From Altibacter sp. HG106 (GTDB taxonomy: Bacteria; Bacteroidota; Bacteroidia; Flavobacteriales; Flavobacteriaceae), in the NCBI RefSeq assembly GCF_028561755.1, contig NZ_JAQQTD010000002.1, forward strand, positions 434,001-498,000: a stretch of 64,000 nucleotides of DNA. Direction: 5' to 3'. Made by a program: the position numbers and the translations under genes. The first letter of the stretch is position 1. The number at the start of each line of letters is the position of its first letter. The notes under the pieces were generated by a model. It worked only from the letters and a program-made list of their open reading frames with translations, was not told the origin of the DNA and did no database searches. Positions 1 to 64,000 of the stretch are shown here, piece after piece.

Positions 1-312
1 AATACGACAGGATTGACCCGAATGAACACCTTACAGAACATATTAAATGTGAATGACGTGGAGGCCCCGGGGCAGCTTGAAATCTACCCCAATCCCGCAA
101 CCGATTTTATTCAGGTGATGAATACGCGCTACCCTCAATTGGAGTATACATTATTTGATGTGGTAGGGCAGTCCCTACACTCGGGTTCACTCTCGAACAC
201 CCAAAGCGCCATCTCGGTATCCCACCTCACTCAAGGGGTGTATTTTCTTCACCTACGCGATGCCGACAGCGGTGATAGCATCACCAAGAAGATTCTTGTT
301 CAGTCGCGCTAA
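1..312 (+). CDS. C-terminal end of a secreted protein with T9SS type A sorting domain (5' truncated by window)
   Basis: The reading frame is open from base 1, so the gene begins upstream of the window. The visible ~100 residues hold a typical type IX secretion C-terminal sorting domain: an 'IYPNPATDF' motif, a 'TLFDVVGQ' strand, a 'LTQGVYFLHL' strand and a basic end 'TKKILVQSR'. Such domains direct export across the outer membrane and are then cleaved off during anchoring or release. What the missing N-terminal part does cannot be seen. Confidence in the sorting domain is high; the cargo function is unknown. Confidence 0.88.
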   Translation, partial: NTTGLTRMNTLQNILNVNDVEAPGQLEIYPNPATDFIQVMNTRYPQLEYTLFDVVGQSLHSGSLSNTQSAISVSHLTQGVYFLHLRDADSGDSITKKILVQSR

Positions 313-363
313 GAGCATCATAAACCTTTACCGTAACGCACCCATTCCCCCAGGGATTATTCG

Positions 364-371
364 TATTTTTG
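364..371 (+). promoter_or_regulatory. Bacteroidetes -7 box (TATTTTTG) of rlmN
   Basis: TATTTTTG matches the TAnnTTTG consensus perfectly. Transcription would start near 376-378, at or next to the GTG chosen as the rlmN start, so the message may be leaderless. No clear -33 TTG is seen. Confidence 0.55.
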
Positions 372-377
372 CGCATC

Positions 378-1418
378 GTGAAAACTCAAAAGAAAGACAT
401 ACGCGCCCTATCAAAACAAGAACTTCGAGATTTCTTTATCTCCCGAGGGGAAAAGGCATTTCGCGGAAACCAAGTGTATGAATGGTTGTGGAGCAAGGGT
501 ATACACACCTTTGAGGACATGACCAACTTGTCTAAAGAAATGCGCGCCCATCTGGAAGCCGAATTTGTGATCAACCACATTGAGGTGGACAGCCTTCAGA
601 AGAGTCAGGATGGGACGGTAAAGAATGCGGTGAAATTGCACGACGGACTCGTAGTTGAGTCGGTTTTAATTCCTACGAAATCACGAACTACCGCCTGTGT
701 ATCCTCTCAGGTAGGCTGCAGCTTAGACTGTAAATTTTGTGCGACGGCGCGTTTGAAGCGGATGCGAAACTTGAATCCAGATGAGATCTATGACCAAGTA
801 GTGGCTATCGATCGAGAGAGCAGGTTATATCACGACAGACCCTTAAGTAATATCGTCTTTATGGGCATGGGAGAACCCTTGATGAATTATAAGAATGTAT
901 TGGCGAGTATTGATAAGATCACTCAAGATGAAGGACTGGGGATGTCGCCAAAGCGTATTACACTATCTACTTCCGGAGTGCCAAAAATGATCAAGAAGTT
1001 GGCCGATGACGAAGTGAAATTCCATTTGGCGGTTTCGCTGCATTCGGCCATTCAGGAAACCAGAGAGCAGATCATGCCGTTTGCTAAAAACTTTACATTA
1101 GACGATTTACGTGAATCCCTGGAGTACTGGTACGAAAAGACAAAACGCCGCATCACCTATGAATATGTGGTCTGGAAAGGAATTAACGACCAACAACACG
1201 ATATTGACGCCTTGGTACAATTCTGCAAGTATGTGCCCTGTAAGGTGAATTTAATTGAATACAACCCCATTGACGATGGCGATTTTCAACAAGCCGCCGA
1301 TTCTTGTGTAGATCATTACATCAAGGCTTTGGAGCATAATCGTATCCCGGTGACCGTACGACGAAGTCGCGGAAAGGATATTGACGCCGCCTGTGGGCAG
1401 CTAGCGAATAAGCAATAA
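378..1418 (+). CDS. rlmN: 23S rRNA (adenine(2503)-C2)-methyltransferase RlmN
   Basis: Radical-SAM enzyme that methylates C2 of A2503 in 23S rRNA, and of A37 in some tRNAs, in the cytoplasm. The radical-SAM cluster motif CSLDCKFC lies at about residues 114-121, followed by 'GMGEPLMNY', 'STSGV' and the C-terminal 'VTVRRSRGKDIDAACGQL', which carries the methyl-accepting cysteine of this family. The frame is open from TTG 369, but 364-371 looks like the -7 box, and homologues start with M-x-x-KKDIR, so GTG 378 is preferred (346 aa, normal length). It is monocistronic and followed by a strong hairpin terminator shared with the convergent gene. Confidence 0.95.
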   Translation: MKTQKKDIRALSKQELRDFFISRGEKAFRGNQVYEWLWSKGIHTFEDMTNLSKEMRAHLEAEFVINHIEVDSLQKSQDGTVKNAVKLHDGLVVESVLIPTKSRTTACVSSQVGCSLDCKFCATARLKRMRNLNPDEIYDQVVAIDRESRLYHDRPLSNIVFMGMGEPLMNYKNVLASIDKITQDEGLGMSPKRITLSTSGVPKMIKKLADDEVKFHLAVSLHSAIQETREQIMPFAKNFTLDDLRESLEYWYEKTKRRITYEYVVWKGINDQQHDIDALVQFCKYVPCKVNLIEYNPIDDGDFQQAADSCVDHYIKALEHNRIPVTVRRSRGKDIDAACGQLANKQ

Positions 1419-1447
1419 AAAAACGGCTTCAATTGAAGCCGTTTTTT
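1417..1447. terminator. Bidirectional rho-independent terminator
   Basis: A perfect stem (AACGGCTTC / GAAGCCGTT) with a 4-base AATT loop is flanked by A-run and T-run. It sits between the convergent rlmN and the leftward secreted-protein gene and can serve both. Confidence 0.85.
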
Positions 1448-1468
1448 ATTATTTAAAAGCTGTAGTGC

Positions 1469-2356
1469 TTATCGCTTAACGATTTTGAATGACTTAGTCT
1501 GTCCTTCGATGGTAACATTAGCAATGTAAACACCAGCGTTCAAAGCTGAAATACTTACAGTTTCGCTAGATGTTGAAAGCTTTTGAGACACTACTTGCTG
1601 TCCAAGTACGTTGAACAAAACAACGTTGCTCATTGGAGCACCTGAACGCAATTCAAGATCTGTAGCAGTTACAGAATGTGTAAAATTTTGGAATACATTA
1701 TCTTCTACACCGAAAGTAGTAGCTTCAACACTCCAATCATCAGTTTGAAGGACAAATGAATCTGAACCTAAGTAATGAAGTGCAATGTAAACAACTTCAC
1801 CTTCATACGCAGAGATGTCAAAAGTGTACTCAGTATAGTCAAGTGGAGCTTCTTGTACACCACCCGTTAAATCTTCCGTGAAATCAGCTTGTGCAGTTCC
1901 TGTAGTAGAAAGTAGTACTTCAAATCGCTCAAGTCCGAACGCATCCGTTACCGACTTTGCCCACATTGTGAAGGAAGTTCCTCCAGAAGCACCGGTAAGA
2001 TTAATCGCAGGTGTAATAAAGTAATCATCGTTCTGCGGCGCACCACTTACGTCTCCTGTTGCTGCAACAAAATACAATCCTTTGTCACCTGTTCTCGCAT
2101 CCCACGCAGTACCTGTAGCCGGAGGCGTAGTAGCAGATGGGTTGAATACGATTCCAGTTCCGGTATATCCTTCATTCGTAAAATCATAGTCTGCTGAACC
2201 GTAGGTGCTGTCTCCGTCGTTATCAATTTGAGAGAATCCGCCAATTCCTGAAATCGCGAAATCATCGTAAGACTCAAATCCTTCTTCCCAAACAGTTGTT
2301 TGAGCATTCATAGTAAAAACAGCAAACAAGGCTGCTAAAAAAGTAATTTTCTTCAT
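1469..2356 (-). CDS. Secreted protein with cleaved-adhesin-like (choice-of-anchor J) domain and T9SS sorting domain
   Basis: A 295-residue exported protein. Residues 1-18 form a signal peptide ending 'MNAQ'. The body (about 20-205) has the pattern of choice-of-anchor J / cleaved adhesin domains: 'EEGFESYDDF' at the start, 'YFITPAINL' in the middle, and 'YIALHY' plus 'DDWSVE' near the end, which are jelly-roll beta-sandwich hallmarks. The last ~75 residues are a T9SS type A sorting domain ('LFNVLGQQV', 'LNAGVYIANV', 'KSFKIVKR'). It is likely a surface-attached or released binding protein of unknown ligand, expressed alone from a near-consensus -7 box. Confidence 0.82.
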   Translation of the reverse strand: MKKITFLAALFAVFTMNAQTTVWEEGFESYDDFAISGIGGFSQIDNDGDSTYGSADYDFTNEGYTGTGIVFNPSATTPPATGTAWDARTGDKGLYFVAATGDVSGAPQNDDYFITPAINLTGASGGTSFTMWAKSVTDAFGLERFEVLLSTTGTAQADFTEDLTGGVQEAPLDYTEYTFDISAYEGEVVYIALHYLGSDSFVLQTDDWSVEATTFGVEDNVFQNFTHSVTATDLELRSGAPMSNVVLFNVLGQQVVSQKLSTSSETVSISALNAGVYIANVTIEGQTKSFKIVKR

Positions 2357-2386
2357 AATTATTTTTGTAAGAGTTAATATAAGGGC

Positions 2387-2394
2387 TAAAGATA
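2387..2394 (-). promoter_or_regulatory. Probable -7 box (TATCTTTA) of the secreted protein gene
   Basis: Read leftwards the sequence is TATCTTTA, one mismatch from TAnnTTTG, about 31 bases before the leftward ATG at 2356. This gives a leader of about 25 nt. Confidence 0.4.
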
Positions 2395-2438
2395 GGGAAA
2401 TGAAAGGATTCTAGCATATAATATTTTCATAAATAATG

Positions 2439-2446
2439 TACTTTTA
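2439..2446 (+). promoter_or_regulatory. Probable -7 box (TACTTTTA) of the polyprenyl synthase gene
   Basis: One mismatch from TAnnTTTG. It overlaps the ATG at 2446, which favours the in-frame ATG at 2455 as the true start. Confidence 0.4.
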
Positions 2447-2454
2447 TGCCCCGC

Positions 2455-3432
2455 ATGAAGGTAGTATCACAAATAAAACTTCCCATTGAGGTAGAGATGG
2501 AGCGATTCGAGAAAAAGTTTTCGGGCGCTATGTCTTCCAAAGTCTCACTTCTCAACAAGATCACACATTACGTAGTAAATCGCAAAGGAAAACAAATGCG
2601 GCCCATGTTCGTCTTTTTGATCGCAAAAATGACCGGCAATGGCGAAGTGTTAGAACGCACCTATCGTGGGGCTTCCGTTATTGAGTTGATTCACACCGCT
2701 ACCCTGGTGCACGACGATGTGGTAGACGATAGTAACCGACGCCGCGGCTTTTTCTCTATCAATGCATTGTGGAAGAATAAAATTGCGGTGTTGGTGGGGG
2801 ATTACCTTCTTTCCAAAGGCTTGTTGCTTTCCATTGATAACGACGATTTTGATTTACTGAAGATCATTTCCGTAGCCGTACGGGAAATGAGCGAAGGCGA
2901 ATTACTTCAAATTGAAAAGGCGAGAAAACTCGATATTACCGAAGACGTTTATTTTGAGATCATTCGCCAGAAAACAGCAACCCTTATCGCTGCGTGCTGT
3001 GCGATGGGGGCGCAATCGGTAGACGCTCCGGCCGAGGAGGTCGAAAAAATGCGGCTCTTTGGGGAAAAAATTGGGATCGCCTTTCAAATTAAGGACGATC
3101 TTTTTGATTATGGTACTGCCAAGATCGGGAAACCTACCGGAATCGATATTAAAGAACAAAAGATGACGCTTCCACTGATTTACGCTCTCAATAACTGTTC
3201 AGAATCAGAAAAACGCTGGGTGATCAATTCCGTAAAAAATCACAATACCGATAAGAAACGGGTAAACGAAGTGATACAGTTTGTAAAAGATGCCGGAGGA
3301 TTGGACTATGCCGTTCAGAAAATGAAATCCTATCGCGATGAAGCGCTGGCCATTCTCCAGTCGTATCCTGAGAGTCCGTATCGCGCGTCGCTCATCATAA
3401 TGGTGAATTACGTCATAGACCGAAATAAATAA
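2455..3432 (+). CDS. Polyprenyl (octaprenyl-type) diphosphate synthase
   Basis: Trans-isoprenyl diphosphate synthase that elongates allylic diphosphates with IPP, most likely to make the menaquinone side chain. Both Mg-binding aspartate-rich motifs are present: DDVVDD at about 87-92 inside 'LVHDDVVDD', and DDLFD at about 214-218 inside 'QIKDDLFDYG'. 'GKQMRP' near residue 45 is the IPP-binding GK-R motif. Length (325 aa) is normal for the family. ATG 2455 is chosen over ATG 2446 because the probable promoter overlaps the latter and homologues begin MKxVSQIK. Chain length cannot be read with certainty. Confidence 0.9.
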   Translation: MKVVSQIKLPIEVEMERFEKKFSGAMSSKVSLLNKITHYVVNRKGKQMRPMFVFLIAKMTGNGEVLERTYRGASVIELIHTATLVHDDVVDDSNRRRGFFSINALWKNKIAVLVGDYLLSKGLLLSIDNDDFDLLKIISVAVREMSEGELLQIEKARKLDITEDVYFEIIRQKTATLIAACCAMGAQSVDAPAEEVEKMRLFGEKIGIAFQIKDDLFDYGTAKIGKPTGIDIKEQKMTLPLIYALNNCSESEKRWVINSVKNHNTDKKRVNEVIQFVKDAGGLDYAVQKMKSYRDEALAILQSYPESPYRASLIIMVNYVIDRNK

Positions 3433-3509
3433 TTTTTTTTAGCCTCAGGCAACCATTAATGAAAAAGGCGCGTCTATAGTAATAGAAGCATCTCATAACA
3501 CACCCTTTA

Positions 3510-4076
3510 GTGAAAGTTGTAGCGCTACATACCAATTACAAGAAGCACATAAAAAGAGCATTGCAGGGCAATCGCCGCGCGCAGTACGAATTGTACCAAT
3601 GCTTCGCTCCCAAAATGTTAAGTGTGTGTAGACAGTATTTGAAGTCGGTGGAACTAGCGGAAGAGGTGATGAGCAACGGGTTCTTAAAAGTGTTCACGCG
3701 CTTGGATTCGTTTAAGCATGAAGGAAGTTTTGAAGGATGGATCCGCAGGATCATGGTGAACGAATGTATTTCGCAGTTGCGGAAGGAAAAACGCCTGCAT
3801 TTCCAGGAACCGGAAGGTATTGAAAATAGCGCCGCACATGTAAGTTACATGGAAACCGAACTGGAAGTAGAGGTCATTCAAAAGTTGATCGATGCCCTGC
3901 CGGACGGCTACCGAACCGTATTTGTGTTATATGCGATAGAAGGATATAAGCACGGAGAGATCGCAGAAATGCTTCAGATTTCGGAAAACACTTCCAAATC
4001 GCAACTACACAAGGCGCGCAAAGAATTACAAGAAAAGTTGAACGTATTAAAGAATACCCATTATGGCACCCGTTGA
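3510..4076 (+). CDS. ECF RNA polymerase sigma-70 factor
   Basis: A 188-residue extracytoplasmic-function sigma factor. Region 2 lies at about 25-90 ('AEEVMSNGFLKVF', 'GWIRRIMVNECI') and region 4 at about 130-180 ('LPDGYRTVFVLYAIEGY', 'EIAEMLQISENTSKSQLHKAR'). The start is GTG 3510. The next gene overlaps its last 14 bases and encodes a single-pass membrane protein with a cytoplasmic N-terminal domain, so the pair is probably sigma factor and anti-sigma partner. The stimulus is not visible. Confidence 0.9.
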   Translation: MKVVALHTNYKKHIKRALQGNRRAQYELYQCFAPKMLSVCRQYLKSVELAEEVMSNGFLKVFTRLDSFKHEGSFEGWIRRIMVNECISQLRKEKRLHFQEPEGIENSAAHVSYMETELEVEVIQKLIDALPDGYRTVFVLYAIEGYKHGEIAEMLQISENTSKSQLHKARKELQEKLNVLKNTHYGTR

Positions 4077-4854
4077 TTTTGAAAAACAGATGCGTGAGAA
4101 GTTGCAAGAGCGGGAACTCACCCCAAATCCTGAAACATGGAGCAAACTGGAGCAGCAACTGGCACTTCAGGAAAAGCCAACAAGAACGTTGATCCGTCCT
4201 TGGGCGGTTGCGGCAGCCGTGATCACCATCGTATTGTTAAGTGTTTGGTGGTTACGCCCTACGGCGGAAGTGGCGACTCCTTTGGTAACCAATCCTGAAG
4301 TGCAAGAGGAAGCTCCGTTGTTTGAGAAAGAAATATTGCAGACGCCGGATAGCGACATAGCTTCGGAATCGGTTGTCGAGAAGAAGCAAGCGGAAATCAA
4401 GACAACACCTTCCGAAGAAATAGCAACCACGAACACTATGAGCACTACCGCTTCCGAAGAAAAGCAGTCACAAATCATGCTGTCGCCAGAAGCGAAGGAA
4501 GCGATCGCTAGTGCTGTAGAGGCACCTAAGGAAACACCTTTGATCACCGAATCGATAGCGCAAAACGTAACCTTTGAGGAGCAAAAGATCGATGAAATTG
4601 TTACGCAGGTGAAGCTTTTGCAGCAGCAGAACAAAACAGTGACAACGGCCGAAATTGAAACCTTGATGGCAGCCGCTCAACAGGAAATTAAATCAAACCA
4701 ACTGTTTAAGGAAGGCGGTTTTGAAGTAGATGCCACGGCCTTGTTACAGGAAGTAGAAACCGAATTAGAACGCAGTTTTAGAGACAAAGTATTTGACGCG
4801 CTTGGCAAAGGATTTGAAAAAATTAGAACCGCCGTTGCCGAACGGAATCAATAA
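4063..4854 (+). CDS. Single-pass membrane protein, putative anti-sigma partner
   Basis: A 263-residue protein with a short basic and acidic N-terminal region, one transmembrane helix at about 46-64 ('AVAAAVITIVLLSVWWL'), and a long Glu/Thr-rich periplasmic part predicted as coiled and disordered. It overlaps the ECF sigma gene by 14 bases, so the two are translationally coupled. The topology fits Bacteroidetes anti-sigma-like proteins, but no zinc-binding anti-sigma motif is visible, so the role is inferred from position. A gene for an outer-membrane barrel follows 48 bases downstream. Confidence 0.6.
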   Translation: MAPVDFEKQMREKLQERELTPNPETWSKLEQQLALQEKPTRTLIRPWAVAAAVITIVLLSVWWLRPTAEVATPLVTNPEVQEEAPLFEKEILQTPDSDIASESVVEKKQAEIKTTPSEEIATTNTMSTTASEEKQSQIMLSPEAKEAIASAVEAPKETPLITESIAQNVTFEEQKIDEIVTQVKLLQQQNKTVTTAEIETLMAAAQQEIKSNQLFKEGGFEVDATALLQEVETELERSFRDKVFDALGKGFEKIRTAVAERNQ

Positions 4855-4902
4855 AGCAAAACATCAATCACGCCCGGTTCCGGGCACTAAATCACGAACA
4901 GT

Positions 4903-5961
4903 ATGAAATTAATTACGCTAAGTATCGCAATCGCGATGTGGGTAACTGCGGCCTTTACCGCGGCAGCCCAGGAGAAGAATGAAGAGACCTTACAGATCTT
5001 GGAACAAACCAAAGAGAAGGTTACTCAAGAAGAGAAAGACGCTCTAAAAGTAGAAGTTGAAGCCATTATCGAACAGCAGGAGCGCAATCTGATTACCGCT
5101 GAAGAAGCTGAGCTTCGGAAAAAGAAGGCGGCTGAAAAGCACGCGCTCAACATTGAAAATCGTTTAGCGATCATCAATAACAAGATTGAGCTGTTGCAGC
5201 GAAACGGTACCGATACCTCGTTGGATGACGACGATCGGTTGGTGCTATCGGTAGGGTGGGGAGATCGAGGTGATTCGCCTTTCGTATTCTTGGGACCTAA
5301 AAATAGACAACGCCCCTATGATCGGCGCACCACCAGCGATTTTGTCTTAGCGGTGGGGTTTAACAATGCAATTACCGAAGGGCAATCCTTAGACGATTCT
5401 CCCTATAAGTTAGGCGGAAGTCGCTTTGCCGAACTAGGTTGGGCCTGGAAAACCCGGGTCTTTCAGGAATCGAACTGGCTGCGCATCAAATACGGGATTT
5501 CGTTTCAATTCAATGGTCTCAAACCAGAAAATAACCAATATTTGGTAGATACGGGGTCTCAAACCGAGTTGCAGACCTATCCCATCGAGCTGGATAAATC
5601 GAAATTCCGCTTAGACAATTTAGTGGTGCCGATTCACTTTGAATTTGGCCCCTCTAAAAAGATCGAAGGCGAAAATTACTTCCGCTACGATACCCACAAC
5701 CAAATTAAAGTAGGATTGGGAGGGTATGCCGGAATTAAATTGGGCGCACGCCAAAAGTTAAAGTACGAGGTGGACGGCCAGGATATTAAAGAGAAGCAAA
5801 AAAGCAGTTTTAATACCAACAACTTTATCTATGGGGTAAGTGCCTATTTGGGCTGGCGCGATACCGCATTGTATGTGAAATACGACCTCAACACTATTTT
5901 TAAAGACAATCCTGTAGAACAACGCAATATTTCACTCGGACTCCGTTTCGATATGGATTAG
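4903..5961 (+). CDS. Outer-membrane beta-barrel protein with N-terminal coiled coil
   Basis: A signal peptide (1-22, ending 'TAAAQ') is followed by a Glu/Lys-rich coiled coil at about 25-100. The rest consists of alternating strands rich in aromatic and charged residues and ends in 'NISLGLRFDMD', typical of an outer-membrane barrel. It is the third gene of the sigma / anti-sigma-like operon and may be a target or sensor of that pathway. No closer function can be named. Confidence 0.65.
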   Translation: MKLITLSIAIAMWVTAAFTAAAQEKNEETLQILEQTKEKVTQEEKDALKVEVEAIIEQQERNLITAEEAELRKKKAAEKHALNIENRLAIINNKIELLQRNGTDTSLDDDDRLVLSVGWGDRGDSPFVFLGPKNRQRPYDRRTTSDFVLAVGFNNAITEGQSLDDSPYKLGGSRFAELGWAWKTRVFQESNWLRIKYGISFQFNGLKPENNQYLVDTGSQTELQTYPIELDKSKFRLDNLVVPIHFEFGPSKKIEGENYFRYDTHNQIKVGLGGYAGIKLGARQKLKYEVDGQDIKEKQKSSFNTNNFIYGVSAYLGWRDTALYVKYDLNTIFKDNPVEQRNISLGLRFDMD

Positions 5962-5979
5962 CCAGAGATTTCCGAACCT

Positions 5980-6013
5980 GCAAAAAGACCTCCTTCAAGA
6001 GGTCTTTTTTTGC
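5980..6013. terminator. Rho-independent terminator after the sigma factor operon
   Basis: The stem AAAAAGACCTC / GAGGTCTTTTT with a short loop is followed by a T-run. It ends the 3510-5961 operon. Confidence 0.85.
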
Positions 6014-6022
6014 TTGAAATCG

Positions 6023-6030
6023 TATTTTTA
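6023..6030 (+). promoter_or_regulatory. Probable -7 box (TATTTTTA) of dnaG
   Basis: One mismatch from TAnnTTTG, placed 17 bases before ATG 6047. It argues against the upstream in-frame TTG at 6014 as the start. Confidence 0.4.
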
Positions 6031-6046
6031 CGACAAGAAACTTCCT

Positions 6047-8017
6047 ATGATATCCAAAACCACCATTGATGCCGTATTTGATGCCGCTCGCGTAGAAGAG
6101 GTGATTGGTGATTTTGTGCAACTGAAGAAATCCGGAAGTAACTACAAGGGGCTGAGTCCGTTTACCGATGAGCGCACGCCCAGTTTTATGGTGTCACCGG
6201 TAAAGCAGATCTGGAAAGATTTTTCCAGCGGAAAAGGCGGAAGCGTGGTTTCTTTTTTGATGGAACACGAGCATTTCAGTTACCCTGAAGCCATTAAATA
6301 TTTGGCTAAAAAATACGGGATCGAAATCGAAGAAACCGAACAAACCGACGAGCAAAAACAGCAAGCCACCGAACGGGAAAGTCTGTATTTGGTTAGCGAA
6401 TTTGCTAGAGAATATTTTCACAAAACCCTTTTGAAGACCGAAGCGGGAAAGGCGATTGGACTTACCTACTTCAAAGAACGCGGCTTTTCCGACGAGACCA
6501 TAAAAAAATTCGACTTAGGATATTCGCCCAATGTTTGGGATGCCTTTACTTCCGAAGCGATCAAAAAAGGATATCAGCTAGAATTTTTAGAGAAAACAGG
6601 TCTTACCATTGTTAAAGAAGAAAAGCAATTCGACCGTTTTAAAGGCAGAGTGATGTTTCCCATCAAAAGCATGAGCGGAAGAACGCTTGGGTTTGGAGGA
6701 AGAACTCTGACCAGTGATAAGAAAGTTGCCAAATACCTTAATTCTCCTGAAAGCGATATCTATCACAAAAGCAAGGTTCTCTACGGAATTTATGAAGCCA
6801 AACAAGCCATTGCCAAAGAAGATCGTTGTTATTTGGTGGAAGGCTATACCGATGTGATCCAGCTGCATCAAAGCGGTGTCGAGAACGTGGTGTCTTCTTC
6901 AGGTACGGCGCTTACGCCCGAACAAATTAGGCTCATCAATCGACTCACCAACAACATTACCGTATTGTTTGATGGTGATGCAGCAGGATTGCGTGCCTCG
7001 CTTCGGGGTGTCGACCTAATTTTGGAACAAGGCATGAACGTGCGTATTTGTACGTTTCCGGAAGGGGAAGACCCCGATAGTTTTGCGCGTTCGCACTCGC
7101 GGGAAGAGATTCGTGAATACATTACCAACGAGTCTCGCGACTTTATCGATTTTAAGGCGAGCTTATTAGCTTCCGAAGCAAAGAACGATCCGGTCAAGAA
7201 AGCGGAAACCATACGGGATATGGTGGTGAGTATTTCCAAAATTCCGGATGTTATAAAACGCGAAGTGTATATCAAAGAGTGCGCGCGGATTATGGATATT
7301 AGTGAAGAGGTCCTCTTTAGTTCGTTAGCGCAAATGCTTCAGAAAGAACAGCGCGATGCCGCCCGAACCTCTCGTAAAGAAAAGGCGCAACAAACTATGA
7401 ATGTGGTTGCGCAAGAGCACACTCCGGCGACCAAGATCGATGAGCAGTACGAGCTAGAGCAGAAAATTATTCAGTTGCTCTTGCTGTATGGTTCTGAAGA
7501 GGAGGAATTTGAAGAATTGATATTAGAAGCTGATGAAGATGGCAATATCGCCTTTCAGCCCGAACAAATGACTGCCAAGGTGTTTGAGAAGGTTTATTTG
7601 GATCTTCAGGAAGATGAAATCGAATTTGCCAATCAAGGCTTTCGCGAGTTGTATGCGGCCATCATCGAACGGCTCAACCAACAACAGGAATTAGCGGTCG
7701 ATCAATTTGTAAACACCTTGCCTTCGGAGAAGGCAGCCACCGTAACGCACATCTTGATGGAGGAAGAGCGGCACCGGTTACACAATTGGGAAGGCAAAGA
7801 TATTTTTGTGAAAGAGAAAAAGCACACTATTTCTCAAGTAGTGAGCGAGACCATCCTTAATTTTAGACGGTATTTGGTAAATCGAAAGATAGAAGAACTG
7901 TCTGAAGAGCTGAAAGAACTGGAAGCGGAAGAAGCAAAGCGAGAAAGTCTGCAAGATGTGATCGATTATCAAACCTTGAAAAAACTACTTTCCGAAAAAC
8001 TCAATCGAGTCCTTTAA
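6047..8017 (+). CDS. dnaG: DNA primase DnaG with zinc-less N-terminal domain
   Basis: Makes RNA primers for chromosome replication. Domain order: N-terminal zinc-ribbon-like fold (about 1-100), catalytic core with Toprim (about 255-340; 'YLVEGYTDVI' with the catalytic Glu and 'LFDGDAAG' with metal-binding Asp residues), and a helical C-terminal helicase-binding region (about 440-656). In the N-terminal domain the CHC2 positions are filled by S37, T40, D58 and S61, so none of the four zinc ligands remains although the fold motif 'ERTPSFMVSP' is conserved. ATG 6047 is taken as start because the probable promoter lies just upstream. The stop codon abuts the convergent regulator gene. Confidence 0.95.
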   Translation: MISKTTIDAVFDAARVEEVIGDFVQLKKSGSNYKGLSPFTDERTPSFMVSPVKQIWKDFSSGKGGSVVSFLMEHEHFSYPEAIKYLAKKYGIEIEETEQTDEQKQQATERESLYLVSEFAREYFHKTLLKTEAGKAIGLTYFKERGFSDETIKKFDLGYSPNVWDAFTSEAIKKGYQLEFLEKTGLTIVKEEKQFDRFKGRVMFPIKSMSGRTLGFGGRTLTSDKKVAKYLNSPESDIYHKSKVLYGIYEAKQAIAKEDRCYLVEGYTDVIQLHQSGVENVVSSSGTALTPEQIRLINRLTNNITVLFDGDAAGLRASLRGVDLILEQGMNVRICTFPEGEDPDSFARSHSREEIREYITNESRDFIDFKASLLASEAKNDPVKKAETIRDMVVSISKIPDVIKREVYIKECARIMDISEEVLFSSLAQMLQKEQRDAARTSRKEKAQQTMNVVAQEHTPATKIDEQYELEQKIIQLLLLYGSEEEEFEELILEADEDGNIAFQPEQMTAKVFEKVYLDLQEDEIEFANQGFRELYAAIIERLNQQQELAVDQFVNTLPSEKAATVTHILMEEERHRLHNWEGKDIFVKEKKHTISQVVSETILNFRRYLVNRKIEELSEELKELEAEEAKRESLQDVIDYQTLKKLLSEKLNRVL

Positions 8018-8650
8018 TTATCCAAACTGAAACATCCGGGATTGGTGGATCAGATCGGCCAGATTATCAACTTTCAATTTTTTCAACAGCCGCGTCTTGT
8101 AGGTGCTTACCGTTTTCTCATTGATGTTGAGTTCGTTCGCAATATCCTTATTGCGTTTACCACTAGAGAGCAAATTTAGCACTTCAATTTCCCGTGATGA
8201 TAATTTTTTGTAGCGGCTAATCGCAGAAGATTCTCCTACATTGCGCTTGGTAAAGGTAGAGGTGAGTTCTTCGTTCAGGAAGATACCTCCTTTGGCGATC
8301 TGCCGAATCGCTTTCAGAAATAGTTTCGTAGAAGCGGTCTTCGGAACGTAGCCCGCTGCCCCAGACTTGATCGCACGAAGCGCATAAATTTCTTCGGGAT
8401 GAATGGAGAAGATCAACACTCTGGTTTCCGGGAATTGTGTCTTTATACTGCGCAATGCATTGATGCCACTAATCTGCGGCATGTCAATTTCCATAATAAG
8501 GATATCCGGTTGTTCCTTTTCAAGGTATTTGTACAGTTCGTCCCCGTTATTGGCCTTCGCGATAATTTCAAAGCTACCTTCTTGATCCAGCATGCATGAA
8601 ATCCCTTTACGGACAACAGGATGATGATCTGCTATTAAGATTTTTTTCAT
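8018..8650 (-). CDS. LuxR/NarL-type response regulator with degenerate receiver
   Basis: A 210-residue two-domain protein: receiver (about 3-120) and GerE/LuxR helix-turn-helix (about 145-205; 'LSSREIEVLNLLSSGKRNKDIANEL' spans the recognition region). The receiver keeps the switch Ser in 'VLIFS' and Lys in 'YVPK'. The phospho-acceptor position in 'LIMEIDMP' is Glu54 instead of Asp, and the second acidic pocket residue ('ADHHP' instead of ADDHP) is His9. It is therefore probably regulated without ordinary phosphotransfer or is permanently active. No histidine kinase is adjacent. The target genes are unknown. Confidence 0.88.
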   Translation of the reverse strand: MKKILIADHHPVVRKGISCMLDQEGSFEIIAKANNGDELYKYLEKEQPDILIMEIDMPQISGINALRSIKTQFPETRVLIFSIHPEEIYALRAIKSGAAGYVPKTASTKLFLKAIRQIAKGGIFLNEELTSTFTKRNVGESSAISRYKKLSSREIEVLNLLSSGKRNKDIANELNINEKTVSTYKTRLLKKLKVDNLADLIHQSRMFQFG

Positions 8651-8816
8651 TCCTTCCTATATTTTAAGTAACCACTTAGAACAACAGGGGAGGCAGTTAT
8701 AAGTGTGAGGTTTTGTTAATTTGTAATATAAATACTACAAAATCAAAGCTAAAAAAAAGGTAGGAAGCACCGTGGAAATTTCGTTCAACGTACAGAAAAC
8801 TCGTTAAAACAACGTA

Positions 8817-9605
8817 TTACCTCAGGTTTACGGGGATTTCACAAACGGGGATAGGCTTCATTTTGTGTTGATTGATGCGATTAAGCCTTGAGTAGGTGTC
8901 AAATACGACCTTTTGGCGCCCTGAGAAATCATCAGATTGCTTGCCTTGGTCTTGCATGTGCATGGCCCACTCTAATTCATCGTAACTTGCACCTAGTTGG
9001 TCTTCGTCGGTTCGACTGTCTCCAAAGAGTCCGTCGGTAGGAGCTGCGGCTAAAATGGCGTCTGGTACTTGTAGCGCACGCCCGATTTCGTACACTTCAC
9101 TTTTCATCAAATCGGCAATGGGACTCAAATCGACCCCACCGTCTCCGTATTTCGTAAAAAATCCAACGCCAAAATCCTCTACTTTATTTCCGGTTCCGCA
9201 GACCAAATAACGATGTAATCCGGCAAAGTAATAGAGTGTAGTCATCCGCAATCGGGCGCGCGAATTCGCCAAAGAAAGATCTAAAAAAGCATCGTCCTTG
9301 GTTTCGGGTAGTTGTCCTTTAAACGATTCGAAAACCGGAGTAAGGTCAACACGCACATCGCTTACGTTGGCAAAACGTCGCTTTAATTGGGCAATGTGCT
9401 CTTCGGAACGAGTCACCTGACTGGCTGCCTGATGGATCGGCATTTCTACGCAAAGGGTGCGCAATCCTGTTTTGGCGCAAAGGGAAGAGGTTACAGCCGA
9501 GTCGATACCGCCACTAACGCCAACAACAAAACCTTCCAGTCCCGCTTGAGTGATGTAGTCTTTAAGCCAATTGACAATGTGATCGATCACTTTTTCGGTT
9601 TTCAT
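8817..9605 (-). CDS. nadE: NH3-dependent NAD+ synthetase
   Basis: Adenylates deamido-NAD and amidates it with ammonia to give NAD+, the last step of NAD synthesis. The PP-loop motif SGGIDS is at residues 31-36, and the 'GTGNKVEDFGVGFFTKYGDG' segment binds the substrate carboxylate and is diagnostic. At 262 residues it is the short form without the glutaminase domain. Its leftward promoter (9646-9653) lies back to back with that of gldB. Confidence 0.95.
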   Translation of the reverse strand: MKTEKVIDHIVNWLKDYITQAGLEGFVVGVSGGIDSAVTSSLCAKTGLRTLCVEMPIHQAASQVTRSEEHIAQLKRRFANVSDVRVDLTPVFESFKGQLPETKDDAFLDLSLANSRARLRMTTLYYFAGLHRYLVCGTGNKVEDFGVGFFTKYGDGGVDLSPIADLMKSEVYEIGRALQVPDAILAAAPTDGLFGDSRTDEDQLGASYDELEWAMHMQDQGKQSDDFSGRQKVVFDTYSRLNRINQHKMKPIPVCEIPVNLR

Positions 9606-9632
9606 ATAACTGGTTTTGTTGGGTTATTCCTA

Positions 9633-9640
9633 TACCTTTG
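9633..9640 (+). promoter_or_regulatory. -7 box (TACCTTTG) of gldB
   Basis: Perfect TAnnTTTG match on the plus strand. Transcription would start near 9646, which gives a leader of about 48 nt before ATG 9695 and excludes the upstream in-frame ATG at 9638. Confidence 0.55.
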
Positions 9641-9645
9641 CATCA

Positions 9646-9653
9646 CAAATGTA
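9646..9653 (-). promoter_or_regulatory. -7 box (TACATTTG) of nadE
   Basis: Perfect TAnnTTTG match read leftwards, about 41 bases before the nadE ATG. It lies only five bases from the opposing gldB -7 box, so the two promoters overlap. Confidence 0.5.
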
Positions 9654-9694
9654 ACGCAATTGCAAAATTTATAAAAACCTCCTGCGTTAAACAG

Positions 9695-10675
9695 ATGCTA
9701 AAAAGGATTGATGTGAAAAATATGCTATTAGCTATAGGGCTTATTATTTTGGTTTCTTGCAATTCCAAAAGCAAACGGGAAGAAGCCATAGAAGCTATTC
9801 CGGTAGCCTTTTCTGTGTCGCGACTCGATCAGGAATTCGCCCAGGCACAGCCTTCAGAATTGCCAAAACTCAAGCAGAAGTATCCCGCTTTCTTTCCGGA
9901 ACAGTTTCCAGATAGCCTCTGGCTTCAGCGTATGCAGGATACCCTTCCGAAGCAATTGGCAGCAGCGGTAGCAACCGTATTTCCTTCCGAAGCGAGTATC
10001 GAAAGCGAATTGCACTCTGTTTTTCAGCATATTAAATATGATAGGCCCAACTTTGTGGTGCCGGATGTGGTTACCGTCATCTCGGATGTAGATTATCGAA
10101 ATAAGGTGATTGCAACCGATAGTGTCCTTGTGATTGGACTAGACAATTACTTAGGGGCCGAACATCCGTTCTATGAAGGGGTGAAACATTACATCAGCAA
10201 GAATTTAAGGCCGTCGCAGCTGGCGCCTGATGTGGCGTCGGTCTATGCAGAACAATGGGTCGCCACACCGCGGCAGCGAACGTTTTTAGCACAGCTGTTG
10301 TACTTCGGAAAGCAATTGTATCTAAAAGATCTGTGGCTTCCCGATGCTACTGATGCCGAAAAGATAGGCTATACGGAAGCCGAGTGGCAATGGGCTATTG
10401 AAAACGAAGAGGAAATTTGGCGGTATTTTATTGAAGAAGAAGTGTTGTACAGCACCGACCCTAAACTGGCTACGCGCTTCATTGTGGACGCTCCTTTTTC
10501 AAAATTCTATCTGGAGATCGACAATGAATCTCCGGGGCGTATTGGCTCGTTTATTGGTTGGCAAATAGTACGCGCCTATATGGAAAACAATGATATTCCT
10601 TTAGCCCAGTTAATGACACTCGATCCGGAAACCTTATTCCGACAATCCAAATACAAACCGAATAAACAACCTTGA
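9695..10675 (+). CDS. gldB: Gliding motility lipoprotein GldB
   Basis: Lipoprotein required for gliding in Flavobacterium and kept in most Bacteroidetes. The lipoprotein signal is at the N-terminus, with lipidated Cys22 in 'IILVSC'. The early motif 'IPVAFSVSRLDQEFA' and the later 'DAPFSKFYLEIDNESPGRIG' with 'IGWQIVRAYMEN' are hallmarks of the family, which is distantly related to zinc-metallopeptidase-like folds. ATG 9695 is chosen because the promoter box sits at 9633-9640. gldC follows one base after the stop, as in other flavobacteria. Confidence 0.93.
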   Translation: MLKRIDVKNMLLAIGLIILVSCNSKSKREEAIEAIPVAFSVSRLDQEFAQAQPSELPKLKQKYPAFFPEQFPDSLWLQRMQDTLPKQLAAAVATVFPSEASIESELHSVFQHIKYDRPNFVVPDVVTVISDVDYRNKVIATDSVLVIGLDNYLGAEHPFYEGVKHYISKNLRPSQLAPDVASVYAEQWVATPRQRTFLAQLLYFGKQLYLKDLWLPDATDAEKIGYTEAEWQWAIENEEEIWRYFIEEEVLYSTDPKLATRFIVDAPFSKFYLEIDNESPGRIGSFIGWQIVRAYMENNDIPLAQLMTLDPETLFRQSKYKPNKQP

Positions 10676-10676
10676 T

Positions 10677-11009
10677 ATGCATACCTCAGAAATAAAAATA
10701 AAAGTGGCCCTTGACGAAAATAAGATTCCCGAAGCTTTGCGGTGGTCCGCACCCGACGGAGGTGTCAATGAGGCCGACTCGAAGGCGGTGTTATTGTCGG
10801 TTTGGGATCATAAGGCACAAGAAGCCTTGCGTATCGATTTATGGACAAAAGACATGCCGCTGGATGAAATGAAGGTATTCTTTCACCAAACCCTTAGTGC
10901 CATGACAGATACGTTCGAACGCGCTACCGGAGACGATAAAATGGCAGCTACCATGCGTGATTTCTGTGATTATTTTGCTGAAAAGTTAGACTTGAAAAAA
11001 AAGGATTAG
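10677..11009 (+). CDS. gldC: Gliding motility protein GldC
   Basis: A 110-residue cytoplasmic protein directly downstream of gldB. It has the GldC features '[16 protein letters not shown]', '[17 protein letters not shown]' and '[11 protein letters not shown]'. GldC is known in Flavobacterium as a protein that improves gliding and stabilises or assists GldB; its biochemical role is not settled. Its stop overlaps the stop region of the convergent engB by four bases. Confidence 0.93.
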
Positions 11010-11608
11010 TGCCCCAGATCTGAATTTACGGCGTCAATATAATCGAGTAGCTGTTCGCGACCGTAGCCTTTGCTCGATGAGGTTATAAAATACGGTGGCA
11101 TACTTTCCCAGGTTTGTAACAGGACTTCCTGATAATGCGCGATATTTCGCTTTAGGGCATTGGGCTTTAACTTGTCTGCCTTGGTAAAAATAATACCGAA
11201 CGGTAATTGTTGTTCGCCCAGCCACTGCATAAATTCAAGGTCGATGGGCTGTGGTTCGTGACGACAATCTACCAGTACGAATCCCATGACCAGTTGTTCG
11301 CGCTTCAGAAAATAATCGGTGATGTATTTCTGAAAGGTTTTTTTATCTTTTTTCGACACCCTTGCATATCCATAACCCGGTAAGTCTACCAAATGCCAAT
11401 TCTTATTGATCAAAAAGTGATTGATCAACTGGGTTTTTCCAGGCTTACCTGAAGTTTTCGCGAGGTTTTTACGCTCCATGAGCATATTGATCAACGATGA
11501 TTTCCCCACATTACTACGGCCTATAAATGCGTATTCGGGTAAGGGTGTATTGGGGCACTTGGCAACATCACTATTGCTAATTACGAATTCTGCCGAGTTG
11601 ATCTTCAT
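11006..11608 (-). CDS. engB: Ribosome biogenesis GTPase EngB (YsxC/YihA)
   Basis: Small GTPase needed for assembly of the large ribosomal subunit. G1 'GRSNVGKS' is at residues 30-37, the G2 Thr lies in 'KPGKTQ', G3 'DLPGYG' is at 75-80, and G4 'TKAD' is at 141-144. Length of 200 is normal. The hydrolase gene at 11618 lies 9 bases upstream on the same strand, so the two are probably one transcript. Confidence 0.94.
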
Positions 11609-11617
11609 GGTAGTTGC

Positions 11618-12382
11618 TTAAAATGCTCGCTCTTTCAGCCAGGCGTGTAATAGGGTGTTGAAGGTGTCTGGATGTTCCATCATTGCTGCATGGCCACATT
11701 TGTCGATCCAGTATAAATCGGAGTCCGGCAACAGCTTATCGAATTCTACTGCCACTTCCGGAGGCGTGACCGTGTCCTGTTTTCCCCAGATGATACAGGT
11801 GGGAGTGGTCATTTTTGGTAGGTCTTTCGCCATGTTGTGGCGAATGGCACTTTTCGCAATGGATAAGGTTCTAATGAGTTTGTTTCGATCATTCACCGTG
11901 GCATACACTTCATCAACGATTTCGGGAGTGGCCACTTTCGGATCGTAAAACACGTTTTCCGCTTTTTTCTGAATGTAATCGCGGTCGCCTCGTTTAGGAT
12001 AGCTTTCCCCCATGGCACTTTCATACAAGCCCGAGCTTCCCGTAATTACCAGCGCTTTGATTTTTTCGGGATACAGCTTGGTGCAGAGTAAACCGATATG
12101 ACCGCCCAGCGAATTCCCCAGTAAGATCACTTGTTCAAATTGTTTGTGGGCAATGAATTCAGCCACGTATTCGGCGAAGCGCTTCACGTTGGTTTTTAAA
12201 ATTGGCATCGAATAAATAGGGAGTTCAGGAATGAGGATTTGATATCCTTGATCCGGGAAATAGGTAGAGACCCCGTCAAAATTACTAAGACCTCCCATGA
12301 GGCCATGAAGGACGACGATGGGGGTGCCTTCGCCTAATTCTAAGTATTTGAATTTTCCTTCCTCGCGTAAATTATTTGCCAT
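11618..12382 (-). CDS. Alpha/beta-fold hydrolase
   Basis: A 254-residue cytosolic alpha/beta hydrolase. The nucleophile elbow GNSLGG puts Ser at residue 91, the acid is Asp203 in 'WGKQDTVTP', and the base is His231 in 'KCGHAAMMEHP'. The oxyanion motif 'HGLMGGLSN' is at about 26-34. Substrate is unknown. It is the promoter-proximal gene of a two-gene leftward unit with engB and is transcribed away from mraZ. Confidence 0.85.
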   Translation of the reverse strand: MANNLREEGKFKYLELGEGTPIVVLHGLMGGLSNFDGVSTYFPDQGYQILIPELPIYSMPILKTNVKRFAEYVAEFIAHKQFEQVILLGNSLGGHIGLLCTKLYPEKIKALVITGSSGLYESAMGESYPKRGDRDYIQKKAENVFYDPKVATPEIVDEVYATVNDRNKLIRTLSIAKSAIRHNMAKDLPKMTTPTCIIWGKQDTVTPPEVAVEFDKLLPDSDLYWIDKCGHAAMMEHPDTFNTLLHAWLKERAF

Positions 12383-12404
12383 GCAAAGTCGCTATTGATC
12401 GAAA

Positions 12405-12412
12405 CAAAAATA
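12405..12412 (-). promoter_or_regulatory. -7 box (TATTTTTG) of the hydrolase-engB unit
   Basis: Perfect TAnnTTTG match read leftwards, 23 bases before the leftward ATG at 12382. Confidence 0.5.
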
Positions 12413-12559
12413 CACAAAATTATATGAACCTGTGAGTTATCAACAGGATAGAAATAGGCCTTGCGGTATCTGCTTCATTTTGAACCGATGAACATATACG
12501 CTTTCGTATTGGCGCTGCGGATTCCTGCGAAAAGAACACTTCCGGTAGGATGGGAGCAG

Positions 12560-12610
12560 GTGGTAAAACTTATCAACAAAGTGGTAAAATGTGGGAAAAA
12601 GTGGTAAATC
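12560..12610 (+). promoter_or_regulatory. MraZ operator: four direct GTGGKAAA repeats
   Basis: GTGGTAAAA starts at 12560, 12581 and 12601 (the last reads GTGGTAAAT), and GTGGGAAAA at 12591. The spacing is 21, 10 and 10 bases, so all four lie on the same DNA face just upstream of the -7 box. Tandem TGGKA-type boxes at 10-bp spacing are the known binding sites of MraZ, which represses its own cluster. Confidence 0.85.
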
Positions 12611-12615
12611 TTAGT

Positions 12616-12623
12616 TATATTTG
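12616..12623 (+). promoter_or_regulatory. -7 box (TATATTTG) of the division and cell wall cluster
   Basis: Perfect TAnnTTTG match directly after the MraZ repeats and 31 bases before mraZ. Operator occupancy would cover the -33 region. Confidence 0.7.
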
Positions 12624-12653
12624 AAACTATAATTAAGATTTGGGAATCCTTTT

Positions 12654-13124
12654 ATGCTCAACCTCATTGGGACATACGAATGTAAAGCCGACGTAAAAGG
12701 GCGCGTCATGGTACCGGCTGCTTTAAAAAAGCAGCTGGCGCCTGTAGCGCAAGAAGGCTTTGTGATCAAACGCGCGGTGTTTCAACCCTGTTTGGAAGTA
12801 TATCCTATGGCCGAGTGGAATGCCTTGATGCAAAAGATGACAACGCTCAATCGATTCAATCGAAAGAACAATGATTTCATCAGAAGATTTACCGCCGGTG
12901 TTAAGACCGTAGAGTTGGATAGCAACGGTAGGATTAACATACCCAAAGATCTGGCCTCCTTCGCTGGAATTCAAAAAGAACTCACCCTGTCTACGGCGAT
13001 CAATATCGTAGAGATTTGGGATAAAGATAAATACGAACAAGCCATAAGCGATGCCGCCAATGACTTTGCGGATTTGGCAGAAGAAGTAATGGGCGATGCA
13101 ACTGCAGGTGATGGAATATCATAA
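12654..13124 (+). CDS. mraZ: Division/cell wall cluster transcriptional repressor MraZ
   Basis: Ring-forming DNA-binding protein with two SpoVT/AbrB-like halves (about 1-75 and 76-145). The signature 'ECKADVKGRVMVPAALK' is in the first half and 'ELDSNGRINIPKDLASFAG' in the second. It is 156 residues long. It is first in the cluster and sits behind its own repeat operator. The stop overlaps the start of rsmH by 14 bases. Confidence 0.96.
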   Translation: MLNLIGTYECKADVKGRVMVPAALKKQLAPVAQEGFVIKRAVFQPCLEVYPMAEWNALMQKMTTLNRFNRKNNDFIRRFTAGVKTVELDSNGRINIPKDLASFAGIQKELTLSTAINIVEIWDKDKYEQAISDAANDFADLAEEVMGDATAGDGIS

Positions 13125-14007
13125 TCCGGTACTGCTTACCGAAACCGTCGAGGGTCTCAATATTCGACCCGATGGCGTGTACGTGGATGTGACCTTTGGC
13201 GGTGGCGGCCATTCCCGAGAGATTCTAAAACACCTTGGCGACGAAGGCCGACTTGTGGCGTTCGATCAAGATCCAGATGCGCTTGAGAATGCTATCGACG
13301 ACTCGAGATTTTTGTTAATCCATGAAAATTTCAGATTTCTCAAGCGCTTCTTACGGTTTCACGGGTATCGGGAAGTGGATGGTATTTTGGGAGACCTAGG
13401 GGTCTCTTCGCATCAGTTCGATGTGGCCGAGCGGGGCTTTTCTACGCGTTTCGATAGCGCACTAGACATGCGTATGAACCCCGAAAGCAGCCTGTCTGCC
13501 TATCACGTACTCAACGAATACGATGAAAAACAATTGCGTGCGATTTTGTCGCAATACGGAGAACTGCGTGCTGCTGCAGGCATGGCGCGCGTTATCGTGG
13601 AAGCTCGGCATCACCAGCCGATTGAGAATGGTAGCGACCTAAAAAAAGCACTTGGTAAGTTTTTGCCCGCGCATAAGGAGAACAAGATTCTGGCGCAAGT
13701 GTATCAGGCAATTCGAATTGAGGTCAACCAAGAATTAGAGGCGCTCAAGGAATTCTTAATGCAAACGCAAGAGGTGATAAAGCCCGGTGGGCGTTTGAGC
13801 GTGATTAGTTATCACTCGCTTGAAGACCGATTGGTAAAACGCTATATGCGCGATGGTTTGTTTGAAGGGCAGCCCGAAAAGGATGTCTTCGGAAGAGTAG
13901 AAGTGCCATTTAAGCCGGTGGGGAAATTTGTATTGCCTTCCGAAGAAGAAATAAAAACGAATAATCGAGCCCGGAGTGCGAAGCTTCGAGTGGCAGAAAA
14001 GCTATAA
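13111..14007 (+). CDS. rsmH: 16S rRNA (cytosine(1402)-N4)-methyltransferase RsmH
   Basis: Methylates N4 of C1402 in the decoding centre of 16S rRNA. The SAM motif 'DVTFGGGGHS' is at about 26-35 and 'DGILGDLGVSSHQFD' follows. The C-terminal 'RARSAKLRVAEK' motif is standard. ATG 13111 (MEYHNPVLL) matches the family start; the ATG at 13096 would add five residues and overlap mraZ further. It is followed immediately by ftsL. Confidence 0.96.
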   Translation: MEYHNPVLLTETVEGLNIRPDGVYVDVTFGGGGHSREILKHLGDEGRLVAFDQDPDALENAIDDSRFLLIHENFRFLKRFLRFHGYREVDGILGDLGVSSHQFDVAERGFSTRFDSALDMRMNPESSLSAYHVLNEYDEKQLRAILSQYGELRAAAGMARVIVEARHHQPIENGSDLKKALGKFLPAHKENKILAQVYQAIRIEVNQELEALKEFLMQTQEVIKPGGRLSVISYHSLEDRLVKRYMRDGLFEGQPEKDVFGRVEVPFKPVGKFVLPSEEEIKTNNRARSAKLRVAEKL

Positions 14008-14328
14008 ATGAAAGACAAACTCTATCATATTCTAAAAGGTAGGTTTTTGGTGAGCGACGATGCTTTCAAAAATTGGAGGTTCATCATTTTTTTGTCGGTG
14101 TTGGCATTGGTAATGATCGCTAGCTCGCATACGGCAGATAAAAAGGTACATGAGATCGCTCAACTGAGCAATGAAGTGAAAGAGTTGAAAAGTGAATATG
14201 TGGATGTTCGTATGAAGGTGATGCAATCCAAAATGGAAAGCAAAGTAATTGCGGCGATGAAAGGTCGCGGATTACAGCCTTCGGAAACACCGCCGCAGAA
14301 AATAAGAATTGTAACCGATAAAAAGTAA
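14008..14328 (+). CDS. ftsL: FtsL-like cell division membrane protein
   Basis: A 106-residue bitopic protein with one transmembrane helix at about 25-43 ('IIFLSVLALVMIASS') followed by a coiled coil ('IAQLSNEVKELKSEY'). Topology, size and position between rsmH and ftsI identify it as the FtsL-like divisome subunit of Bacteroidetes, although the sequence is poorly conserved. Confidence 0.85.
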   Translation: MKDKLYHILKGRFLVSDDAFKNWRFIIFLSVLALVMIASSHTADKKVHEIAQLSNEVKELKSEYVDVRMKVMQSKMESKVIAAMKGRGLQPSETPPQKIRIVTDKK

Positions 14329-14332
14329 CGCG

Positions 14333-16330
14333 GTGGCTATTGCAGAGAAAAACATACTCAACCGCCTCTACGTTATCGCCGGATGTATGTTCATCTTCGC
14401 GATTGCCGTAGGTGTTAAGTTGCTCAACATTCAAGTGAGTGAAGGGGAAAAGTATCGTGATCTGGCAGAGAAAAGCACCGTCAAAAATTTTACCATTCCT
14501 GCGAACCGAGGAAATATTTACGCAGATGATGGAAGCTTGCTTGCGACCTCGGTCCCCAAATACGAGATCCGTTTTGACGCGGTAACGGTGGCTTCTGAAG
14601 ATTTTAAAGAACAACTGGTTCCGCTTTCCAACGCATTGAGTGAACTGCTGGGGCGTCCTTCTTCCTATTATCAAAACCTCTTCCGAAAAGCTCGAGCCAA
14701 CAAGAATCGCTATCTCCTAGTGGCAAAGAATCTTGGATATTCCGACTACGTGAAGATCAAAGGGTTTCCGCTTTTTAATAAAGGGCCCTACAAAGGTGGA
14801 ATCATCGTGCGACAAAGTGTGGTTCGGGAGCATCCTATGGGCAAGGTTGCCGAGCGGTTGGTAGGGAATCAACAGCGCAATCAACCGGGTGTTTATGAGG
14901 TGGGCTTTGAAGGGGCCTTCGATGCGTATTTGAGCGGTAAAAAAGGACGTCGCCTCAAGCAAAAAATAGCCAAAGGACAATGGAAACCGGTGACGGATGA
15001 AAATCAAATTGAGCCGCAAGACGGATTCGATGTGATCTCTACAATTAATGTAAACATCCAAGATATTGCGCATCACGCTTTGCTGCGACAAATGGAATAC
15101 TACGAGGCGGAACACGGTAGCGTGATCGTCATGGAGGTGAAGACCGGAGCGATCAAAGCGGTTTCCAATTTGGGCAGAACTTCTGCTGGAACCTATTACG
15201 AAAAGCTCAATTATGCGGTGGGGGAAAGTCACGAACCCGGATCTACATTTAAAGTAATGGCGTTGATGGCGGCATTGGAGGATAAGGTGATCGACACCGC
15301 AACCGTGGTAGATACAAAAGACGGTCGAAAACGATTCTACGGTCGGAATATTCACGATTCCCGACGAGGTGGCTACGGAAAAATTTCGGCTGCGAAGGCG
15401 TTGGAAGTCTCGTCAAATATTGGATTGGCGTCTATCGTAGATGATCACTACGCCGAGAATCCTACGAAATTTACAGATCGCTTGAAAGCCTGGCGCCTCA
15501 ATGAGCCTATAGGTATTACCATCAAGGGAGAAGGAAAACCTGTTATCCCAGAACCGGGTCATGAACTGTGGAGCCGCAACGCGTTGCCGTCGATGGCCTA
15601 TGGGTATAACCTTCGGTTAACGCCGCTTCAAACCTTGGCCTTTTACAATGCGATCGCCAATAATGGCACCATGGTAAAGCCGCGATTCATCAAAGAAATT
15701 CGCGCCTGGAATGATGAGGTAGAGACCTTTGAAACTGAGGTGTTGATAGACAAGATCTGTTCCGAAGAAACCCTGCTAGAGATCAAGGATATTTTAAAGA
15801 ATGTTGTAAGACGCGGCACCGGAACCTCGCTCTATTCGCCCAACTTCAGTATGGCGGGTAAAACAGGAACGGCACGAACCGAGTACTGGATGGCCGACTG
15901 GGAAGCGGATCGCCGTTATATTTCTTCTTTCGCGGGATATTTCCCTGCAGAAGATCCCAAGTATTCCTGCATCGTCGTCATTCACAAGCCTAGTACCAAA
16001 AAAGGGTATTACGGGGCCGATGTAACTGGGCCGGTATTCAAGCGCATCGCCCAAAAGATTTATACCGATGCCCCGCAATTAGACGCGGTTGAAAATATTG
16101 AGTTGGATGCCCAGCTACAAAAGAAATTTGAATCCTATTATGCCAAAGCCCAAGCCCGTTATTCAAAAGTTCCGGATGTTTTGGGAATGGCCGGAATGGA
16201 CGCCGTTTCCCTCTTAGAAAATATTGGATTCCAGGTGCGTTTCAACGGAAGCGGAAAAGTAATAGATCAATCGGTGAAAGCGGGTAGCCCTGTCATTGAA
16301 GGTCAAGAAATTATATTAACATTATCGTGA
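14333..16330 (+). CDS. ftsI: Division-specific transpeptidase FtsI (PBP3) with C-terminal PASTA domain
   Basis: Class B penicillin-binding protein that cross-links septal peptidoglycan. A transmembrane helix is at about 12-30, a pedestal domain at about 50-230, and the transpeptidase at about 250-570 with S304-T-F-K307, S360-S-N362 and K510-T-G512. A single PASTA domain occupies about 605-665. The start is GTG 14333, four bases after the ftsL stop. A terminal PASTA domain is usual for Bacteroidetes. The stop overlaps the murE start. Confidence 0.96.
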   Translation: MAIAEKNILNRLYVIAGCMFIFAIAVGVKLLNIQVSEGEKYRDLAEKSTVKNFTIPANRGNIYADDGSLLATSVPKYEIRFDAVTVASEDFKEQLVPLSNALSELLGRPSSYYQNLFRKARANKNRYLLVAKNLGYSDYVKIKGFPLFNKGPYKGGIIVRQSVVREHPMGKVAERLVGNQQRNQPGVYEVGFEGAFDAYLSGKKGRRLKQKIAKGQWKPVTDENQIEPQDGFDVISTINVNIQDIAHHALLRQMEYYEAEHGSVIVMEVKTGAIKAVSNLGRTSAGTYYEKLNYAVGESHEPGSTFKVMALMAALEDKVIDTATVVDTKDGRKRFYGRNIHDSRRGGYGKISAAKALEVSSNIGLASIVDDHYAENPTKFTDRLKAWRLNEPIGITIKGEGKPVIPEPGHELWSRNALPSMAYGYNLRLTPLQTLAFYNAIANNGTMVKPRFIKEIRAWNDEVETFETEVLIDKICSEETLLEIKDILKNVVRRGTGTSLYSPNFSMAGKTGTARTEYWMADWEADRRYISSFAGYFPAEDPKYSCIVVIHKPSTKKGYYGADVTGPVFKRIAQKIYTDAPQLDAVENIELDAQLQKKFESYYAKAQARYSKVPDVLGMAGMDAVSLLENIGFQVRFNGSGKVIDQSVKAGSPVIEGQEIILTLS

Positions 16331-17793
16331 TTCAGTTAAAAGACATACTCTATAAAGTGGCTCTAGAAGAAGTGGTGGGTACCACCCATACCGCGATTCG
16401 CGATATTCAATTTGATTCGCGAAAATTAGGACTCGACGATGTTTTTGTGGCCATACGCGGAACGGTTTCCGATGGACACAATTTCATAAAACAAGCCATT
16501 GATAAGGGGGCCATCGCTATTGTGGCAGAAGCGCTCCCGAAAGAACGTGTGAACGGAATCACCTATGTGAAAGTAGAAGATACACAAGCTGCCTTGGCAC
16601 GCATGGCCGCTAATTTTTATGAGAATCCTTCCGAAGAAATTGAACTCATAGGCGTTACCGGAACTAATGGGAAGACCACCATCGCTACCCTCTTGTATCA
16701 ATTGTTTACGAATGCCGGTTTTGCCTGCGGCCTCCTTTCTACCGTAACCATTAAGGTAGGATCGAACGATTTTAAGGCGACCCATACCACGCCCGATTCA
16801 CTAACCATCAACAAATACCTGCGTATGATGGCCGATGCCGGGGTTGCCTACTGTTTTATGGAAGTGAGCTCACACGGAATTCACCAAAAGCGAACCGAAG
16901 GGCTGCGTTTTAAGGGAGGGGTGTTTACGAACCTTTCTCACGATCATCTCGATTATCACAAAGATTTTAAAGAATACCGAGATGTGAAGAAAAAATTCTT
17001 CGACGAATTGCCAAAAGACGCCTTTGCGCTCGTCAATAGCGATGACAAGAACGGAAGCGTGATGCTACAGAATACCAAGGCGACCAAGTTGAGCTATGCC
17101 CTAAAAACTCAGGCGGACTTCAAAGGACAGATCCTGGAAAATCAATTCGATGGTCTATTGCTCAAGATCAATGGGCAGGAAGTCTGGGTGAAACTCATTG
17201 GTAGTTTTAATGCCTACAACCTCGTTGCGATTTATGGAGTGGCTATTCAACTCGGACTCGAACCCATGGAGGTTTTACCCTATGTAAGCGCATTGGAAAG
17301 TGTGGCAGGACGGTTTCAGTATTTGGTTTCGGAAAGAGACAGCATCACCGGTATCGTGGATTATGCGCATACACCGGATGCGTTGAAGAACGTATTGCAA
17401 ACCATCAATGACATTCGTACGGGTAATGAATCGTTGATCACCGTCGTGGGATGCGGGGGCGATCGCGACGCCACCAAACGTCCTAAAATGGGAAAGATCG
17501 CGGCGATGTTGAGCAATCAGGTGATTTTTACGAGTGATAATCCGCGCACCGAAGATCCAGATAAAATCATACAGGAAATAGAAGTCGGTGTTCCCGCCGA
17601 ACACTATAAAAAGACCTTGTCTATCACCCAGCGTGAGCAAGCCATAAAGACGGCTTGTCAGTTAGCAAAAGCAAATGACATCATTTTGGTGGCCGGAAAA
17701 GGACACGAAACCTATCAGGAGATCAATGGAGAACGCACTCATTTTGATGATTTTGAAACGCTTCAGAAGCTACTAACCGAATTACATAAATAA
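16327..17793 (+). CDS. murE: UDP-MurNAc-L-Ala-D-Glu:meso-diaminopimelate ligase
   Basis: ATP-dependent Mur ligase adding the third residue of the stem peptide. The P-loop GTNGKTT is at 112-118, the carbamylated-Lys region lies near '[14 protein letters not shown]', and 'DNPRTEDP' near residue 400 is the signature of meso-diaminopimelate rather than lysine specificity. It starts at GTG 16327, overlapping the ftsI stop by four bases. Confidence 0.95.
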
Positions 17794-17794
17794 G

Positions 17795-19027
17795 ATGCTC
17801 TACTACTTGTTCGAAAAATTAGATTCGCTGTACAATGTCCCCGGGGCTGGCTTGTTTCAATTCATCACCTTTCGCGCCGCTATGGCTGTGATCCTTTCAT
17901 TGATCATCGCCACCATCTTCGGAAAGCGGATCATTGGGTTCTTGCAGCGCAAACAAATGGGGGAGACCATTCGGGATCTCGGACTCGAAGGTCAGAGTGA
18001 AAAAGCGGGTACGCCCACCATGGGAGGTATCATTATCATTCTGGCAACCCTCGTTCCAGTGCTGTTGTTTGCAAAGCTCGAGAATATTTACGTCATCATG
18101 TTGATTGTAACCACCCTTTGGATGGGAACGATCGGATTTATTGATGACTACCTAAAAAAGTTTAAAAATGACAAAGCTGGCTTGCCGGGAAAATTTAAGG
18201 TGATCGGGCAAGTAGGATTAGGACTGTTTGTAGGTGCCGTAATGTATTTTCACCCAGACGTAACCATCAAACGAGAAAAGATCAATCCAGTGTATGAAAC
18301 CGAAGAGATCACTCAAAATTCTCCTCGCGAGTTCTATCCCGAAGAAAAATCCTTGCTCACTACCATCCCTTTTGTCAAGCAAAACGAATTTAATTACGAA
18401 ACGTTAATTGAGTGGGCGGGTGAAAACTATAAAGACTATATCTGGTTGTTGTTTATCCCTATCGTGATTTTTATTATCACTGCAGTGTCAAATGGTGCGA
18501 ATCTTACCGATGGGATCGACGGACTCGCAGCCGGCTCCTCGGCCATTATTGCGATTACCCTGGCGCTGTTTGCCTGGGTGTCGGGTAACGTGGTGTTTTC
18601 CGATTATCTCAATATCATGTATCTGCCTAACACCGGCGAGATGACCATTTTTATCACGGCCTTCGTGGGAGCTTTAATAGGATTCTTGTGGTACAATGCG
18701 TATCCCGCACAAGTTTTTATGGGGGATACCGGTAGTTTAACCATTGGCGGAATCATCGCGGTAATAGCTATCGCTACGCGGAAGGAATTATTAATACCCT
18801 TGCTTTGCGGAATCTTCTTTGTGGAAAACCTATCCGTCGTGCTTCAGGTGAGTTGGTTCAAGTATACCAAGAAGAAATTTGGAGAAGGCCGAAGAATTTT
18901 TCGGATGTCGCCCTTGCACCATCATTATCAGGTACGCGGGTTTCACGAAAGTAAGATCGTTACCCGCTTTTGGATCGTCGGAATTTTTCTGGCCATCCTC
19001 ACCATTGTAACCCTAAAGATTCGCTAA
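17795..19027 (+). CDS. mraY: Phospho-MurNAc-pentapeptide-transferase
   Basis: Polytopic inner-membrane enzyme that makes lipid I from UDP-MurNAc-pentapeptide and undecaprenyl phosphate. Catalytic aspartates are in 'FIDDYLKK' (about residues 112-119) and '[10 protein letters not shown]' (about 236-245), and the 'HHHYQ' motif is near the C-terminus. A ~60-residue hydrophilic insertion ('[17 protein letters not shown]' and following) between membrane segments makes it longer (410 aa) than the E. coli enzyme, as is common in Bacteroidetes. Confidence 0.96.
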
Positions 19028-20362
19028 ATGAAACGATTGGTGGTGTTGGGGGCCGGTGAAAGCGGAATGGGAACCGCGCTATTGGGAAAGCAGAAAAAGT
19101 ACGAAGTATTTGTTTCCGACTTCGGAAAAATTAAGGAGACAAACAAAGACGTTCTGACACATCTTGAGATTGAATGGGAAGAAAATGGGCATACGGAAGC
19201 CAAGGTGCTTTCCGCAGACCTGGTGATGAAAAGCCCGGGAATTCCAGATACGGCTCCTATTGTTCAGAAGTTGCTGGAAGCGAACATTTTGGTGATTTCT
19301 GAAATTGAATTTGCTGCGAAGTTTACGGAAGCGGTGTTGGTGGGAATTACAGGAAGTAATGGTAAAACCACCACGGCCACCCTAACGCATCAGTTGCTAA
19401 AAGACGGCGGATTAGACGTCGCCTTGGGCGGAAACGTAGGGACAAGTTTTGCGGGCTTGATTGCCGTGAAGGACACTCCGCACTATGTGCTGGAATTGAG
19501 CAGTTTTCAATTAGACGGTATTGTGGAATTTCGACCGCATATTGCCGTGCTCACGAACATCACACCCGATCACTTAGATCGGTATGATCACGACTTCAGC
19601 AAGTACATCGCCGCAAAGTTCCGGATCGCGATGAATCAGGGGCCAGAAGATTATTTTATCTACGATGCCGATGATGCGGTTATTTCCGAAGCCCTAGAAC
19701 ACCATTCCATTCGCTCTCAACTGTTGCCTTTTTCGGTGTCAAAACCGCTGGAACAAGGCGCCTATATAGAAAACGATCAACTAATAATAACCTTACAACA
19801 AAAACAACATATCATGCCAATTAACGCACTCGGATTACAAGGGCAGCACAATACTAAAAACGCTATGGCGGCAGCTACCGTGGCCACCCTTCTCAAAATA
19901 AGGAAGGCCACCATACGCGAATCGCTATCCAATTTTCAAGGGGTTGAACACCGTTTGGAAAAAGTGTTGAAGATCAACAACGTAATGTATGTAAACGATA
20001 GCAAAGCCACCAATGTGAATGCTACGTTCTATGCCTTAGACAGTATGGAAACCGCTACCGTATGGATTGTAGGAGGAGTTGATAAAGGCAACGATTACAC
20101 GTCGCTGCTTCCCTTGGTCAATGAAAAAGTAAAAGCCATTATCTGTCTTGGGGTAGATAATGAAAAGATTATTCGGCAGTTTTCAAATGTGGTCGATATG
20201 ATGGTTGAGACCGATTCGATGCATGAGGCGGTACAAGTCGCCTATCGATTGGCAGAGCGTGGGGAGACGGTACTGTTGAGTCCGGCCTGCGCCAGTTTTG
20301 ATCTATTTAAAAATTACGAAGACCGCGGTCGGCAGTTCAAAGAAGCAGTACGACACCTATAA
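19028..20362 (+). CDS. murD: UDP-MurNAc-L-alanine:D-glutamate ligase
   Basis: Cytoplasmic Mur ligase adding D-Glu. The P-loop GSNGKTTT is at 109-116, the Rossmann-like N-terminus 'VVLGAGESG' binds the uracil part, and 'NDSKATNVNAT' near residue 330 and 'LLSPACASFDLFKNYEDRG' near the end are typical of MurD. It begins directly at the mraY stop. Confidence 0.96.
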   Translation: MKRLVVLGAGESGMGTALLGKQKKYEVFVSDFGKIKETNKDVLTHLEIEWEENGHTEAKVLSADLVMKSPGIPDTAPIVQKLLEANILVISEIEFAAKFTEAVLVGITGSNGKTTTATLTHQLLKDGGLDVALGGNVGTSFAGLIAVKDTPHYVLELSSFQLDGIVEFRPHIAVLTNITPDHLDRYDHDFSKYIAAKFRIAMNQGPEDYFIYDADDAVISEALEHHSIRSQLLPFSVSKPLEQGAYIENDQLIITLQQKQHIMPINALGLQGQHNTKNAMAAATVATLLKIRKATIRESLSNFQGVEHRLEKVLKINNVMYVNDSKATNVNATFYALDSMETATVWIVGGVDKGNDYTSLLPLVNEKVKAIICLGVDNEKIIRQFSNVVDMMVETDSMHEAVQVAYRLAERGETVLLSPACASFDLFKNYEDRGRQFKEAVRHL

Positions 20363-20368
20363 AGTGAA

Positions 20369-21568
20369 ATGATGCAAGGAGTGTTCAAAAATCTAAAAGG
20401 AGATCGCGCCATCTGGGCGGTAGCAGCGCTATTGGCAGTGTTTTCCTTTTTGCCCGTCTACAGTGCCAGTAGCAATTTGGCCTATCTCTATGGCGATGGA
20501 AGCACCTTGCCCTATTTGTTAAAACACGCTGCGCATCTTCTGTTGGGGTTTGCCATTATGTACGGAGTACATAAAATACCGTTTCACTATTTCAAAGGAC
20601 TTTCCATTTTGGTGCTGCCCGTGGTGGTGGTGTTATTGTTAGTGACATTATCGCAGGGAGCGACCATAGAGGGCGCCAATGCGAGTCGGTGGATTCGGGT
20701 GCCCTTCGTTGGCGTCACTTTTCAAACGTCTACACTGGCCGCGGTAGTATTATTGACCTATGTAGCGCGTTACTTATCTCGTATTAAAGACAAGCAGGTT
20801 TCCTTTAAAGAAACCTTATTGCCGCTCTGGCTGCCCGTATTTGTAGTATTGGCGTTGATCCTTCCGGCGAACTTTTCAACCACGGCCATCATCTTTTGTA
20901 TGGTCGTCATGCTGGTTTTTATTGGCGGGTATCCTTTAAAATACCTCGGAATCGTTCTCGGTGCAGGCTTGATCTTGCTCACCCTATTTGTCCTTACCGC
21001 GAAAGCCTTTCCCGGTGTTTTTCCCAACCGGGTAGATACCTGGATCAATCGTGTGGAAAACTTTGCCGATGGAGAAGATACCGAAGCAGATTACCAGATC
21101 AAGCAAGCCAAGATCGCCATCGCTTCTGGTGGAATTACCGGACTAGGGCCCGGAAAGAGCGTTCAGAAGAACTTTTTACCCCAGTCGTCATCCGATTTTA
21201 TCTACGCGGTGATCGTAGAAGAATTTGGAATGATTGGCGCGTATTTTTTAATGGCGCTGTATTTACTCTTGTTATTCCGACTAGTGATCGTGGCACATAA
21301 ATCCGATTCCATCTTCGGAAAACTGCTGGTCATAGGCGTCGGTTTGCCTATTGTCTTTCAGGCCTTGATCAATATGGCGGTGGCCGTAGAATTTTTTCCG
21401 GTTACCGGTCAGACGCTCCCGTTGATTAGCAGTGGAGGAACCTCCATTTGGATGACGTGTTTGGCCCTGGGAATGGTGCTGAGCGTCAGTGCGAAGCGCC
21501 AAGCGGTGATCGAAGAAGAAACAGAAACCATAGAAAACCCCTTAGATATTTTAAGTGAGACCCTATAG
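20369..21568 (+). CDS. ftsW: Septal peptidoglycan glycosyltransferase FtsW
   Basis: SEDS-family polymerase with about ten transmembrane helices. The conserved '[14 protein letters not shown]' loop lies near residue 110. The catalytic loop 'DSFIYA'-like '[18 protein letters not shown]' is at about 272-289, and '[14 protein letters not shown]' near 350 is the SEDS signature. It works with FtsI. It overlaps the murG start by 14 bases. Confidence 0.95.
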
Positions 21569-22649
21569 ATTCATCATATCAGGAGGTGGTACCGGCGGAC
21601 ATATATATCCGGCGATCGCCATTGCGGATGCGCTAAAAGCGCGTTTTCCTGAATCGGATATTCAATTCGTGGGAGCTCAAGACCGTATGGAGATGGAAAA
21701 AGTGCCGCAGGCGGGATACCCGATTGAGGGTCTATGGATTTCTGGAATTCAGCGAAAGCTCAGTGCCAGGAACCTACTGTTTCCATTTAAGCTTATCGCG
21801 AGCTTATTAAAGTCGAAACGAATCCTCAAAAAATTCAAACCCGATGTGGCGATTGGAACGGGCGGATATGCCAGTGCTCCCTTGTTAAAAGTCGCTTCCG
21901 GGAATGGAATTCCCAGTCTCATTCAAGAACAAAATGGATATGCGGGTGTGACCAACAAATGGCTTAGCAAGAACGTGCAAACAATTTGTGTAGCCTATGA
22001 TGGGATGCATCGCTTCTTCCCTTCGGAAAAGGTTGTGCTCACTGGAAACCCGGTGCGCAAGGACTTGCTTTCCGTAGCCAATAAACGAACCGAAGCACTG
22101 TCGTTTTTTGGACTCGATAGCACCAAAAAGACAGTCTTAGTTCTGGGCGGAAGTCTAGGCGCTAAAAAGATCAATGAATTGATAGATGCGCACCTCGAAG
22201 TATTCAAAGAGCAGGGATTACAGCTAGTGTGGCAATGTGGCAAATTGTATGAAGAGACCTATGGAAACAAGGGCAGACACGGAGTGCAGGTGCATGCTTT
22301 TTTAAATCGAATGGACTTGGCGTACGCGGCCGCCGATATTATCATTTCGAGAGCGGGAGCCTTATCTGTTTCCGAACTGTGCCTGGTAGGAAAACCGGTC
22401 ATTTTTATTCCCTCTCCCAACGTTGCGGAAGACCATCAAACAAAAAACGCGGAAGCGCTAGCTTCCAAAGATGCTGCGATTGTACTTCCGGAAGCTGAGG
22501 CGCACGCCAATTTTAAGCACCAACTGTTGGAACTGATCAACACTGAAGGGAGAAGCCAAGCCTTGGGACGCAATATAAAAAGCCTGGCCAAGCCAGAAGC
22601 TACGCAACATATCGTAGACGAAATCGTAAAACTACTGCCGAAAGAATGA
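21555..22649 (+). CDS. murG: UDP-GlcNAc:lipid I N-acetylglucosaminyltransferase
   Basis: GT-B enzyme making lipid II on the inner face of the membrane. The glycine-rich GGGTGGH is at 10-16, and a second loop '[14 protein letters not shown]' is near 195. '[18 protein letters not shown]' near 260 contacts UDP-GlcNAc. The start is GTG 21555 inside the ftsW end. Its stop overlaps the murC start by four bases. Confidence 0.96.
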
Positions 22650-23995
22650 AGGCACTCCAAAACATACAAACCGTTTACTTTGTGGGCATTGGCGGAATCG
22701 GAATGAGTGCCTTGGCGCGCTATATGAAGTTGCAGGGCAAAGATGTATTTGGCTACGATAAAACAGCCACTGAACTCACGGATGCACTGCAACGAGAAGG
22801 AATACAGATAACCTTTGAAGACCGTGTTTCTGAACTTCCAGCGGCTATTGAGAATACGTCAGATACGCTGGTGGTATATACCCCAGCCATTCCAACTTCG
22901 AACAACATACTTACCTATTTTCAGCAAGCCGGCGTTGCGATGATGAAGCGGGCTGCTTTGTTGGGAAAGGTGACACAGCACACTTTATGTTTGGCAGTAG
23001 CCGGCACGCACGGGAAGACCACCACTTCGGCCATTTTGGGTCATTTGTTGGCCGCCTGTGATATGCCGGTTACCGCTTTTTTAGGAGGAATTGCTGAAAA
23101 CTACGATTCTAATTTTATACACAAAGGAAGCGAGATCACGGTGGTAGAAGCCGATGAATTCGACCGATCCTTCTTACAACTTCATCCTAATATCGCTTGC
23201 GTGACTTCGATGGATGCAGATCATCTGGATATCTACGGAGAAAGCGCAGAGATCGAATCGGCTTTTCATGAATTTTCAAACTTGGTTTCAGATAAAAAAC
23301 AATTGTTACATCCTGTGGAAGTTCCTCTTGGCGGACACACCGTAGCAATCGATGCGTCAGCCGATTATGAAGCAAGGAATGTTCGCATAGAAGACGGTGT
23401 GTATGTTTTTGATTTGAAAACACCACAAACGCATTTTCGGGACTTGCGGTTTTCGCTCCCCGGACACCACAACCTACAGAATGCAATTACAGCCTTGGGT
23501 ATGGCGTTGTTAGCGGGTTCCCCAACCCAGCAGCTGCCCAAGGCTTTAGCTAGTTTTCAAGGGGTACAACGCAGATTTTCATACCGTATCAAGCGGGAAG
23601 ATCTCGTGGTGATAGATGATTATGCGCATCACCCTACAGAACTCAATGCGCTTTTTCAGGCGGTGGCAGAGATGTTTCCGGAAGATCAGAAATTGATTGT
23701 ATTTCAGCCTCATTTGTTCTCCCGCACCCGAGATTTTGAGGCCGAATTCGCCCAAAGCTTATCCCAGTTTGATGAAGTATTGTTATTGCCTATCTACCCT
23801 GCCAGAGAAGCGCCTATCGCCGGAGTCTCTTCAGAGCGATTGTTAGCGCTTATTTCTTCAGAAAAGAAGGGATTGATCACGAAGCAAGCGATGGCAGACC
23901 AGATGAGCTATTCTAGCTGTCGTGTACAGCTTATCGTAGGGGCCGGAGATATTGGCGCTGAAGTGAAAAATGTCATTAAAAAACGCATTGCATGA
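22646..23995 (+). CDS. murC: UDP-MurNAc:L-alanine ligase
   Basis: First Mur ligase of the stem peptide. 'GIGGIGMS' is at about 14-21, the P-loop GTHGKTTT at 120-127, and '[10 protein letters not shown]' near residue 325 is typical of MurC. It is translationally coupled to murG and ftsQ by ATGA overlaps at both ends. Confidence 0.96.
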
Positions 23996-24711
23996 AACGA
24001 TATCAACACGTCATTTTGGTAGTGACCGCAATCCTTCTGATAGGTGGATTGTTCGGCTTTACACAAAAACGGAATTCAGCACGTTATTTAACAGGGCCTA
24101 CGATTGAGTTTATGGATGAAAATGAGCCGTTTATCACGCGTTCTGCCGTTAATAAATTGTTAATACAAAATTACGACAGCCTTACGGGCATCACCAAAGA
24201 AAAGGTAGTTTTGAAAGAGATGGAGTCCCGCTTGTCGGAACACCCTATGATTAGAGGGGCGCAGGTCTTTATGGATGTCGAAGGAGGGGTAGGTGTGCAG
24301 ATCACACAACGCAATCCGATTGGTAGAATTGCCGGATCTCCGCAGGTCTATCTGGATGCTGATGGGGCGATCATGCCGCTCTCCCCGGTGTATGCTGCCA
24401 GAGTACCGTTGATCACGGGACCAGCAAAAGAGCATCTGGAGCAACTGACGGCGGTGCTGTTGGATATTGAAAACGATCCATTTTTGAAGAGCAGTGTGGT
24501 AGGAGTGGAGGTCGCCAAAAAGGGACATATAAAGCTGCGACTTCGGGAGTACGACGGGATTGTCTACTTCGGAAAAGCCTCTGAGCGAGCGCAGAAGTTT
24601 CAGAACTTAAAAGCCTTTTATAAAAAAGCAAAAGAGAAGAAGGTATTACACGGCTATAGAGACATTCATCTAGAATTTGGAAATCAAGTGGTAGCCACAA
24701 AAAAAGAATAA
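23992..24711 (+). CDS. ftsQ: Cell division protein FtsQ/DivIB
   Basis: A 239-residue bitopic protein with a transmembrane helix at about 6-24 and a POTRA-like periplasmic region ('MESRLSEHPMIRGAQVFMDVEGGVGVQI') followed by the FtsQ beta domain. Position between murC and ftsA confirms the assignment. Overall sequence conservation is low, as usual for this protein. Confidence 0.92.
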   Translation: MKRYQHVILVVTAILLIGGLFGFTQKRNSARYLTGPTIEFMDENEPFITRSAVNKLLIQNYDSLTGITKEKVVLKEMESRLSEHPMIRGAQVFMDVEGGVGVQITQRNPIGRIAGSPQVYLDADGAIMPLSPVYAARVPLITGPAKEHLEQLTAVLLDIENDPFLKSSVVGVEVAKKGHIKLRLREYDGIVYFGKASERAQKFQNLKAFYKKAKEKKVLHGYRDIHLEFGNQVVATKKE

Positions 24712-24713
24712 TC

Positions 24714-26042
24714 ATGGAACAGGACAAGATTGCAGTAGGATTGGATATTGGAACGACTAAAATCGTTGCCATGATAGGGAAGCGCAATGAATACGGTAAG
24801 ATGGAAATTCTGGGCATTGGAAAATCCAAGAGTCTGGGCGTCCATCGTGGTGTGGTGAACAATATCACGCAAACCATTCAGTCAATTCAGCAAGCCGTAC
24901 AGGAGGCTGAAACCTCTTCGGGGATGGAAATTTCAGAAGTGGTGGTAGGCATTGCAGGACAGCATATTCGCAGTTTGCAGCACAGCGACTATATCACACG
25001 AACCAATAGCGACGAGGTGATTGATGGCGATGATATAGACCGCTTGTGCAACCAGGTACACAAATTGGTGATGCTTCCTGGGGAAGAAATTATTCATGTG
25101 CTACCGCAAGATTTTAAAGTGGACGGTCAGGCTGAAATCAAGGAACCCATCGGAATGTACGGAGGCCGACTCGAAGCCAATTTTCACGTGGTTGTGGGGC
25201 AGGTGTCTTCCATTCGAAATATTGGTCGCTGCGTGAAAAGTTCGGGTTTAGAACTCTCCGGAATTACCCTCGAACCGCTGGCTTCGGCGCACGCCGTGTT
25301 AAGTCAGGAAGAAAAGGAGGCCGGTGTGGCGTTGATTGATATTGGGGGCGGAACCACCGATCTGGCTATTTTCAAAGACGGGATCATTCGGCATACGGCG
25401 GTTATTCCTTTTGGAGGCAATGTGATCACGGAAGACATCAAAGAAGGGTGTAGCATTATTGAGAAACAAGCAGAACTATTGAAGATAAAGTTTGGTTCGG
25501 CCTGGCCGGGAGAGAACAAAGACAACGAGATTGTTTCCATTCCCGGATTACGAGGCAGAGAACCTAAAGAAATAACCCTGAAAAACTTATCAAAGATCAT
25601 CCATGCCCGAGTGGTAGAGATCATTGAACAGGTGTATTTGGAGATCAAGAACTACGGGCATGAAGAGCAGAAGAAAAAGTTGATCGCAGGGATTGTCCTT
25701 ACGGGAGGCGGCTCCCAGTTGAAGCATTTAAAACAATTGGTGGAGTACATCACGGGAATGGATACCCGCGTAGGCTATCCCAATGAGCATCTTGCGGGCG
25801 ACAGCGATAGCGAAACCACGAGTCCGATGTACGCAACGGCAGTAGGATTGGTACTAAATAGTCTTCGGAATCAAACCAAATCGGAAACCAAATATACTAT
25901 GGTCGCGGAGGAATCAGCGAGCACGGAAACTACGTTGGAAGAAACCGAAGAAGAACCCACTGAAGCGCCGCCGAAGGAACGCAAGCGATTTTTTGATAAA
26001 TGGGCGGAAAAGTTCAAGGAGTTTTTGGACAACGCAGAATAA
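24714..26042 (+). CDS. ftsA: Cell division actin-like protein FtsA
   Basis: Actin-fold ATPase tethering FtsZ to the membrane. 'GLDIGTTKIVAMIG' (about 8-21) is phosphate loop 1 and 'IDIGGGTTDLAIF' (about 207-219) is phosphate loop 2. The C-terminus 'FFDKWAEKFKEFLD' forms the amphipathic membrane-targeting helix after an acidic linker. ftsZ follows 33 bases later. Confidence 0.96.
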   Translation: MEQDKIAVGLDIGTTKIVAMIGKRNEYGKMEILGIGKSKSLGVHRGVVNNITQTIQSIQQAVQEAETSSGMEISEVVVGIAGQHIRSLQHSDYITRTNSDEVIDGDDIDRLCNQVHKLVMLPGEEIIHVLPQDFKVDGQAEIKEPIGMYGGRLEANFHVVVGQVSSIRNIGRCVKSSGLELSGITLEPLASAHAVLSQEEKEAGVALIDIGGGTTDLAIFKDGIIRHTAVIPFGGNVITEDIKEGCSIIEKQAELLKIKFGSAWPGENKDNEIVSIPGLRGREPKEITLKNLSKIIHARVVEIIEQVYLEIKNYGHEEQKKKLIAGIVLTGGGSQLKHLKQLVEYITGMDTRVGYPNEHLAGDSDSETTSPMYATAVGLVLNSLRNQTKSETKYTMVAEESASTETTLEETEEEPTEAPPKERKRFFDKWAEKFKEFLDNAE

Positions 26043-26075
26043 AAAGAAACAACGAACCTCACAAATAGAATATAT

Positions 26076-28094
26076 ATGAGCAGCAACACAGAATTTGACA
26101 ATATTTCGTTCGACATGCCGAAGAACCAAAGCAACGTCATTAAAGTTATTGGCGTAGGCGGCGGGGGAAGCAATGCGATCAATCACATGTTTAATCAAGG
26201 GATTAAGGGTGTCGATTTCGTGATTTGCAATACAGACGCACAGGCCTTAGAGAACAGTTCGGTCCCCATCCGAATTCAACTAGGGGTATCCCTCACTGAG
26301 GGACTTGGAGCAGGTGCCAACCCTTCCATCGGAGAACAGGCAGCAGTAGAGAGTATGGAAGAGATCAAGAACATGTTGACCACCAATACCAAAATGATCT
26401 TTATCACCGCGGGCATGGGCGGCGGTACCGGTACCGGTGCGGCTCCAATTATTGCCCGTATGGCGAAGGAGTTGGACATACTAACGGTGGGCATCGTGAC
26501 CATTCCGTTTCAGTTTGAAGGAAAAACGCGTTCTGAACAAGCCCAAATAGGCGTGGAGAAGCTCCGTCAGAATGTTGATTCCCTTATCGTTATTAATAAC
26601 AATAAACTGCGTGAGGTCTACGGAAACCTCGGTTTTAAAGCCGGATTTTCAAAGGCAGATGAGGTGTTAGCCACGGCTGCTCGTGGTATCGCTGAAGTAA
26701 TCACACATCACTACACTCAAAACATTGACCTTCGGGATGCCAAAACAGTACTTGCTAACAGCGGTACGGCCATTATGGGAAGTTCTAGTGCCAGCGGAGC
26801 TAGTCGGGCCAAAGAAGCGATCACCAAAGCCTTGGATTCGCCGTTACTCAATGATAATAAAATCAAAGGAGCTCAAAACGTATTGTTGCTTATCGTTTCG
26901 GGAACCGAAGAAATTACCATTGATGAAATTGGAGAGATCAGTGACCATATTCAGGATGAAGCCGGACACAGCGCCAATATCATCATGGGAGTTGGAGAAG
27001 ACGAATCGCTGGAAGGTACCATTTCTATTACGGTAATTGCTACCGGTTTTAATGCTGAACAGCAAGACGATATTGTCAATACCGAGTCGAAGAAGATCAT
27101 TCACACTTTAGAGGAAGAACAGCGCGCCGAGCAGCAGCTGAGTGTAAAGCCGGGTGCGACTCCGGTCGAGCTTCCGAAGAAGTCTACTTCTGAAGCAGCA
27201 CCAAAGAAGGAACCCGTGATTCGGCATACCCTGTTTGAAGAACCCGAAGCGACCGCGATACCTGCTTCCGAAGCGAAAAAACCACAGCAGAAAGAACTTC
27301 CGTTTGAAGGTTATATTCCTACCACCGATTTTATCAAGAATATTGAAGTAAGTTCAGAAGTGATCGATATCCATCACATCGCAGAATTTGAACAGTTGAT
27401 GATCAATGAGATCGATGTGAATACCTTCACCATCGTGCAGCCCAAAGTGAAAGAAGCAAAGAAAGAGGCGGAAATGCCGGAAGTTAATTCAAAGGCCGTA
27501 GAAGAAGATCAGATGCTTATGTTCGACCTCCCCGTGCATCCGAGTTCGAATAGCAAAGAGTCGCTTCAGGAACAGGAAGCGCAAGAGGATGTATTGACCG
27601 ATCGTGTAGAAGATATTGAAGTTCGTGACGCGGTAGAAATCGTTCCCGTAAACGAGTACAGTAACGAAGGCATGAAGCGGTACAGCCTTGACGATTACGA
27701 GGAGAAGGAACAGGAATTGCTTTCCGCAAAGCCGAAAACAGACAAGGACGGGGAGGAGGAAATCGTCTTTGAAAAACGCGTTGTAGCACCTGCGGAAGAA
27801 GAAGCTCCTGTGGACGATGATGCCCCTATCGACCCGCTCAATACGCCAATTTCAAAGTTATTGGCAGAACGAACAGAAGAGCGAAAGCGCAAGATGAAAG
27901 AATTTAATTATAAGTTTCGAAACAGTGCGTCGAAGATCGATGATATCGAAAAACAACCGGCGTACAAACGGATGGGCATCGAATTAGAAGATAGTGATCA
28001 AGAGACAAATATGTCACGAACATCTGTAAATACGGATGATGATGATATAGATTTGCGATCCAATAACTCATTCTTGCATGATAATGTAGATTAA
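26076..28094 (+). CDS. ftsZ: Cell division protein FtsZ with extended acidic C-terminal linker
   Basis: Tubulin-like GTPase forming the Z ring. The GTPase core occupies about 15-330, with GGGGSNA at 29-35 and the tubulin signature GGGTGTGA at 115-122. About 340 further residues form an acidic, Glu/Lys-rich linker with a short conserved region near 'PAYKRMGIELED'. At 672 residues it is almost twice the E. coli protein, which is usual in flavobacteria. It is the last gene of the cluster and is followed by a hairpin terminator and then by prophage-associated DNA. Confidence 0.96.
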   Translation: MSSNTEFDNISFDMPKNQSNVIKVIGVGGGGSNAINHMFNQGIKGVDFVICNTDAQALENSSVPIRIQLGVSLTEGLGAGANPSIGEQAAVESMEEIKNMLTTNTKMIFITAGMGGGTGTGAAPIIARMAKELDILTVGIVTIPFQFEGKTRSEQAQIGVEKLRQNVDSLIVINNNKLREVYGNLGFKAGFSKADEVLATAARGIAEVITHHYTQNIDLRDAKTVLANSGTAIMGSSSASGASRAKEAITKALDSPLLNDNKIKGAQNVLLLIVSGTEEITIDEIGEISDHIQDEAGHSANIIMGVGEDESLEGTISITVIATGFNAEQQDDIVNTESKKIIHTLEEEQRAEQQLSVKPGATPVELPKKSTSEAAPKKEPVIRHTLFEEPEATAIPASEAKKPQQKELPFEGYIPTTDFIKNIEVSSEVIDIHHIAEFEQLMINEIDVNTFTIVQPKVKEAKKEAEMPEVNSKAVEEDQMLMFDLPVHPSSNSKESLQEQEAQEDVLTDRVEDIEVRDAVEIVPVNEYSNEGMKRYSLDDYEEKEQELLSAKPKTDKDGEEEIVFEKRVVAPAEEEAPVDDDAPIDPLNTPISKLLAERTEERKRKMKEFNYKFRNSASKIDDIEKQPAYKRMGIELEDSDQETNMSRTSVNTDDDDIDLRSNNSFLHDNVD

Positions 28095-28116
28095 TGGCTA
28101 ATTCATCTACTGGACG

Positions 28117-28155
28117 AGTCCGCTTTTTGTTATGAAGAGCGGACTTTCCTTTTTA
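28117..28155 (+). terminator. Terminator of the division and cell wall cluster
   Basis: The stem AGTCCGCT / AGCGGACT encloses a 13-base loop and is followed by a pyrimidine-rich T-run. Confidence 0.8.
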
Positions 28156-28197
28156 AGACCCCCTGATAAAGCGAAACTAAGCGGATTGAATATAAAA

Positions 28198-28242
28198 ATC
28201 CCGCATCGCTAGGTTCTCGCAAGCTTGACTTTTAGGTACCAT
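28198..28242. repeat. Left copy of a ~43-bp direct repeat flanking the 41-bp tandem array
   Basis: This copy shares CCCGCAT, a CTAGGTTC-like stretch, GCAAGCTTGACTTTT and a final TAC with the segment at 28494-28535. The two copies enclose the 41-bp repeats. Confidence 0.65.
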
Positions 28243-28260
28243 TGAATACGTTTTGAATTC

Positions 28261-28482
28261 TCACAACGCTCCGCGTTTTACATACGGATGGCTTCGCATC
28301 CTCACAACGCTCCGCGTTTTACATACGGATGGCTTCGCATCCTCACAACGCTCCGTGTTCTACATATTGATGGCTTCGCATCCTCACAACGCTTTGCGTT
28401 TTACATACGGATGGCTGCGCATCCTCACAACGCTCCGCGTTCTACGTACGGATGGCTGCGCATCCTCACAACGCTCCGCGTT
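28261..28482. repeat. 41-bp tandem repeat array, about 5.4 copies
   Basis: Units begin at 28261, 28302, 28343, 28384, 28425 and 28466 (partial), exactly 41 bases apart. Units 1 and 2 are identical. Each unit can fold into two hairpins: AACGC-TCC-GCGTT and GGATG-GCTTCG-CATCC. Several unit differences fall in loops, such as TCC to TTT and GCTTCG to GCTGCG. The rightward ORFs that cross the array only read the repeat and are not counted as genes. There is no spacer variation, so this is not a CRISPR array. Confidence 0.9.
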
Positions 28483-28493
28483 GAAAACAAAAA

Positions 28494-28535
28494 ACCCGCA
28501 TCTCTAAGTTCAAGCAAGCTTGACTTTTCGATACA
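28494..28535. repeat. Right copy of the ~43-bp direct repeat
   Basis: Counterpart of 28198-28242. Read leftwards, the stretch from the tRNA end at 28553 runs into AAAAAACC and later GGGTTTTTTG, so it may also be the old tRNA terminator. Confidence 0.6.
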
Positions 28536-28552
28536 GGTTTTTTGTTTATTCG

Positions 28553-28573
28553 TGACCGCGGGAGGATTCGAAC
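28553..28573 (-). other. tRNA 3'-end fragment, putative phage attachment site (attL side)
   Basis: Read leftwards this is TTCGAAT (T loop), CCTCC (3' half of T stem), CGCGGTC (3' acceptor strand) and A (discriminator). The expected 5' half of the T stem (GGAGG) is missing: the sequence diverges right after the loop. A lone tRNA 3' end at the border between host and phage genes is the usual product of integrase-mediated insertion into a tRNA gene. With this orientation the intact tRNA should be on the minus strand at the right prophage end, outside the window. Confidence 0.65.
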
Positions 28574-28623
28574 TGAAGAGTTAACATATTGATATTGAGT
28601 ATATGATTAGAATTGTTGTGGCA

Positions 28624-28941
28624 TTATTGTGTCAATATGCGTTTGAGTTTTTGGGAATTATCATCTAGACTTTTAAGTATCTCGCGAAGCGCTGCCTTGT
28701 TTGTAGCGATAATTTTGTGATGATCTTCAGGTGACCTGGAGGAATCTGTGTCAAATAACCAGTTAAGATCTACGTCCGGAAAGTGATGTACGAATTTCAT
28801 AAGTAGATCAAACGATGGATCCCTTACGTCGTTGAGCACCTTGTTCAACTGAATAGTGCTGATCTCATTTTGCTCGGCGAATTCTTTTTGCTTTAGTCCT
28901 TTTTCCTTGAGGACTTGTTTCATTTTGCTACCTATTCCCAT
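28624..28941 (-). CDS. Phage repressor-like XRE-family HTH protein
   Basis: A 105-residue protein with an N-terminal helix-turn-helix ('LKQKEFAEQNEISTIQLNKVL', about 16-36) and a short helical C-terminal part. It is divergent from the early genes, with an operator-like inverted repeat and two perfect -7 boxes between them, as for a lysogeny repressor. An internal ATG at 28923 (MKQVLKEKG) is an alternative start. Confidence 0.75.
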   Translation of the reverse strand: MGIGSKMKQVLKEKGLKQKEFAEQNEISTIQLNKVLNDVRDPSFDLLMKFVHHFPDVDLNWLFDTDSSRSPEDHHKIIATNKAALREILKSLDDNSQKLKRILTQ

Positions 28942-28970
28942 ATTTAGAACCAGTATAAATTAACGTATAA

Positions 28971-28995
28971 GACAATTTATATTTGGAAAATTGTC
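28971..28995. promoter_or_regulatory. Operator-like inverted repeat in the repressor/early-gene intergenic region
   Basis: GACAATTT and AAATTGTC form a perfect 8-bp dyad around 9 bases and overlap the upstream -7 box at 28978-28985. A further TGTC half site follows at 29001. Confidence 0.6.
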
Positions 28996-29014
28996 ATCTA
29001 TGTCAATATATTTG
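28978..29014 (+). promoter_or_regulatory. Two tandem -7 boxes (TATATTTG) for the early operon
   Basis: Perfect TATATTTG occurs at 28978-28985 and 29007-29014. The first lies inside the dyad. The TTG at 28983-28985 could be the -33 element for the second (21-base spacing). Transcription from the second would start about 12 bases before ATG 29033. Confidence 0.6.
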
Positions 29015-29032
29015 TACACACAACTACACATA

Positions 29033-29374
29033 ATGACACATACCAACACAAAAGTAAGAAACAAAGAGGAGAATCCGGATATGCGTCTGCATAATAACCG
29101 GGTTATCATCTTTAAAAAGTGGTATAAACTAAGTGAAAAAGAAGCTGAAACAGCTACGGAGTTCATGGATAAGTATTGTTCTCGAGGTTATTCCTCAGAG
29201 ATCGTAGCGCTTGCGAAAGAGAATAAGCTGGAGGTTTCTGAAGCACAAGTGAGAAGTGTCAGACATGGCCGCTTGAACGATCTTAAAATTTTCAATTTGA
29301 TTGTTCAGTACGTAGCTGAAAAAGATAGAGTACAGGTTGCAGCTGTAAATACTCTTGAAAGTTTGAAATCATAA
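29033..29374 (+). CDS. Early phage protein, putative DNA-binding
   Basis: A 113-residue basic protein, mostly helical ('LSEKEAETATEFMDKYC', 'VSEAQVRSVRHGRLND'). It is the first gene rightward from the divergent repressor, the Cro position. ATG 29033 is chosen because the promoter lies immediately upstream. No family is recognised; a regulatory DNA-binding role is inferred from size and position. Confidence 0.6.
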   Translation: MTHTNTKVRNKEENPDMRLHNNRVIIFKKWYKLSEKEAETATEFMDKYCSRGYSSEIVALAKENKLEVSEAQVRSVRHGRLNDLKIFNLIVQYVAEKDRVQVAAVNTLESLKS

Positions 29375-29384
29375 TTAATAACAC

Positions 29385-29960
29385 ATGGAAAGTAATAGTC
29401 AATCATTTAGACCTTATGCAGGAATGACCTGCACAGGTACGGAAATCTTCAAAGGCCCTGATGGTGGGTTAAGTATTATCGATAGAGGCCGAGTAAAACC
29501 ATTTTCGCAAGCGCCTATTTCAGTCATAGAAAAATTGCGATCGCAAATTTCACTAGATATTGAAGCGCAGAATGTGCTTCGGGAAATGCACCCTTGGGAT
29601 GCGAGTAACAGGATTGAGCAATTTGCTTGGTGTCGCTATGGAGGGCTAGATTTTAAACCCGATATAAAGGACGGCGAATTTCAGGAAGGAGAATTTCATA
29701 GTTGCCCAAATAGGGGTAAATGCAAGGGAGAAGGAATTCTCTGTAAGCTTCCTGTGTTTGGCGGAAGAAGACTTACCGGGAAAATGGTGGTGTTGATGCA
29801 GCATCTTTCAGGAACAGATACAAACGAAGTTATTGCAGAGAAAATGGATATGGCCATGGGGTCATTTCATTTACTCAAAAAGAAACTGTATGAAGCATTA
29901 GGCGGAATACAAACGAAGCAGGAAGTCGTGCACATTGCACGAGACCTGAACATTGTCTGA
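29385..29960 (+). CDS. Phage protein with Cys cluster and C-terminal HTH-like region
   Basis: A 191-residue protein. The middle carries a cysteine cluster ('CPNRGKCKGEGILCKLP', about 107-123), probably metal-binding. The C-terminal 60 residues ('GKMVVLMQHLSGTDTNEVIAEKM', 'FHLLKKKLYEALGG') resemble a LuxR/sigma-region-4-like helix-turn-helix. It follows the Cro-position gene by 10 bases. It is likely a transcription regulator of the phage; no named family is claimed. Confidence 0.55.
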   Translation: MESNSQSFRPYAGMTCTGTEIFKGPDGGLSIIDRGRVKPFSQAPISVIEKLRSQISLDIEAQNVLREMHPWDASNRIEQFAWCRYGGLDFKPDIKDGEFQEGEFHSCPNRGKCKGEGILCKLPVFGGRRLTGKMVVLMQHLSGTDTNEVIAEKMDMAMGSFHLLKKKLYEALGGIQTKQEVVHIARDLNIV

Positions 29961-30017
29961 GTTGAGATCCAGGCGATACGTTCTGATAACGCTATTTCTC
30001 AAATAGCACTAGATGGT

Positions 30018-30066
30018 AACCGCTGCGTATTCCGAAGACCTTTCTTCACCAGCAGCGGTTTTTTAA
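30018..30066 (+). terminator. Terminator-like hairpin in the early region
   Basis: AACCGCTGC and GCAGCGGTT (perfect 9-bp stem, 25-base loop) are followed by TTTTTT. It lies just before the ATG at 30067 and could attenuate early transcription. Confidence 0.65.
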
Positions 30067-30321
30067 ATGAGTACTAATTCTAAATCTATAAATATGATCA
30101 GCGCATTAAATGTTACAAAGATCACCGATGCATTTCAAGAAAAGTTTGGAGTGAAAGCAATTGCCGAAAAGAAGGATGATGAGGGAAGAGCAGAATCGAT
30201 CAAAGGAGTAATTAACGGAGTTCTGGATGGAAACAAATTGGCTGAAATGGTCACTCCTTTTCCCTACAGATACACTTTGGCTCGCTCCGGAAAGGGCGTT
30301 AAGCTAACATTTAAAGGGTAG
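30067..30321 (+). CDS. Small phage protein, unknown function
   Basis: 84 residues with no recognised domain: a Lys/Asp-rich middle and a basic C-terminal part 'YRYTLARSGKGVKLTFKG'. It stands alone between two hairpins. An in-frame ATG at 30094 is possible. It is counted as a gene from coding-like composition and position. Confidence 0.5.
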   Translation: MSTNSKSINMISALNVTKITDAFQEKFGVKAIAEKKDDEGRAESIKGVINGVLDGNKLAEMVTPFPYRYTLARSGKGVKLTFKG

Positions 30322-30329
30322 TACCCGAA

Positions 30330-30392
30330 ATGGCGGGTGGTTTTTTTCATAAATAAATTTGAAAGGAATAGTTAATAATCACCGCCCGCCAT
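30330..30392. repeat. Imperfect inverted repeat between early genes
   Basis: ATGGCGGGTGGT at 30330-30341 pairs with ACCGCCCGCCAT at 30381-30392 (11 of 12). The left arm is followed by a run of seven T, so it may work as a terminator of the preceding gene or as a leader structure of the next. Confidence 0.45.
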
Positions 30393-30414
30393 ATTTAAAC
30401 CAAAATTGAGAATT

Positions 30415-30783
30415 ATGAATACTGATATATACGAAATAAAATTCCACGAGGCCATGGCTGTTTTTGAGGTGAATCCAAAAGAATTTAGCAGCAAACATGC
30501 GGAAGAGGTTATGGAGCAATACAATTGGGAGTATGGTCCAGATGATAATCTCTTGGAAAAGTGTCTAAGGCATTTAGGCATGGAATGTATTATGATCGCA
30601 ACGGAACAACAAGAGGAGACTGATCTTGATGACATTACCGAGCGTATGGTTTTATATGGAGGTATGTGTAAGCTGCTAGATGGGAGCTGTGGTTTGCGAA
30701 TCACAGGGTTGATCAGGCTAGAGGCTCGTCAATGGGAGTTTAACAAAGTCCAGATTGAAAAATTGAGTTGTAATCATGTATAA
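30415..30783 (+). CDS. Phage protein, unknown function
   Basis: 122 residues, acidic and mostly helical ('FHEAMAVFEVNPKEFSSKHAEEVMEQYNWEYG'-type composition). No family recognised. ATG 30415 is preferred to the in-frame TTG at 30406. The next gene overlaps its last 8 bases. Confidence 0.55.
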   Translation: MNTDIYEIKFHEAMAVFEVNPKEFSSKHAEEVMEQYNWEYGPDDNLLEKCLRHLGMECIMIATEQQEETDLDDITERMVLYGGMCKLLDGSCGLRITGLIRLEARQWEFNKVQIEKLSCNHV

Positions 30784-30958
30784 AGCGCGAATTATTCATG
30801 GATTTATACGCGGCATGATTGCAGTGGGATCCTCTTATCTACTGGTAGCCTTTGTTTTAAATCAGTGGAAACCATCGGAGTGGAATGCTGATGTGCGTTT
30901 AGTATTTGCGATATGGTTTATTGCTGTTATGGTTCTTCAATATCTACAGGATGCATAG
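30776..30958 (+). CDS. Small phage membrane protein
   Basis: 60 residues with two predicted transmembrane helices ('GFIRGMIAVGSSYLLVAFVL' and 'LVFAIWFIAVMVLQYL'). It overlaps the upstream gene and ends two bases before the next, as in a tight phage operon. The function is unknown. Confidence 0.5.
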   Translation: MYKARIIHGFIRGMIAVGSSYLLVAFVLNQWKPSEWNADVRLVFAIWFIAVMVLQYLQDA

Positions 30959-30960
30959 AA

Positions 30961-31113
30961 ATGAATCTATTTGGCACCGGTAAGAAATATTTGTTTGAGG
31001 TTCGGCTGCGCGGTGATCACCCATGTCGGCCGATAAAAAAATTAACACGCGCATTCTGTTTTGAAGAAGTAGAGAAAGAATTTCCGGAAGCAGAATGCAT
31101 TAAGAAATTTTGA
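30961..31113 (+). CDS. Very small phage protein, unknown function
   Basis: 50 residues from ATG 30961, basic N-terminal half with 'YLFEVRLRGDHPCRPIKKLT' and a C-terminal 'EKEFPEAECIKKF'. It fits snugly between two neighbours, which supports it being real. No family recognised. Confidence 0.45.
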   Translation: MNLFGTGKKYLFEVRLRGDHPCRPIKKLTRAFCFEEVEKEFPEAECIKKF

Positions 31114-31114
31114 A

Positions 31115-31468
31115 ATGAAAAATGTTGTAATAAGAACAAGTGAGAATATTTGGGGTACTGATGGTACAATCATAAGAAAGGGAACAGAATTAAATGGCAA
31201 ACTACATGAAGGTATTGTCACCTCTGTCAATTGTTTCATTCCTACTCTGGATGCGGAAATTGTTTTTTATCCTGGATCAACTTGCGAAATAATATTGAGA
31301 CCGGATGACCTGGAGTGTGATCTAGAGAAACGCATAAATTTTTTAAGAATAAAGCAAAAGGAATTTCAAGAGTGTGGATTATTCAGCGGAGCTGAATCGA
31401 GCCATTTGATAGCCTTGCTACAAGGGCCCATTGATAAGATGGAAAACGCAATTATGAATTCGAATTAG
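31115..31468 (+). CDS. Phage protein, unknown function
   Basis: 117 residues. The N-terminal part looks like a small beta domain ('NVVIRTSENIWGTDGTIIRKG', with alternating hydrophobic residues), and the C-terminal third is helical. It lies one base after the previous gene and 9 bases before the primase-helicase. No family recognised. Confidence 0.5.
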   Translation: MKNVVIRTSENIWGTDGTIIRKGTELNGKLHEGIVTSVNCFIPTLDAEIVFYPGSTCEIILRPDDLECDLEKRINFLRIKQKEFQECGLFSGAESSHLIALLQGPIDKMENAIMNSN

Positions 31469-31477
31469 AGATTTTTA

Positions 31478-34400
31478 ATGCCGTATATAAAGAAAATAAC
31501 GATTGATAAAGTTTTTGATACTGCGGACCTCGTAGAAGTGATTGGCGATTATGTCGCGCTGAAAAAAGCGGGAGCAACATTTAAAGGATTAAGTCCATTT
31601 GTAGAGGAGAAAACACCAAGTTTTATGGTTTCGCCGGCTAAGAGCATTTGGAAGGACTTTGCTTCTGGTAAAGGCGGAAATGATGCTGTGTCATTTTTAA
31701 TGCAGCACAAAGGAATTTCGTTTCCGGAAGCGATTGAAACGTTAGCGAAAAAATATGCTATTGAGATTGAATATGATGATAGCGATAACGCTAAAAAGTA
31801 TGCTGAGCTTCAGGAGAAAAAAGAAGAGCTGCGTCCTGTCCTAGAGGCAGTGATTAGAAAATATGAGGAAGCATTTCAAGAGCTTCCGGAAGATCACCCG
31901 GCAAAGATTGAAGCGTTTAAAAAACGAGAGTACACACAAGAGGTTATTGATGATTATCGGATTGGTTATGCGCCTGGTAATGGCTTTGTGTACAATCTCT
32001 GTAAGGAAGCGGGAAAAGTAGATGAGGCAAAGAAGTTAGGATTAGTTGGTGATATGCACGACAAGTGGGTAGATCGATTAATCTATCCGCTAGTTGAGCT
32101 TAAAGGAGGATCACTGCTTCCAGTGGGAATTGCTGGTCGTAGGTTGTCTGAGGAAAAGAAGTATGCTAAATGGATGAATTCTGTTGATAGTGATCTTTAT
32201 AAGAAGGACAAGTTTTGGTACGGTCTAGATAAAGCTCGTCAATCGATTGTTAAGGAAGGAGAGGCGTGGCTAGTTGAAGGCTATAATGATGTAATTGCTT
32301 GGCAGCGTTACGGTATTTTGAATACAGTAGCTTCTTCCGGAACTGCTATTTCTCTTCATCAAATTCGGATGCTCAAGAAACTTTGTGATCAGGTGGTGTT
32401 TTGTTTTGATCCTGATGCGCCTGGGAAAAAGGCAATGTTGAAGCACATACCACTTTTCCTGAAAGAAGGATTTCGTGTTTTCACGGTTTTCACAAAACCG
32501 CAATTGGATCCGGATGACTTTGTGCGTCATTGGGATATTAAGGATCGTATGGAAGGTCTGTTATACAGAATTTCTAAGATGAGGGCGTTTAGAAAAGATG
32601 GATTTGAGTTTCTAATGAAAAATTCATTTGAGAACAAAGATGAAGTAGAAATATACCAAGCTTCTTCAGAATTAATTGAAATCATTGCTCAGATATCAGA
32701 TGAAGCGCTGCGGAACATTTACATGTTATGGTTGCAGAAAGAAAGCGGAATAGGCAAAGTCGAACTGAAAAAACAGCTAAAGGAAAAACTTGATGTAAAA
32801 GTCGAGCGAAGCTTGAATGATTGGGATGGTGTCTACTATGAATTACCTACGGAGGTAAAGGTACCATTAGAGCAGTTACGGCCAGTAATTGATAGGTACC
32901 AACTTTTTCAAGCAAATAATCAAATTTGGATCCAGGAAAAGAATGGTCCGCCATTTACGTTTCGTTCTGTCTCAAACTTTCAGATTGAGATCATCCAGCA
33001 TATGCAGGATGAAAAATTTCCAATGAAGCTTGTGAGGATCCGAAATATTCATGGGCTGGAGAGAATATTCGATATGCAGTCTTCAGACATGAATAGTCCG
33101 CAAGCATTTGAGAATGCTGTTACAGCTCATGGTAATTTTAGATGGAAGGGAAGCCGGCCGGATCACGAGCTTTTAAAAACATTTCTCTTTGATGGAATGG
33201 GTACCGGTAGAAAAATTGATGTTTTAGGATGGCAGCCGGAAGGTTTCTGGGTTTGGAATAATAAGATAAGTGTTCCAAATGGTGAAAACATTGTCCTGGA
33301 CGACAATGGAGTTTTTGAAAAGGACGGAGTTTCCTATTACGTGCCTTCAGCGAATCAAATTTATAGAACGAATGCCTATAAATATGAAGCACAAAAAAAG
33401 GTGATGGCCATAGAACCAAAATTGAACTTCCAAAATTTTACGGCACAGGTTTTAAAAGTACACAGACAGCATGGAATGATGGGGATCTTATTCTCAGTTG
33501 CGAGTATTTTTCAAGATGTGGTGGTTAGTGATCTTAATTTTTTCCCGATGCTTTTCTTGTTTGGTCCTGCATCTTCCGGAAAGGATCAGTTGGCTGATGC
33601 CTGTCAAAGTTTTTTTGGCCAGCCACAGACCGCTATAAATTTAGAGGGAGGCGTTAGTACGATAAAAGCACAAGTGAGAGAGTTCGCTCAATTCTGTAAT
33701 ATGATATCGCAGCTATCAGAATATAAGAACGGAGATCCAAAGTTGGATGGGGTTCTAAAAGGATTGTGGGACCGTAGAGGATATAAACGGGGAAATATTG
33801 ATAGTCATGTGGGAACCGAAAGCATTCCAATTTTATCGGCAGTATTAATGACTGGTAACTATGCTCCAGATCAGGAAGCGCTTATTTCGAGATTCATATG
33901 GGAATTTATGGATAAGACAACGTTTTCAGATCAGGAAACGAAGGAATATGAACAGTTAAGCGATATGGTGAAGAAAGGCATTAGTGGTTATACTAATGTA
34001 TTTCTGAAGTATCGGGAGGCAGTAAAGAATAATTTCAAGTTTAAATATCGTGAGTTTAAGAACACACTGCAGCAGCGCCGTCCTGATGCCATGGCCAGAA
34101 TGATTTCAAACTTAGCTGTTCTAGGAACATTCTATCAGATGTTTCAGAATTCTCCGGAAATAACCTTTCCGTTCAGTTTTAATGATATGATGGAACATTT
34201 CGATAAGACTATCGATATGCAGATGAACAAATTGAGCTCTGCCAGCACGATCAATAGATGGTGGGATTGTTTCCTGGCTTCTATGAGGGGAACGTTGTCG
34301 GATCAGATTCAGCACGGGCGCGATCTTAAAGTGGACGGAGATCGGCTGTATTTCAATTTTACGAATTGCTACAACAAAGTTTCAAGGCAGTGGTACGTGC

Positions 34401-34678
34401 AATATCGTGACGCGGCACCGGCTAAAGGGGTTATGATGGATGCTTTGAAAAAGGATTCATCTTGGTTAGAGACGGTCGCGGCGTGCCGGTTTTCTCCTGG
34501 TAGAGATAGTAAGAGTACGAGTGCCTATGTTGTCAACTTGAATGAAATACCGGTTCAGGAAGAGATCAAACATGCTGTAGATTTTCAAATAAATGAAAAT
34601 GGACTATTTGATTCGTCGTCCCCTGCAACCCCTGAAAAAGAAAAAAATGATAAGAAGCAGGGCGGGTTGCCCTTTTGA
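31478..34678 (+). CDS. Phage primase-helicase (DnaG-like primase fused to P-loop ATPase)
   Basis: A 1066-residue replication protein. Residues 1-100 reproduce the host DnaG N-terminal fold, including lost zinc ligands (S39, V42, D60 and S63 at the CHC2 positions). The Toprim domain is at about 255-340 ('WLVEGYNDVIAW', 'CFDPDAPGKKA'). A linker region precedes a C-terminal helicase-like ATPase with Walker A 'GPASSGKDQ' at about 696-704 and a later 'LMTGNY' sensor-like stretch near 790. It therefore combines primer synthesis and probable DNA unwinding for phage replication. The N-terminal 400 residues are so close to flavobacterial DnaG that capture from a host is likely. Iteron-like repeats follow directly downstream. 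Confidence 0.88.
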   Translation: MPYIKKITIDKVFDTADLVEVIGDYVALKKAGATFKGLSPFVEEKTPSFMVSPAKSIWKDFASGKGGNDAVSFLMQHKGISFPEAIETLAKKYAIEIEYDDSDNAKKYAELQEKKEELRPVLEAVIRKYEEAFQELPEDHPAKIEAFKKREYTQEVIDDYRIGYAPGNGFVYNLCKEAGKVDEAKKLGLVGDMHDKWVDRLIYPLVELKGGSLLPVGIAGRRLSEEKKYAKWMNSVDSDLYKKDKFWYGLDKARQSIVKEGEAWLVEGYNDVIAWQRYGILNTVASSGTAISLHQIRMLKKLCDQVVFCFDPDAPGKKAMLKHIPLFLKEGFRVFTVFTKPQLDPDDFVRHWDIKDRMEGLLYRISKMRAFRKDGFEFLMKNSFENKDEVEIYQASSELIEIIAQISDEALRNIYMLWLQKESGIGKVELKKQLKEKLDVKVERSLNDWDGVYYELPTEVKVPLEQLRPVIDRYQLFQANNQIWIQEKNGPPFTFRSVSNFQIEIIQHMQDEKFPMKLVRIRNIHGLERIFDMQSSDMNSPQAFENAVTAHGNFRWKGSRPDHELLKTFLFDGMGTGRKIDVLGWQPEGFWVWNNKISVPNGENIVLDDNGVFEKDGVSYYVPSANQIYRTNAYKYEAQKKVMAIEPKLNFQNFTAQVLKVHRQHGMMGILFSVASIFQDVVVSDLNFFPMLFLFGPASSGKDQLADACQSFFGQPQTAINLEGGVSTIKAQVREFAQFCNMISQLSEYKNGDPKLDGVLKGLWDRRGYKRGNIDSHVGTESIPILSAVLMTGNYAPDQEALISRFIWEFMDKTTFSDQETKEYEQLSDMVKKGISGYTNVFLKYREAVKNNFKFKYREFKNTLQQRRPDAMARMISNLAVLGTFYQMFQNSPEITFPFSFNDMMEHFDKTIDMQMNKLSSASTINRWWDCFLASMRGTLSDQIQHGRDLKVDGDRLYFNFTNCYNKVSRQWYVQYRDAAPAKGVMMDALKKDSSWLETVAACRFSPGRDSKSTSAYVVNLNEIPVQEEIKHAVDFQINENGLFDSSSPATPEKEKNDKKQGGLPF

Positions 34679-34689
34679 GTTTCATACAC

Positions 34690-34858
34690 TTCAACACATG
34701 TTTTAATTAATTGAGTATGACAAAATTACAGGTTTTATAGTATGTTGAAAGTGTGTTGATTGTGTAAGAAGGTGTTAGAAGTTAGTATTTAGTTTCTAAC
34801 CGTTTCAACACAAATAAATTGTTAAATAATTGAAAATTAGAGGTGTAGATGTGTTGAA
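34690..34858. repeat. Iteron-like TTCAACACA repeat cluster, possible replication origin
   Basis: TTCAACACA occurs at 34690-34698 and 34804-34812, and its reverse TGTGTTGAA at 34850-34858. Shortened reverse copies are at 34742-34749 (ATGTTGAA) and 34752-34759 (TGTGTTGA). The spacer is very AT-rich and non-coding (34679-34901). Clustered short repeats next to the replication gene are typical of phage origins, but a repressor operator is also possible. Confidence 0.6.
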
Positions 34859-34901
34859 TCTGACCTATTGATTTAAGTATAACGCGAGAAAAATTTTTTT
34901 T

Positions 34902-35195
34902 ATGAGTGAGGTAGCAACAATTAGAAAAGATCCAGAGATGGAGGAAACATTCTTCGCTAATGTCAAGTTACGTAAGGCATTACCAAGTGATTTGAAAACC
35001 AACGATGAGAATCTCAAGATAGGATACCCGTATTGGCAACGATCGGTACAGACTGGGGAGTTTGATCAACGAACATATTTTCTATCACCAGAGACAGATA
35101 CATATTATCTAAAGTTTCAGCTTGATAACGAAATGATTTATGTCGCGGTGAATTGGCAAGAAGATGAAAAAAATAAGCAAGATGGAGAGAGTTAG
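34902..35195 (+). CDS. Phage protein, unknown function
   Basis: 97 residues, with a pattern of short beta strands near the C-terminus ('DTYYLKFQLDNEMIYVAVNWQ'). It is the first gene after the repeat cluster. No family recognised. The next ORF overlaps its end by 32 bases. Confidence 0.55.
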   Translation: MSEVATIRKDPEMEETFFANVKLRKALPSDLKTNDENLKIGYPYWQRSVQTGEFDQRTYFLSPETDTYYLKFQLDNEMIYVAVNWQEDEKNKQDGES

Positions 35196-35430
35196 TCTAT
35201 GTACGAGTAGCTATGATCCAACTGATATAGGCAGAATACTAATCGGTTGTAAAAACAGAGCTGAAGAAATTTTAGCGATAAGAATACTATTCTCTATCTG
35301 CGAAAATGTTGAATCTGTATTTGATTTAACAAGAAAATTAAAAAGAGTATCAAAGCTTTCATTGTTTGATTGGGTCATGTTGGAAACCGGCCGAATGGCA
35401 AATGAAAGGATCTGCAGTTTATTTAAATAA
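35164..35430 (+). CDS. Phage protein, unknown function
   Basis: 88 residues, basic and helical. The start may instead be ATG 35182, which would cut the overlap with the previous gene to 14 bases. No domain recognised. Confidence 0.45.
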   Translation: MKKISKMERVSLCTSSYDPTDIGRILIGCKNRAEEILAIRILFSICENVESVFDLTRKLKRVSKLSLFDWVMLETGRMANERICSLFK

Positions 35431-35495
35431 AGAAAGGCGCTTGTCCTGGAGAGATGTCGCGCCCTTCAACTAATAATCACTTAACAAAAGCAATT

Positions 35496-36128
35496 ATGAA
35501 AACAAATGTAACATTTTTGAAAATTGTAGTAGTCATCGTGCTATTACTGAATGTGGTTGCCTTATACGGACAGCCGAAAGCTCTGGAACGAATTCCAAAG
35601 AGTAACCCAACAAATGATATTGGAAAAGAGAGAAAGTATCTAGGGCTTAGTATTGGGCTTGATCCTAAGAATGCTCTAGTTGGAGGTACAACTCTTGGTA
35701 CCGGAGAAAGAAGAAACGATGAAGCTCTGGATGTGGTAATTCGCGTTATGGCCGGATGGGATAATTGGGAGATTGGAGTATATGCAGAGATCTTCGATGA
35801 AATTCAATATTATTCCTGGGGAATGGATTTTAATCGAGCTGTACCTATAACGAGAACCTGGATCTTACTAGGTGGTATACACGCTGAAGTTGTTTCTCGA
35901 AATGGGCTTGAAGATATTCCTACGTACCGGAGCAATGATCAGAAAACAATTAACTACGGTGTGAATCTTCGGAATCGGTTTGAAGCGCTTTTTGGTTCTC
36001 CTATTTTCATTGAGGGTAAGCTGAACTGGAGATATCGCAGCGACATACGTCATTTTTGGGGAGCCGATGCAATGCCTTCTTTTAGAGATGCATTGAGTGG
36101 TTACATATCATTAGGAATCAAATTTTAA
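35496..36128 (+). CDS. Exported, outer-membrane-barrel-like protein carried by the prophage
   Basis: 210 residues from ATG 35496. Residues 1-23 form a signal peptide ('FLKIVVVIVLLLNVVALYG'). The mature part has alternating amphipathic strands ('YLGLSIGLDP', 'WEIGVYAEIFDE', 'ILLGGIHAEVV') and ends in 'GYISLGIKF' with a terminal Phe, as in outer-membrane barrels. Structural phage proteins do not need a signal peptide, so this is probably a lysogenic conversion gene that alters the host surface. No specific family is recognised. Confidence 0.6.
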   Translation: MKTNVTFLKIVVVIVLLLNVVALYGQPKALERIPKSNPTNDIGKERKYLGLSIGLDPKNALVGGTTLGTGERRNDEALDVVIRVMAGWDNWEIGVYAEIFDEIQYYSWGMDFNRAVPITRTWILLGGIHAEVVSRNGLEDIPTYRSNDQKTINYGVNLRNRFEALFGSPIFIEGKLNWRYRSDIRHFWGADAMPSFRDALSGYISLGIKF

Positions 36129-36133
36129 TATTG

Positions 36134-36229
36134 ATGAGAGAATTTGTAATAGACCTTTTTTGTGGAGCTGGAGGAACTTCTACAGGTATTCATTTATCAG
36201 ATACCACAAGGCAGGCGAGAAATAAATAA
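36134..36229 (+). pseudogene. Truncated 5' end of a DNA cytosine-5 methyltransferase
   Basis: The 31-residue frame starts 'MREFVIDLFCGAGGTSTGI', which is motif I (SAM binding) of C5-cytosine methyltransferases. It then diverges after 'HLSD' and stops. None of the other motifs (PC, ENV, QRR) appears in the following 2 kb. The gene is cut exactly where the inverted-repeat-bracketed ORF island begins. Confidence 0.8.
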
Positions 36230-36266
36230 ATAGTAATAACCTTCCCTGAAGGCGTAGCATACCCAG

Positions 36267-36529
36267 ACCGTTGTGGGGAATGAGCGTTGCGGGAGTCTTA
36301 ATAAATCATTATGCCAGAACAACATAGAGTTAAAAATCTTATCGAAATGTACGAGAAGTTAGTAAAATATTCTAACCAAGTAATCGATGAATGTAGTAAA
36401 GACAATAACAGGGAATTACAAGCCTATCACAAAGGCATTGCTAATATTTTACGTGAAGTAATTAATGACTTAAATAATGATTTATTATAGCGTAGCAATG
36501 CGACCCTTGTGGTCATTCCCCACAACGGT
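36267..36529. repeat. 17-bp perfect inverted repeat bracketing a small ORF
   Basis: ACCGTTGTGGGGAATGA at 36267-36283 and its exact reverse complement at 36513-36529 enclose the ORF 36311-36490. The arms lie 28 and 23 bases outside the coding sequence. Confidence 0.9.
36311..36490 (+). CDS. Small island ORF 1, unknown function
   Basis: 59 residues, helical and charged ('NLIEMYEKLVKYSNQVIDE', 'GIANILREVINDLNND'). No family recognised. It is bracketed by the perfect 17-bp inverted repeat, and both the upstream and downstream non-coding parts are structured. Confidence 0.5.
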   Translation: MPEQHRVKNLIEMYEKLVKYSNQVIDECSKDNNRELQAYHKGIANILREVINDLNNDLL

Positions 36530-36682
36530 CACGGTATAAAGCGAGTGGGGCGTATGCCACACGGGTAGCTTTTAAAACGCCCCATTAGCTTTATATCATG
36601 TTCTGGCTCAGTCGCCTTTAGTGCAGGGCGATATAAATAAAATGCACTGGCCTTTGAATGGGGAGTTTTACACCGTGACCGT
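36525..36682. repeat. Nested inverted repeats between island ORFs (site B)
   Basis: ACGGTCACGGT at 36525-36535 pairs exactly with ACCGTGACCGT at 36672-36682. Inside it, the 20-base segment 36534-36553 pairs with 36577-36596 (17 of 20). The left side of this site is shared with the 17-bp repeat around ORF 1, and its right side with the 13-bp repeat around the ASCH ORF. No ORF is seen in this 281-base gap. Confidence 0.8.
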
Positions 36683-37113
36683 TCGGGCTAATAGAAGGGC
36701 AGAGGGGAAACGCAGTTTCCTGCCCTGTACCGTAGAACCGTTAACAACACGATAATCTAAAATTTTAAACTATGAGTAATATTCTAAACCTCACATTAAA
36801 AAAGAAATGGTTTGACCTGATTAAGTCAGGCGTGAAGAAAGAAGAATACAGAGAAGTAAAAGACTATTGGCAAAATAGACTTGAAAAACCTAGAACAGCG
36901 CCATTTGTTATAAGATTCAAGGATTTCGACTGTATTCGATTTCGTAACGGATATGCTAAAGATGCACCAACTTTCGATATTGAACTGAAAGGTATAGAAT
37001 ATGGTACTGGTAATCCTGAATGGGGTGCTGAAAAAGGCAAAACATATTATGTACTGTCGTTGGGTAAAATTTTAGATTGAGTGTTGAGGTTCGGAGGGCG
37101 ATTAGCCCGAACG
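36680..37113. repeat. 13-bp perfect inverted repeat bracketing the ASCH ORF
   Basis: CGTTCGGGCTAAT at 36680-36692 and ATTAGCCCGAACG at 37101-37113 enclose ORF 36772-37080. Between the left arm and the ORF there is another hairpin at 36696-36726 (AGGGCA / TGCCCT and GGAAAC / GTTTCC). Confidence 0.85.
36772..37080 (+). CDS. Small ASCH-domain protein (island ORF 2)
   Basis: A 102-residue single-domain protein with ASCH features: 'LTLKKKWFDLIKSGVKKEEYREVKDYWQ' (the conserved K-x-x-x-x-R/EYR-x-x-K region, quoted here only in part as 'GVKKEEYREVKDYW') and a C-terminal 'YYVLSLGKIL' strand. ASCH proteins bind RNA or nucleosides, and some are N4-acetylcytidine amidohydrolases. It sits between 13-bp inverted repeat arms. 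Confidence 0.7.
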   Translation: MSNILNLTLKKKWFDLIKSGVKKEEYREVKDYWQNRLEKPRTAPFVIRFKDFDCIRFRNGYAKDAPTFDIELKGIEYGTGNPEWGAEKGKTYYVLSLGKILD

Positions 37114-37163
37114 TGCCACGTATAAGAATAGTTGCGTGAAATATTAACTTAAATAACTAAATA

Positions 37164-37397
37164 ATGAAACAAGAAGATTGGAAAGAATTAAACGAAAAAA
37201 GCCATTACAGAGCTTTACAAAAACAGGACACGGAAAATAGAAAACTAATTAAAAAACTACAACTTGAAAGAGAAGAACTGAAAAAGCAATTATTTTTATA
37301 CGGTGTTGTTGATAGTAGCGTGACAATAAGTAAGCAAGAATACGATGCCCTTAAAAGAGATAGCGAAGATTTGCAAAAGGTAAGTTTTAGTATGTAG
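37164..37397 (+). CDS. Small coiled-coil protein (island ORF 3)
   Basis: 77 residues, almost entirely helical and charged, with a coiled-coil segment ('LIKKLQLEREELKKQL'). It lies 83 bases after the ASCH ORF. Unlike its neighbours, no clear inverted repeat encloses it. The function is unknown. Confidence 0.5.
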   Translation: MKQEDWKELNEKSHYRALQKQDTENRKLIKKLQLEREELKKQLFLYGVVDSSVTISKQEYDALKRDSEDLQKVSFSM

Positions 37398-37408
37398 CTA
37401 TTATCTAC

Positions 37409-37944
37409 AACTCTCGCGGCTATGTGCCGTTTCCGTGTAGCGATCACATCGAGTTTACTCGAATGTGAGAGTAGCTACGAAAGGGAACGGACAAAAAGAA
37501 AGACCCCAATGGCTCATAGCCATTGTTAACTGGCGTAACGTCAGACGAGAACCAAACGTAAAAGTAAGATTATGAGTAAAACACTGAAGTTTCCAAAAAC
37601 AGCGCAAGAATTAACGGCTTTTGAAGAAAAGCACAAAGATTACCCCTACAAGGGTGATCCATCCAAAATAGATCCTGAAAAGATATGGAACAAGGTTCAG
37701 GGGTTTATGAAAGTTCGAATATCGAAAGACAAGTTGCACGGCATTTGTTTAGAAAACGGCAATGTTTATGAGATATACCACAATAATCATCTCGCAAGAA
37801 TTGCCGCTAAGTGTGCGTGGTTTCATGTAGACAACCCACAATTTACACCTGACAGTATTCAGGATGCTGTACTATTGGACTGTGGGAAAATCAAAGTCAA
37901 GCCGTAGGCTTGCTGGGTCTTTCTTTTTGTTAGCCGCGAGAGTT
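37409..37944. repeat. Two-part perfect inverted repeat (14 + 16 bp) bracketing island ORF 4
   Basis: Left arms are AACTCTCGCGGCTA (37409-37422) and ACAAAAAGAAAGACCC (37491-37506). Their exact complements are contiguous on the right: GGGTCTTTCTTTTTGT (37915-37930) and TAGCCGCGAGAGTT (37931-37944). The 68 bases between the left arms form their own cruciform-like hairpin (TCACAT / ATGTGA with CGAG / CTCG). ORF 37572-37907 lies inside. Confidence 0.9.
37572..37907 (+). CDS. Island ORF 4, unknown function
   Basis: 111 residues with balanced composition and a regular start. It has 'TAQELTAFEEKHKDYPYKGD' near the N-terminus and a C-terminal beta-like 'DAVLLDCGKIKVKP'. No family recognised. It is bracketed by 30 bp of perfect inverted repeat, the strongest in the island. 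Confidence 0.55.
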   Translation: MSKTLKFPKTAQELTAFEEKHKDYPYKGDPSKIDPEKIWNKVQGFMKVRISKDKLHGICLENGNVYEIYHNNHLARIAAKCAWFHVDNPQFTPDSIQDAVLLDCGKIKVKP

Positions 37945-38051
37945 AACTGGCATTAGAGAAATAGGTCAAACGTAGTTTGGTTTCTCGTATGCGAAGAACG
38001 CACGAAACGAACGTAGTGAGTTGAGGTAGTGATGAGGTTATGCCAGTTAAC
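37942..38051. repeat. 110-bp attC-like palindromic element closing the island
   Basis: GTTAACTGGCAT (37942-37953) and ATGCCAGTTAAC (38040-38051) are perfect 12-bp outer arms. Inside are GAGAAA / TTTCTC, CAAAC / GTTTG and further short stems. GTTAACTGGC also occurs in direct orientation at 37525-37534, before ORF 4. Size and layout resemble integron attC sites, but the R' and R'' consensus sequences are not met exactly. The rest of this gap (38052-38218) holds no recognisable gene. Confidence 0.75.
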
Positions 38052-38218
38052 ATATAGGATAAACGAACTTTTTAATGAAAATTTTATTAGTGCCAAAGAG
38101 ACAATCGAATACTTGAGATAATGATCTACAGCATCATTAGTGATGGTTTCGTGCGGGTGATTCAGATAATAAAATTGACTTCAAAGACAATGTAATTATC
38201 ATATAGGGTTATTTTTTC

Positions 38219-38226
38219 TATCTTTG
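38219..38226 (+). promoter_or_regulatory. -7 box (TATCTTTG), probable late promoter
   Basis: Perfect TAnnTTTG match 17 bases before the GTG at 38243, the first gene of the long rightward structural region. Confidence 0.6.
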
Positions 38227-38242
38227 ATCAAACCTGATTAAA

Positions 38243-38740
38243 GTGGACCTTACCAAAAGTAGAGTACATAATGTTATTTGTGGGATCGAGATTGATGCAT
38301 CTTCGGTTCCGGTACCGGCACCGGTTGGATCTCTCCAGCCGTTTTTTAATACACATATTGCTAGTAATAATGCAAAGCCGGTTTACTTCGGTAATAAAAC
38401 GGTGCGTATTGGCCAGGCAGGAAAGCAAACGCGCGCCGGGATGCTTTATGAGCATTCCTTGAGAATAATGTTCCCAAATGGGGATCTATTCAGCGCGAAT
38501 AGAATTGAAGAGTACCGAAAGGCGAAGGCCATCTACATTAAATTATCCGGAGGCGTTCAGTTGCATTTTGGACGAAATGATTACTTGCAAAATAAATTTC
38601 CTGAATTTAAGACGGAGTCTGATGAAAATATGACTTCAGTTTCCTACAGCTGCGAGAGTATGTTCCCAATGGGTCAAACGAACGGCAGCTTTGATCATTT
38701 GTTTCCGGAAGATCTCCCAATAAACTTTTTCACAATTTAG
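38243..38740 (+). CDS. Phage late protein, unknown function
   Basis: 165 residues from GTG 38243, rich in beta-type segments ('AKAIYIKLSGGVQLHFGRND', 'SVSYSCESMFPMG'). It is first in the late operon and 2 bases ahead of the fibre-like gene. It is probably a virion component of the tail tip; no family recognised. Confidence 0.55.
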   Translation: MDLTKSRVHNVICGIEIDASSVPVPAPVGSLQPFFNTHIASNNAKPVYFGNKTVRIGQAGKQTRAGMLYEHSLRIMFPNGDLFSANRIEEYRKAKAIYIKLSGGVQLHFGRNDYLQNKFPEFKTESDENMTSVSYSCESMFPMGQTNGSFDHLFPEDLPINFFTI

Positions 38741-38742
38741 CC

Positions 38743-39729
38743 ATGGCAGAGAATCCATTTCCATTAAACATAGCAGTAAAGAATGATACTTGGGAAAAGC
38801 TCCAGCTGCTTTTGAATGTTCCGGAGGAATTGAAAATTACTGCAGAGGAATTCAATAAGGTCATTGCGGCTTTGAATTTCATTTATAATTCGGGTGCTAA
38901 TGAGCAAAATTTTCTAGGAACCTTTGACACCTACGCACTTTTTATAGCAGCACATCCAGTTGGTGAGCCTGATCAGTTTGCATTTGTCCTGGAGGAAGTA
39001 GAAGGTGTGACGACTATTTCAGAGTATCGATGGAATAAGGTTACGGAAGCCTGGCAAAAGGAAGAGAGCACAGAACCTCAAGGAGCAACTCAAATGAAGG
39101 TACAGGGATTCCCTTTTGTTGGAGTGGCTTCCTTGTTTTTCCGTTTCGACTCGAACCACTTTAGAATTAATCAGATCCAAGGTGGTGGTATTGGGATTGA
39201 AATTGCAAATCCGGGTTCCGGAGGATCCGGAGGTCAGGTTCTTAACTTTAATTTCAGAGCTTTTTTTAACTCAGCAGGGAATGCGAATATTTGGTTTGGT
39301 AAAGGTGTCTCGTCCTCAGGTTTTGATACTTTGGAATACTCTCAAAATTATGGTTCTGACTTGACAGCTCTTTTGTCAAACAATGATATCAGTGGTGAAT
39401 TTATAGCTCCATTTCCATGTAAATTGAAACATGTTAATTTCATTAATCATTACTCATATGGGTCAACAACGTCAATTGCAGTGATGAAAAATAAAAAAAG
39501 TGAGTCTCCTTTTTATTCTGATGATGCAACAAATGGTACCGTTTTGATGGAAGAAAGTTTTGTGGGATCAAACCAAAGGGTTCGATCATTAAACATAGGG
39601 GAAGCCGATATTGATCAAGACGTTATTGAGACTGGAGAATCGGTGTATATTTTTTTTAAAGCAGCAGCGTCTTTCAATCTCGACAGAACAATAACAATGG
39701 GTATGACCTTTGAAAAAGTTTCGGAATGA
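38743..39729 (+). CDS. Putative tail fibre / receptor-binding protein
   Basis: 328 residues. The N-terminal part contains a helical stretch ('EFNKVIAALNFIYNSGANEQNFLG') and then the 'FAFVLEE...ISEYRWNKVTEAWQ' pattern common in phage fibre proteins. Glycine-rich hinges ('GSGGSGGQ') follow. The C-terminal half is beta-rich and ends in 'ITMGMTFEKVSE'. The next gene resembles a fibre-assembly protein, which supports the assignment. Confidence 0.5.
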   Translation: MAENPFPLNIAVKNDTWEKLQLLLNVPEELKITAEEFNKVIAALNFIYNSGANEQNFLGTFDTYALFIAAHPVGEPDQFAFVLEEVEGVTTISEYRWNKVTEAWQKEESTEPQGATQMKVQGFPFVGVASLFFRFDSNHFRINQIQGGGIGIEIANPGSGGSGGQVLNFNFRAFFNSAGNANIWFGKGVSSSGFDTLEYSQNYGSDLTALLSNNDISGEFIAPFPCKLKHVNFINHYSYGSTTSIAVMKNKKSESPFYSDDATNGTVLMEESFVGSNQRVRSLNIGEADIDQDVIETGESVYIFFKAAASFNLDRTITMGMTFEKVSE

Positions 39730-40205
39730 TTTATTACAGAATATTAGAGGGGAAGCTCGCTGGTGTATACACTCAAGAGCAGCTGGAGAAAAAAAAGCAG
39801 CGGAAGTATGTGCCGCGTGATGGTCAGGAAATGGAAGATTGGGAATTGATCAGCGAAAAGCCAAGCCCTCAATTGATCTCGCCTCGATGGGAAGAAGGGA
39901 GATGGGTTGAATCGGCAACTAGTGAGGAAATTGAAAGAAGAAGATCGAATCAGAACAGCGCTACTAAGAACAATTTGTTAGAGAATGGAGTAATGGCAGT
40001 TGCAGGAAATCGAAATTTTCATTTTACGGAAGCTAATCTAATGAAGTTCATTTCTTATAAGAATGAAAGGAGCGCTTCAGGCGCGACGACAGTTAATTGG
40101 TTAGATTCCGGGGGCACCTGGTTAGATATTTCTTTAGAGGAGGCAAATGATCTTGCTCTATTGGCCGCAGAACGTTTCCATGAAATCTATAAAAACAACA
40201 GTTAA
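39726..40205 (+). CDS. Tail-fibre-assembly-like protein
   Basis: 159 residues. It opens with 'MIYYRILEGKLAGVYTQEQ', has 'PRWEEGRWVESATSEEIERR' in the middle, and ends with 'TWLDISLEEANDLALLAAE'. That is the pattern of phage fibre-assembly or DUF4376-like proteins that follow fibre genes. It overlaps the fibre gene by four bases. Confidence 0.5.
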   Translation: MIYYRILEGKLAGVYTQEQLEKKKQRKYVPRDGQEMEDWELISEKPSPQLISPRWEEGRWVESATSEEIERRRSNQNSATKNNLLENGVMAVAGNRNFHFTEANLMKFISYKNERSASGATTVNWLDSGGTWLDISLEEANDLALLAAERFHEIYKNNS

Positions 40206-40765
40206 TGGCAAGACAGCTGGTACCGATCCATATTAAAAGTCATTTGGTTCCTTTTCTTTTTCGTGAATTTGATAAGATCGATGCTGTTTATGTAGGTAGA
40301 AAAGTCGTTGCGGCCTACGTAACAAATCACAGTGTAATAGGCAGAATGGTTAGCCTATTGTTAAAGCCATCACAAAAAAAACCGACCTGTGACAAACAAC
40401 AGCAAATTTTTTTATCGGTGGCTGAAGCTCCAAATTATCGTCTTGAGTTTGAGAATATTTATTCTCGAGTAGATGGAAGAAGTCAATTTGTTTTTATGCC
40501 TGACGAGGGATCTGAATTGATAAATGCAAATTTAGAGCTTCTCTTCGAGGCATGTTTAATGAACTACATTAATGGATGGCACGAAAAAAAAGGTTCTGAA
40601 GGTATCGATATCGGAATTGTAAAATTTTGTGAACGATATGATCTCGAGGAGTACAATTACAACGTACTTAGGATCCGGAGAGATTACTACAGAAAACTAA
40701 ACTCGGGATACTTTAATGCTAGGGTTACTCAGAACCCTGTTGGCAGCGGATTAATTAGCCGTTGA
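40205..40765 (+). CDS. Phage protein, unknown function
   Basis: 186 residues, mixed helix and strand, with a basic segment ('VLRIRRDYYRKLNSGY'). It shares one base with the preceding stop (TAATG). No family recognised; probably part of the fibre module. Confidence 0.5.
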   Translation: MARQLVPIHIKSHLVPFLFREFDKIDAVYVGRKVVAAYVTNHSVIGRMVSLLLKPSQKKPTCDKQQQIFLSVAEAPNYRLEFENIYSRVDGRSQFVFMPDEGSELINANLELLFEACLMNYINGWHEKKGSEGIDIGIVKFCERYDLEEYNYNVLRIRRDYYRKLNSGYFNARVTQNPVGSGLISR

Positions 40766-40833
40766 CGTCACACTTATAGTGTAGTCTGTTTCATACTTTG
40801 GCGCCATGTCGAATCCATTGTATTCTGTGATTT

Positions 40834-41472
40834 ATGAGTGTTGCGCGATTCTTCATGAAGTTTAAAAGCCCATTGATTCGGCTTTTTTTCTGGTTGGAGA
40901 ACTTATCAAAAAGAAACATTATAAGAGTGTTGATGATTGCCATACCGGTGGCGATCAGTGCTATTTACACAAATTCAAGTAATGCAGCTCTCGAAACTCA
41001 GATCGGGGATCTGAAGTCAAAAAACACGTTGCTGCAGGCGAAGCTCCGTAATCAGGAAAGTGAGTACGATCGATTAAAAAGTAACATGATTCTGCTTTCC
41101 CTAGCAGATGATACGTACCCCAATCCTAAGTGGCTTAAGAGTACTGATGGAATTATGCTCCGGCTAAACAAAGCCTATGAAGATCTATTTCTTCGTCCAC
41201 TTAATTATACCAGGAGCGATTATATAGGGAATGATGATTACGCCATATTTTCAAAAGATATAGCTGACAATTTTAGAAAACATGACCGCTATGTTCTTAA
41301 AATTGGAAAGCCGGTAACCTTTATGGAAACGGTAATCATGCCAGATGGCACTAGAGAGAACGTAGAGGTAACTAAATATCCATGGATCGTAAACGGCCAC
41401 ACTCTTGGAGTTGCTGGATACATGGATATTGATTATTTCAGTAACTATTTAAAAACCGATGATGGAGAGTAG
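40834..41472 (+). CDS. Membrane-anchored PAS-domain protein in the lysis module
   Basis: 212 residues. A transmembrane helix at about 31-49 ('VLMIAIPVAISAIY') is followed by a coiled coil at about 52-85 and then a PAS-like domain at about 95-205. The PAS marks are 'LNKAYEDLFLRPL', 'DYIGNDDYAIF', 'GKPVTFMETVIMPDG', 'TKYPWIVNGHTLGVAGYMDI'. PAS domains sense ligands or redox state. It overlaps the holin-like gene by 14 bases, so it may modulate lysis timing; that role is inferred. Confidence 0.6.
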   Translation: MSVARFFMKFKSPLIRLFFWLENLSKRNIIRVLMIAIPVAISAIYTNSSNAALETQIGDLKSKNTLLQAKLRNQESEYDRLKSNMILLSLADDTYPNPKWLKSTDGIMLRLNKAYEDLFLRPLNYTRSDYIGNDDYAIFSKDIADNFRKHDRYVLKIGKPVTFMETVIMPDGTRENVEVTKYPWIVNGHTLGVAGYMDIDYFSNYLKTDDGE

Positions 41473-41767
41473 TAAAGATAAAAAAGCAAGTTGGGAAAAA
41501 ATGAAGGCGGCTAATGTGATAGCGGTAATTGTTATCGTGTTTTGTGGCGCTTACTTATTGTTGTTAACCTTTCATGAAATCCCTGATAAGAACAGGGACC
41601 TGGTTATTTTCTTAGCAGGCCTGTTTTATGGATTATTGGCGGCCCTAGCGCATTATTTCTTCAACTACAACAAGAAAAAGGATATAGGAGGGGACTATTT
41701 TGAATCGAACATGAATCACGACGAATGCCCCAACTGTGGACAGAAAACCAATGAGAACTATGAATAG
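41459..41767 (+). CDS. Holin-like membrane protein
   Basis: 102 residues with two transmembrane helices (about 18-38 and 47-67), charged termini, and a C-terminal 'CPNCGQK' that could bind metal. Size, topology and position directly before the endolysin support a holin, though two-helix membrane proteins can have other roles. An adjacent second ATG (41462) resembles dual-start holins. Confidence 0.6.
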   Translation: MMESSKDKKASWEKMKAANVIAVIVIVFCGAYLLLLTFHEIPDKNRDLVIFLAGLFYGLLAALAHYFFNYNKKKDIGGDYFESNMNHDECPNCGQKTNENYE

Positions 41768-42410
41768 GATTATTGCATTTCAGCATAACAACAGGTTGGT
41801 TGCTGACGGGATTATCGGTCCGGCAACATTAGGTAAAATGAAAGAGGTATTCAATATCGGGCAGAATATTGCACTAGCTCATTTTTTGGGGCAGTTAGCT
41901 CATGAAACCGCTAGTTTCACTAGAAACGAAGAGAGTTTGAATTATTCTGTATCTGGTTTGATGAAAACGTTTTTGTTTTATAGAAGGAACCCAGACTTGG
42001 CAAGACTGCACGGAAGAGCTCCAGGGCAATCGGCCAAACAAGAAGATATAGCCAATACGGTTTATGCTGATGAGAATCGTGGGAGAGGCTACAAGTTAGG
42101 AAATGTTCATCCCGGCGACGGTTGGAAATTTAGAGGCAGGGGAGCAATTATGATCACCGGGCGAAGCAATTACGAGCTGTTTTTTAAATGGGAAAATTTA
42201 CCGGCTGATACAGATCCGAACTTACTTGCTACTAAGTACTACTGGAGAACTGCGCTATGGTTTTTTGAACGCAATGATGTTTGGCGACATTGTGGGCAAA
42301 TATCTCTACCCAATGTAAAGAGGGTGACAAAGCTTATCAATGGTGGGTACAACGGCCTTTCTCATAGATATAATTTAACAAGAATGTATCATGCATTAAT
42401 AACGGCTTAA
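41751..42410 (+). CDS. Endolysin, glycoside hydrolase family 19
   Basis: A muramidase/chitinase-fold lysozyme that degrades peptidoglycan at lysis. The N-terminal 'IIAFQHNNRLVADGIIGPATL' resembles a peptidoglycan-binding repeat. The GH19 catalytic Glu lies in 'LAHETASF' (about residue 52), followed by 'GDGWKFRGRGAIMITGRSNY', the family signature, and 'KLINGGYNG' near the end. ATG 41751 or 41760 may be the start; both overlap the holin-like gene. Confidence 0.85.
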   Translation: MRTMNRIIAFQHNNRLVADGIIGPATLGKMKEVFNIGQNIALAHFLGQLAHETASFTRNEESLNYSVSGLMKTFLFYRRNPDLARLHGRAPGQSAKQEDIANTVYADENRGRGYKLGNVHPGDGWKFRGRGAIMITGRSNYELFFKWENLPADTDPNLLATKYYWRTALWFFERNDVWRHCGQISLPNVKRVTKLINGGYNGLSHRYNLTRMYHALITA

Positions 42411-42411
42411 T

Positions 42412-42981
42412 ATGAAAAAACTATTTCGAATATTACTGTATTTCGCATTGATTGCGGCAGTGATCATGTGCTCGAGTTGCGGAGCAAAAAAGAAAATTTC
42501 TCAGCGCGAATCAAGAGAAATTGATCGGGAGAAAGTGACTGAGGTAAGTGAGATCTCATCTGAAGAAAAAAAATCGAAGGATCTTCTTCAGGGGAAATCT
42601 ACGCAACTAATTACAGATGCAAATGAATCTGTAATTGTTGAAGCCGAAGAAGATGCGGACACTGTAGAAGTTACTCGAGAGATTGTCGGAAATAAAACGG
42701 TATGGACCGGGCGCGGAGTGAAGAATTTGAAGGTTGATGTTTCTGAAAGGAACGAAGTAAAACAAGACACTTTTTCTCAGAATATTGAAACTCAAGAAAA
42801 AGTTGATCTTGCGAAAAAGGAGTCTACTGAAGAATCTGAAAATATTGATGAAAATAATAGAAGTACGTGGAGCTGGGCGGTTCGTACAAGTCCATGGCTG
42901 ATATTCATTGTTGTGTTCATTGTGATCATTTGGTTTGTTTGGCGTAGGATCAAGGGAAGGATCCCGCCCACAACAATGTAG
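42412..42981 (+). CDS. Unimolecular-spanin-like lipoprotein
   Basis: 189 residues with a lipoprotein signal at the N-terminus (hydrophobic 6-19, then cysteines at 20 and 23 in 'MCSSCG') and a C-terminal transmembrane helix at about 158-177 ('WLIFIVVFIVIIWFVW') followed by basic residues. Between them is a charged, extended periplasmic segment. An outer-membrane lipid anchor plus inner-membrane helix in one chain is the plan of u-spanins such as T1 gp11. It directly follows the endolysin, completing a holin-endolysin-spanin set. Confidence 0.7.
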   Translation: MKKLFRILLYFALIAAVIMCSSCGAKKKISQRESREIDREKVTEVSEISSEEKKSKDLLQGKSTQLITDANESVIVEAEEDADTVEVTREIVGNKTVWTGRGVKNLKVDVSERNEVKQDTFSQNIETQEKVDLAKKESTEESENIDENNRSTWSWAVRTSPWLIFIVVFIVIIWFVWRRIKGRIPPTTM

Positions 42982-43005
42982 CCGCCCGAAGGCGGCCACC
43001 TGGAG

Positions 43006-43036
43006 AAAGAGGAGTTTGGTATTACTCCTCTTTTTC
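43006..43036. terminator. Bidirectional terminator after the lysis module
   Basis: AAAGAGGAGT / ACTCCTCTTT with an 8-base loop and T-run. It overlaps the end of the leftward gene. A second GC hairpin (GCCGCC-CGAA-GGCGGC) lies at 42981-42996. Confidence 0.75.
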
Positions 43037-43228
43037 TTTTACTGGAAATAATTTGATCCACACTTGGCCCTGAGGGTTTGGTAACGGAAGTACTTCGAGA
43101 TTAAGATCGAGGTGTCCTTCTTCGTTTTCCAAGACAGCGCCAATTTCATGGTAGACTTTTTTCTGATTTCCTTCTTTGTCTTCGTAAGTTCTTACTACTA
43201 CTGCTGCGTTGAATTTTCGTGTTGTCAT
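43022..43228 (-). CDS. Small conserved protein, lone leftward gene
   Basis: 68 residues, a small beta domain ('FNAAVVVRTYEDKEGNQKKV', 'IGAVLENEEGHLDLNLEVLP', 'GQVWIKLFPVKE'). Small proteins with this layout are found on many mobile elements, with unknown function. It faces the lysis module and shares a 15-base upstream sequence (43348-43362) with the leftward operon at 55 kb. Confidence 0.6.
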   Translation of the reverse strand: MTTRKFNAAVVVRTYEDKEGNQKKVYHEIGAVLENEEGHLDLNLEVLPLPNPQGQVWIKLFPVKEKEE

Positions 43229-43439
43229 GATTTTGAATTTAGAGTTAAACTTTAATTATACACTTCACCCAAAGACGTGTGTGTGATTAAAGTGTCTCTG
43301 AATGACCATGGCGAAATCGTGATCCGAAAATAGAGCTGCGTTAGAATTACGGAATTAAGTTGCAGGAAATCGGGCTATCATTGGCGTTGTCACAGATATT
43401 ACGAAAGGCATTTAGCAAGTTTGTGGAAACTTGAAAACA

Positions 43440-44315
43440 ATGCTTACCAATTCACAGGTGTTACATGAAATTATGCATGAAGAGTGGTTAATGAACTTCT
43501 CATCATGGTTGCAGCTGCGGGACTACATGGAAAAGGTGGTAGCCTCCGGCGCCCAGCAGTCGCGAAAAAAACAGGAAGGTGTAACCGCATTAGATTTTTA
43601 TTCGGATGATCTGAAGAAAATCCGTCCGGAAAGAATTTCCGATATCCCGGAAGGATCTGTGGCCGTCGTGAAAATGGTTGGTCCTATGATGAAATACTGG
43701 AGCTGGTGGTTTCAGGGGGCAGATGAAGTAGTGGCACAACTAGATTTTGCCAATGACCTTCAAAACATTGCCTGCATTATTGCTGTTATTGATGGTCCTG
43801 GTGGTGCGGTTTCCGCGATCCCTCCCTTTATTGATTTCGCACGTAGAAAGAAAAAACCTATTGTGGCCTTAATGGACCAGAGCCTTAGTTTGCACCGATG
43901 GATCCCCGATGCAATTGCGGACCATCAAATGGCGGACAATGATATTGTATCGCGATTTGGAAGTATCGGGGTGATGAGCTCTTGGATGTATTTAGGGAAA
44001 TACTATGAAGATCTGAAGATCGTGATGGAAGAGGTATATCCAGAGGAGAGCAAACATAAAAACGAAGTCTGGAGACTCTACAAGGAGGATCCGGAAAAAG
44101 GTAAAGCATTATTGCGCAAAATGCGCCTGGCGCCGATGGCACAAAAGTTTCAAGGGGCCGTAAAAGCAGCTCATCCTAATTTAATTGAAGAGGAGGGAGT
44201 GCTTACCGGTAGAACATTTAGTGCTGAAGACGCAGTACGAATTAATATGATCGATAGTATCGGTAATATGGAAGAAGCGATGTCAATGGGATTGGCCTTG
44301 GCAGAGTTAAGTTGA
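43440..44315 (+). CDS. S49 (SppA/ClpP-fold) family head maturation protease
   Basis: 291 residues from ATG 43440 (TTG 43431 possible). It has 'IDGPGGAVSAIPPF' with the oxyanion glycines, 'LMDQSLSLHRWIPDAIAD' with the probable nucleophile Ser, and 'SRFGSIGVMSSW', the conserved GSIGV of phage S49 proteases. It is immediately followed by the capsid gene, whose N-terminal scaffold-like region it would remove during head assembly. Confidence 0.78.
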   Translation: MLTNSQVLHEIMHEEWLMNFSSWLQLRDYMEKVVASGAQQSRKKQEGVTALDFYSDDLKKIRPERISDIPEGSVAVVKMVGPMMKYWSWWFQGADEVVAQLDFANDLQNIACIIAVIDGPGGAVSAIPPFIDFARRKKKPIVALMDQSLSLHRWIPDAIADHQMADNDIVSRFGSIGVMSSWMYLGKYYEDLKIVMEEVYPEESKHKNEVWRLYKEDPEKGKALLRKMRLAPMAQKFQGAVKAAHPNLIEEEGVLTGRTFSAEDAVRINMIDSIGNMEEAMSMGLALAELS

Positions 44316-44342
44316 ATCAATTATTAATCTAAACCGTAAACA

Positions 44343-46502
44343 ATGAAATTTACAAAACTGAAAAGAACGGTTGCTTTGATGATGGTGGCTCTAAAAATTA
44401 AGGAGTTGCCGATTGAGGAAGGTAAGGTCAACTTCTCAGAAGACCAGCTTGAAGAGCTGCGAACTGCTTTTGGGGGCACGATCGATCTTGACAAAGCACT
44501 TGATGCCGTGAACAAAGAATTGGCGGAAATGAAAGAAGGCGCCATTGAAAATGACCAGCGTCTTATTGATGCCAGGGACGAAATCCAAAAAATGCTCAAG
44601 GAGCATGGATTGGCTGAAGAAGATGTTGAAGAAGCTGCTGAAGGGCAAGAAGACAATAAGGATGTGTCGGCTCAAATTAAAGCAATGCTTGAGAAGTATT
44701 CCACTTCTGTAGATGAGAAGCTTCAAAAATTAATCAAGTCTTCGGAAGAAGATACTCCGCAGGCGCAACTTGAAAATGGAAAAACGGATATGAAACACTC
44801 AGATACGCACCTTTACGGTAGTAATAAGGTGTATGATGAATTAGAAGGTCGCGCATGGAACCAGATTGCTGCGGGGGTTCAAGGAGTTTCGATGCCAAAA
44901 TTTGAGGCAGGCAGTTTAGAGGTTCAGAAATTAGCCAATGACCTGGACTTGTATAACCGCCAGACGAATTCAAAGCTTACTTCGCTTTTCCGTGATACGC
45001 TTAAGCTACCAAGTTTTTGGACGCTTCGTAGTAACGTTGATGACCGAGTAGCTGATGGTAATATTGTAACTGCAGAAATTACTCAGGCAAGAAAGAAAGG
45101 TTGGTTGCCCAAAAATCAGCAGCTTATTCAACCAGAAGAAGCTCAAGTATATCCAGCTCAAGTGGATATTGAGCATGCGGGATACGAATTGCAAAAATGG
45201 CTTACTTCGTGGCTCGCAGATTACAACAAAGAAGGATCTCAAGCTTACAAATGGAGTTTTGTAGAGTATTTAAACATGGAGCTTGACAAGCGACGAGGGC
45301 AGGAAGATCGTGTCGTCTCGATTAAGGGTGTGCACGTGGCTACTCCAGACAACACAAATATTCCTGGGCTGGCCATTCATCGAGGAGATGGTATTTTGAT
45401 TAAGCTGTGGAGAGCACTCTACTACGACAAGAAATATCGGGTAGCGCAAATTGAAGCGCCTACAAAGCAAAATATTTTGGATCATGAGGTTCAGCTTATT
45501 GAGAAGAACATCCCAGAAGAAGAAAGAAACGCTCCGGGATTAATTTTGTATATGAGTCCTGATTGGGTGCGAGCTCGTATGACGCGCAAGCGAATCGAGT
45601 ACGGTGAAAATACAACCTTCAAAAACGAGGAGCTTCTTGAAATTGAGAACTATCCAAATATCAAGATTTGTCCATTGGTGGATTTAGCTGGATCTGACTT
45701 TATGTTTATCACTTATGATAATAACATTGGTCTGATGGAAAATGTTCCTGGTGAGCGAGGAATGTATCGAATGGAAACCCTTAAGCGCGATGTGTTTATT
45801 TTCAGTGATTATAAGTGGGGACCACGAATCTTCCATATTGGAATGAAGGTAAAAGAAGGGGATCCGAACTCGTTCAAAGTTCAGACGGTATGGACCAACG
45901 GTATGCCAATGTTCAAAAAAGACTTCTTTGTACGCTTGTACGACGATGGAACTGGAGAGATCAAGCTTCCATATAGCAATATTACCATTACCGACGATTG
46001 GACCTCTAACATTGAGACGCTATCAAACGGATACGCTGGGCAGATTGTGAGAATTAAAGGTAACGCTAGTATTCAAGGTGCGGCCAAAGTAGTAGACGAT
46101 GGAAATATTTCTCTTACCGGTGATGCGGACTTTAATCTAAATACTGGCGGTGTTATCACATTGCTTTGCAACGGAGATAATACATACACTGAGCTGAAGC
46201 GAACTACTGAGCCGGATCAAGATCCAGGTGAAGAAGATGTGGAATTCAATGGAACTGCTATTGATGCAGATGAAGGTTACACATTCAACTATACTGGAGG
46301 TAATGCAAACTTTACTGGAATTACCGGAGGTATTGAAGGACAAGCGATCACTATCAATGGTGGCGAAGGCGGAACTTTGACGGTTGATGATATCGCCGGC
46401 AATGTTAACGTTTCTGCTGCTGCTGCAATAGCAGATGGTGACTATCTGAAGTTGACACTAGTTGATGGTGTTTGGGAAGAAACGGACCGCTCAATAGCGT
46501 AA
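44343..46502 (+). CDS. Major capsid protein with N-terminal scaffold-like region and duplicated C-terminal domain
   Basis: 719 residues. About 1-150 is an acidic coiled-coil region of the scaffold or delta-domain type. About 150-540 is the likely capsid core ('KLTSLFRDTLKLPSFWTLR', 'EHAGYELQKWLTSWL', 'APGLILYMSPDWVRARMTR'). The last ~170 residues hold two similar beta-rich domains, each with a 'G-x-x-GQ-x-x-x-I-x-G' start and a 'G-x-x-x-x-L' end, one ending 'YTELKRT' and one 'WEETDRS'. These look like surface-decoration domains. Its place after the protease supports the call; the fold itself is inferred. Confidence 0.7.
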   Translation: MKFTKLKRTVALMMVALKIKELPIEEGKVNFSEDQLEELRTAFGGTIDLDKALDAVNKELAEMKEGAIENDQRLIDARDEIQKMLKEHGLAEEDVEEAAEGQEDNKDVSAQIKAMLEKYSTSVDEKLQKLIKSSEEDTPQAQLENGKTDMKHSDTHLYGSNKVYDELEGRAWNQIAAGVQGVSMPKFEAGSLEVQKLANDLDLYNRQTNSKLTSLFRDTLKLPSFWTLRSNVDDRVADGNIVTAEITQARKKGWLPKNQQLIQPEEAQVYPAQVDIEHAGYELQKWLTSWLADYNKEGSQAYKWSFVEYLNMELDKRRGQEDRVVSIKGVHVATPDNTNIPGLAIHRGDGILIKLWRALYYDKKYRVAQIEAPTKQNILDHEVQLIEKNIPEEERNAPGLILYMSPDWVRARMTRKRIEYGENTTFKNEELLEIENYPNIKICPLVDLAGSDFMFITYDNNIGLMENVPGERGMYRMETLKRDVFIFSDYKWGPRIFHIGMKVKEGDPNSFKVQTVWTNGMPMFKKDFFVRLYDDGTGEIKLPYSNITITDDWTSNIETLSNGYAGQIVRIKGNASIQGAAKVVDDGNISLTGDADFNLNTGGVITLLCNGDNTYTELKRTTEPDQDPGEEDVEFNGTAIDADEGYTFNYTGGNANFTGITGGIEGQAITINGGEGGTLTVDDIAGNVNVSAAAAIADGDYLKLTLVDGVWEETDRSIA

Positions 46503-46535
46503 GCCGTAATGTTTAATCTTAAAAATTAGAAAACT

Positions 46536-47351
46536 ATGTGGATGCCTAAAAGTATATTGAACCCCGGTGCTGGAGCCGGGGCAGTTGCTAGCAATGATCC
46601 TAATATGGTCTTTGTTCGCAGCGAGGATATCTTATCACGACCAGAACGAAATGCTAATGGAGTTTTGCTTCAAGGAAGTTACACTCTTAAGGAAGGTGCC
46701 AGGATGTTTACGATCTATGGGACGCCTACTTCTCATGTGAAAAATTACACTACAGAGGGAGACGAGGACAAAGAAACGATCAAGCAAAAGCTTGAGATTT
46801 GGACTCCGGGCGACAGCCTAGACCTTAATGAGTTTGTTCAGAATAATCTTGGCGTTGGATACGAGATCATTGCAGATAACTGTGTAGATGAACGCAAACG
46901 CGTTTACGGAACCAAATGTTCTCCAATGAAGCTTCGTGCTGAAAAGTCGGACGACAGTTCCGGACGTGGTGTTAAATTGATGTTTGAACAAGCTGTAGGA
47001 AGCAAGTATGTACCTGCTCATTATGACGGTAACCTGGTATTTGCTGAACCAACAGATACGGATGTAACGATTGAAGTAACCAAGGCAAATGGTAATCAAT
47101 ACCGAGTTGAGGAGCTGGATGCAACTGCCGCGGTCGATATTGCTTCCATTGATCATGATCATGGAGCATTTATTGATTTCATTGGTGATGGTGGGGATGA
47201 TCCTGCAACGTTATCCTCTGGAGCTGCAACTGCTGCGACAGTATTGTTAGTTGACGGGGTTGACTGGACTGCGTTAAAGAACTCAGTAATTACATTTAAA
47301 GTGTTTAAGGATGACGGAACGACTTACCTGGTCGAGCAAAGTCGAACTTAG
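46536..47351 (+). CDS. Phage virion structural protein
   Basis: 271 residues, mostly beta ('EGARMFTIYGTPTSHVKNYTT', 'GVKLMFEQAVGSKYVPAHYDG'), ending in a Gly/Ala-rich domain. It sits directly after the capsid gene and before a terminator, so it is probably a second head protein or decoration. No family recognised. Confidence 0.55.
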   Translation: MWMPKSILNPGAGAGAVASNDPNMVFVRSEDILSRPERNANGVLLQGSYTLKEGARMFTIYGTPTSHVKNYTTEGDEDKETIKQKLEIWTPGDSLDLNEFVQNNLGVGYEIIADNCVDERKRVYGTKCSPMKLRAEKSDDSSGRGVKLMFEQAVGSKYVPAHYDGNLVFAEPTDTDVTIEVTKANGNQYRVEELDATAAVDIASIDHDHGAFIDFIGDGGDDPATLSSGAATAATVLLVDGVDWTALKNSVITFKVFKDDGTTYLVEQSRT

Positions 47352-47369
47352 GCGATTGAATCATGCCAG

Positions 47370-47401
47370 AAAGAGCCACCATTGAGGTGGCTCTTTTTTT
47401 T
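47370..47401 (+). terminator. Terminator after the capsid transcription unit
   Basis: AAAGAGCCACC / GGTGGCTCTTT with a 5-base loop followed by a long T-run. Confidence 0.85.
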
Positions 47402-47466
47402 GTCACAAGTTTTGGCAGCAGATCATTAGATATTTAGGCTGTTTAATTGCAATCAAAACTTTTACC

Positions 47467-48588
47467 ATGGAACAAGTAATAAAAACGTTAGTCAGTGTGA
47501 TGGATGACAAGAAGCGATTTAATGAATTGCTACGTCATTTTATGTCACACAAATACCGTCCTGAAAGCCAGGCGCGATTCTACAATAAGGCAGGTTTTTC
47601 GAAGGATCGGCTGAAGCAGCTGGAGTATGATGTGAAAAAACTCTACGGGATCAAAGATGTAGATCTTAAAGATGATACCGTTGTTAAGAATTTGAACGAA
47701 CAATCGGCCCCGGACCAGAAAGGTGCTTCACAAAATGCAGATCCTCACGCAGTGCTGATGGAAATTGCTGCTGAAAAAGCTACACACGATGATTTGATCG
47801 ATGCAGCTATATATTTGGGTCTTCCGAAACCAGATCTTGTTAAAACTCCTGAGTTTTCCAAAGGTATTGCCGGCAATAGAGAGCGCAAGGAGTGGCTAAA
47901 AAGCAATGGTCAAGAGGAAGTTCCCAAAACGAACGTAGAGCTGGATGAAGCTATCTCAGAAGTAATAGTGAATATTAACGAAGAGCAGCTTCAGGAAGTT
48001 CGCGAGGCTTTGGTAGAATATCAATCAAAAGCGGTCAACGGGAAGGAAGTTGAATTTACTGTGATCGGCGAAGGAATTGAGATTCCGGAAGAAGCCGGTA
48101 CCGGATTAAAATTGCGATCGGAATTTCCATTTTTGGAAGAAGAAGATTGTCCGGACGAACTTAAGGTCCTTGTGGCCGATAAGTTGACTGCATGGAAAAA
48201 GTTTCTCGAGGGACGAGAGGAACTTAAAGAGAAGGTCGACTCATTGTCTTCTGCAGAGATTTATGAGCTTGCCGAAAAAACGGTCAAGAATTTCGAGTTG
48301 AATCAGGAGATTTACGACGAGCTGAATTATTACAAGGAGAACAAAAAGGTGCTTGGGCAGCATCCGATATTCGCAGATATGATGCTTGAAAAAAAGGTGG
48401 TCGCATACAAGCCGCGGGAACTTGCGACGCGCTTTAGCAATTTGAAAAATTACATTCGCCGTGATTCGAAAAAATTAGATGAATCTAAGGAAACAGAAGC
48501 TCAAGAGAAGCTGCAGGCTAAAATCGACGAATGGAAAGCAGAGTTGGATCTAGTAAAGAAGCGACTGTCTGCCGATGAAGAGGAGTAG
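47467..48588 (+). CDS. Phage protein with coiled coils, unknown function
   Basis: 373 residues, acidic and largely helical, with long coiled coils ('LQAKIDEWKAELDLVKKRL' at the end). The first 60 residues ('VIKTLVSVMDDKKRFNELLRH') look like a small helical domain. No family recognised. It begins a unit that leads to the terminase genes. Confidence 0.55.
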   Translation: MEQVIKTLVSVMDDKKRFNELLRHFMSHKYRPESQARFYNKAGFSKDRLKQLEYDVKKLYGIKDVDLKDDTVVKNLNEQSAPDQKGASQNADPHAVLMEIAAEKATHDDLIDAAIYLGLPKPDLVKTPEFSKGIAGNRERKEWLKSNGQEEVPKTNVELDEAISEVIVNINEEQLQEVREALVEYQSKAVNGKEVEFTVIGEGIEIPEEAGTGLKLRSEFPFLEEEDCPDELKVLVADKLTAWKKFLEGREELKEKVDSLSSAEIYELAEKTVKNFELNQEIYDELNYYKENKKVLGQHPIFADMMLEKKVVAYKPRELATRFSNLKNYIRRDSKKLDESKETEAQEKLQAKIDEWKAELDLVKKRLSADEEE

Positions 48589-48589
48589 A

Positions 48590-49213
48590 ATGTTTAATAT
48601 TTCGGAAGTAACAGGTGCCGGCCAGATTGGGGAGTCCGTCGGCGCCGCTTCCGGAAGTTTTTCGGCTAAGTATCTTAATGCGCATTATCAGAAAATTGAA
48701 AAGCTGAAGAAGGAGCTGGGCCGCCTCCCCGAAAAAGAAGAAATCTTCTTTCTTCAGAGTGATAAATCTTTTAATGCATTCACATTTATTCCATGGATTT
48801 GTGAGATAACGGCAATCAAACATCTCTATGTAGCCACATACAGCATAAATAAGCGTGTTATTGGTGCGCTGGTGCAATTACATGCTGAAGGAAAGATCGA
48901 TCGAATTACGCTACTTGTGAGCGATTCTATGCTTAAGAGAAATCCGCAGACCTGCGATCTTCTCGCGGCGCAATCGCTACAATATGGAAATATTCAAGTT
49001 CTTTTTGCCTGGAGCCATGCAAAAGTGAGCTTGATCGACACAGGATCTGGAAAGTTTGTTTTGGAAGGATCTGGAAATTGGAGTGAAAATGCGGCGTATG
49101 AGCAATACATTTTTGCAAATAGCCCGAAAGCTTTTGAATTTAGAAAAAAGCTCTTCACGGAAACCGATATACGATGGATCTCAAAAAACGGAATTAATCA
49201 AAAACATCAGTGA
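48590..49213 (+). CDS. Phospholipase D-like (HKD-type) protein
   Basis: 207 residues from ATG 48590 (ATG 48575 also possible). The C-terminal half has 'WSHAKVSLIDTGSGKFVLEGSGNWSENA', which matches the H-x-K ... G-S-x-N active site of PLD-type nucleases and transferases (short forms: HAK and GSGNW). Upstream 'LYVATYSINKRVIGALVQLH' fits the core strand and helix. Only one HKD-like motif is present, so a dimer would be needed. It is unusual between capsid and terminase genes. Confidence 0.65.
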   Translation: MFNISEVTGAGQIGESVGAASGSFSAKYLNAHYQKIEKLKKELGRLPEKEEIFFLQSDKSFNAFTFIPWICEITAIKHLYVATYSINKRVIGALVQLHAEGKIDRITLLVSDSMLKRNPQTCDLLAAQSLQYGNIQVLFAWSHAKVSLIDTGSGKFVLEGSGNWSENAAYEQYIFANSPKAFEFRKKLFTETDIRWISKNGINQKHQ

Positions 49214-49214
49214 T

Positions 49215-49358
49215 ATGAATTTAGATAATCAACTTACAAGAGGAGAAAACTATCCTCTAAAGGAAAAAACTGAAAATGCAAGTTGCGGCAATCCTTTAGG
49301 GTGTGCCTGTGCGATGGCGAACGGCCATGTATTGACAGATTGTTTTTACTGGTCCTAA
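49215..49358 (+). CDS. Cys-rich mini-protein, unknown function
   Basis: 47 residues with five cysteines near the C-terminus ('SCGNPLGCACAMANGHVLTDC'-type spacing). It lies between the PLD-like gene and the terminase small subunit and overlaps neither. It is small, so support is limited to composition and position. Confidence 0.4.
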   Translation: MNLDNQLTRGENYPLKEKTENASCGNPLGCACAMANGHVLTDCFYWS

Positions 49359-49368
49359 AAAATCAATT

Positions 49369-49683
49369 TTGAAAACTGAAGACGAACATATTGAGCTTAC
49401 TGAAGAAGAGGAAATCGAATTGATGTCGGCATGCGGAATGACGAATTCCGAAATGGCGATAGCATTAGGCTACAATAAGGCTGAGTTTGTTGAAAAAGCG
49501 TTGGATCCTACAAGCATTGTCTATCATAGTATTTTGAAGGGAAAGCTTGTAAGTGAAGTGAAGATCGCCGGCGCATTGAAGCGATTGGCTGAGATGGGAA
49601 ACATCACTGCGGTACAACAATTTGATAAGCACCTGGAGAAAAAGGGACTTGCTCAAATTAAAAAGAAAATTTGGTTTGGCTAA
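49369..49683 (+). CDS. Terminase small-subunit-like protein
   Basis: 104 residues from TTG 49369, with a helix-turn-helix type N-terminal ('ELMSACGMTNSEMAIALGYN') and 'ALKRLAEMGNITAVQQFDKHL', the second helical part seen in small terminases. Together with the following gene it precedes the terminase large subunit. Recognition of packaging sites would be its role. Confidence 0.6.
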   Translation: MKTEDEHIELTEEEEIELMSACGMTNSEMAIALGYNKAEFVEKALDPTSIVYHSILKGKLVSEVKIAGALKRLAEMGNITAVQQFDKHLEKKGLAQIKKKIWFG

Positions 49684-50317
49684 AGCAGAATTTCCGGATA
49701 TAAAAGATATTTCGATCGAGCAGATATGGGACTACCATGATCGAGGGCTTGATTCGAAAAAAATGCCTGAAGAAATAGTTCAGTATTTAGACGCCATGGA
49801 CAAAGTACGAGCGATGTCCCGGCGTTTTGATAAGTATGGGGGCAAGGGCACCATCATAAACTATTTAGTTGATGTGGTTGGCTACAGTCGTTATTTAGCA
49901 AATCAGCTCTACAATAATTCCTTTGAGTACTTCAACACTAATGATTCGATCAGCAAAGATTCTTTGCTGAATTGGATTATTGAAATGATGCAAAATAATA
50001 TTCAGGAGGCAATATTGAAAGCGCACGATGTCGCGGATAACGCAAGAATTAGTCGTATGCTCAAGGAATTGAAGGAAGTTTTGATGGCCAAAGGATCTGA
50101 AGATGATAAATGGGCGGAATTAGCGGAAAGAAAGCCACTGAAAATTTATAGTCTAAAACCTGAAGATATTGGTTTGGCGCATGTGGGAGAAAAGGAAATT
50201 GCAGCATTAGTGGCGAAAATACCTGGAATTACTGAAGCTCAGAGAAAAATTATAGAAGGAGAAGCTGCTTTATTACCTATCGATATTTTTCAACCTCAGG
50301 AATTAAGAAACGAATAG
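49676..50317 (+). CDS. Phage protein upstream of the large terminase
   Basis: 214 residues if TTG 49676 is the start; the frame is open further upstream within the small-subunit gene. It is helical throughout ('IEQIWDYHDRGLDSKKMPEE', 'IINYLVDVVGYSRYLANQLY'). No family recognised. It may be a packaging accessory protein, since it is one base ahead of the large terminase. Confidence 0.5.
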   Translation: MAKAEFPDIKDISIEQIWDYHDRGLDSKKMPEEIVQYLDAMDKVRAMSRRFDKYGGKGTIINYLVDVVGYSRYLANQLYNNSFEYFNTNDSISKDSLLNWIIEMMQNNIQEAILKAHDVADNARISRMLKELKEVLMAKGSEDDKWAELAERKPLKIYSLKPEDIGLAHVGEKEIAALVAKIPGITEAQRKIIEGEAALLPIDIFQPQELRNE

Positions 50318-50318
50318 A

Positions 50319-51995
50319 ATGAATATTAATGATCCTTTGGTAGAGGCTAGATATGCTACTTGGTTGAACCAGAGTGTTGCATATATATCTCCGCAATATC
50401 TTGAGATTGTTGGTGGTCGTGGAACGAGCAAGACAACACAGATTCATGCAGAAAGATTTCAAGGAGCAGTTCTTGAAATGCCGCGCAGTCTTCAAATGTT
50501 TCTGTGTAATACCTATGAAAACGCAAGGACCAACCTAGTTCCTAGTTTAACTACTGGTTGGACCGAGTTTCGAGATTGGAAGAAAGGAATTGACTTTGTT
50601 GTTGGAGAGCCTCCGCCATCGTATTTTGAAAAACCCTGGACTGAAGTAGAAAACTATAAAAACTTAATAACGCATAGAAATGGTGCTACAATTGTTGTAG
50701 GATCTGCTGCACAAATTTCCGGTCTAGCAGGAAATTCCTATCAATATCTTGGAGTTGATGAAGCGAAGTACATCAGTAAAGATGTTATGGATACTATTGA
50801 GCCTGCCCTGAGGGGTTACAATAAATTTCCTACTTCGGCATATTGTTATGGTCATACATTTACTACTGATTATCCAAGTGCAGGTAAAGGTGACGAAGCT
50901 TGGATTTTGGAAAGAATGAAAAACACGGATACCGAAATGGCCAGGTTAGCGTTTTATTGCGGTTATCATTATTACCAAAATGAATACCAAATAGCCAAGG
51001 CTTTAAAATTTAGGGATCAAACAAAGGTTAAGAGACTAGTAAGAAAACGTGCGAGGCTATATGAGCGTTGGTTCATTGTTCGCAAAAAGCTTTCTTTTTT
51101 TTTATACGTTTCATCTTTTGCTAATATTCATGCATTAGGAATTGAGCCTATTGAAAAGTTGATGACTTCTTTAGGGGTTGAGGGATTCAAGGAGAGGGTT
51201 TTGTCTATAAGGTCAGGAGTCGAGGCAGGGCAGCGCTTCTATGGCGGTTTGGAAGAGAAGCATTTTTATCGTGACGGTGAAAATGAGGAATACTCGACAA
51301 ATCTTGGACTCAAAGGAGATCCTTCATGTCTTGTACTGAAATATCTTCGCCGCGATCAAGAGCTGGACGGGGGGCTAGACTTCGGAAATATGATTTCTTT
51401 AGTGGTTGCTCAGGAGCAAGGGGAGTATTTGCGCTGTATGAAAAACATTTACAAGCTAGGGAAAAATAATACTCGAGAAATGGCTGATCACTTTATTCGT
51501 TTCTTCAAGCCACATAAGAATAAAGTACTGAATCTATATTACGATCGCTCCGGAAATCAGTATGAAAAGATTGGTCGTGATTGGGCCAGTGATGTTAAGA
51601 AAAGCATCGAACGAGATAAAAACGGTGCGACCGGCTGGAAAGTTCGCTTGATGAATCGGGAGCAGGCCACTATCACACAGAGTGATGAACATCTTTTTAT
51701 GAAAAAGGTTTTCGAAGAAAATACTGAGGGGCTTCCAAAAGTATTGATCGATGCGGTTTTCTGCAGGGAACTAAAAAGTAGTCTAGAGCTTGCAAAAATA
51801 GAAGTGAAGAAAAATGCAAAAGGTCAGAAAAAAATTTATAAGGATAAATCAAGCGAGAAGCTTCCGCTTTCTCAGCTGCCTATGAATAGTACTAACTTTA
51901 GTGATGCCTTTAAATATTTGTTGTACCGGAAAGCCTGGGCAAAAGTAGCAAAAGGACGAGGAGGACTCCTGGGAGCTTCATACGAAACGCTTTAA
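50319..51995 (+). CDS. Terminase large subunit
   Basis: 558-residue DNA-packaging ATPase and nuclease. Walker A GGRGTSKTT is at 32-40 and Walker B 'YLGVDEAK' has D147 and E148. The C-terminal nuclease shows 'GGLDFGNMISLVV' with an acidic residue near 353 and further acidic positions later ('VLIDAVFCRELK'). Length is normal for large terminases. It follows the small-subunit-like gene directly. Confidence 0.85.
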   Translation: MNINDPLVEARYATWLNQSVAYISPQYLEIVGGRGTSKTTQIHAERFQGAVLEMPRSLQMFLCNTYENARTNLVPSLTTGWTEFRDWKKGIDFVVGEPPPSYFEKPWTEVENYKNLITHRNGATIVVGSAAQISGLAGNSYQYLGVDEAKYISKDVMDTIEPALRGYNKFPTSAYCYGHTFTTDYPSAGKGDEAWILERMKNTDTEMARLAFYCGYHYYQNEYQIAKALKFRDQTKVKRLVRKRARLYERWFIVRKKLSFFLYVSSFANIHALGIEPIEKLMTSLGVEGFKERVLSIRSGVEAGQRFYGGLEEKHFYRDGENEEYSTNLGLKGDPSCLVLKYLRRDQELDGGLDFGNMISLVVAQEQGEYLRCMKNIYKLGKNNTREMADHFIRFFKPHKNKVLNLYYDRSGNQYEKIGRDWASDVKKSIERDKNGATGWKVRLMNREQATITQSDEHLFMKKVFEENTEGLPKVLIDAVFCRELKSSLELAKIEVKKNAKGQKKIYKDKSSEKLPLSQLPMNSTNFSDAFKYLLYRKAWAKVAKGRGGLLGASYETL

Positions 51996-52061
51996 TTTGT
52001 ATTTTTGTGTTGAATTAAAATCACAATGAAGGTTTGTGATTTATAAAATTGTAAAAGAATT

Positions 52062-52352
52062 ATGTTTGGAAATGGTAGAAAAGCAAAGGATCTAGCTAAA
52101 TCACTAGAAGAAAAGTTTATTGGTATCGAGCACATGATTGTTACTCCGGAGGGAGATGAAATTGAGGCAGGGTTCATAGAATATCCAACTGCCAATTATA
52201 TTGCAAGAGAGTTCATTGAGGCTATGAATTTGTATTTTACGCATGCCATGACTGAAATAGGATATGATGTCAGAAAGCCGCATCAGGAGTTTTTTGAGAA
52301 AGTTAGAGATGAGCTTTTAACACTTAAGAATGATAGAAAAAAATATCAATAA
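52062..52352 (+). CDS. Phage protein, unknown function
   Basis: 96 residues, mostly helical ('KDLAKSLEEKFIGIEHMIV', 'YIAREFIEAMNLYFTHAM'). It lies 66 bases after the terminase. The next small ORF overlaps its end by 23 bases. No family recognised. Confidence 0.5.
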   Translation: MFGNGRKAKDLAKSLEEKFIGIEHMIVTPEGDEIEAGFIEYPTANYIAREFIEAMNLYFTHAMTEIGYDVRKPHQEFFEKVRDELLTLKNDRKKYQ

Positions 52353-52491
52353 AAACATGTTTTATGTCCCTTCAGATCCAAACAAAATAATTGATAAGCT
52401 TGAAAAGGATATCGAGCATTTTTTCGAAGAAAAAAAGCGGTCCTTAATTCGGGAGTCGCAAAATTCTGCAAATAAAAAACCCACCGATTAA
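52330..52491 (+). CDS. Short ORF overlapping the previous gene, unknown function
   Basis: 53 residues, charged and helical ('NKIIDKLEKDIEHFFEEKKR'). The stop codon lies inside the terminator hairpin. It is plausible but small. Confidence 0.35.
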   Translation: MIEKNINKNMFYVPSDPNKIIDKLEKDIEHFFEEKKRSLIRESQNSANKKPTD

Positions 52492-52503
52492 GGTGGGTTT
52501 TTC
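52476..52503 (+). terminator. Terminator after the terminase unit
   Basis: AAAACCCACC / GGTGGGTTTT with a 6-base loop. Confidence 0.85.
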
Positions 52504-52550
52504 GGAAAGTAAAAGGTTCAGGCAAATGAACCTTTTTTGAAATTAGAGTA

Positions 52551-52578
52551 TTGTTAAAAGTAACAAACAGTATATTTG
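52551..52578 (+). promoter_or_regulatory. Complete promoter: -33 TTG and -7 TATATTTG
   Basis: TTG at 52551-52553, 17-base spacer, and perfect TATATTTG at 52571-52578, about 22 bases ahead of ATG 52601. It serves only the next gene, because terminators lie on both sides. Confidence 0.65.
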
Positions 52579-52600
52579 TGCTATAATAAATAACTAAAAA

Positions 52601-52984
52601 ATGAACATTAATAGAGAGTTGTCGAAGCAGTTTCGTCTCGGAAATTTTTTTAAACCAACCGACCACAATCGTGGTTATATCAAGGTAAGTGTAGCGGATT
52701 TGGAAGCTTGGCGACTTGGAGCTATTTATGGAAAATTTATTTATTTAGATAATGAGTTGTTAAATAAACTGGGGATTTTGACCGATGAAAAGCGCCTTGA
52801 AAAAAACTTTATTTTTCAAGATGATTTAGGTTGTTTTTATTATGTGTTAGACACATATTTTGATGAAAATTCTAATATTCTAGATATTTCATCTCGTGTA
52901 GAGTATTTACACCAAGTCCAAAATCTATATTTTCTATTAAATGGTGAAGAACTCGACCTATCGAAAATTTCATCTGAGCCTTAG
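52601..52984 (+). CDS. Autonomously transcribed accessory (moron-type) phage gene
   Basis: 127 residues with no recognised family: 'HNRGYIKVSVADLEAWRLGAIY' early and a later mixed part rich in Tyr and Phe. It has its own promoter (52551-52578) and is isolated by terminators at 52476-52503 and 52982-53003. That arrangement is typical of genes expressed in the lysogen, often for exclusion or host benefit. The function is unknown. Confidence 0.65.
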   Translation: MNINRELSKQFRLGNFFKPTDHNRGYIKVSVADLEAWRLGAIYGKFIYLDNELLNKLGILTDEKRLEKNFIFQDDLGCFYYVLDTYFDENSNILDISSRVEYLHQVQNLYFLLNGEELDLSKISSEP

Positions 52985-53003
52985 GCCATCACGGCCTTTA
53001 TTC
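52982..53003 (+). terminator. Hairpin terminator behind the accessory gene
   Basis: AGGCC-ATCAC-GGCCT followed by TTTATT. It separates the rightward accessory gene from the convergent leftward operon. Confidence 0.55.
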
Positions 53004-53010
53004 AAATATC

Positions 53011-53664
53011 TTATTTTCGTTTGAATTTTAAGACTAGAGGCGCTTTTGAGATGTGAAAATCTGTATTGATTTCGTAGGAGTTGAAAGGCGCTTTTTGGCC
53101 AAGTGCATCCATGTGATGTACGGTAGCTTTTACGCCATGAAAGGCTAAGTTTATACAGGTCATTTTCACGCAAATATGGTCGAGATCTTGAGCGGTATAA
53201 TGATTGCCCGGGCAATAGTTGTTTAATGCCAGGATCATGCGGCCGCTGCCGCAGGCCGGCTCAAGAATATCTTTTCCAAAAGTTCCTTTAGGAACGGTCA
53301 TTCTAGCAGTCATTTCGCAGAGCGCTGCAGGGGTAAAGAATTGACCGAAACTACTTTTCTTGTAGGAGCCGGATAAGGCTTCGTAATAAGCTCCCAAGGG
53401 GTCGCACCATCCCTGCATAGGGATTTGGTCCCGGTAGTAAATTAGCAGCTGTGCAAGCAGCTGCGAAAATTTTCCGAATTCGTCTTCGTCGTATTTTCTT
53501 ATGGTGCTGTGGTACCAGTCCTCTTGTGTTTGTCTGGCAAGGCAGCAAATGACAAGAGTTAGAAAATCGTCGAAGACGCGCGACGGGTCGTATTTTCTCG
53601 CTAAAAACGAGAAGAGGGAGTTAAACTCCCTCAATTCTGCGGGTATATCTACTGTCTTAGGCAC
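53011..53664 (-). CDS. N-6 DNA methylase-like protein lacking the catalytic motif
   Basis: 217 residues with the HsdM-type N-6 adenine methylase signature: 'SFGQFFTP' (about 105-112) and the SAM motif 'EPACGSG' (135-141). The catalytic (N/D/S)PP(Y/F) motif expected after the 'MDAL' strand (185-188) is absent; the chain runs into 'GQKAPFNSYEIN' instead. Such short methylase-like proteins are common on Bacteroidetes conjugative elements, usually near RadC and ArdC-like genes, as here. It may bind SAM or DNA without methylating. It overlaps the next leftward gene by 8 bases. Confidence 0.75.
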   Translation of the reverse strand: MPKTVDIPAELREFNSLFSFLARKYDPSRVFDDFLTLVICCLARQTQEDWYHSTIRKYDEDEFGKFSQLLAQLLIYYRDQIPMQGWCDPLGAYYEALSGSYKKSSFGQFFTPAALCEMTARMTVPKGTFGKDILEPACGSGRMILALNNYCPGNHYTAQDLDHICVKMTCINLAFHGVKATVHHMDALGQKAPFNSYEINTDFHISKAPLVLKFKRK

Positions 53665-54019
53665 TTTCTCTGTGTTCTAGTGGTTTTACTTGGGCGTTGC
53701 TAAAAATGTGTGCTAAGGGAAAGAATTTGCGTTTTTTGCCGTTCTTCTCTTTCTCTTTTTCGGCTTCCTGCTTCTTGTCTTTCTTCTTTTTCTTTGGAGG
53801 TTTCCCCCAAATAACAAAGGCTTTTTCTCCTGGCTTCACGCACTTATTCTCTTTTAACCATCCTTTGAATGTGTTAAATTCTTGGTGCGTATCATCTGTG
53901 TACATATCATCGATGATAATTTCGTTAACGCTCCGTTCATCGCCTTGCTTCTGTTGCATTTTGGCAATTTTGGAAAGTTGCTTTAGGTGTTCTCGTTTTC
54001 GTTTAGTGCTTTCTTTCAT
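53657..54019 (-). CDS. ArdC N-terminal-domain-like protein
   Basis: 120 residues from ATG 54019. The central part ('FNTFKGWLKENKCVKPGEKA' then 'FPLAHIFSNAQV') follows the plan of the ArdC N-terminal ssDNA-binding domain (W-x-x-x-x-G-x-V-x-x-GEKA ... F-x-x-x-x-x-F-x-x-x-Q-x). A Lys-rich stretch interrupts it. ArdC proteins protect incoming DNA from restriction on conjugative plasmids. The similarity is judged from pattern only. Confidence 0.55.
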   Translation of the reverse strand: MKESTKRKREHLKQLSKIAKMQQKQGDERSVNEIIIDDMYTDDTHQEFNTFKGWLKENKCVKPGEKAFVIWGKPPKKKKKDKKQEAEKEKEKNGKKRKFFPLAHIFSNAQVKPLEHRESA

Positions 54020-54029
54020 AATTTGAATT

Positions 54030-54476
54030 TTAGAGTATGCATTCATCCGCAAAGCTGTAGTAACTTTCGGTTGTAATTATTAGGTGGTCTAATAATGTTA
54101 TATCGAGAAAATTTGCAGCTTCTTTAATTTTCTTAGTTAGTTTTTTGTCTGCTTCGCTCGGGCGAGTGTTTCCGCTTGGGTGATTGTGCGCCATTAAAAA
54201 GCCAATGGCGTTACATTTTAGTAGTTTTTGAAAAACTTGTTTAACGTCAACTATTGTCCCGGTGGCTCCGCCTCTTGATATTTCAATAATTCCTAATACT
54301 TCGTTGGAATTGTTTAAAGGCATTAGGCAAAAAATTTCTTGATAGTCTAATTTATTGCCTATGTACTTGCGGAAAATTTCGCTTGCATCCAGTGAAGATG
54401 TAATTTTTTGGCGGTCAATTTTCGCAATGGGGTTGCGGTACACGATTTCGATTTCCTGTATTTGTGGAATTTCCAT
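54030..54476 (-). CDS. RadC-like JAB/MPN-domain protein
   Basis: 148 residues forming a single JAB domain: 'LGIIEISRGG' with Glu65, and the JAMM motif H97-N-H99-P-SG ... D110 in 'AHNHPSGNTRPSEAD'. The N-terminal helix-hairpin-helix of chromosomal RadC is missing, as usual for mobile-element versions. Such proteins are frequent next to antirestriction genes; their activity is not established. Confidence 0.88.
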   Translation of the reverse strand: MEIPQIQEIEIVYRNPIAKIDRQKITSSLDASEIFRKYIGNKLDYQEIFCLMPLNNSNEVLGIIEISRGGATGTIVDVKQVFQKLLKCNAIGFLMAHNHPSGNTRPSEADKKLTKKIKEAANFLDITLLDHLIITTESYYSFADECIL

Positions 54477-54479
54477 AGC

Positions 54480-54704
54480 TTAAAAAATGTAGGTTTGAAA
54501 ATCGTTCGCTTGTGGTTCTGCTTCTGCCATAAATTTTTGGGCGATTTCTTGCGCTTGGTTGAACGCTCGCCGTGTCTGTCGCTTAAAAAGTTGGTAGTCT
54601 GTGAAGTTGAAAACAGCAGAAAAGCCGTTATTTTTTAGAATCCTCTGTACTTGTTCAGATAACAAATAAGGGTTATTTTTGCCTTGCATTTTATTACTTT
54701 CCAT
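54480..54704 (-). CDS. Small leftward-operon protein, unknown function
   Basis: 74 residues, helical and basic ('QVQRILKNNGFSAVFNF', 'RTRRAFNQAQEIAQKFM'-like). Internal ATG at 54689 is possible. It lies three bases upstream of the RadC-like gene. Its leader shares ATAAATAACACATT with the next upstream gene. Confidence 0.5.
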   Translation of the reverse strand: MESNKMQGKNNPYLLSEQVQRILKNNGFSAVFNFTDYQLFKRQTRRAFNQAQEIAQKFMAEAEPQANDFQTYIF

Positions 54705-54724
54705 TTTTAAAATGTGTTATTTAT

Positions 54725-54760
54725 AGCCCCTCTTCCCTGCAACGGTTGAGGGGCTTTTGA
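54725..54760. terminator. Hairpin between the first two genes of the leftward operon
   Basis: AGCCCCTC / GAGGGGCT with a 15-base loop lies between the genes at 54767-55198 and 54480-54704. It could partly terminate or separate the two messages. Confidence 0.5.
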
Positions 54761-54766
54761 TTACTT

Positions 54767-55198
54767 TTAGATTTGAAATTCTTGTACTTCTGCATCGGTG
54801 CGCTCTTTGAGCGTGTGTAGGTCGTCCTCAATTACGTTGAGTAGTTTTTCAATCGTGCCATTGTGAGAAATGGTAAAGCGGTAGCCGCAATCTGTTGTAA
54901 ATTCCATTTTTTGGGATACGTTGTCGTTTCCTGCTCGGAATTTTGCGAGTTCGTCCGCCTTACTGTCGATGCGCTTTTTTCTTTCGCCAAGTTGTTGAAA
55001 TACCTCTAGGCGCTGAATGCGTTGCTCTGCGGTAGGGTTTAAAATTTCGGCTACCTTTTTAACCGCTTCTGTTTTTTCGGCTTCCTTGGCGCTCGTTGTC
55101 TCTTTTTTTTCGGTTGCCTTTGGCGTTGGCTTCTTGGCTGTTGCGGTTTGCTTCTTGCCGTTGGTTTTACTGTTTTTTTCCTTTGTTTTTGTTTCCAT
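54767..55198 (-). CDS. First gene of the leftward operon, Lys-rich protein
   Basis: 143 residues. The first 45 are Lys/Thr/Ala-rich and probably disordered, and then a helical part ('ILNPTAEQRIQRLEVFQQLG') and a short beta stretch ('MEFTTDCGYRFTISHNG') follow. No family recognised. It is transcribed from the promoter at 55231-55261. Confidence 0.55.
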   Translation of the reverse strand: METKTKEKNSKTNGKKQTATAKKPTPKATEKKETTSAKEAEKTEAVKKVAEILNPTAEQRIQRLEVFQQLGERKKRIDSKADELAKFRAGNDNVSQKMEFTTDCGYRFTISHNGTIEKLLNVIEDDLHTLKERTDAEVQEFQI

Positions 55199-55230
55199 AA
55201 TAATGGGTTTTAATGTGTTATTTATTTACA

Positions 55231-55261
55231 TAAATATACGGAATTAAGTTGTAAAATACAA
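55231..55261 (-). promoter_or_regulatory. Promoter of the leftward operon
   Basis: Read leftwards: -33 TTG at 55261-55259, 20-base spacer, and -7 TATATTTA at 55238-55231 (one mismatch). The spacer and -33 coincide with a perfect palindrome. The whole gap 55199-55624 has no other gene. Confidence 0.5.
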
Positions 55262-55262
55262 C
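55248..55262. promoter_or_regulatory. Palindrome GTTGTA-N3-TACAAC, putative operator
   Basis: Perfect 6-bp dyad around AAA. It covers the -33 element of the leftward promoter. The same GTTGTA-N3-TACAAC sequence occurs once more at 59913-59927. Confidence 0.55.
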
Positions 55263-55417
55263 CACAAAGGCAGTAAAAACAGGGGTTTAGGGTGTTTTTT
55301 AATTAAATTAAAATCATTCTAAATAAGAATAGAATAAAGTTTGCACAGGCTCGAAAAAGGTTAAATTTCAAAACCTCAAAAATCTAACTTTCTGAAAATG
55401 AAGGAAGAAACCTTAAA

Positions 55418-55439
55418 AAATAAACGCAGGCGTTTATTT
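55418..55439. repeat. Perfect 10-bp palindrome in the 55 kb gap
   Basis: AAATAAACGC and GCGTTTATTT are separated by two bases. The loop is too short for a good RNA hairpin, so a protein-binding site is more likely. A further imperfect dyad (CAACCAGTACC / GGTATTGGTTG) lies at 55545-55569. Confidence 0.5.
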
Positions 55440-55624
55440 GTCTTGCTCCGCACCCCGTCACGCTGAGAATTGAAAATGTACGTGCAAAAAAAAGAATCAA
55501 TGAGATATATGACGGTAGGCGCCCTCAACCAGTAATAGCTCATACAACCAGTACCATAGGTATTGGTTGTGTGAATCCTAACCATGTCACAGACTATAAT
55601 ACTAGCTATAGCTATCATTGTAGC

Positions 55625-55897
55625 ATGGCACAGCATTTAGTTTACGACGTTTTGAAAGCAATGAAAAAGAGGAGTGATGAGAACATTCCTTTTTCCTTTT
55701 CATTTGTTACTTGCGATACAAGTAAGAGGAATAGCAACGGAGTGAAGCACGTTGCACGTGCAAAACTAAGAACGGGATTCTCAGCTGAGCATGGCATAAA
55801 GAGTAGAAGTCTAATTGGGTATACAGATCTTGACACGAATCAGGACCGTTGGTTCTACTTACCCTTACTAATTTCCTTTAACAACAAGAAGTTATGA
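55625..55897 (+). CDS. Phage protein ahead of the portal gene, unknown function
   Basis: 90 residues from ATG 55625; the frame is open to GTG 55571. Mixed composition with 'VKHVARAKLRTGFSAEHGIKS' in the middle. It overlaps the portal gene by four bases, which supports co-translation. No family recognised. Confidence 0.5.
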   Translation: MAQHLVYDVLKAMKKRSDENIPFSFSFVTCDTSKRNSNGVKHVARAKLRTGFSAEHGIKSRSLIGYTDLDTNQDRWFYLPLLISFNNKKL

Positions 55898-57273
55898 GAA
55901 GTGATATCGATGTAGAATTTCAAGGCGGGGCTGCGATTGTATCAGGAGGTGCGGTAGACTTTACCTTTGAAGTGATTGAAAACCCTAGAGATCTTAATTC
56001 GAATAAAGTCGAAAGACACAGTTTAGACTGGACAGGGTCCTCATATATGCTCGAGGGATTACAGGTATTTCCATTTGGAAGCAGCGATGATTTGCCAAGA
56101 GAGATTAAGGATGTTGTTCAGAATAACTACATCGCACCTGGCTATTTAAAGAAGGGTACTGGTATGCTATGGGGAAATGGTCCTAAGTTGTACCGGGAGG
56201 AATACCAGGAAGACGGACAGGTAAAACGTATTTGGGTAAGGGATGCTGATATCCAGCAATGGATGGACGATTGGGATGCGCTAGCATATATATATGCGGC
56301 GTGTGTCGATTACCAATACATTCAGGCTGTAGCTACAAAGGTATTTAGAAATCGTGGTCCGCGAATAGGAGCTGATGGTTTTATCACAAAGCTGGAGCAT
56401 ATTAATCCTAATAGAGCTCGAAAAGCTCGTTACATGACAAGCAGATCCCTAAAAGCTACACATTGTGTCTACAAGTATAATGAGTCTGAGAAGGCGGTAC
56501 ACAATAAAATGTTCGGGATCTATCCGTTATTTGATCATAGAAACGCATTTAAGTACCCAACCTCAGTACATTACAGTAATCTTTATTCTTTCTGTTCCGA
56601 TTATTATGCGGTACCAGACATTTATGGAGCACTGGAATGGATAAGACGTTCTACTGCTGTTCCAATGATCCTAAAGGCTTTCACTAAAAACAGCATCACT
56701 CCAAAATATCATATACAATCTCCTGCGATGTTTTGGGAGGAAAAAGAGAAGGAACTACAAAAGTTGTATGCCAGTAAGAACAAAACCTATACAGACAACG
56801 TGCTAAAAGAGTTTATGCAGGGATATTTAAAGAAAGTTGAAAAGGTGCTGTCCGGAGTAGATAATACTGGAAAGTTTTGGCACTCCATAAAGTATCTAAA
56901 TGTGGATGGTGTGAACCTCAAGGAAATGGGCTGGGAGATTAAGCCACTTGATCAGAAAGTAAAAGATTTTATTGGGGCACAGGTTAAGGTTGGTGAGGCG
57001 GCCAATAGAGCTGTTGGGGCAGCTGTAGGGATGCATCCGGCGTTAGGCGGTTCTGGTGAGTCGGGAAGGAGTGATTCCGGAAGCGAGCAGATCTATGCAT
57101 TTAAGAACTATCTGGCCAGTGGTATTGACATTGAGGAGATGGCTGTGCTGAAGACTATCAATATGGCCATAAAAGTAAATTGGCCCAATAAGGATCTGAA
57201 ACTAGGCTTCTATCGTCAGCAGCCGCAAAAGGAACAGGATATCACGCCCTCTAAGAGAGCGGTAAATAATTAA
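55894..57273 (+). CDS. Portal protein
   Basis: 459 residues. The layout fits a portal: an N-terminal 'YLKKGTGMLWGNGPKLYREE' strand region, a stem region around 'YSNLYSFCSDYYAVPDIYGALEW', then a long helix with coiled coil ('KELQKLYASKNKTYTDNVLKE') and an Ala/Gly-rich crown region 'GAAVGMHPALGGSG'. It follows the terminase in the late region (after the accessory insertion) and precedes head-tail genes. The family match is judged from layout. Confidence 0.65.
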   Translation: MRSDIDVEFQGGAAIVSGGAVDFTFEVIENPRDLNSNKVERHSLDWTGSSYMLEGLQVFPFGSSDDLPREIKDVVQNNYIAPGYLKKGTGMLWGNGPKLYREEYQEDGQVKRIWVRDADIQQWMDDWDALAYIYAACVDYQYIQAVATKVFRNRGPRIGADGFITKLEHINPNRARKARYMTSRSLKATHCVYKYNESEKAVHNKMFGIYPLFDHRNAFKYPTSVHYSNLYSFCSDYYAVPDIYGALEWIRRSTAVPMILKAFTKNSITPKYHIQSPAMFWEEKEKELQKLYASKNKTYTDNVLKEFMQGYLKKVEKVLSGVDNTGKFWHSIKYLNVDGVNLKEMGWEIKPLDQKVKDFIGAQVKVGEAANRAVGAAVGMHPALGGSGESGRSDSGSEQIYAFKNYLASGIDIEEMAVLKTINMAIKVNWPNKDLKLGFYRQQPQKEQDITPSKRAVNN

Positions 57274-57276
57274 GCT

Positions 57277-58269
57277 ATGGAGTTGTTATTTAAAAAAAAT
57301 CAGAATGATTCTGCGTGTGACGCTTTAAAAGAGGCACTGAGCTTCATTGATGCAGACTTTACCTTTTCTAAAATGCAATCAGATCTGAGATCTGCAACTG
57401 TCCGTTTATTGGAGTTTGTTGGTCAAGATGTGTACAATGAGTTGATTGCTGTAGCGGGTGATGATGATCCATCAGCTGATGATAAGGAATACTTGCGATT
57501 AGCGCGTTCTGTTATTGCAAATGATGCGTACCGATTGTTTGCACCGGCGAATGATTTGCAGCACGGAAACAATGGCCGAACCATGTTGAGCTCTGAAGAT
57601 AACAAAACACCTTTCGAGCACATGCTTATCGCATCGAATGATGAATTGGCGCGTCGATCACATAGAGCCATGGACGACCTAATTCGTTATTTAGATAAGG
57701 AAAGTAATACCTGGAAGGAGAGCGATCAGTATAAGGCGTCTCATAAATTGTTTGTTAGAACAATGGCTGAGTTTGAGGCTTATTATGAAATTGGATCGCG
57801 TTTGTTATTAAAGAAATTGGGACCAGGAATTGCAAAAGCGGAAATTCAATTGGTCCTTCCCCGGATTGGTCGCGAACTATTTGATTCTCTAAAGGAGAAA
57901 CGCAAGGGTGCTGCAGACAATACTTTCACTGATCAAGAGAAAGAGTTGTTTCCACTGATTCAAGGGGTCTGTGTGTTCTATTCGTTGTCATGGGGAATTC
58001 CTAGACTGCAGGGAACGTTGTTCCCCGAAGGAATGCTCCAACCAGTGCGCGGCGATAGAGCAACTATTAAGGGTAGACTTCCCCATCAGGGCAACCAAAT
58101 CGAGCAGATGTCGCAGCTATTTAAAACGGATGTAAAAGATCTGTTAGTTGATCTTGAGGAAGTGATTAAAAAATACAAGGAAGATGATCAGGTTGAGGAG
58201 AGCGATGAAATAATTGATACTGATCATCTGATTCCGTTTGACGAAGATGATTTAAGTGTAACTACATAA
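57277..58269 (+). CDS. Phage head-tail region structural protein
   Basis: 330 residues, helical ('LKEALSFIDADFTFSKMQSD', 'ELIAVAGDDDPSADDKEYL'), with repeated small helical domains and an acidic C-terminus. It lies three bases after the portal gene. Proteins of this type occur next to portals in Bacteroidetes phages and are probably connector or adaptor proteins. Confidence 0.5.
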   Translation: MELLFKKNQNDSACDALKEALSFIDADFTFSKMQSDLRSATVRLLEFVGQDVYNELIAVAGDDDPSADDKEYLRLARSVIANDAYRLFAPANDLQHGNNGRTMLSSEDNKTPFEHMLIASNDELARRSHRAMDDLIRYLDKESNTWKESDQYKASHKLFVRTMAEFEAYYEIGSRLLLKKLGPGIAKAEIQLVLPRIGRELFDSLKEKRKGAADNTFTDQEKELFPLIQGVCVFYSLSWGIPRLQGTLFPEGMLQPVRGDRATIKGRLPHQGNQIEQMSQLFKTDVKDLLVDLEEVIKKYKEDDQVEESDEIIDTDHLIPFDEDDLSVTT

Positions 58270-58279
58270 ATTAATTGGC

Positions 58280-58576
58280 ATGATAATTATTAAAATTTTG
58301 ATTTCGTTCTATAAGCGAATAAAAAGGCGTTGGCTTTTAGCTAAGGCAGCTCTAGTTCTTGAGGAGGAACTGAAGAAAAAGAAGATGGCAATGGCAAAGC
58401 TTCGGATAGAGATTAATCACGCACTAGGATTTGATTTCTTCCGAATTAACGCGAAATCAGAATACATTCCACCGCAATTTAAAAGTAAGGCTAAGGTATT
58501 GGCCTTTGTGGAATCGAAGTTTGGAACCAAGATGGAGGATATTGGCGTTACAATTGATGATCTATTCAAGTCATGA
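58280..58576 (+). CDS. Small phage protein, unknown function
   Basis: 98 residues, N-terminal hydrophobic and basic helix ('MIIIKILISFYKRIKRRW') and a later 'AKVLAFVESKFGTKMEDIGV'. It overlaps the next gene by four bases. Confidence 0.5.
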   Translation: MIIIKILISFYKRIKRRWLLAKAALVLEEELKKKKMAMAKLRIEINHALGFDFFRINAKSEYIPPQFKSKAKVLAFVESKFGTKMEDIGVTIDDLFKS

Positions 58577-59451
58577 GTGATACCAGGTATGTTCACATTG
58601 AAATTCCGGAGATTGGATATCGGTACGATATGCCGTTGGATTTGGCCGCCTGTAATGAGGAAGAGTATATTCGTATTACACCGGTATTGTACGCCCTTGA
58701 GCGCAGAGAAATAAACATCCAAGAGTTTCAGTATCTTGGGGTTTATGCTCTTCTGAATTTGGAAAAAAGTGAAATGGAATTGCCTGAAGAAGAGAAGGAA
58801 GACGCGATGGGAAATATTGCGATGTTAGGCGAAAATCTAGGGCAGTTTTTTTACGTCGAAGGCGATAAGGTCTTGGTAAAACGATTTTATACTGGCAATC
58901 ATGTTGGTAGAATTTCGAGTTTATTTCGAAACTATTATGGACCAGCTGATTTTTTCACTGATGTTACCTGGGGAGAATATGAAGATGGTTTAAACGTTTT
59001 CTTTGAACATGAGCTTAATCCGGATCCGGAACTTCTCATTCGTTTAGCTGCTATCTTTTTTAGGCCGAAACGCTTTGGAAAGCGAATTATTTACAATGAG
59101 GAAGATGTAGATAAAAGGATAAAGCGTCTAAAATCTATGGATATGAGACGTATCATTGCTTTCTATTTCACTTTTGCTGCCTTTCATCTGTATCTATCAT
59201 CGTCGAACGTTCGGTGGGAGGGTAGAACTATTGATCTATCAATTATTTTCAATGTGATGCCAGGTGAAAAGAAACCAAAAGAGAGTGAGTTCAATTCATT
59301 AGGTACAAAGTCGCAAAGTATCATGTTAGCTAATACAGGGATATTCGGAAATTATGATACGCTCAGGCAAACGAATTTATGGAAGGTCATGCTTGTATTG
59401 TACGATATGAGAAAATCGGATTTAGACAACAAACCAAAAGACAACGATTAA
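58573..59451 (+). CDS. Phage structural/assembly protein, unknown function
   Basis: 292 residues with an N-terminal beta part ('YVHIEIPEIGYRYDMPLDLA') and a helical remainder ('IAFYFTFAAFHLYLS'). It lies between the portal region and the tape measure gene, where tail tube, completion and chaperone genes normally are. No family recognised. Confidence 0.5.
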   Translation: MSDTRYVHIEIPEIGYRYDMPLDLAACNEEEYIRITPVLYALERREINIQEFQYLGVYALLNLEKSEMELPEEEKEDAMGNIAMLGENLGQFFYVEGDKVLVKRFYTGNHVGRISSLFRNYYGPADFFTDVTWGEYEDGLNVFFEHELNPDPELLIRLAAIFFRPKRFGKRIIYNEEDVDKRIKRLKSMDMRRIIAFYFTFAAFHLYLSSSNVRWEGRTIDLSIIFNVMPGEKKPKESEFNSLGTKSQSIMLANTGIFGNYDTLRQTNLWKVMLVLYDMRKSDLDNKPKDND

Positions 59452-59452
59452 A

Positions 59453-59908
59453 ATGGGGTTAATAGCAGATTATGGTGTATACCTAGAAGGAATTAAAAAT
59501 GAGTTTGCCGAGGTAAATCGCCATCAAATGGTGACGGACAAGTCGCAGCTCATGAAGTATTTGGATTCCATTTCCAAGCAAGACGGGATTGTGTTGCTAT
59601 CAGTGTTACCAAATTTTGGAAACAACTCACCGCGAGACGCAAGCACGTTCCAGCGTAAAGCTTTCTCTGAGGTTTCTTTTTTGAAGAAAGTTGATTTTGG
59701 AAACTTAACGCAGCAAAACTTTATTGATTGGTACGATGAAATTTTTGAAGTAGCAAATAAGTTTGTCAATAAGTTATTGAATGATTCGGTAGGTGGCCAG
59801 TGTGTTCTGCTCAGGCAATTAGATCCTAAGACGATCCGAATTGTCGATGAGTATAATTTACACCAGTGTATTGGTTGGACGGTAACATTTTCTTTTGATA
59901 TCATTTAA
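59453..59908 (+). CDS. Phage tail-region protein, unknown function
   Basis: 151 residues, mixed alpha/beta ('DGIVLLSVLPNFGNNS', 'FVNKLLNDSVGGQCVLLRQL', 'GWTVTFSFDII'). The shape resembles small tail-terminator or completion proteins, but this is a guess from size and place. It follows the previous gene by one base. Confidence 0.5.
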   Translation: MGLIADYGVYLEGIKNEFAEVNRHQMVTDKSQLMKYLDSISKQDGIVLLSVLPNFGNNSPRDASTFQRKAFSEVSFLKKVDFGNLTQQNFIDWYDEIFEVANKFVNKLLNDSVGGQCVLLRQLDPKTIRIVDEYNLHQCIGWTVTFSFDII

Positions 59909-59912
59909 AAAG

Positions 59913-59927
59913 GTTGTATATTACAAC
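59913..59927. promoter_or_regulatory. Second GTTGTA-N3-TACAAC palindrome, at a translation start
   Basis: Perfect 6-bp dyad around TAT, ending one base before ATG 59929 and overlapping the AAAAAGG ribosome-binding region. It may act as DNA operator or as an mRNA hairpin that hides the start. Confidence 0.5.
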
Positions 59928-59928
59928 T

Positions 59929-60123
59929 ATGTACACAAAGATAATTGGTCAACAGGAAGTTGATACTGAAATTGAAAACCTTCTCAAAGATGAGGAGAGT
60001 ATGGATGCCTTAGATAAATATCTACGGCATGATTTAAAAAACCCGGGAACCCGGTCGGTGACGTTGAGTAGAAAGCTCAAAGCGCTGTATGATAGTGGTA
60101 GATTATATGTTAAGTCTAAGTGA
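59929..60123 (+). CDS. Small phage protein, unknown function
   Basis: 64 residues from ATG 59929, helical ('EVDTEIENLLKDEESMDALD', 'SVTLSRKLKALYDSGRLYV'). The next gene overlaps it by 17 bases. Confidence 0.5.
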   Translation: MYTKIIGQQEVDTEIENLLKDEESMDALDKYLRHDLKNPGTRSVTLSRKLKALYDSGRLYVKSK

Positions 60124-60484
60124 CAGATCAGAGAGAAGGTTTATATCTAGAGTACTCTTAGAAGAGTCTCAGGATATGGACCAGGCGCAGCGTCGTATAA
60201 TGTCTTCAAGAGGCTTCGGTGACGGAAAGATGTATAATGATAGAAAGTATTCGGTACAGGATACTGAATTGGTGTACGAGCATCTTCCGGAGCATCGCTT
60301 TACTGACATGTCGACTAGAAATACCGGAACCGGGAAGCGACGAAAAAAGAGCCACCCTATACACAACAAAGTAATGTATGGATTTGCCAATAACGTTGTA
60401 CGTCGGCTGAATGTCGGATATACAACGGCAGTGAAGAAAATGATGATGGACGAGCTGGCAGCTGAACTACGTGAAAATACGTAG
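60107..60484 (+). CDS. Phage tail-region protein, basic
   Basis: 125 residues from ATG 60107 (ATG 60089 possible). Basic middle ('GTGKRRKKSHPIHNKVMYGF') and a helical end. Size and place resemble minor tail proteins; no family recognised. Confidence 0.5.
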   Translation: MLSLSDRSERRFISRVLLEESQDMDQAQRRIMSSRGFGDGKMYNDRKYSVQDTELVYEHLPEHRFTDMSTRNTGTGKRRKKSHPIHNKVMYGFANNVVRRLNVGYTTAVKKMMMDELAAELRENT

Positions 60485-60541
60485 TAAAAAAAGGGGTTTT
60501 TCCTGTCTTAAAAGGGCTTTTTCCTGATGTTTTGAGAAAAT

Positions 60542-60555
60542 TACGGTTTACCGTA
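60542..60555. promoter_or_regulatory. Dyad TACGGT-TT-ACCGTA upstream of the 60.6 kb genes
   Basis: Perfect 6-bp inverted repeat in the 109-base gap 60485-60593. A weak -7-like TTATTTTG follows at 60565. Two near-direct repeats (AAAAGGGGTTTTTCCTG and AAAAGGGCTTTTTCCTG) lie just before it. Confidence 0.4.
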
Positions 60556-60593
60556 CGATTTTTCTTATTTTGCGAACCAACAAAATAATTGAT

Positions 60594-60734
60594 ATGATAG
60601 AATTTAACTGCATGCCTGAAGGCGACGATGAAGATCCAAAACCAGTAAAACCAACTCAAGGAAAAGAATCGGAAGAGGATGGTAAACAAGTAAAACCAAG
60701 CCAGGGAAAAGAATCTGAGGAATTAGATGATTAG
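60594..60734 (+). CDS. Repeat-containing mini-protein
   Basis: 46 residues with an internal duplication: 'KPVKPTQGKESEED' followed by 'KQVKPSQGKESEEL'. It overlaps the next gene by 8 bases. A perfect TACGGT-TT-ACCGTA dyad lies upstream at 60542-60555. It is short, so the call is tentative. Confidence 0.45.
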   Translation: MIEFNCMPEGDDEDPKPVKPTQGKESEEDGKQVKPSQGKESEELDD

Positions 60735-61377
60735 ATTTTACACTGCGCTGCTTCTTTTTTGCAGTACTGTCTTGGTAAATTATCTGGATGAGTTAATCCC
60801 TGAATTTAGAGGCTTTACAATTTTTGGGAAAGAATACTCTATAATTGAGGGGTATCGTTCAGTTGACATGATGTGGGGTTTGGCTCAAAAACTTGAGTTT
60901 GTTGTTTTTATTCTGGCTGGATTGGTTTTATTGAGTGCTATTGATAATTGGTCGGCCAAGAAATTACCAAGAAGATTTAAGTATGCTTTTTATGCTGTTG
61001 GAACAATACTGCTGCTCTTTAATTTGTGGTTGGCTGCCAATGTTGTGATTGACTTTGTAATTGGTTTTGATAGATCAATGTTATTGCTAACCTTCATTTT
61101 TATCTGTGTGATTTGGGTTGTAATGTTAGGAGTGATATATGTGATAAGAAGGATCTACGTAAACAAAGAGGAAAAGAAGCTCGAGAAGTTTAATGAAAAA
61201 CTTGATTTGGTTTCCATTCAAGCTGTGGAAATGTCGAGAGAAATAGAGATGATTGAGGCCATTGCTGATGAAATGAAAGACAAGGATAATGTAGCGAGCT
61301 GGAGAGTTGTTTTAAAAACAAAGGCTCGCGCAATTTACGAAGCTGCTGAGAAAGTTTTGAATACAATTGAAAAGTAA
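60727..61377 (+). CDS. Phage membrane protein with C-terminal coiled coil
   Basis: 216 residues. Four predicted transmembrane helices (about 2-16, 53-72, 85-103 and 115-139, the last 'LLTFIFICVIWVVMLGVIYV'), then a coiled coil ('KLEKFNEKLDLVSIQAVEMS'). It is not a usual virion protein. It may act on the host membrane, for example in exclusion. Confidence 0.55.
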   Translation: MIRFYTALLLFCSTVLVNYLDELIPEFRGFTIFGKEYSIIEGYRSVDMMWGLAQKLEFVVFILAGLVLLSAIDNWSAKKLPRRFKYAFYAVGTILLLFNLWLAANVVIDFVIGFDRSMLLLTFIFICVIWVVMLGVIYVIRRIYVNKEEKKLEKFNEKLDLVSIQAVEMSREIEMIEAIADEMKDKDNVASWRVVLKTKARAIYEAAEKVLNTIEK

Positions 61378-61379
61378 AA

Positions 61380-61622
61380 ATGGGAGAAAATAAGTTGAGG
61401 CAAGAACATGATCAGAACGCATTTGTTTTGGAATGGTTCGAAAATTTAATCACAATAGATTCACCAAAAAACATTCTGGAAACCTTAGATATATTATTTG
61501 ATGGATTTTTAGAAAGCGAAGCTGCTAACATTAAATCGGATAGGGTCCGATGTAGGTTATTGTATAATGAGGTGAAAAGTTTGTTGGAACAAAAAATCAG
61601 TCATGCTGAAGAATCTGTTTAG
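61380..61622 (+). CDS. Small phage protein, unknown function
   Basis: 80 residues, acidic and helical ('FVLEWFENLITIDSPKNILE'). It overlaps the next gene by 20 bases. Confidence 0.5.
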   Translation: MGENKLRQEHDQNAFVLEWFENLITIDSPKNILETLDILFDGFLESEAANIKSDRVRCRLLYNEVKSLLEQKISHAEESV

Positions 61623-62049
61623 AAAGAAGTTAGACTTTCATGATCAAGAGATCCTGAATCCATTTGGTTATGAAGCGGGAGATTTTACGAAATCTAGAAC
61701 GTACATGAATTTGGTAAATGGAGAGGAAGAGAGCCACAAAAGAATGTTGAAACAATTGAGTGAGAAAACTTTCTTAGGTGGTATTCCGATTGCGGAAACA
61801 CATGCCTACGGGACCAAAATAACGAGAGATTTTCTCTTCAATAATTTGAAACGAGGAAATAGAAAGTTTGCATCCACAATAAGGATTACAGTATCTATTG
61901 GGGATAATTCATTTACAGTTAATTTAAAAGTGATGGATATCCAGCCTTCAAGCCGAGTAGAGCAAAAAGATAAATGTGATGTCAGTCAGTTTCGCAGTTT
62001 TTCTGAATTAGGCTTTGAAATTGACACGTATTTTACTGTGAGAAAATAA
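61603..62049 (+). CDS. Phage protein, unknown function
   Basis: 148 residues, C-terminal half beta-like ('KFASTIRITVSIGDNSFTVN', 'FRSFSELGFEIDTYFTV'). No family recognised. Confidence 0.5.
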   Translation: MLKNLFRKKLDFHDQEILNPFGYEAGDFTKSRTYMNLVNGEEESHKRMLKQLSEKTFLGGIPIAETHAYGTKITRDFLFNNLKRGNRKFASTIRITVSIGDNSFTVNLKVMDIQPSSRVEQKDKCDVSQFRSFSELGFEIDTYFTVRK

Positions 62050-62050
62050 T

Positions 62051-62058
62051 TATATTTG
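62051..62058 (+). promoter_or_regulatory. -7 box (TATATTTG) upstream of a nearby terminator
   Basis: Perfect TAnnTTTG match. Transcription from about 62064 would meet the terminator at 62105-62132 after about 65 nt, so it may make a short RNA or a conditional leader for 62265 and the tape measure gene. Confidence 0.45.
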
Positions 62059-62104
62059 TTTATCAACTTAGTATAGATCGTGTTATCGCGAGATCTTCAT
62101 TTTT

Positions 62105-62132
62105 AAGCCGCCTGTTTGGGCGGCTTTTTTTA
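62105..62132 (+). terminator. Terminator/attenuator ahead of the tape measure unit
   Basis: AAGCCGCC / GGCGGCTT with a 6-base loop followed by a run of T. Confidence 0.85.
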
Positions 62133-62148
62133 TTTTTGAGTTGTCGAA

Positions 62149-62260
62149 TCAAGAGTGTGAATTTTAAGGAAACCGTGGAAGGTGCCCACCTGTGGTAACT
62201 ACGGTGGCAGTTTGTGAATACACTCTTGAGCTGGACAAGCGCCTTCCCGACCTTAAATTG
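62149..62260 (+). promoter_or_regulatory. Structured leader with alternative pairings
   Basis: TCAAGAGTGT (62149-62158) pairs exactly with ACACTCTTGA (62220-62229). Inside, AGGT-GCCC-ACCT and ACCGT / ACGGT can pair. Alternatively, GGAAGGTGC pairs with GCGCCTTCC and TTTAAGG with CCTTAAA downstream. These pairings exclude each other, as in regulatory leaders. No known RNA family is recognised. Confidence 0.45.
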
Positions 62261-62264
62261 AGTC

Positions 62265-62438
62265 ATGTCAAATCAAGAGAAGTATTACCGAAACAAAAGT
62301 GATATAAAGTCAATTGAAGGTATTGAAGTGGACTCAGGCTCTCTTTGGAGATGGGATTCCAAATTGAAAGTGTTGGTGCTTGAAGATGAGGACCAGCATG
62401 TCACTGCTTATAGATCAGATGAATTTGATCTTGATTAA
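62265..62438 (+). CDS. Small phage protein, unknown function
   Basis: 57 residues, acidic ('IKSIEGIEVDSGSLWRWDSK', 'LVLEDEDQHVTAYRSDEF'). It stands alone between a structured leader and a terminator. Confidence 0.45.
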   Translation: MSNQEKYYRNKSDIKSIEGIEVDSGSLWRWDSKLKVLVLEDEDQHVTAYRSDEFDLD

Positions 62439-62440
62439 CC

Positions 62441-62467
62441 AAAGCCCTGCATTGCGGGGCTTTTTTC
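62441..62467 (+). terminator. Terminator after the 62.3 kb small gene
   Basis: AAAGCCCTGC / GCGGGGCTTT hairpin (one mismatch) followed by a T-run. Confidence 0.8.
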
Positions 62468-62524
62468 ATGTCACAGAATTTTGAAAGGATCTTCAATAAC
62501 ATTGGGGTATAATTTTCAACCCCT

Positions 62525-64000
62525 ATGACTAAAAGAATTGTAGATGAAGTGATGCGGTTTTCCATTGTTGTCAATGGAAATAGTGCGCAGAAAGAGCTCT
62601 ACGATTTAGAAAAGCGTAAACGCACCCTTATTCAAGCAAATAAGGATCTTCGTGCGGAGCGCTCAAAGCTAGACAAGTCATTAAATCCGGAGAAGTATAA
62701 GAAGCTCTCTGCAGAGATACAGAAAAACTCGGATGAGCTTGAACAAAACCGTTCAAAAATGAGCGCCCTGCAAAAAGCGGTCGGGGTGACCGGTCTTACG
62801 ATGGGGCAATTGCGAAAGCGTGCCATGGGTCTTAGGGCACAGTTGGATAACATGGTACCTGATACGGTTCAGTATAAAAAATTACAACATGAGCTGCAGC
62901 AAGTTAATAAGAGAATGTGGGAGTTAAGAAATGGAGCTCGTGCTTCACAAGGCGCTCTCTCAAAGCTTGCTAATGGCTTCAATAAATACTTGGCTTTGGG
63001 TTCTGCGGTGGTGGCCACATTAACGGGAGTTGTATTTTCTTTCCAAAAGTTTATTGACTACGCCGGGAAGCTAAGTGATGCACAGGCGAACGTGCAAAAA
63101 ACGACTGGTCTTACAAAAAAGGAAGTTGATGATATGACCAAATCTTTTGGAGCATTTTCAACAAGAACTACCCGAATTGAATTACTCGAGCTTGCGGAAG
63201 AGGCCGGTCGGTTAGGCATCAAGGGGAAGCGGGACATTATGGCTTTTGTAGAGCAGGCCAATAAATTAAAAGTTGCTTTGGGTGATGACTTATCTACTGA
63301 ACAGATTCGCGAAGTTGGTAAGTTGGTTAATGTTTATAAAGTCGGGACTGAGACTGGTAAAGATTTCGCCGGGTCCATGGATTCTCTAGGATCTGCTATT
63401 AATGAGGTAGCCGCTTCAGGAGCGAATCAGGCCGGCTTCTTAGTTGAATATTTGAAAAGACAGGCTGGTATTGCAGCACAGGCTAAGATATCAGCAGCGG
63501 ACAATATAGGTTATGCGGCTACATTTGATGAAATTGGACAAAGCGTTGAAGTAGCAGCTACTGCTATGAATAAGGTGATTTTGGATATGTTTCAAAATCC
63601 CGGTGAATATGCGAAAATTGCAGGAGTTAGTATAAAGGAATTTAACAAGTTACTCGAGGAGGATAGTAACGAAGCAATGATCAAGTTCCTGGAGGGGCTC
63701 AATGGAAACAATGAAGGACTTTCGGTCATGACTCAAAAAATAGAGGAGCTGGATGCCGGAGGTACAAGAGGTGTCCAGGCGCTAGCAGCGCTATCTGGTG
63801 CTACTGATATTCTTCGTAAGCGGCAAGAGACCGCTAACGATGCTCAAAAAGAAGCGATTTCTCTTACTAATGAATATAACCTGAAGAATGATAATCTCGC
63901 GGGTCTTATCGAAAAGATTGGCCGCCGATTCCGTGCCGTTTTTGCGTCTAGAGCATTAACCAAAGGACTAGAATCATTCTTAAAGTTGATTGGAAGAATT
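62525..64000 (+). CDS. Phage tail tape measure protein (3' truncated by window)
   Basis: 492 residues are visible. An N-terminal coiled coil (about 20-130; 'KELYDLEKRKRTLIQANKDL') leads to a hydrophobic segment ('YLALGSAVVATLTGVVF', about 155-171) and then a TP901-type core ('LTKKEVDDMTKSFGAFSTRT', 'ELLELAEEAGRLGI', 'INEVAASGANQAGFLVEYLK'). These are typical of tape measure proteins that set tail length and help DNA entry. The gene continues past 64000. Confidence 0.9.
   Translation, partial: MTKRIVDEVMRFSIVVNGNSAQKELYDLEKRKRTLIQANKDLRAERSKLDKSLNPEKYKKLSAEIQKNSDELEQNRSKMSALQKAVGVTGLTMGQLRKRAMGLRAQLDNMVPDTVQYKKLQHELQQVNKRMWELRNGARASQGALSKLANGFNKYLALGSAVVATLTGVVFSFQKFIDYAGKLSDAQANVQKTTGLTKKEVDDMTKSFGAFSTRTTRIELLELAEEAGRLGIKGKRDIMAFVEQANKLKVALGDDLSTEQIREVGKLVNVYKVGTETGKDFAGSMDSLGSAINEVAASGANQAGFLVEYLKRQAGIAAQAKISAADNIGYAATFDEIGQSVEVAATAMNKVILDMFQNPGEYAKIAGVSIKEFNKLLEEDSNEAMIKFLEGLNGNNEGLSVMTQKIEELDAGGTRGVQALAALSGATDILRKRQETANDAQKEAISLTNEYNLKNDNLAGLIEKIGRRFRAVFASRALTKGLESFLKLIGRI

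Follow-up and report, generated by a model that had tools for sequence, protein, structure and literature searches.

The tRNA-like scar at positions 28552-28573 (minus strand) is very probably, at a probability of about 0.96 on the evidence of sequence comparison, the attL core of a 43.5-kb prophage, which entered the 3′ end of the host tRNA-Arg(TCG) gene by tyrosine recombination. Positions refer to the window, i.e., the whole 64,000-nt stretch analysed, which spans C18:434001-498000 of a genome in 25 contigs, so that the right border of the element falls 8.1 kb past the right end of the window; this border was studied in L004 (C18:490000-509500). Two copies of the core, an intact tRNA, an integrase and an empty site in a congener can each be read from the assembled letters. 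The arrangement is that of a tRNA-integrated prophage: a tRNA 3′ end is directly repeated at either border, the tRNA is intact at one of them, and a tyrosine integrase with its catalytic residues adjoins the attachment site.

The core, GTGACCGCGGGAGGATTCGAAC, is an exact 22-bp repeat with copies at window 28552-28573 and C18:506081-506102, 43,529 bp apart on the same contig. Within the window it is single at up to three mismatches, and none of 100 dinucleotide shuffles contained a match. Its minus-strand reading takes in the final G of the 5′ T-stem strand, then the T loop, the 3′ strands of the T and acceptor stems, a discriminator A and one C. The initial annotation had described these bases as a leftward tRNA 3′ end at 28553-28573, and the exact repeat extends that description by one base; the same annotation held that the 5′ half of the T stem was absent, which is true of most of that strand but not of its last G, which is present. 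ARAGORN found no intact tRNA inside the 64,000-nt window. As had been stated, the core lies between the division cluster and the first phage gene, after the stop codon (28094) of the host gene ftsZ (26076-28094, plus strand; Pfam Tubulin and FtsZ_C) and before an HTH repressor-like gene (28624-28941, minus strand; Pfam HTH_3, PHROG transcriptional repressor). On the host side it is followed by the native tRNA trailer (28459-28551, minus strand), which carries a terminator-like hairpin, has been severed from its tRNA by the prophage and is identical over 93 bases to the congener G001; the fold z of the trailer region (28452-28551) is -5.5. A tandem array (28260-28482) with a 41-bp unit in 5.4 copies also occupies the stretch between ftsZ and the scar, and visual comparison shows an array of similar kind, built from another unit, at the corresponding place in the congener. 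The Rfam family Clostridiales-1 scored 34.9 bits on the attL side at 28402-28554, below its gathering score of 48, and was taken as chance, and two weaker Rfam matches on this side were likewise judged to be chance matches on hairpins or repeats.

At the right border, the second core copy (L004:16082-16103) forms the last 22 bases of an intact minus-strand tRNA-Arg(TCG) (L004:16082-16156; ARAGORN, Rfam 61 bits). A 54-base stretch of this tRNA has no other match in the genome at three or fewer mismatches. Beyond it lies the host gene yqeY (L004:16167-16664, minus strand), and on the phage side, 45 bp inside from the tRNA and reading in the tRNA direction, is int, a 411-aa ORF (L004:14801-16036, minus strand) assigned as a tyrosine integrase by the three expected Pfam domains and by PHROGs; a possible ATG at L004:16006 provides an alternative start. 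Residues R280, K303, H356, R359, H382 and Y391, which we take to be the catalytic residues of the tyrosine integrase, are invariant across four relatives. A minus-strand tRNA with the same 3′ end, possibly an arginine tRNA and with an integrase beside it, was what the initial annotation had predicted for this border, and neither of the outcomes named there as contrary, i.e., no such tRNA at the right border or a full tRNA elsewhere with unrelated flanks, occurred.

That annotation had also proposed PCR for the empty site, which is instead present in the genome of the congener G001, where the order is yqeY, tRNA-Arg(TCG), an intergenic stretch and then ftsZ facing back. When the host flanks of our genome are joined, they reproduce the G001 tRNA (74/74 bases) followed by 94 identical bases. 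Identity with G001 ends 1 base past the discriminator at attR; at attL it covers none of the bases ahead of the core and 93 of those behind it. Because it breaks at the two cores, the scar and its trailer are host DNA, while the phage supplies the last part of the intact tRNA. This break at the core argues against the scar being a chance or unrelated tRNA-like fragment, e.g., a member of a repeat family, rather than a prophage end, as does its exact 22-bp identity with an intact tRNA 43.5 kb away with phage genes in between; such an origin, which the recurrence of tRNA 3′-end pieces behind tRNA-Arg(ACG) on contig C22 might otherwise favour, is in our estimation close to negligible. The pieces on C22 (L005:9770-10390) are further copies of parts of the tRNA-Arg(ACG) 3′ end within ~550 bp behind the intact tRNA-Arg(ACG), some of them followed, by eye, by hairpin-like stretches, and they may be either fossils of past integrations or a local repeat.

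From 57 yqeY matches, our own included, the best 30 loci (own included) were taken, giving 29 relatives, and in 26 of these a tRNA-Arg is situated within 1.5 kb of yqeY (25 TCG, 1 CCG). ftsZ, yqeY and the tRNA are co-directional in 21 of the 29, ftsZ is turned in one (the congener), the tRNA is absent in three, and no ftsZ is visible in four. The opposed orientation of ftsZ, which faces the tRNA in our genome and in G001 as against the single direction in the 21 relatives, points to a local rearrangement.

The in-window part of the prophage (28574-64000) continues to C18:506080, and the GC content of the element is 39.9%, compared with 45.5% to its left and 43.1% to its right, the latter over only ~3 kb. 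Common genes and gene order place the phage as a distant relative of the Duneviridae, which include Flavobacterium phage 6H and FPSV-D15 (both Unahavirus), laban6-1 (Labanvirus) and Cellulophaga phage Ingeline_1 (Ingelinevirus). With 62 ORFs of at least 50 aa picked from the element and a match cut-off of 1e-4, 25 of the 62 match 6H and 25 match laban6-1, the order being kept with the map inverted. Among these genes are a Duneviridae-type DNA primase (31478-34678, plus strand; Pfam DnaG and Toprim), with 45% identity to the Flavobacterium phages 6H, 2A and 1H, and an ORF (29385-29960, plus strand) that matches no Pfam family at 0.001 but is related to a regulator annotated as LuxR-type in laban6-1 (48% identity) and as a transcriptional regulator in 6H (53%). 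Primase, head and tail genes follow one order in our element, 6H and laban6-1. The integrase is 42% identical to that of FPSV-D15, 38% to that of laban6-1 and 31% to that of Ingeline, all filed under Duneviridae, and in these phages and 6H, as in ours, the order is repressor, attP and int, with int facing the tail-side genes. A tRNA-like 3′ end likewise occupies the gap between repressor and int in 6H, D15, laban6-1 and Ingeline. Ours is of the tRNA-Arg(TCG) type, whereas 6H, D15 and laban6-1 carry a 3′ end of the tRNA-Arg(TCT) type, having 17 bases in common with the tRNA-Arg(TCT) of locus L051; the 3′ end in Ingeline resembles, by eye, the TCG type.

This conserved layout bears on whether another or additional mobile element left the scar, with the present phage as a later guest or as one of two tandem elements. 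Relative G166 has three cores, placed at 0, 42.5 and 64.6 kb, which is the pattern expected of tandem elements, and our element carries a 19-bp repeat near each of its ends. Against this, only two core copies were found in all at our locus, the genes common with 6H and laban6-1 are collinear from one core to the other, which speaks against separate elements, and the repressor-attP-int order is that of FPSV-D15, 6H, laban6-1 and Ingeline; we regard a second element as very improbable and retain a single prophage that ends at the two cores.

Relatives of the integrase were sought in several ways. Peptide patterns returned one weak match among genome contigs (29%, residues 270-406), which was set aside, and none among viral contigs, and a search of 36 further genomes at E 1e-30 found no relative. 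A profile built from four integrases and applied at E 1e-70 detected them in at least 8 of 396 other genomes of a family sample and at least 3 of 394 others of an order sample, both being lower bounds because only four candidates per genome were scored. Upstream sequence is readable at 10 of the 11 loci so obtained (L055 starts too near the gene), and at all 10 int follows a co-directional tRNA, the integrase match starting within ~225 bases of it. Eight of these tRNAs are for arginine with three anticodons (TCG 2, ACG 4, TCT 2), and the others are one Phe and one Leu. Among the 11, only the two TCG loci are preceded by yqeY, so that their site is the same as ours. In a tree of 14 integrases, in which D15, laban and Ingeline were given anticodon labels on the strength of their 3′ ends alone, the sites are mixed: the TCG label requires four changes, no better than shuffles, and TCT three, while ACG requires two, a number as low in 22 of 500 shuffles, indicating some clustering. 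A search of the eight relatives with tRNA-Arg for a second, exact 17-base core gave scars without a tRNA at prophage distance in G166 and G030, only a second intact tRNA in G281, and no second copy in the remaining five. The three copies in G166 (C1:2969270, 3011806 and 3033839; L062, L066 and L067) are of one tRNA-Arg(ACG) core, with gaps of 42.5 and 22 kb, as two tandem elements would leave, and the second and third are without a tRNA.

The phage-side DNA between the tRNA and int folds into a hairpin with 10-bp arms (L004:16008-16061, minus strand). We compared the fold of the 100 nt that follow the tRNA end towards int with 60 control windows of our own element, which are mostly coding, and obtained z scores of -2.78 to -8.76 at all 14 phage att sites against a control mean of -0.34 (sd 1.03, lowest -2.91). 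All sites but D15/6H, whose -2.78 lies above -2.91, are below the lowest control window. Native host trailers, taken from all tRNA-bearing relatives but L024 (25 of 26), have a mean z of -4.7, and 24 of the 25 are below -2. We infer from this that each phage, having parted the tRNA from its terminator, supplies a replacement of its own. The hairpin could alternatively hide the ribosome site of int or be a palindromic protein site, and not terminate the tRNA transcript at all, a reading to which we give odds distinctly short of even. It gains from L048, where a possible int ATG lies inside a hairpin arm, and from our own hairpin, which is without a T run and has a 3′ arm ending one base before the possible int ATG, and these last two features keep a role in int translation in serious contention for our phage. 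It loses from the T run behind the hairpins of D15/6H, laban, L057 and L058, and from the native host trailers, which hold hairpins at the equivalent place.

Candidate Int arm sites were found at both ends of the element. The word TTGACACAA occurs five times in 75.5 kb against ~0.6 expected under even base use, and four of the five are at the att ends: one, with a related tandem copy, over the repressor stop codon (28614-28635, minus strand), as a putative left arm-type site, and three within the first int codons (L004:15934-15972, minus strand). The fifth is at C18:502049. By eye, similar repeats in other letters are present at both ends of D15, laban, Ingeline, G166 and G030. The longest common word between left and right arms was 8-11 in six same-phage pairs and 6-10 in 30 crossed pairs, a comparison that separates weakly, and a 20-base arm score did not separate the pair from our own phage at all. 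The 19-bp exact repeat TCTCAAATAGCACTAGATG, with copies at 29997-30015 behind the LuxR-like gene and at L004:16058-16076 directly beside attR, was also considered as a possible Int arm site. The left copy stands 1.4 kb away from the core, and at two or fewer mismatches an 18-base part of the repeat matches the genome in just these two places. Among the stretches compared, the longest word in common with the att-int gap was 13 in D15, 13 in laban and 10 in Ingeline, versus 20 in our own element. Sigma-70 promoter scans for int gave no evidence of a promoter (2 sites vs 1.2 in shuffles, and 2 vs 2.2).

Taken as one sequence of events, attP very probably brought along its own copy of the final tRNA bases, and so the crossover rebuilt a full tRNA at the right end while moving the host's own tRNA 3′ end and terminator to the left end. 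On the excised circle, the repressor and int would flank attP, both facing one way with the repressor upstream, and on integration int would exchange the repressor for the tRNA as its upstream neighbour. The phage hairpin would then act as the new tRNA terminator, insulating int, and the candidate TTGACACAA sites may bind the Int arm domain, letting Int regulate its own gene. Our locus has the layout that PMC2951348 describes as a frequent class (‘STI’), in which tRNA and int are co-directional, the tRNA preceding int on one strand; autoregulation is predicted for this class, whose model is KplE1 at argW. The repression of int by its own product that is predicted there for the class might operate here through the candidate arm sites in the int 5′ end. 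The E. coli KplE1 prophage (argW-intS) resembles ours in layout, having int behind a co-directional arginine tRNA and an att region that adjoins the int 5′ end; unlike in KplE1, our candidate arm sites sit within int codons. For the Duneviridae and the integrase relatives together we tentatively propose, at odds a little below even, one common cassette that consists of the repressor, an attP that includes the 3′ end of a tRNA-Arg, a substitute terminator borne by the phage, and an int with candidate Int arm sites in its first codons. Integration would cut the repressor-int transcription unit and put int behind a tRNA, with the hairpin separating both, and the integrase lineage would mostly keep to arginine tRNAs but hop between isoacceptors.

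The mode of integration is ordinary for phages; the ends of this prophage are well supported, and some regularities extend across the clade. As regards previous work on such phages, the word ‘tRNA’ is absent from the main text of PMC7077304, and the available text of PMC8776804 mentions no tRNA att site. The 22-bp cores define the exact ends of a prophage that has its relatives in an aquatic phage family, and they indicate the likely kind of integration site for 6H, laban6-1 and Ingeline. The clade offers a natural series on how integrases move between isoacceptor genes, and it also bears on how a phage keeps the tRNA gene that it interrupts properly ended.
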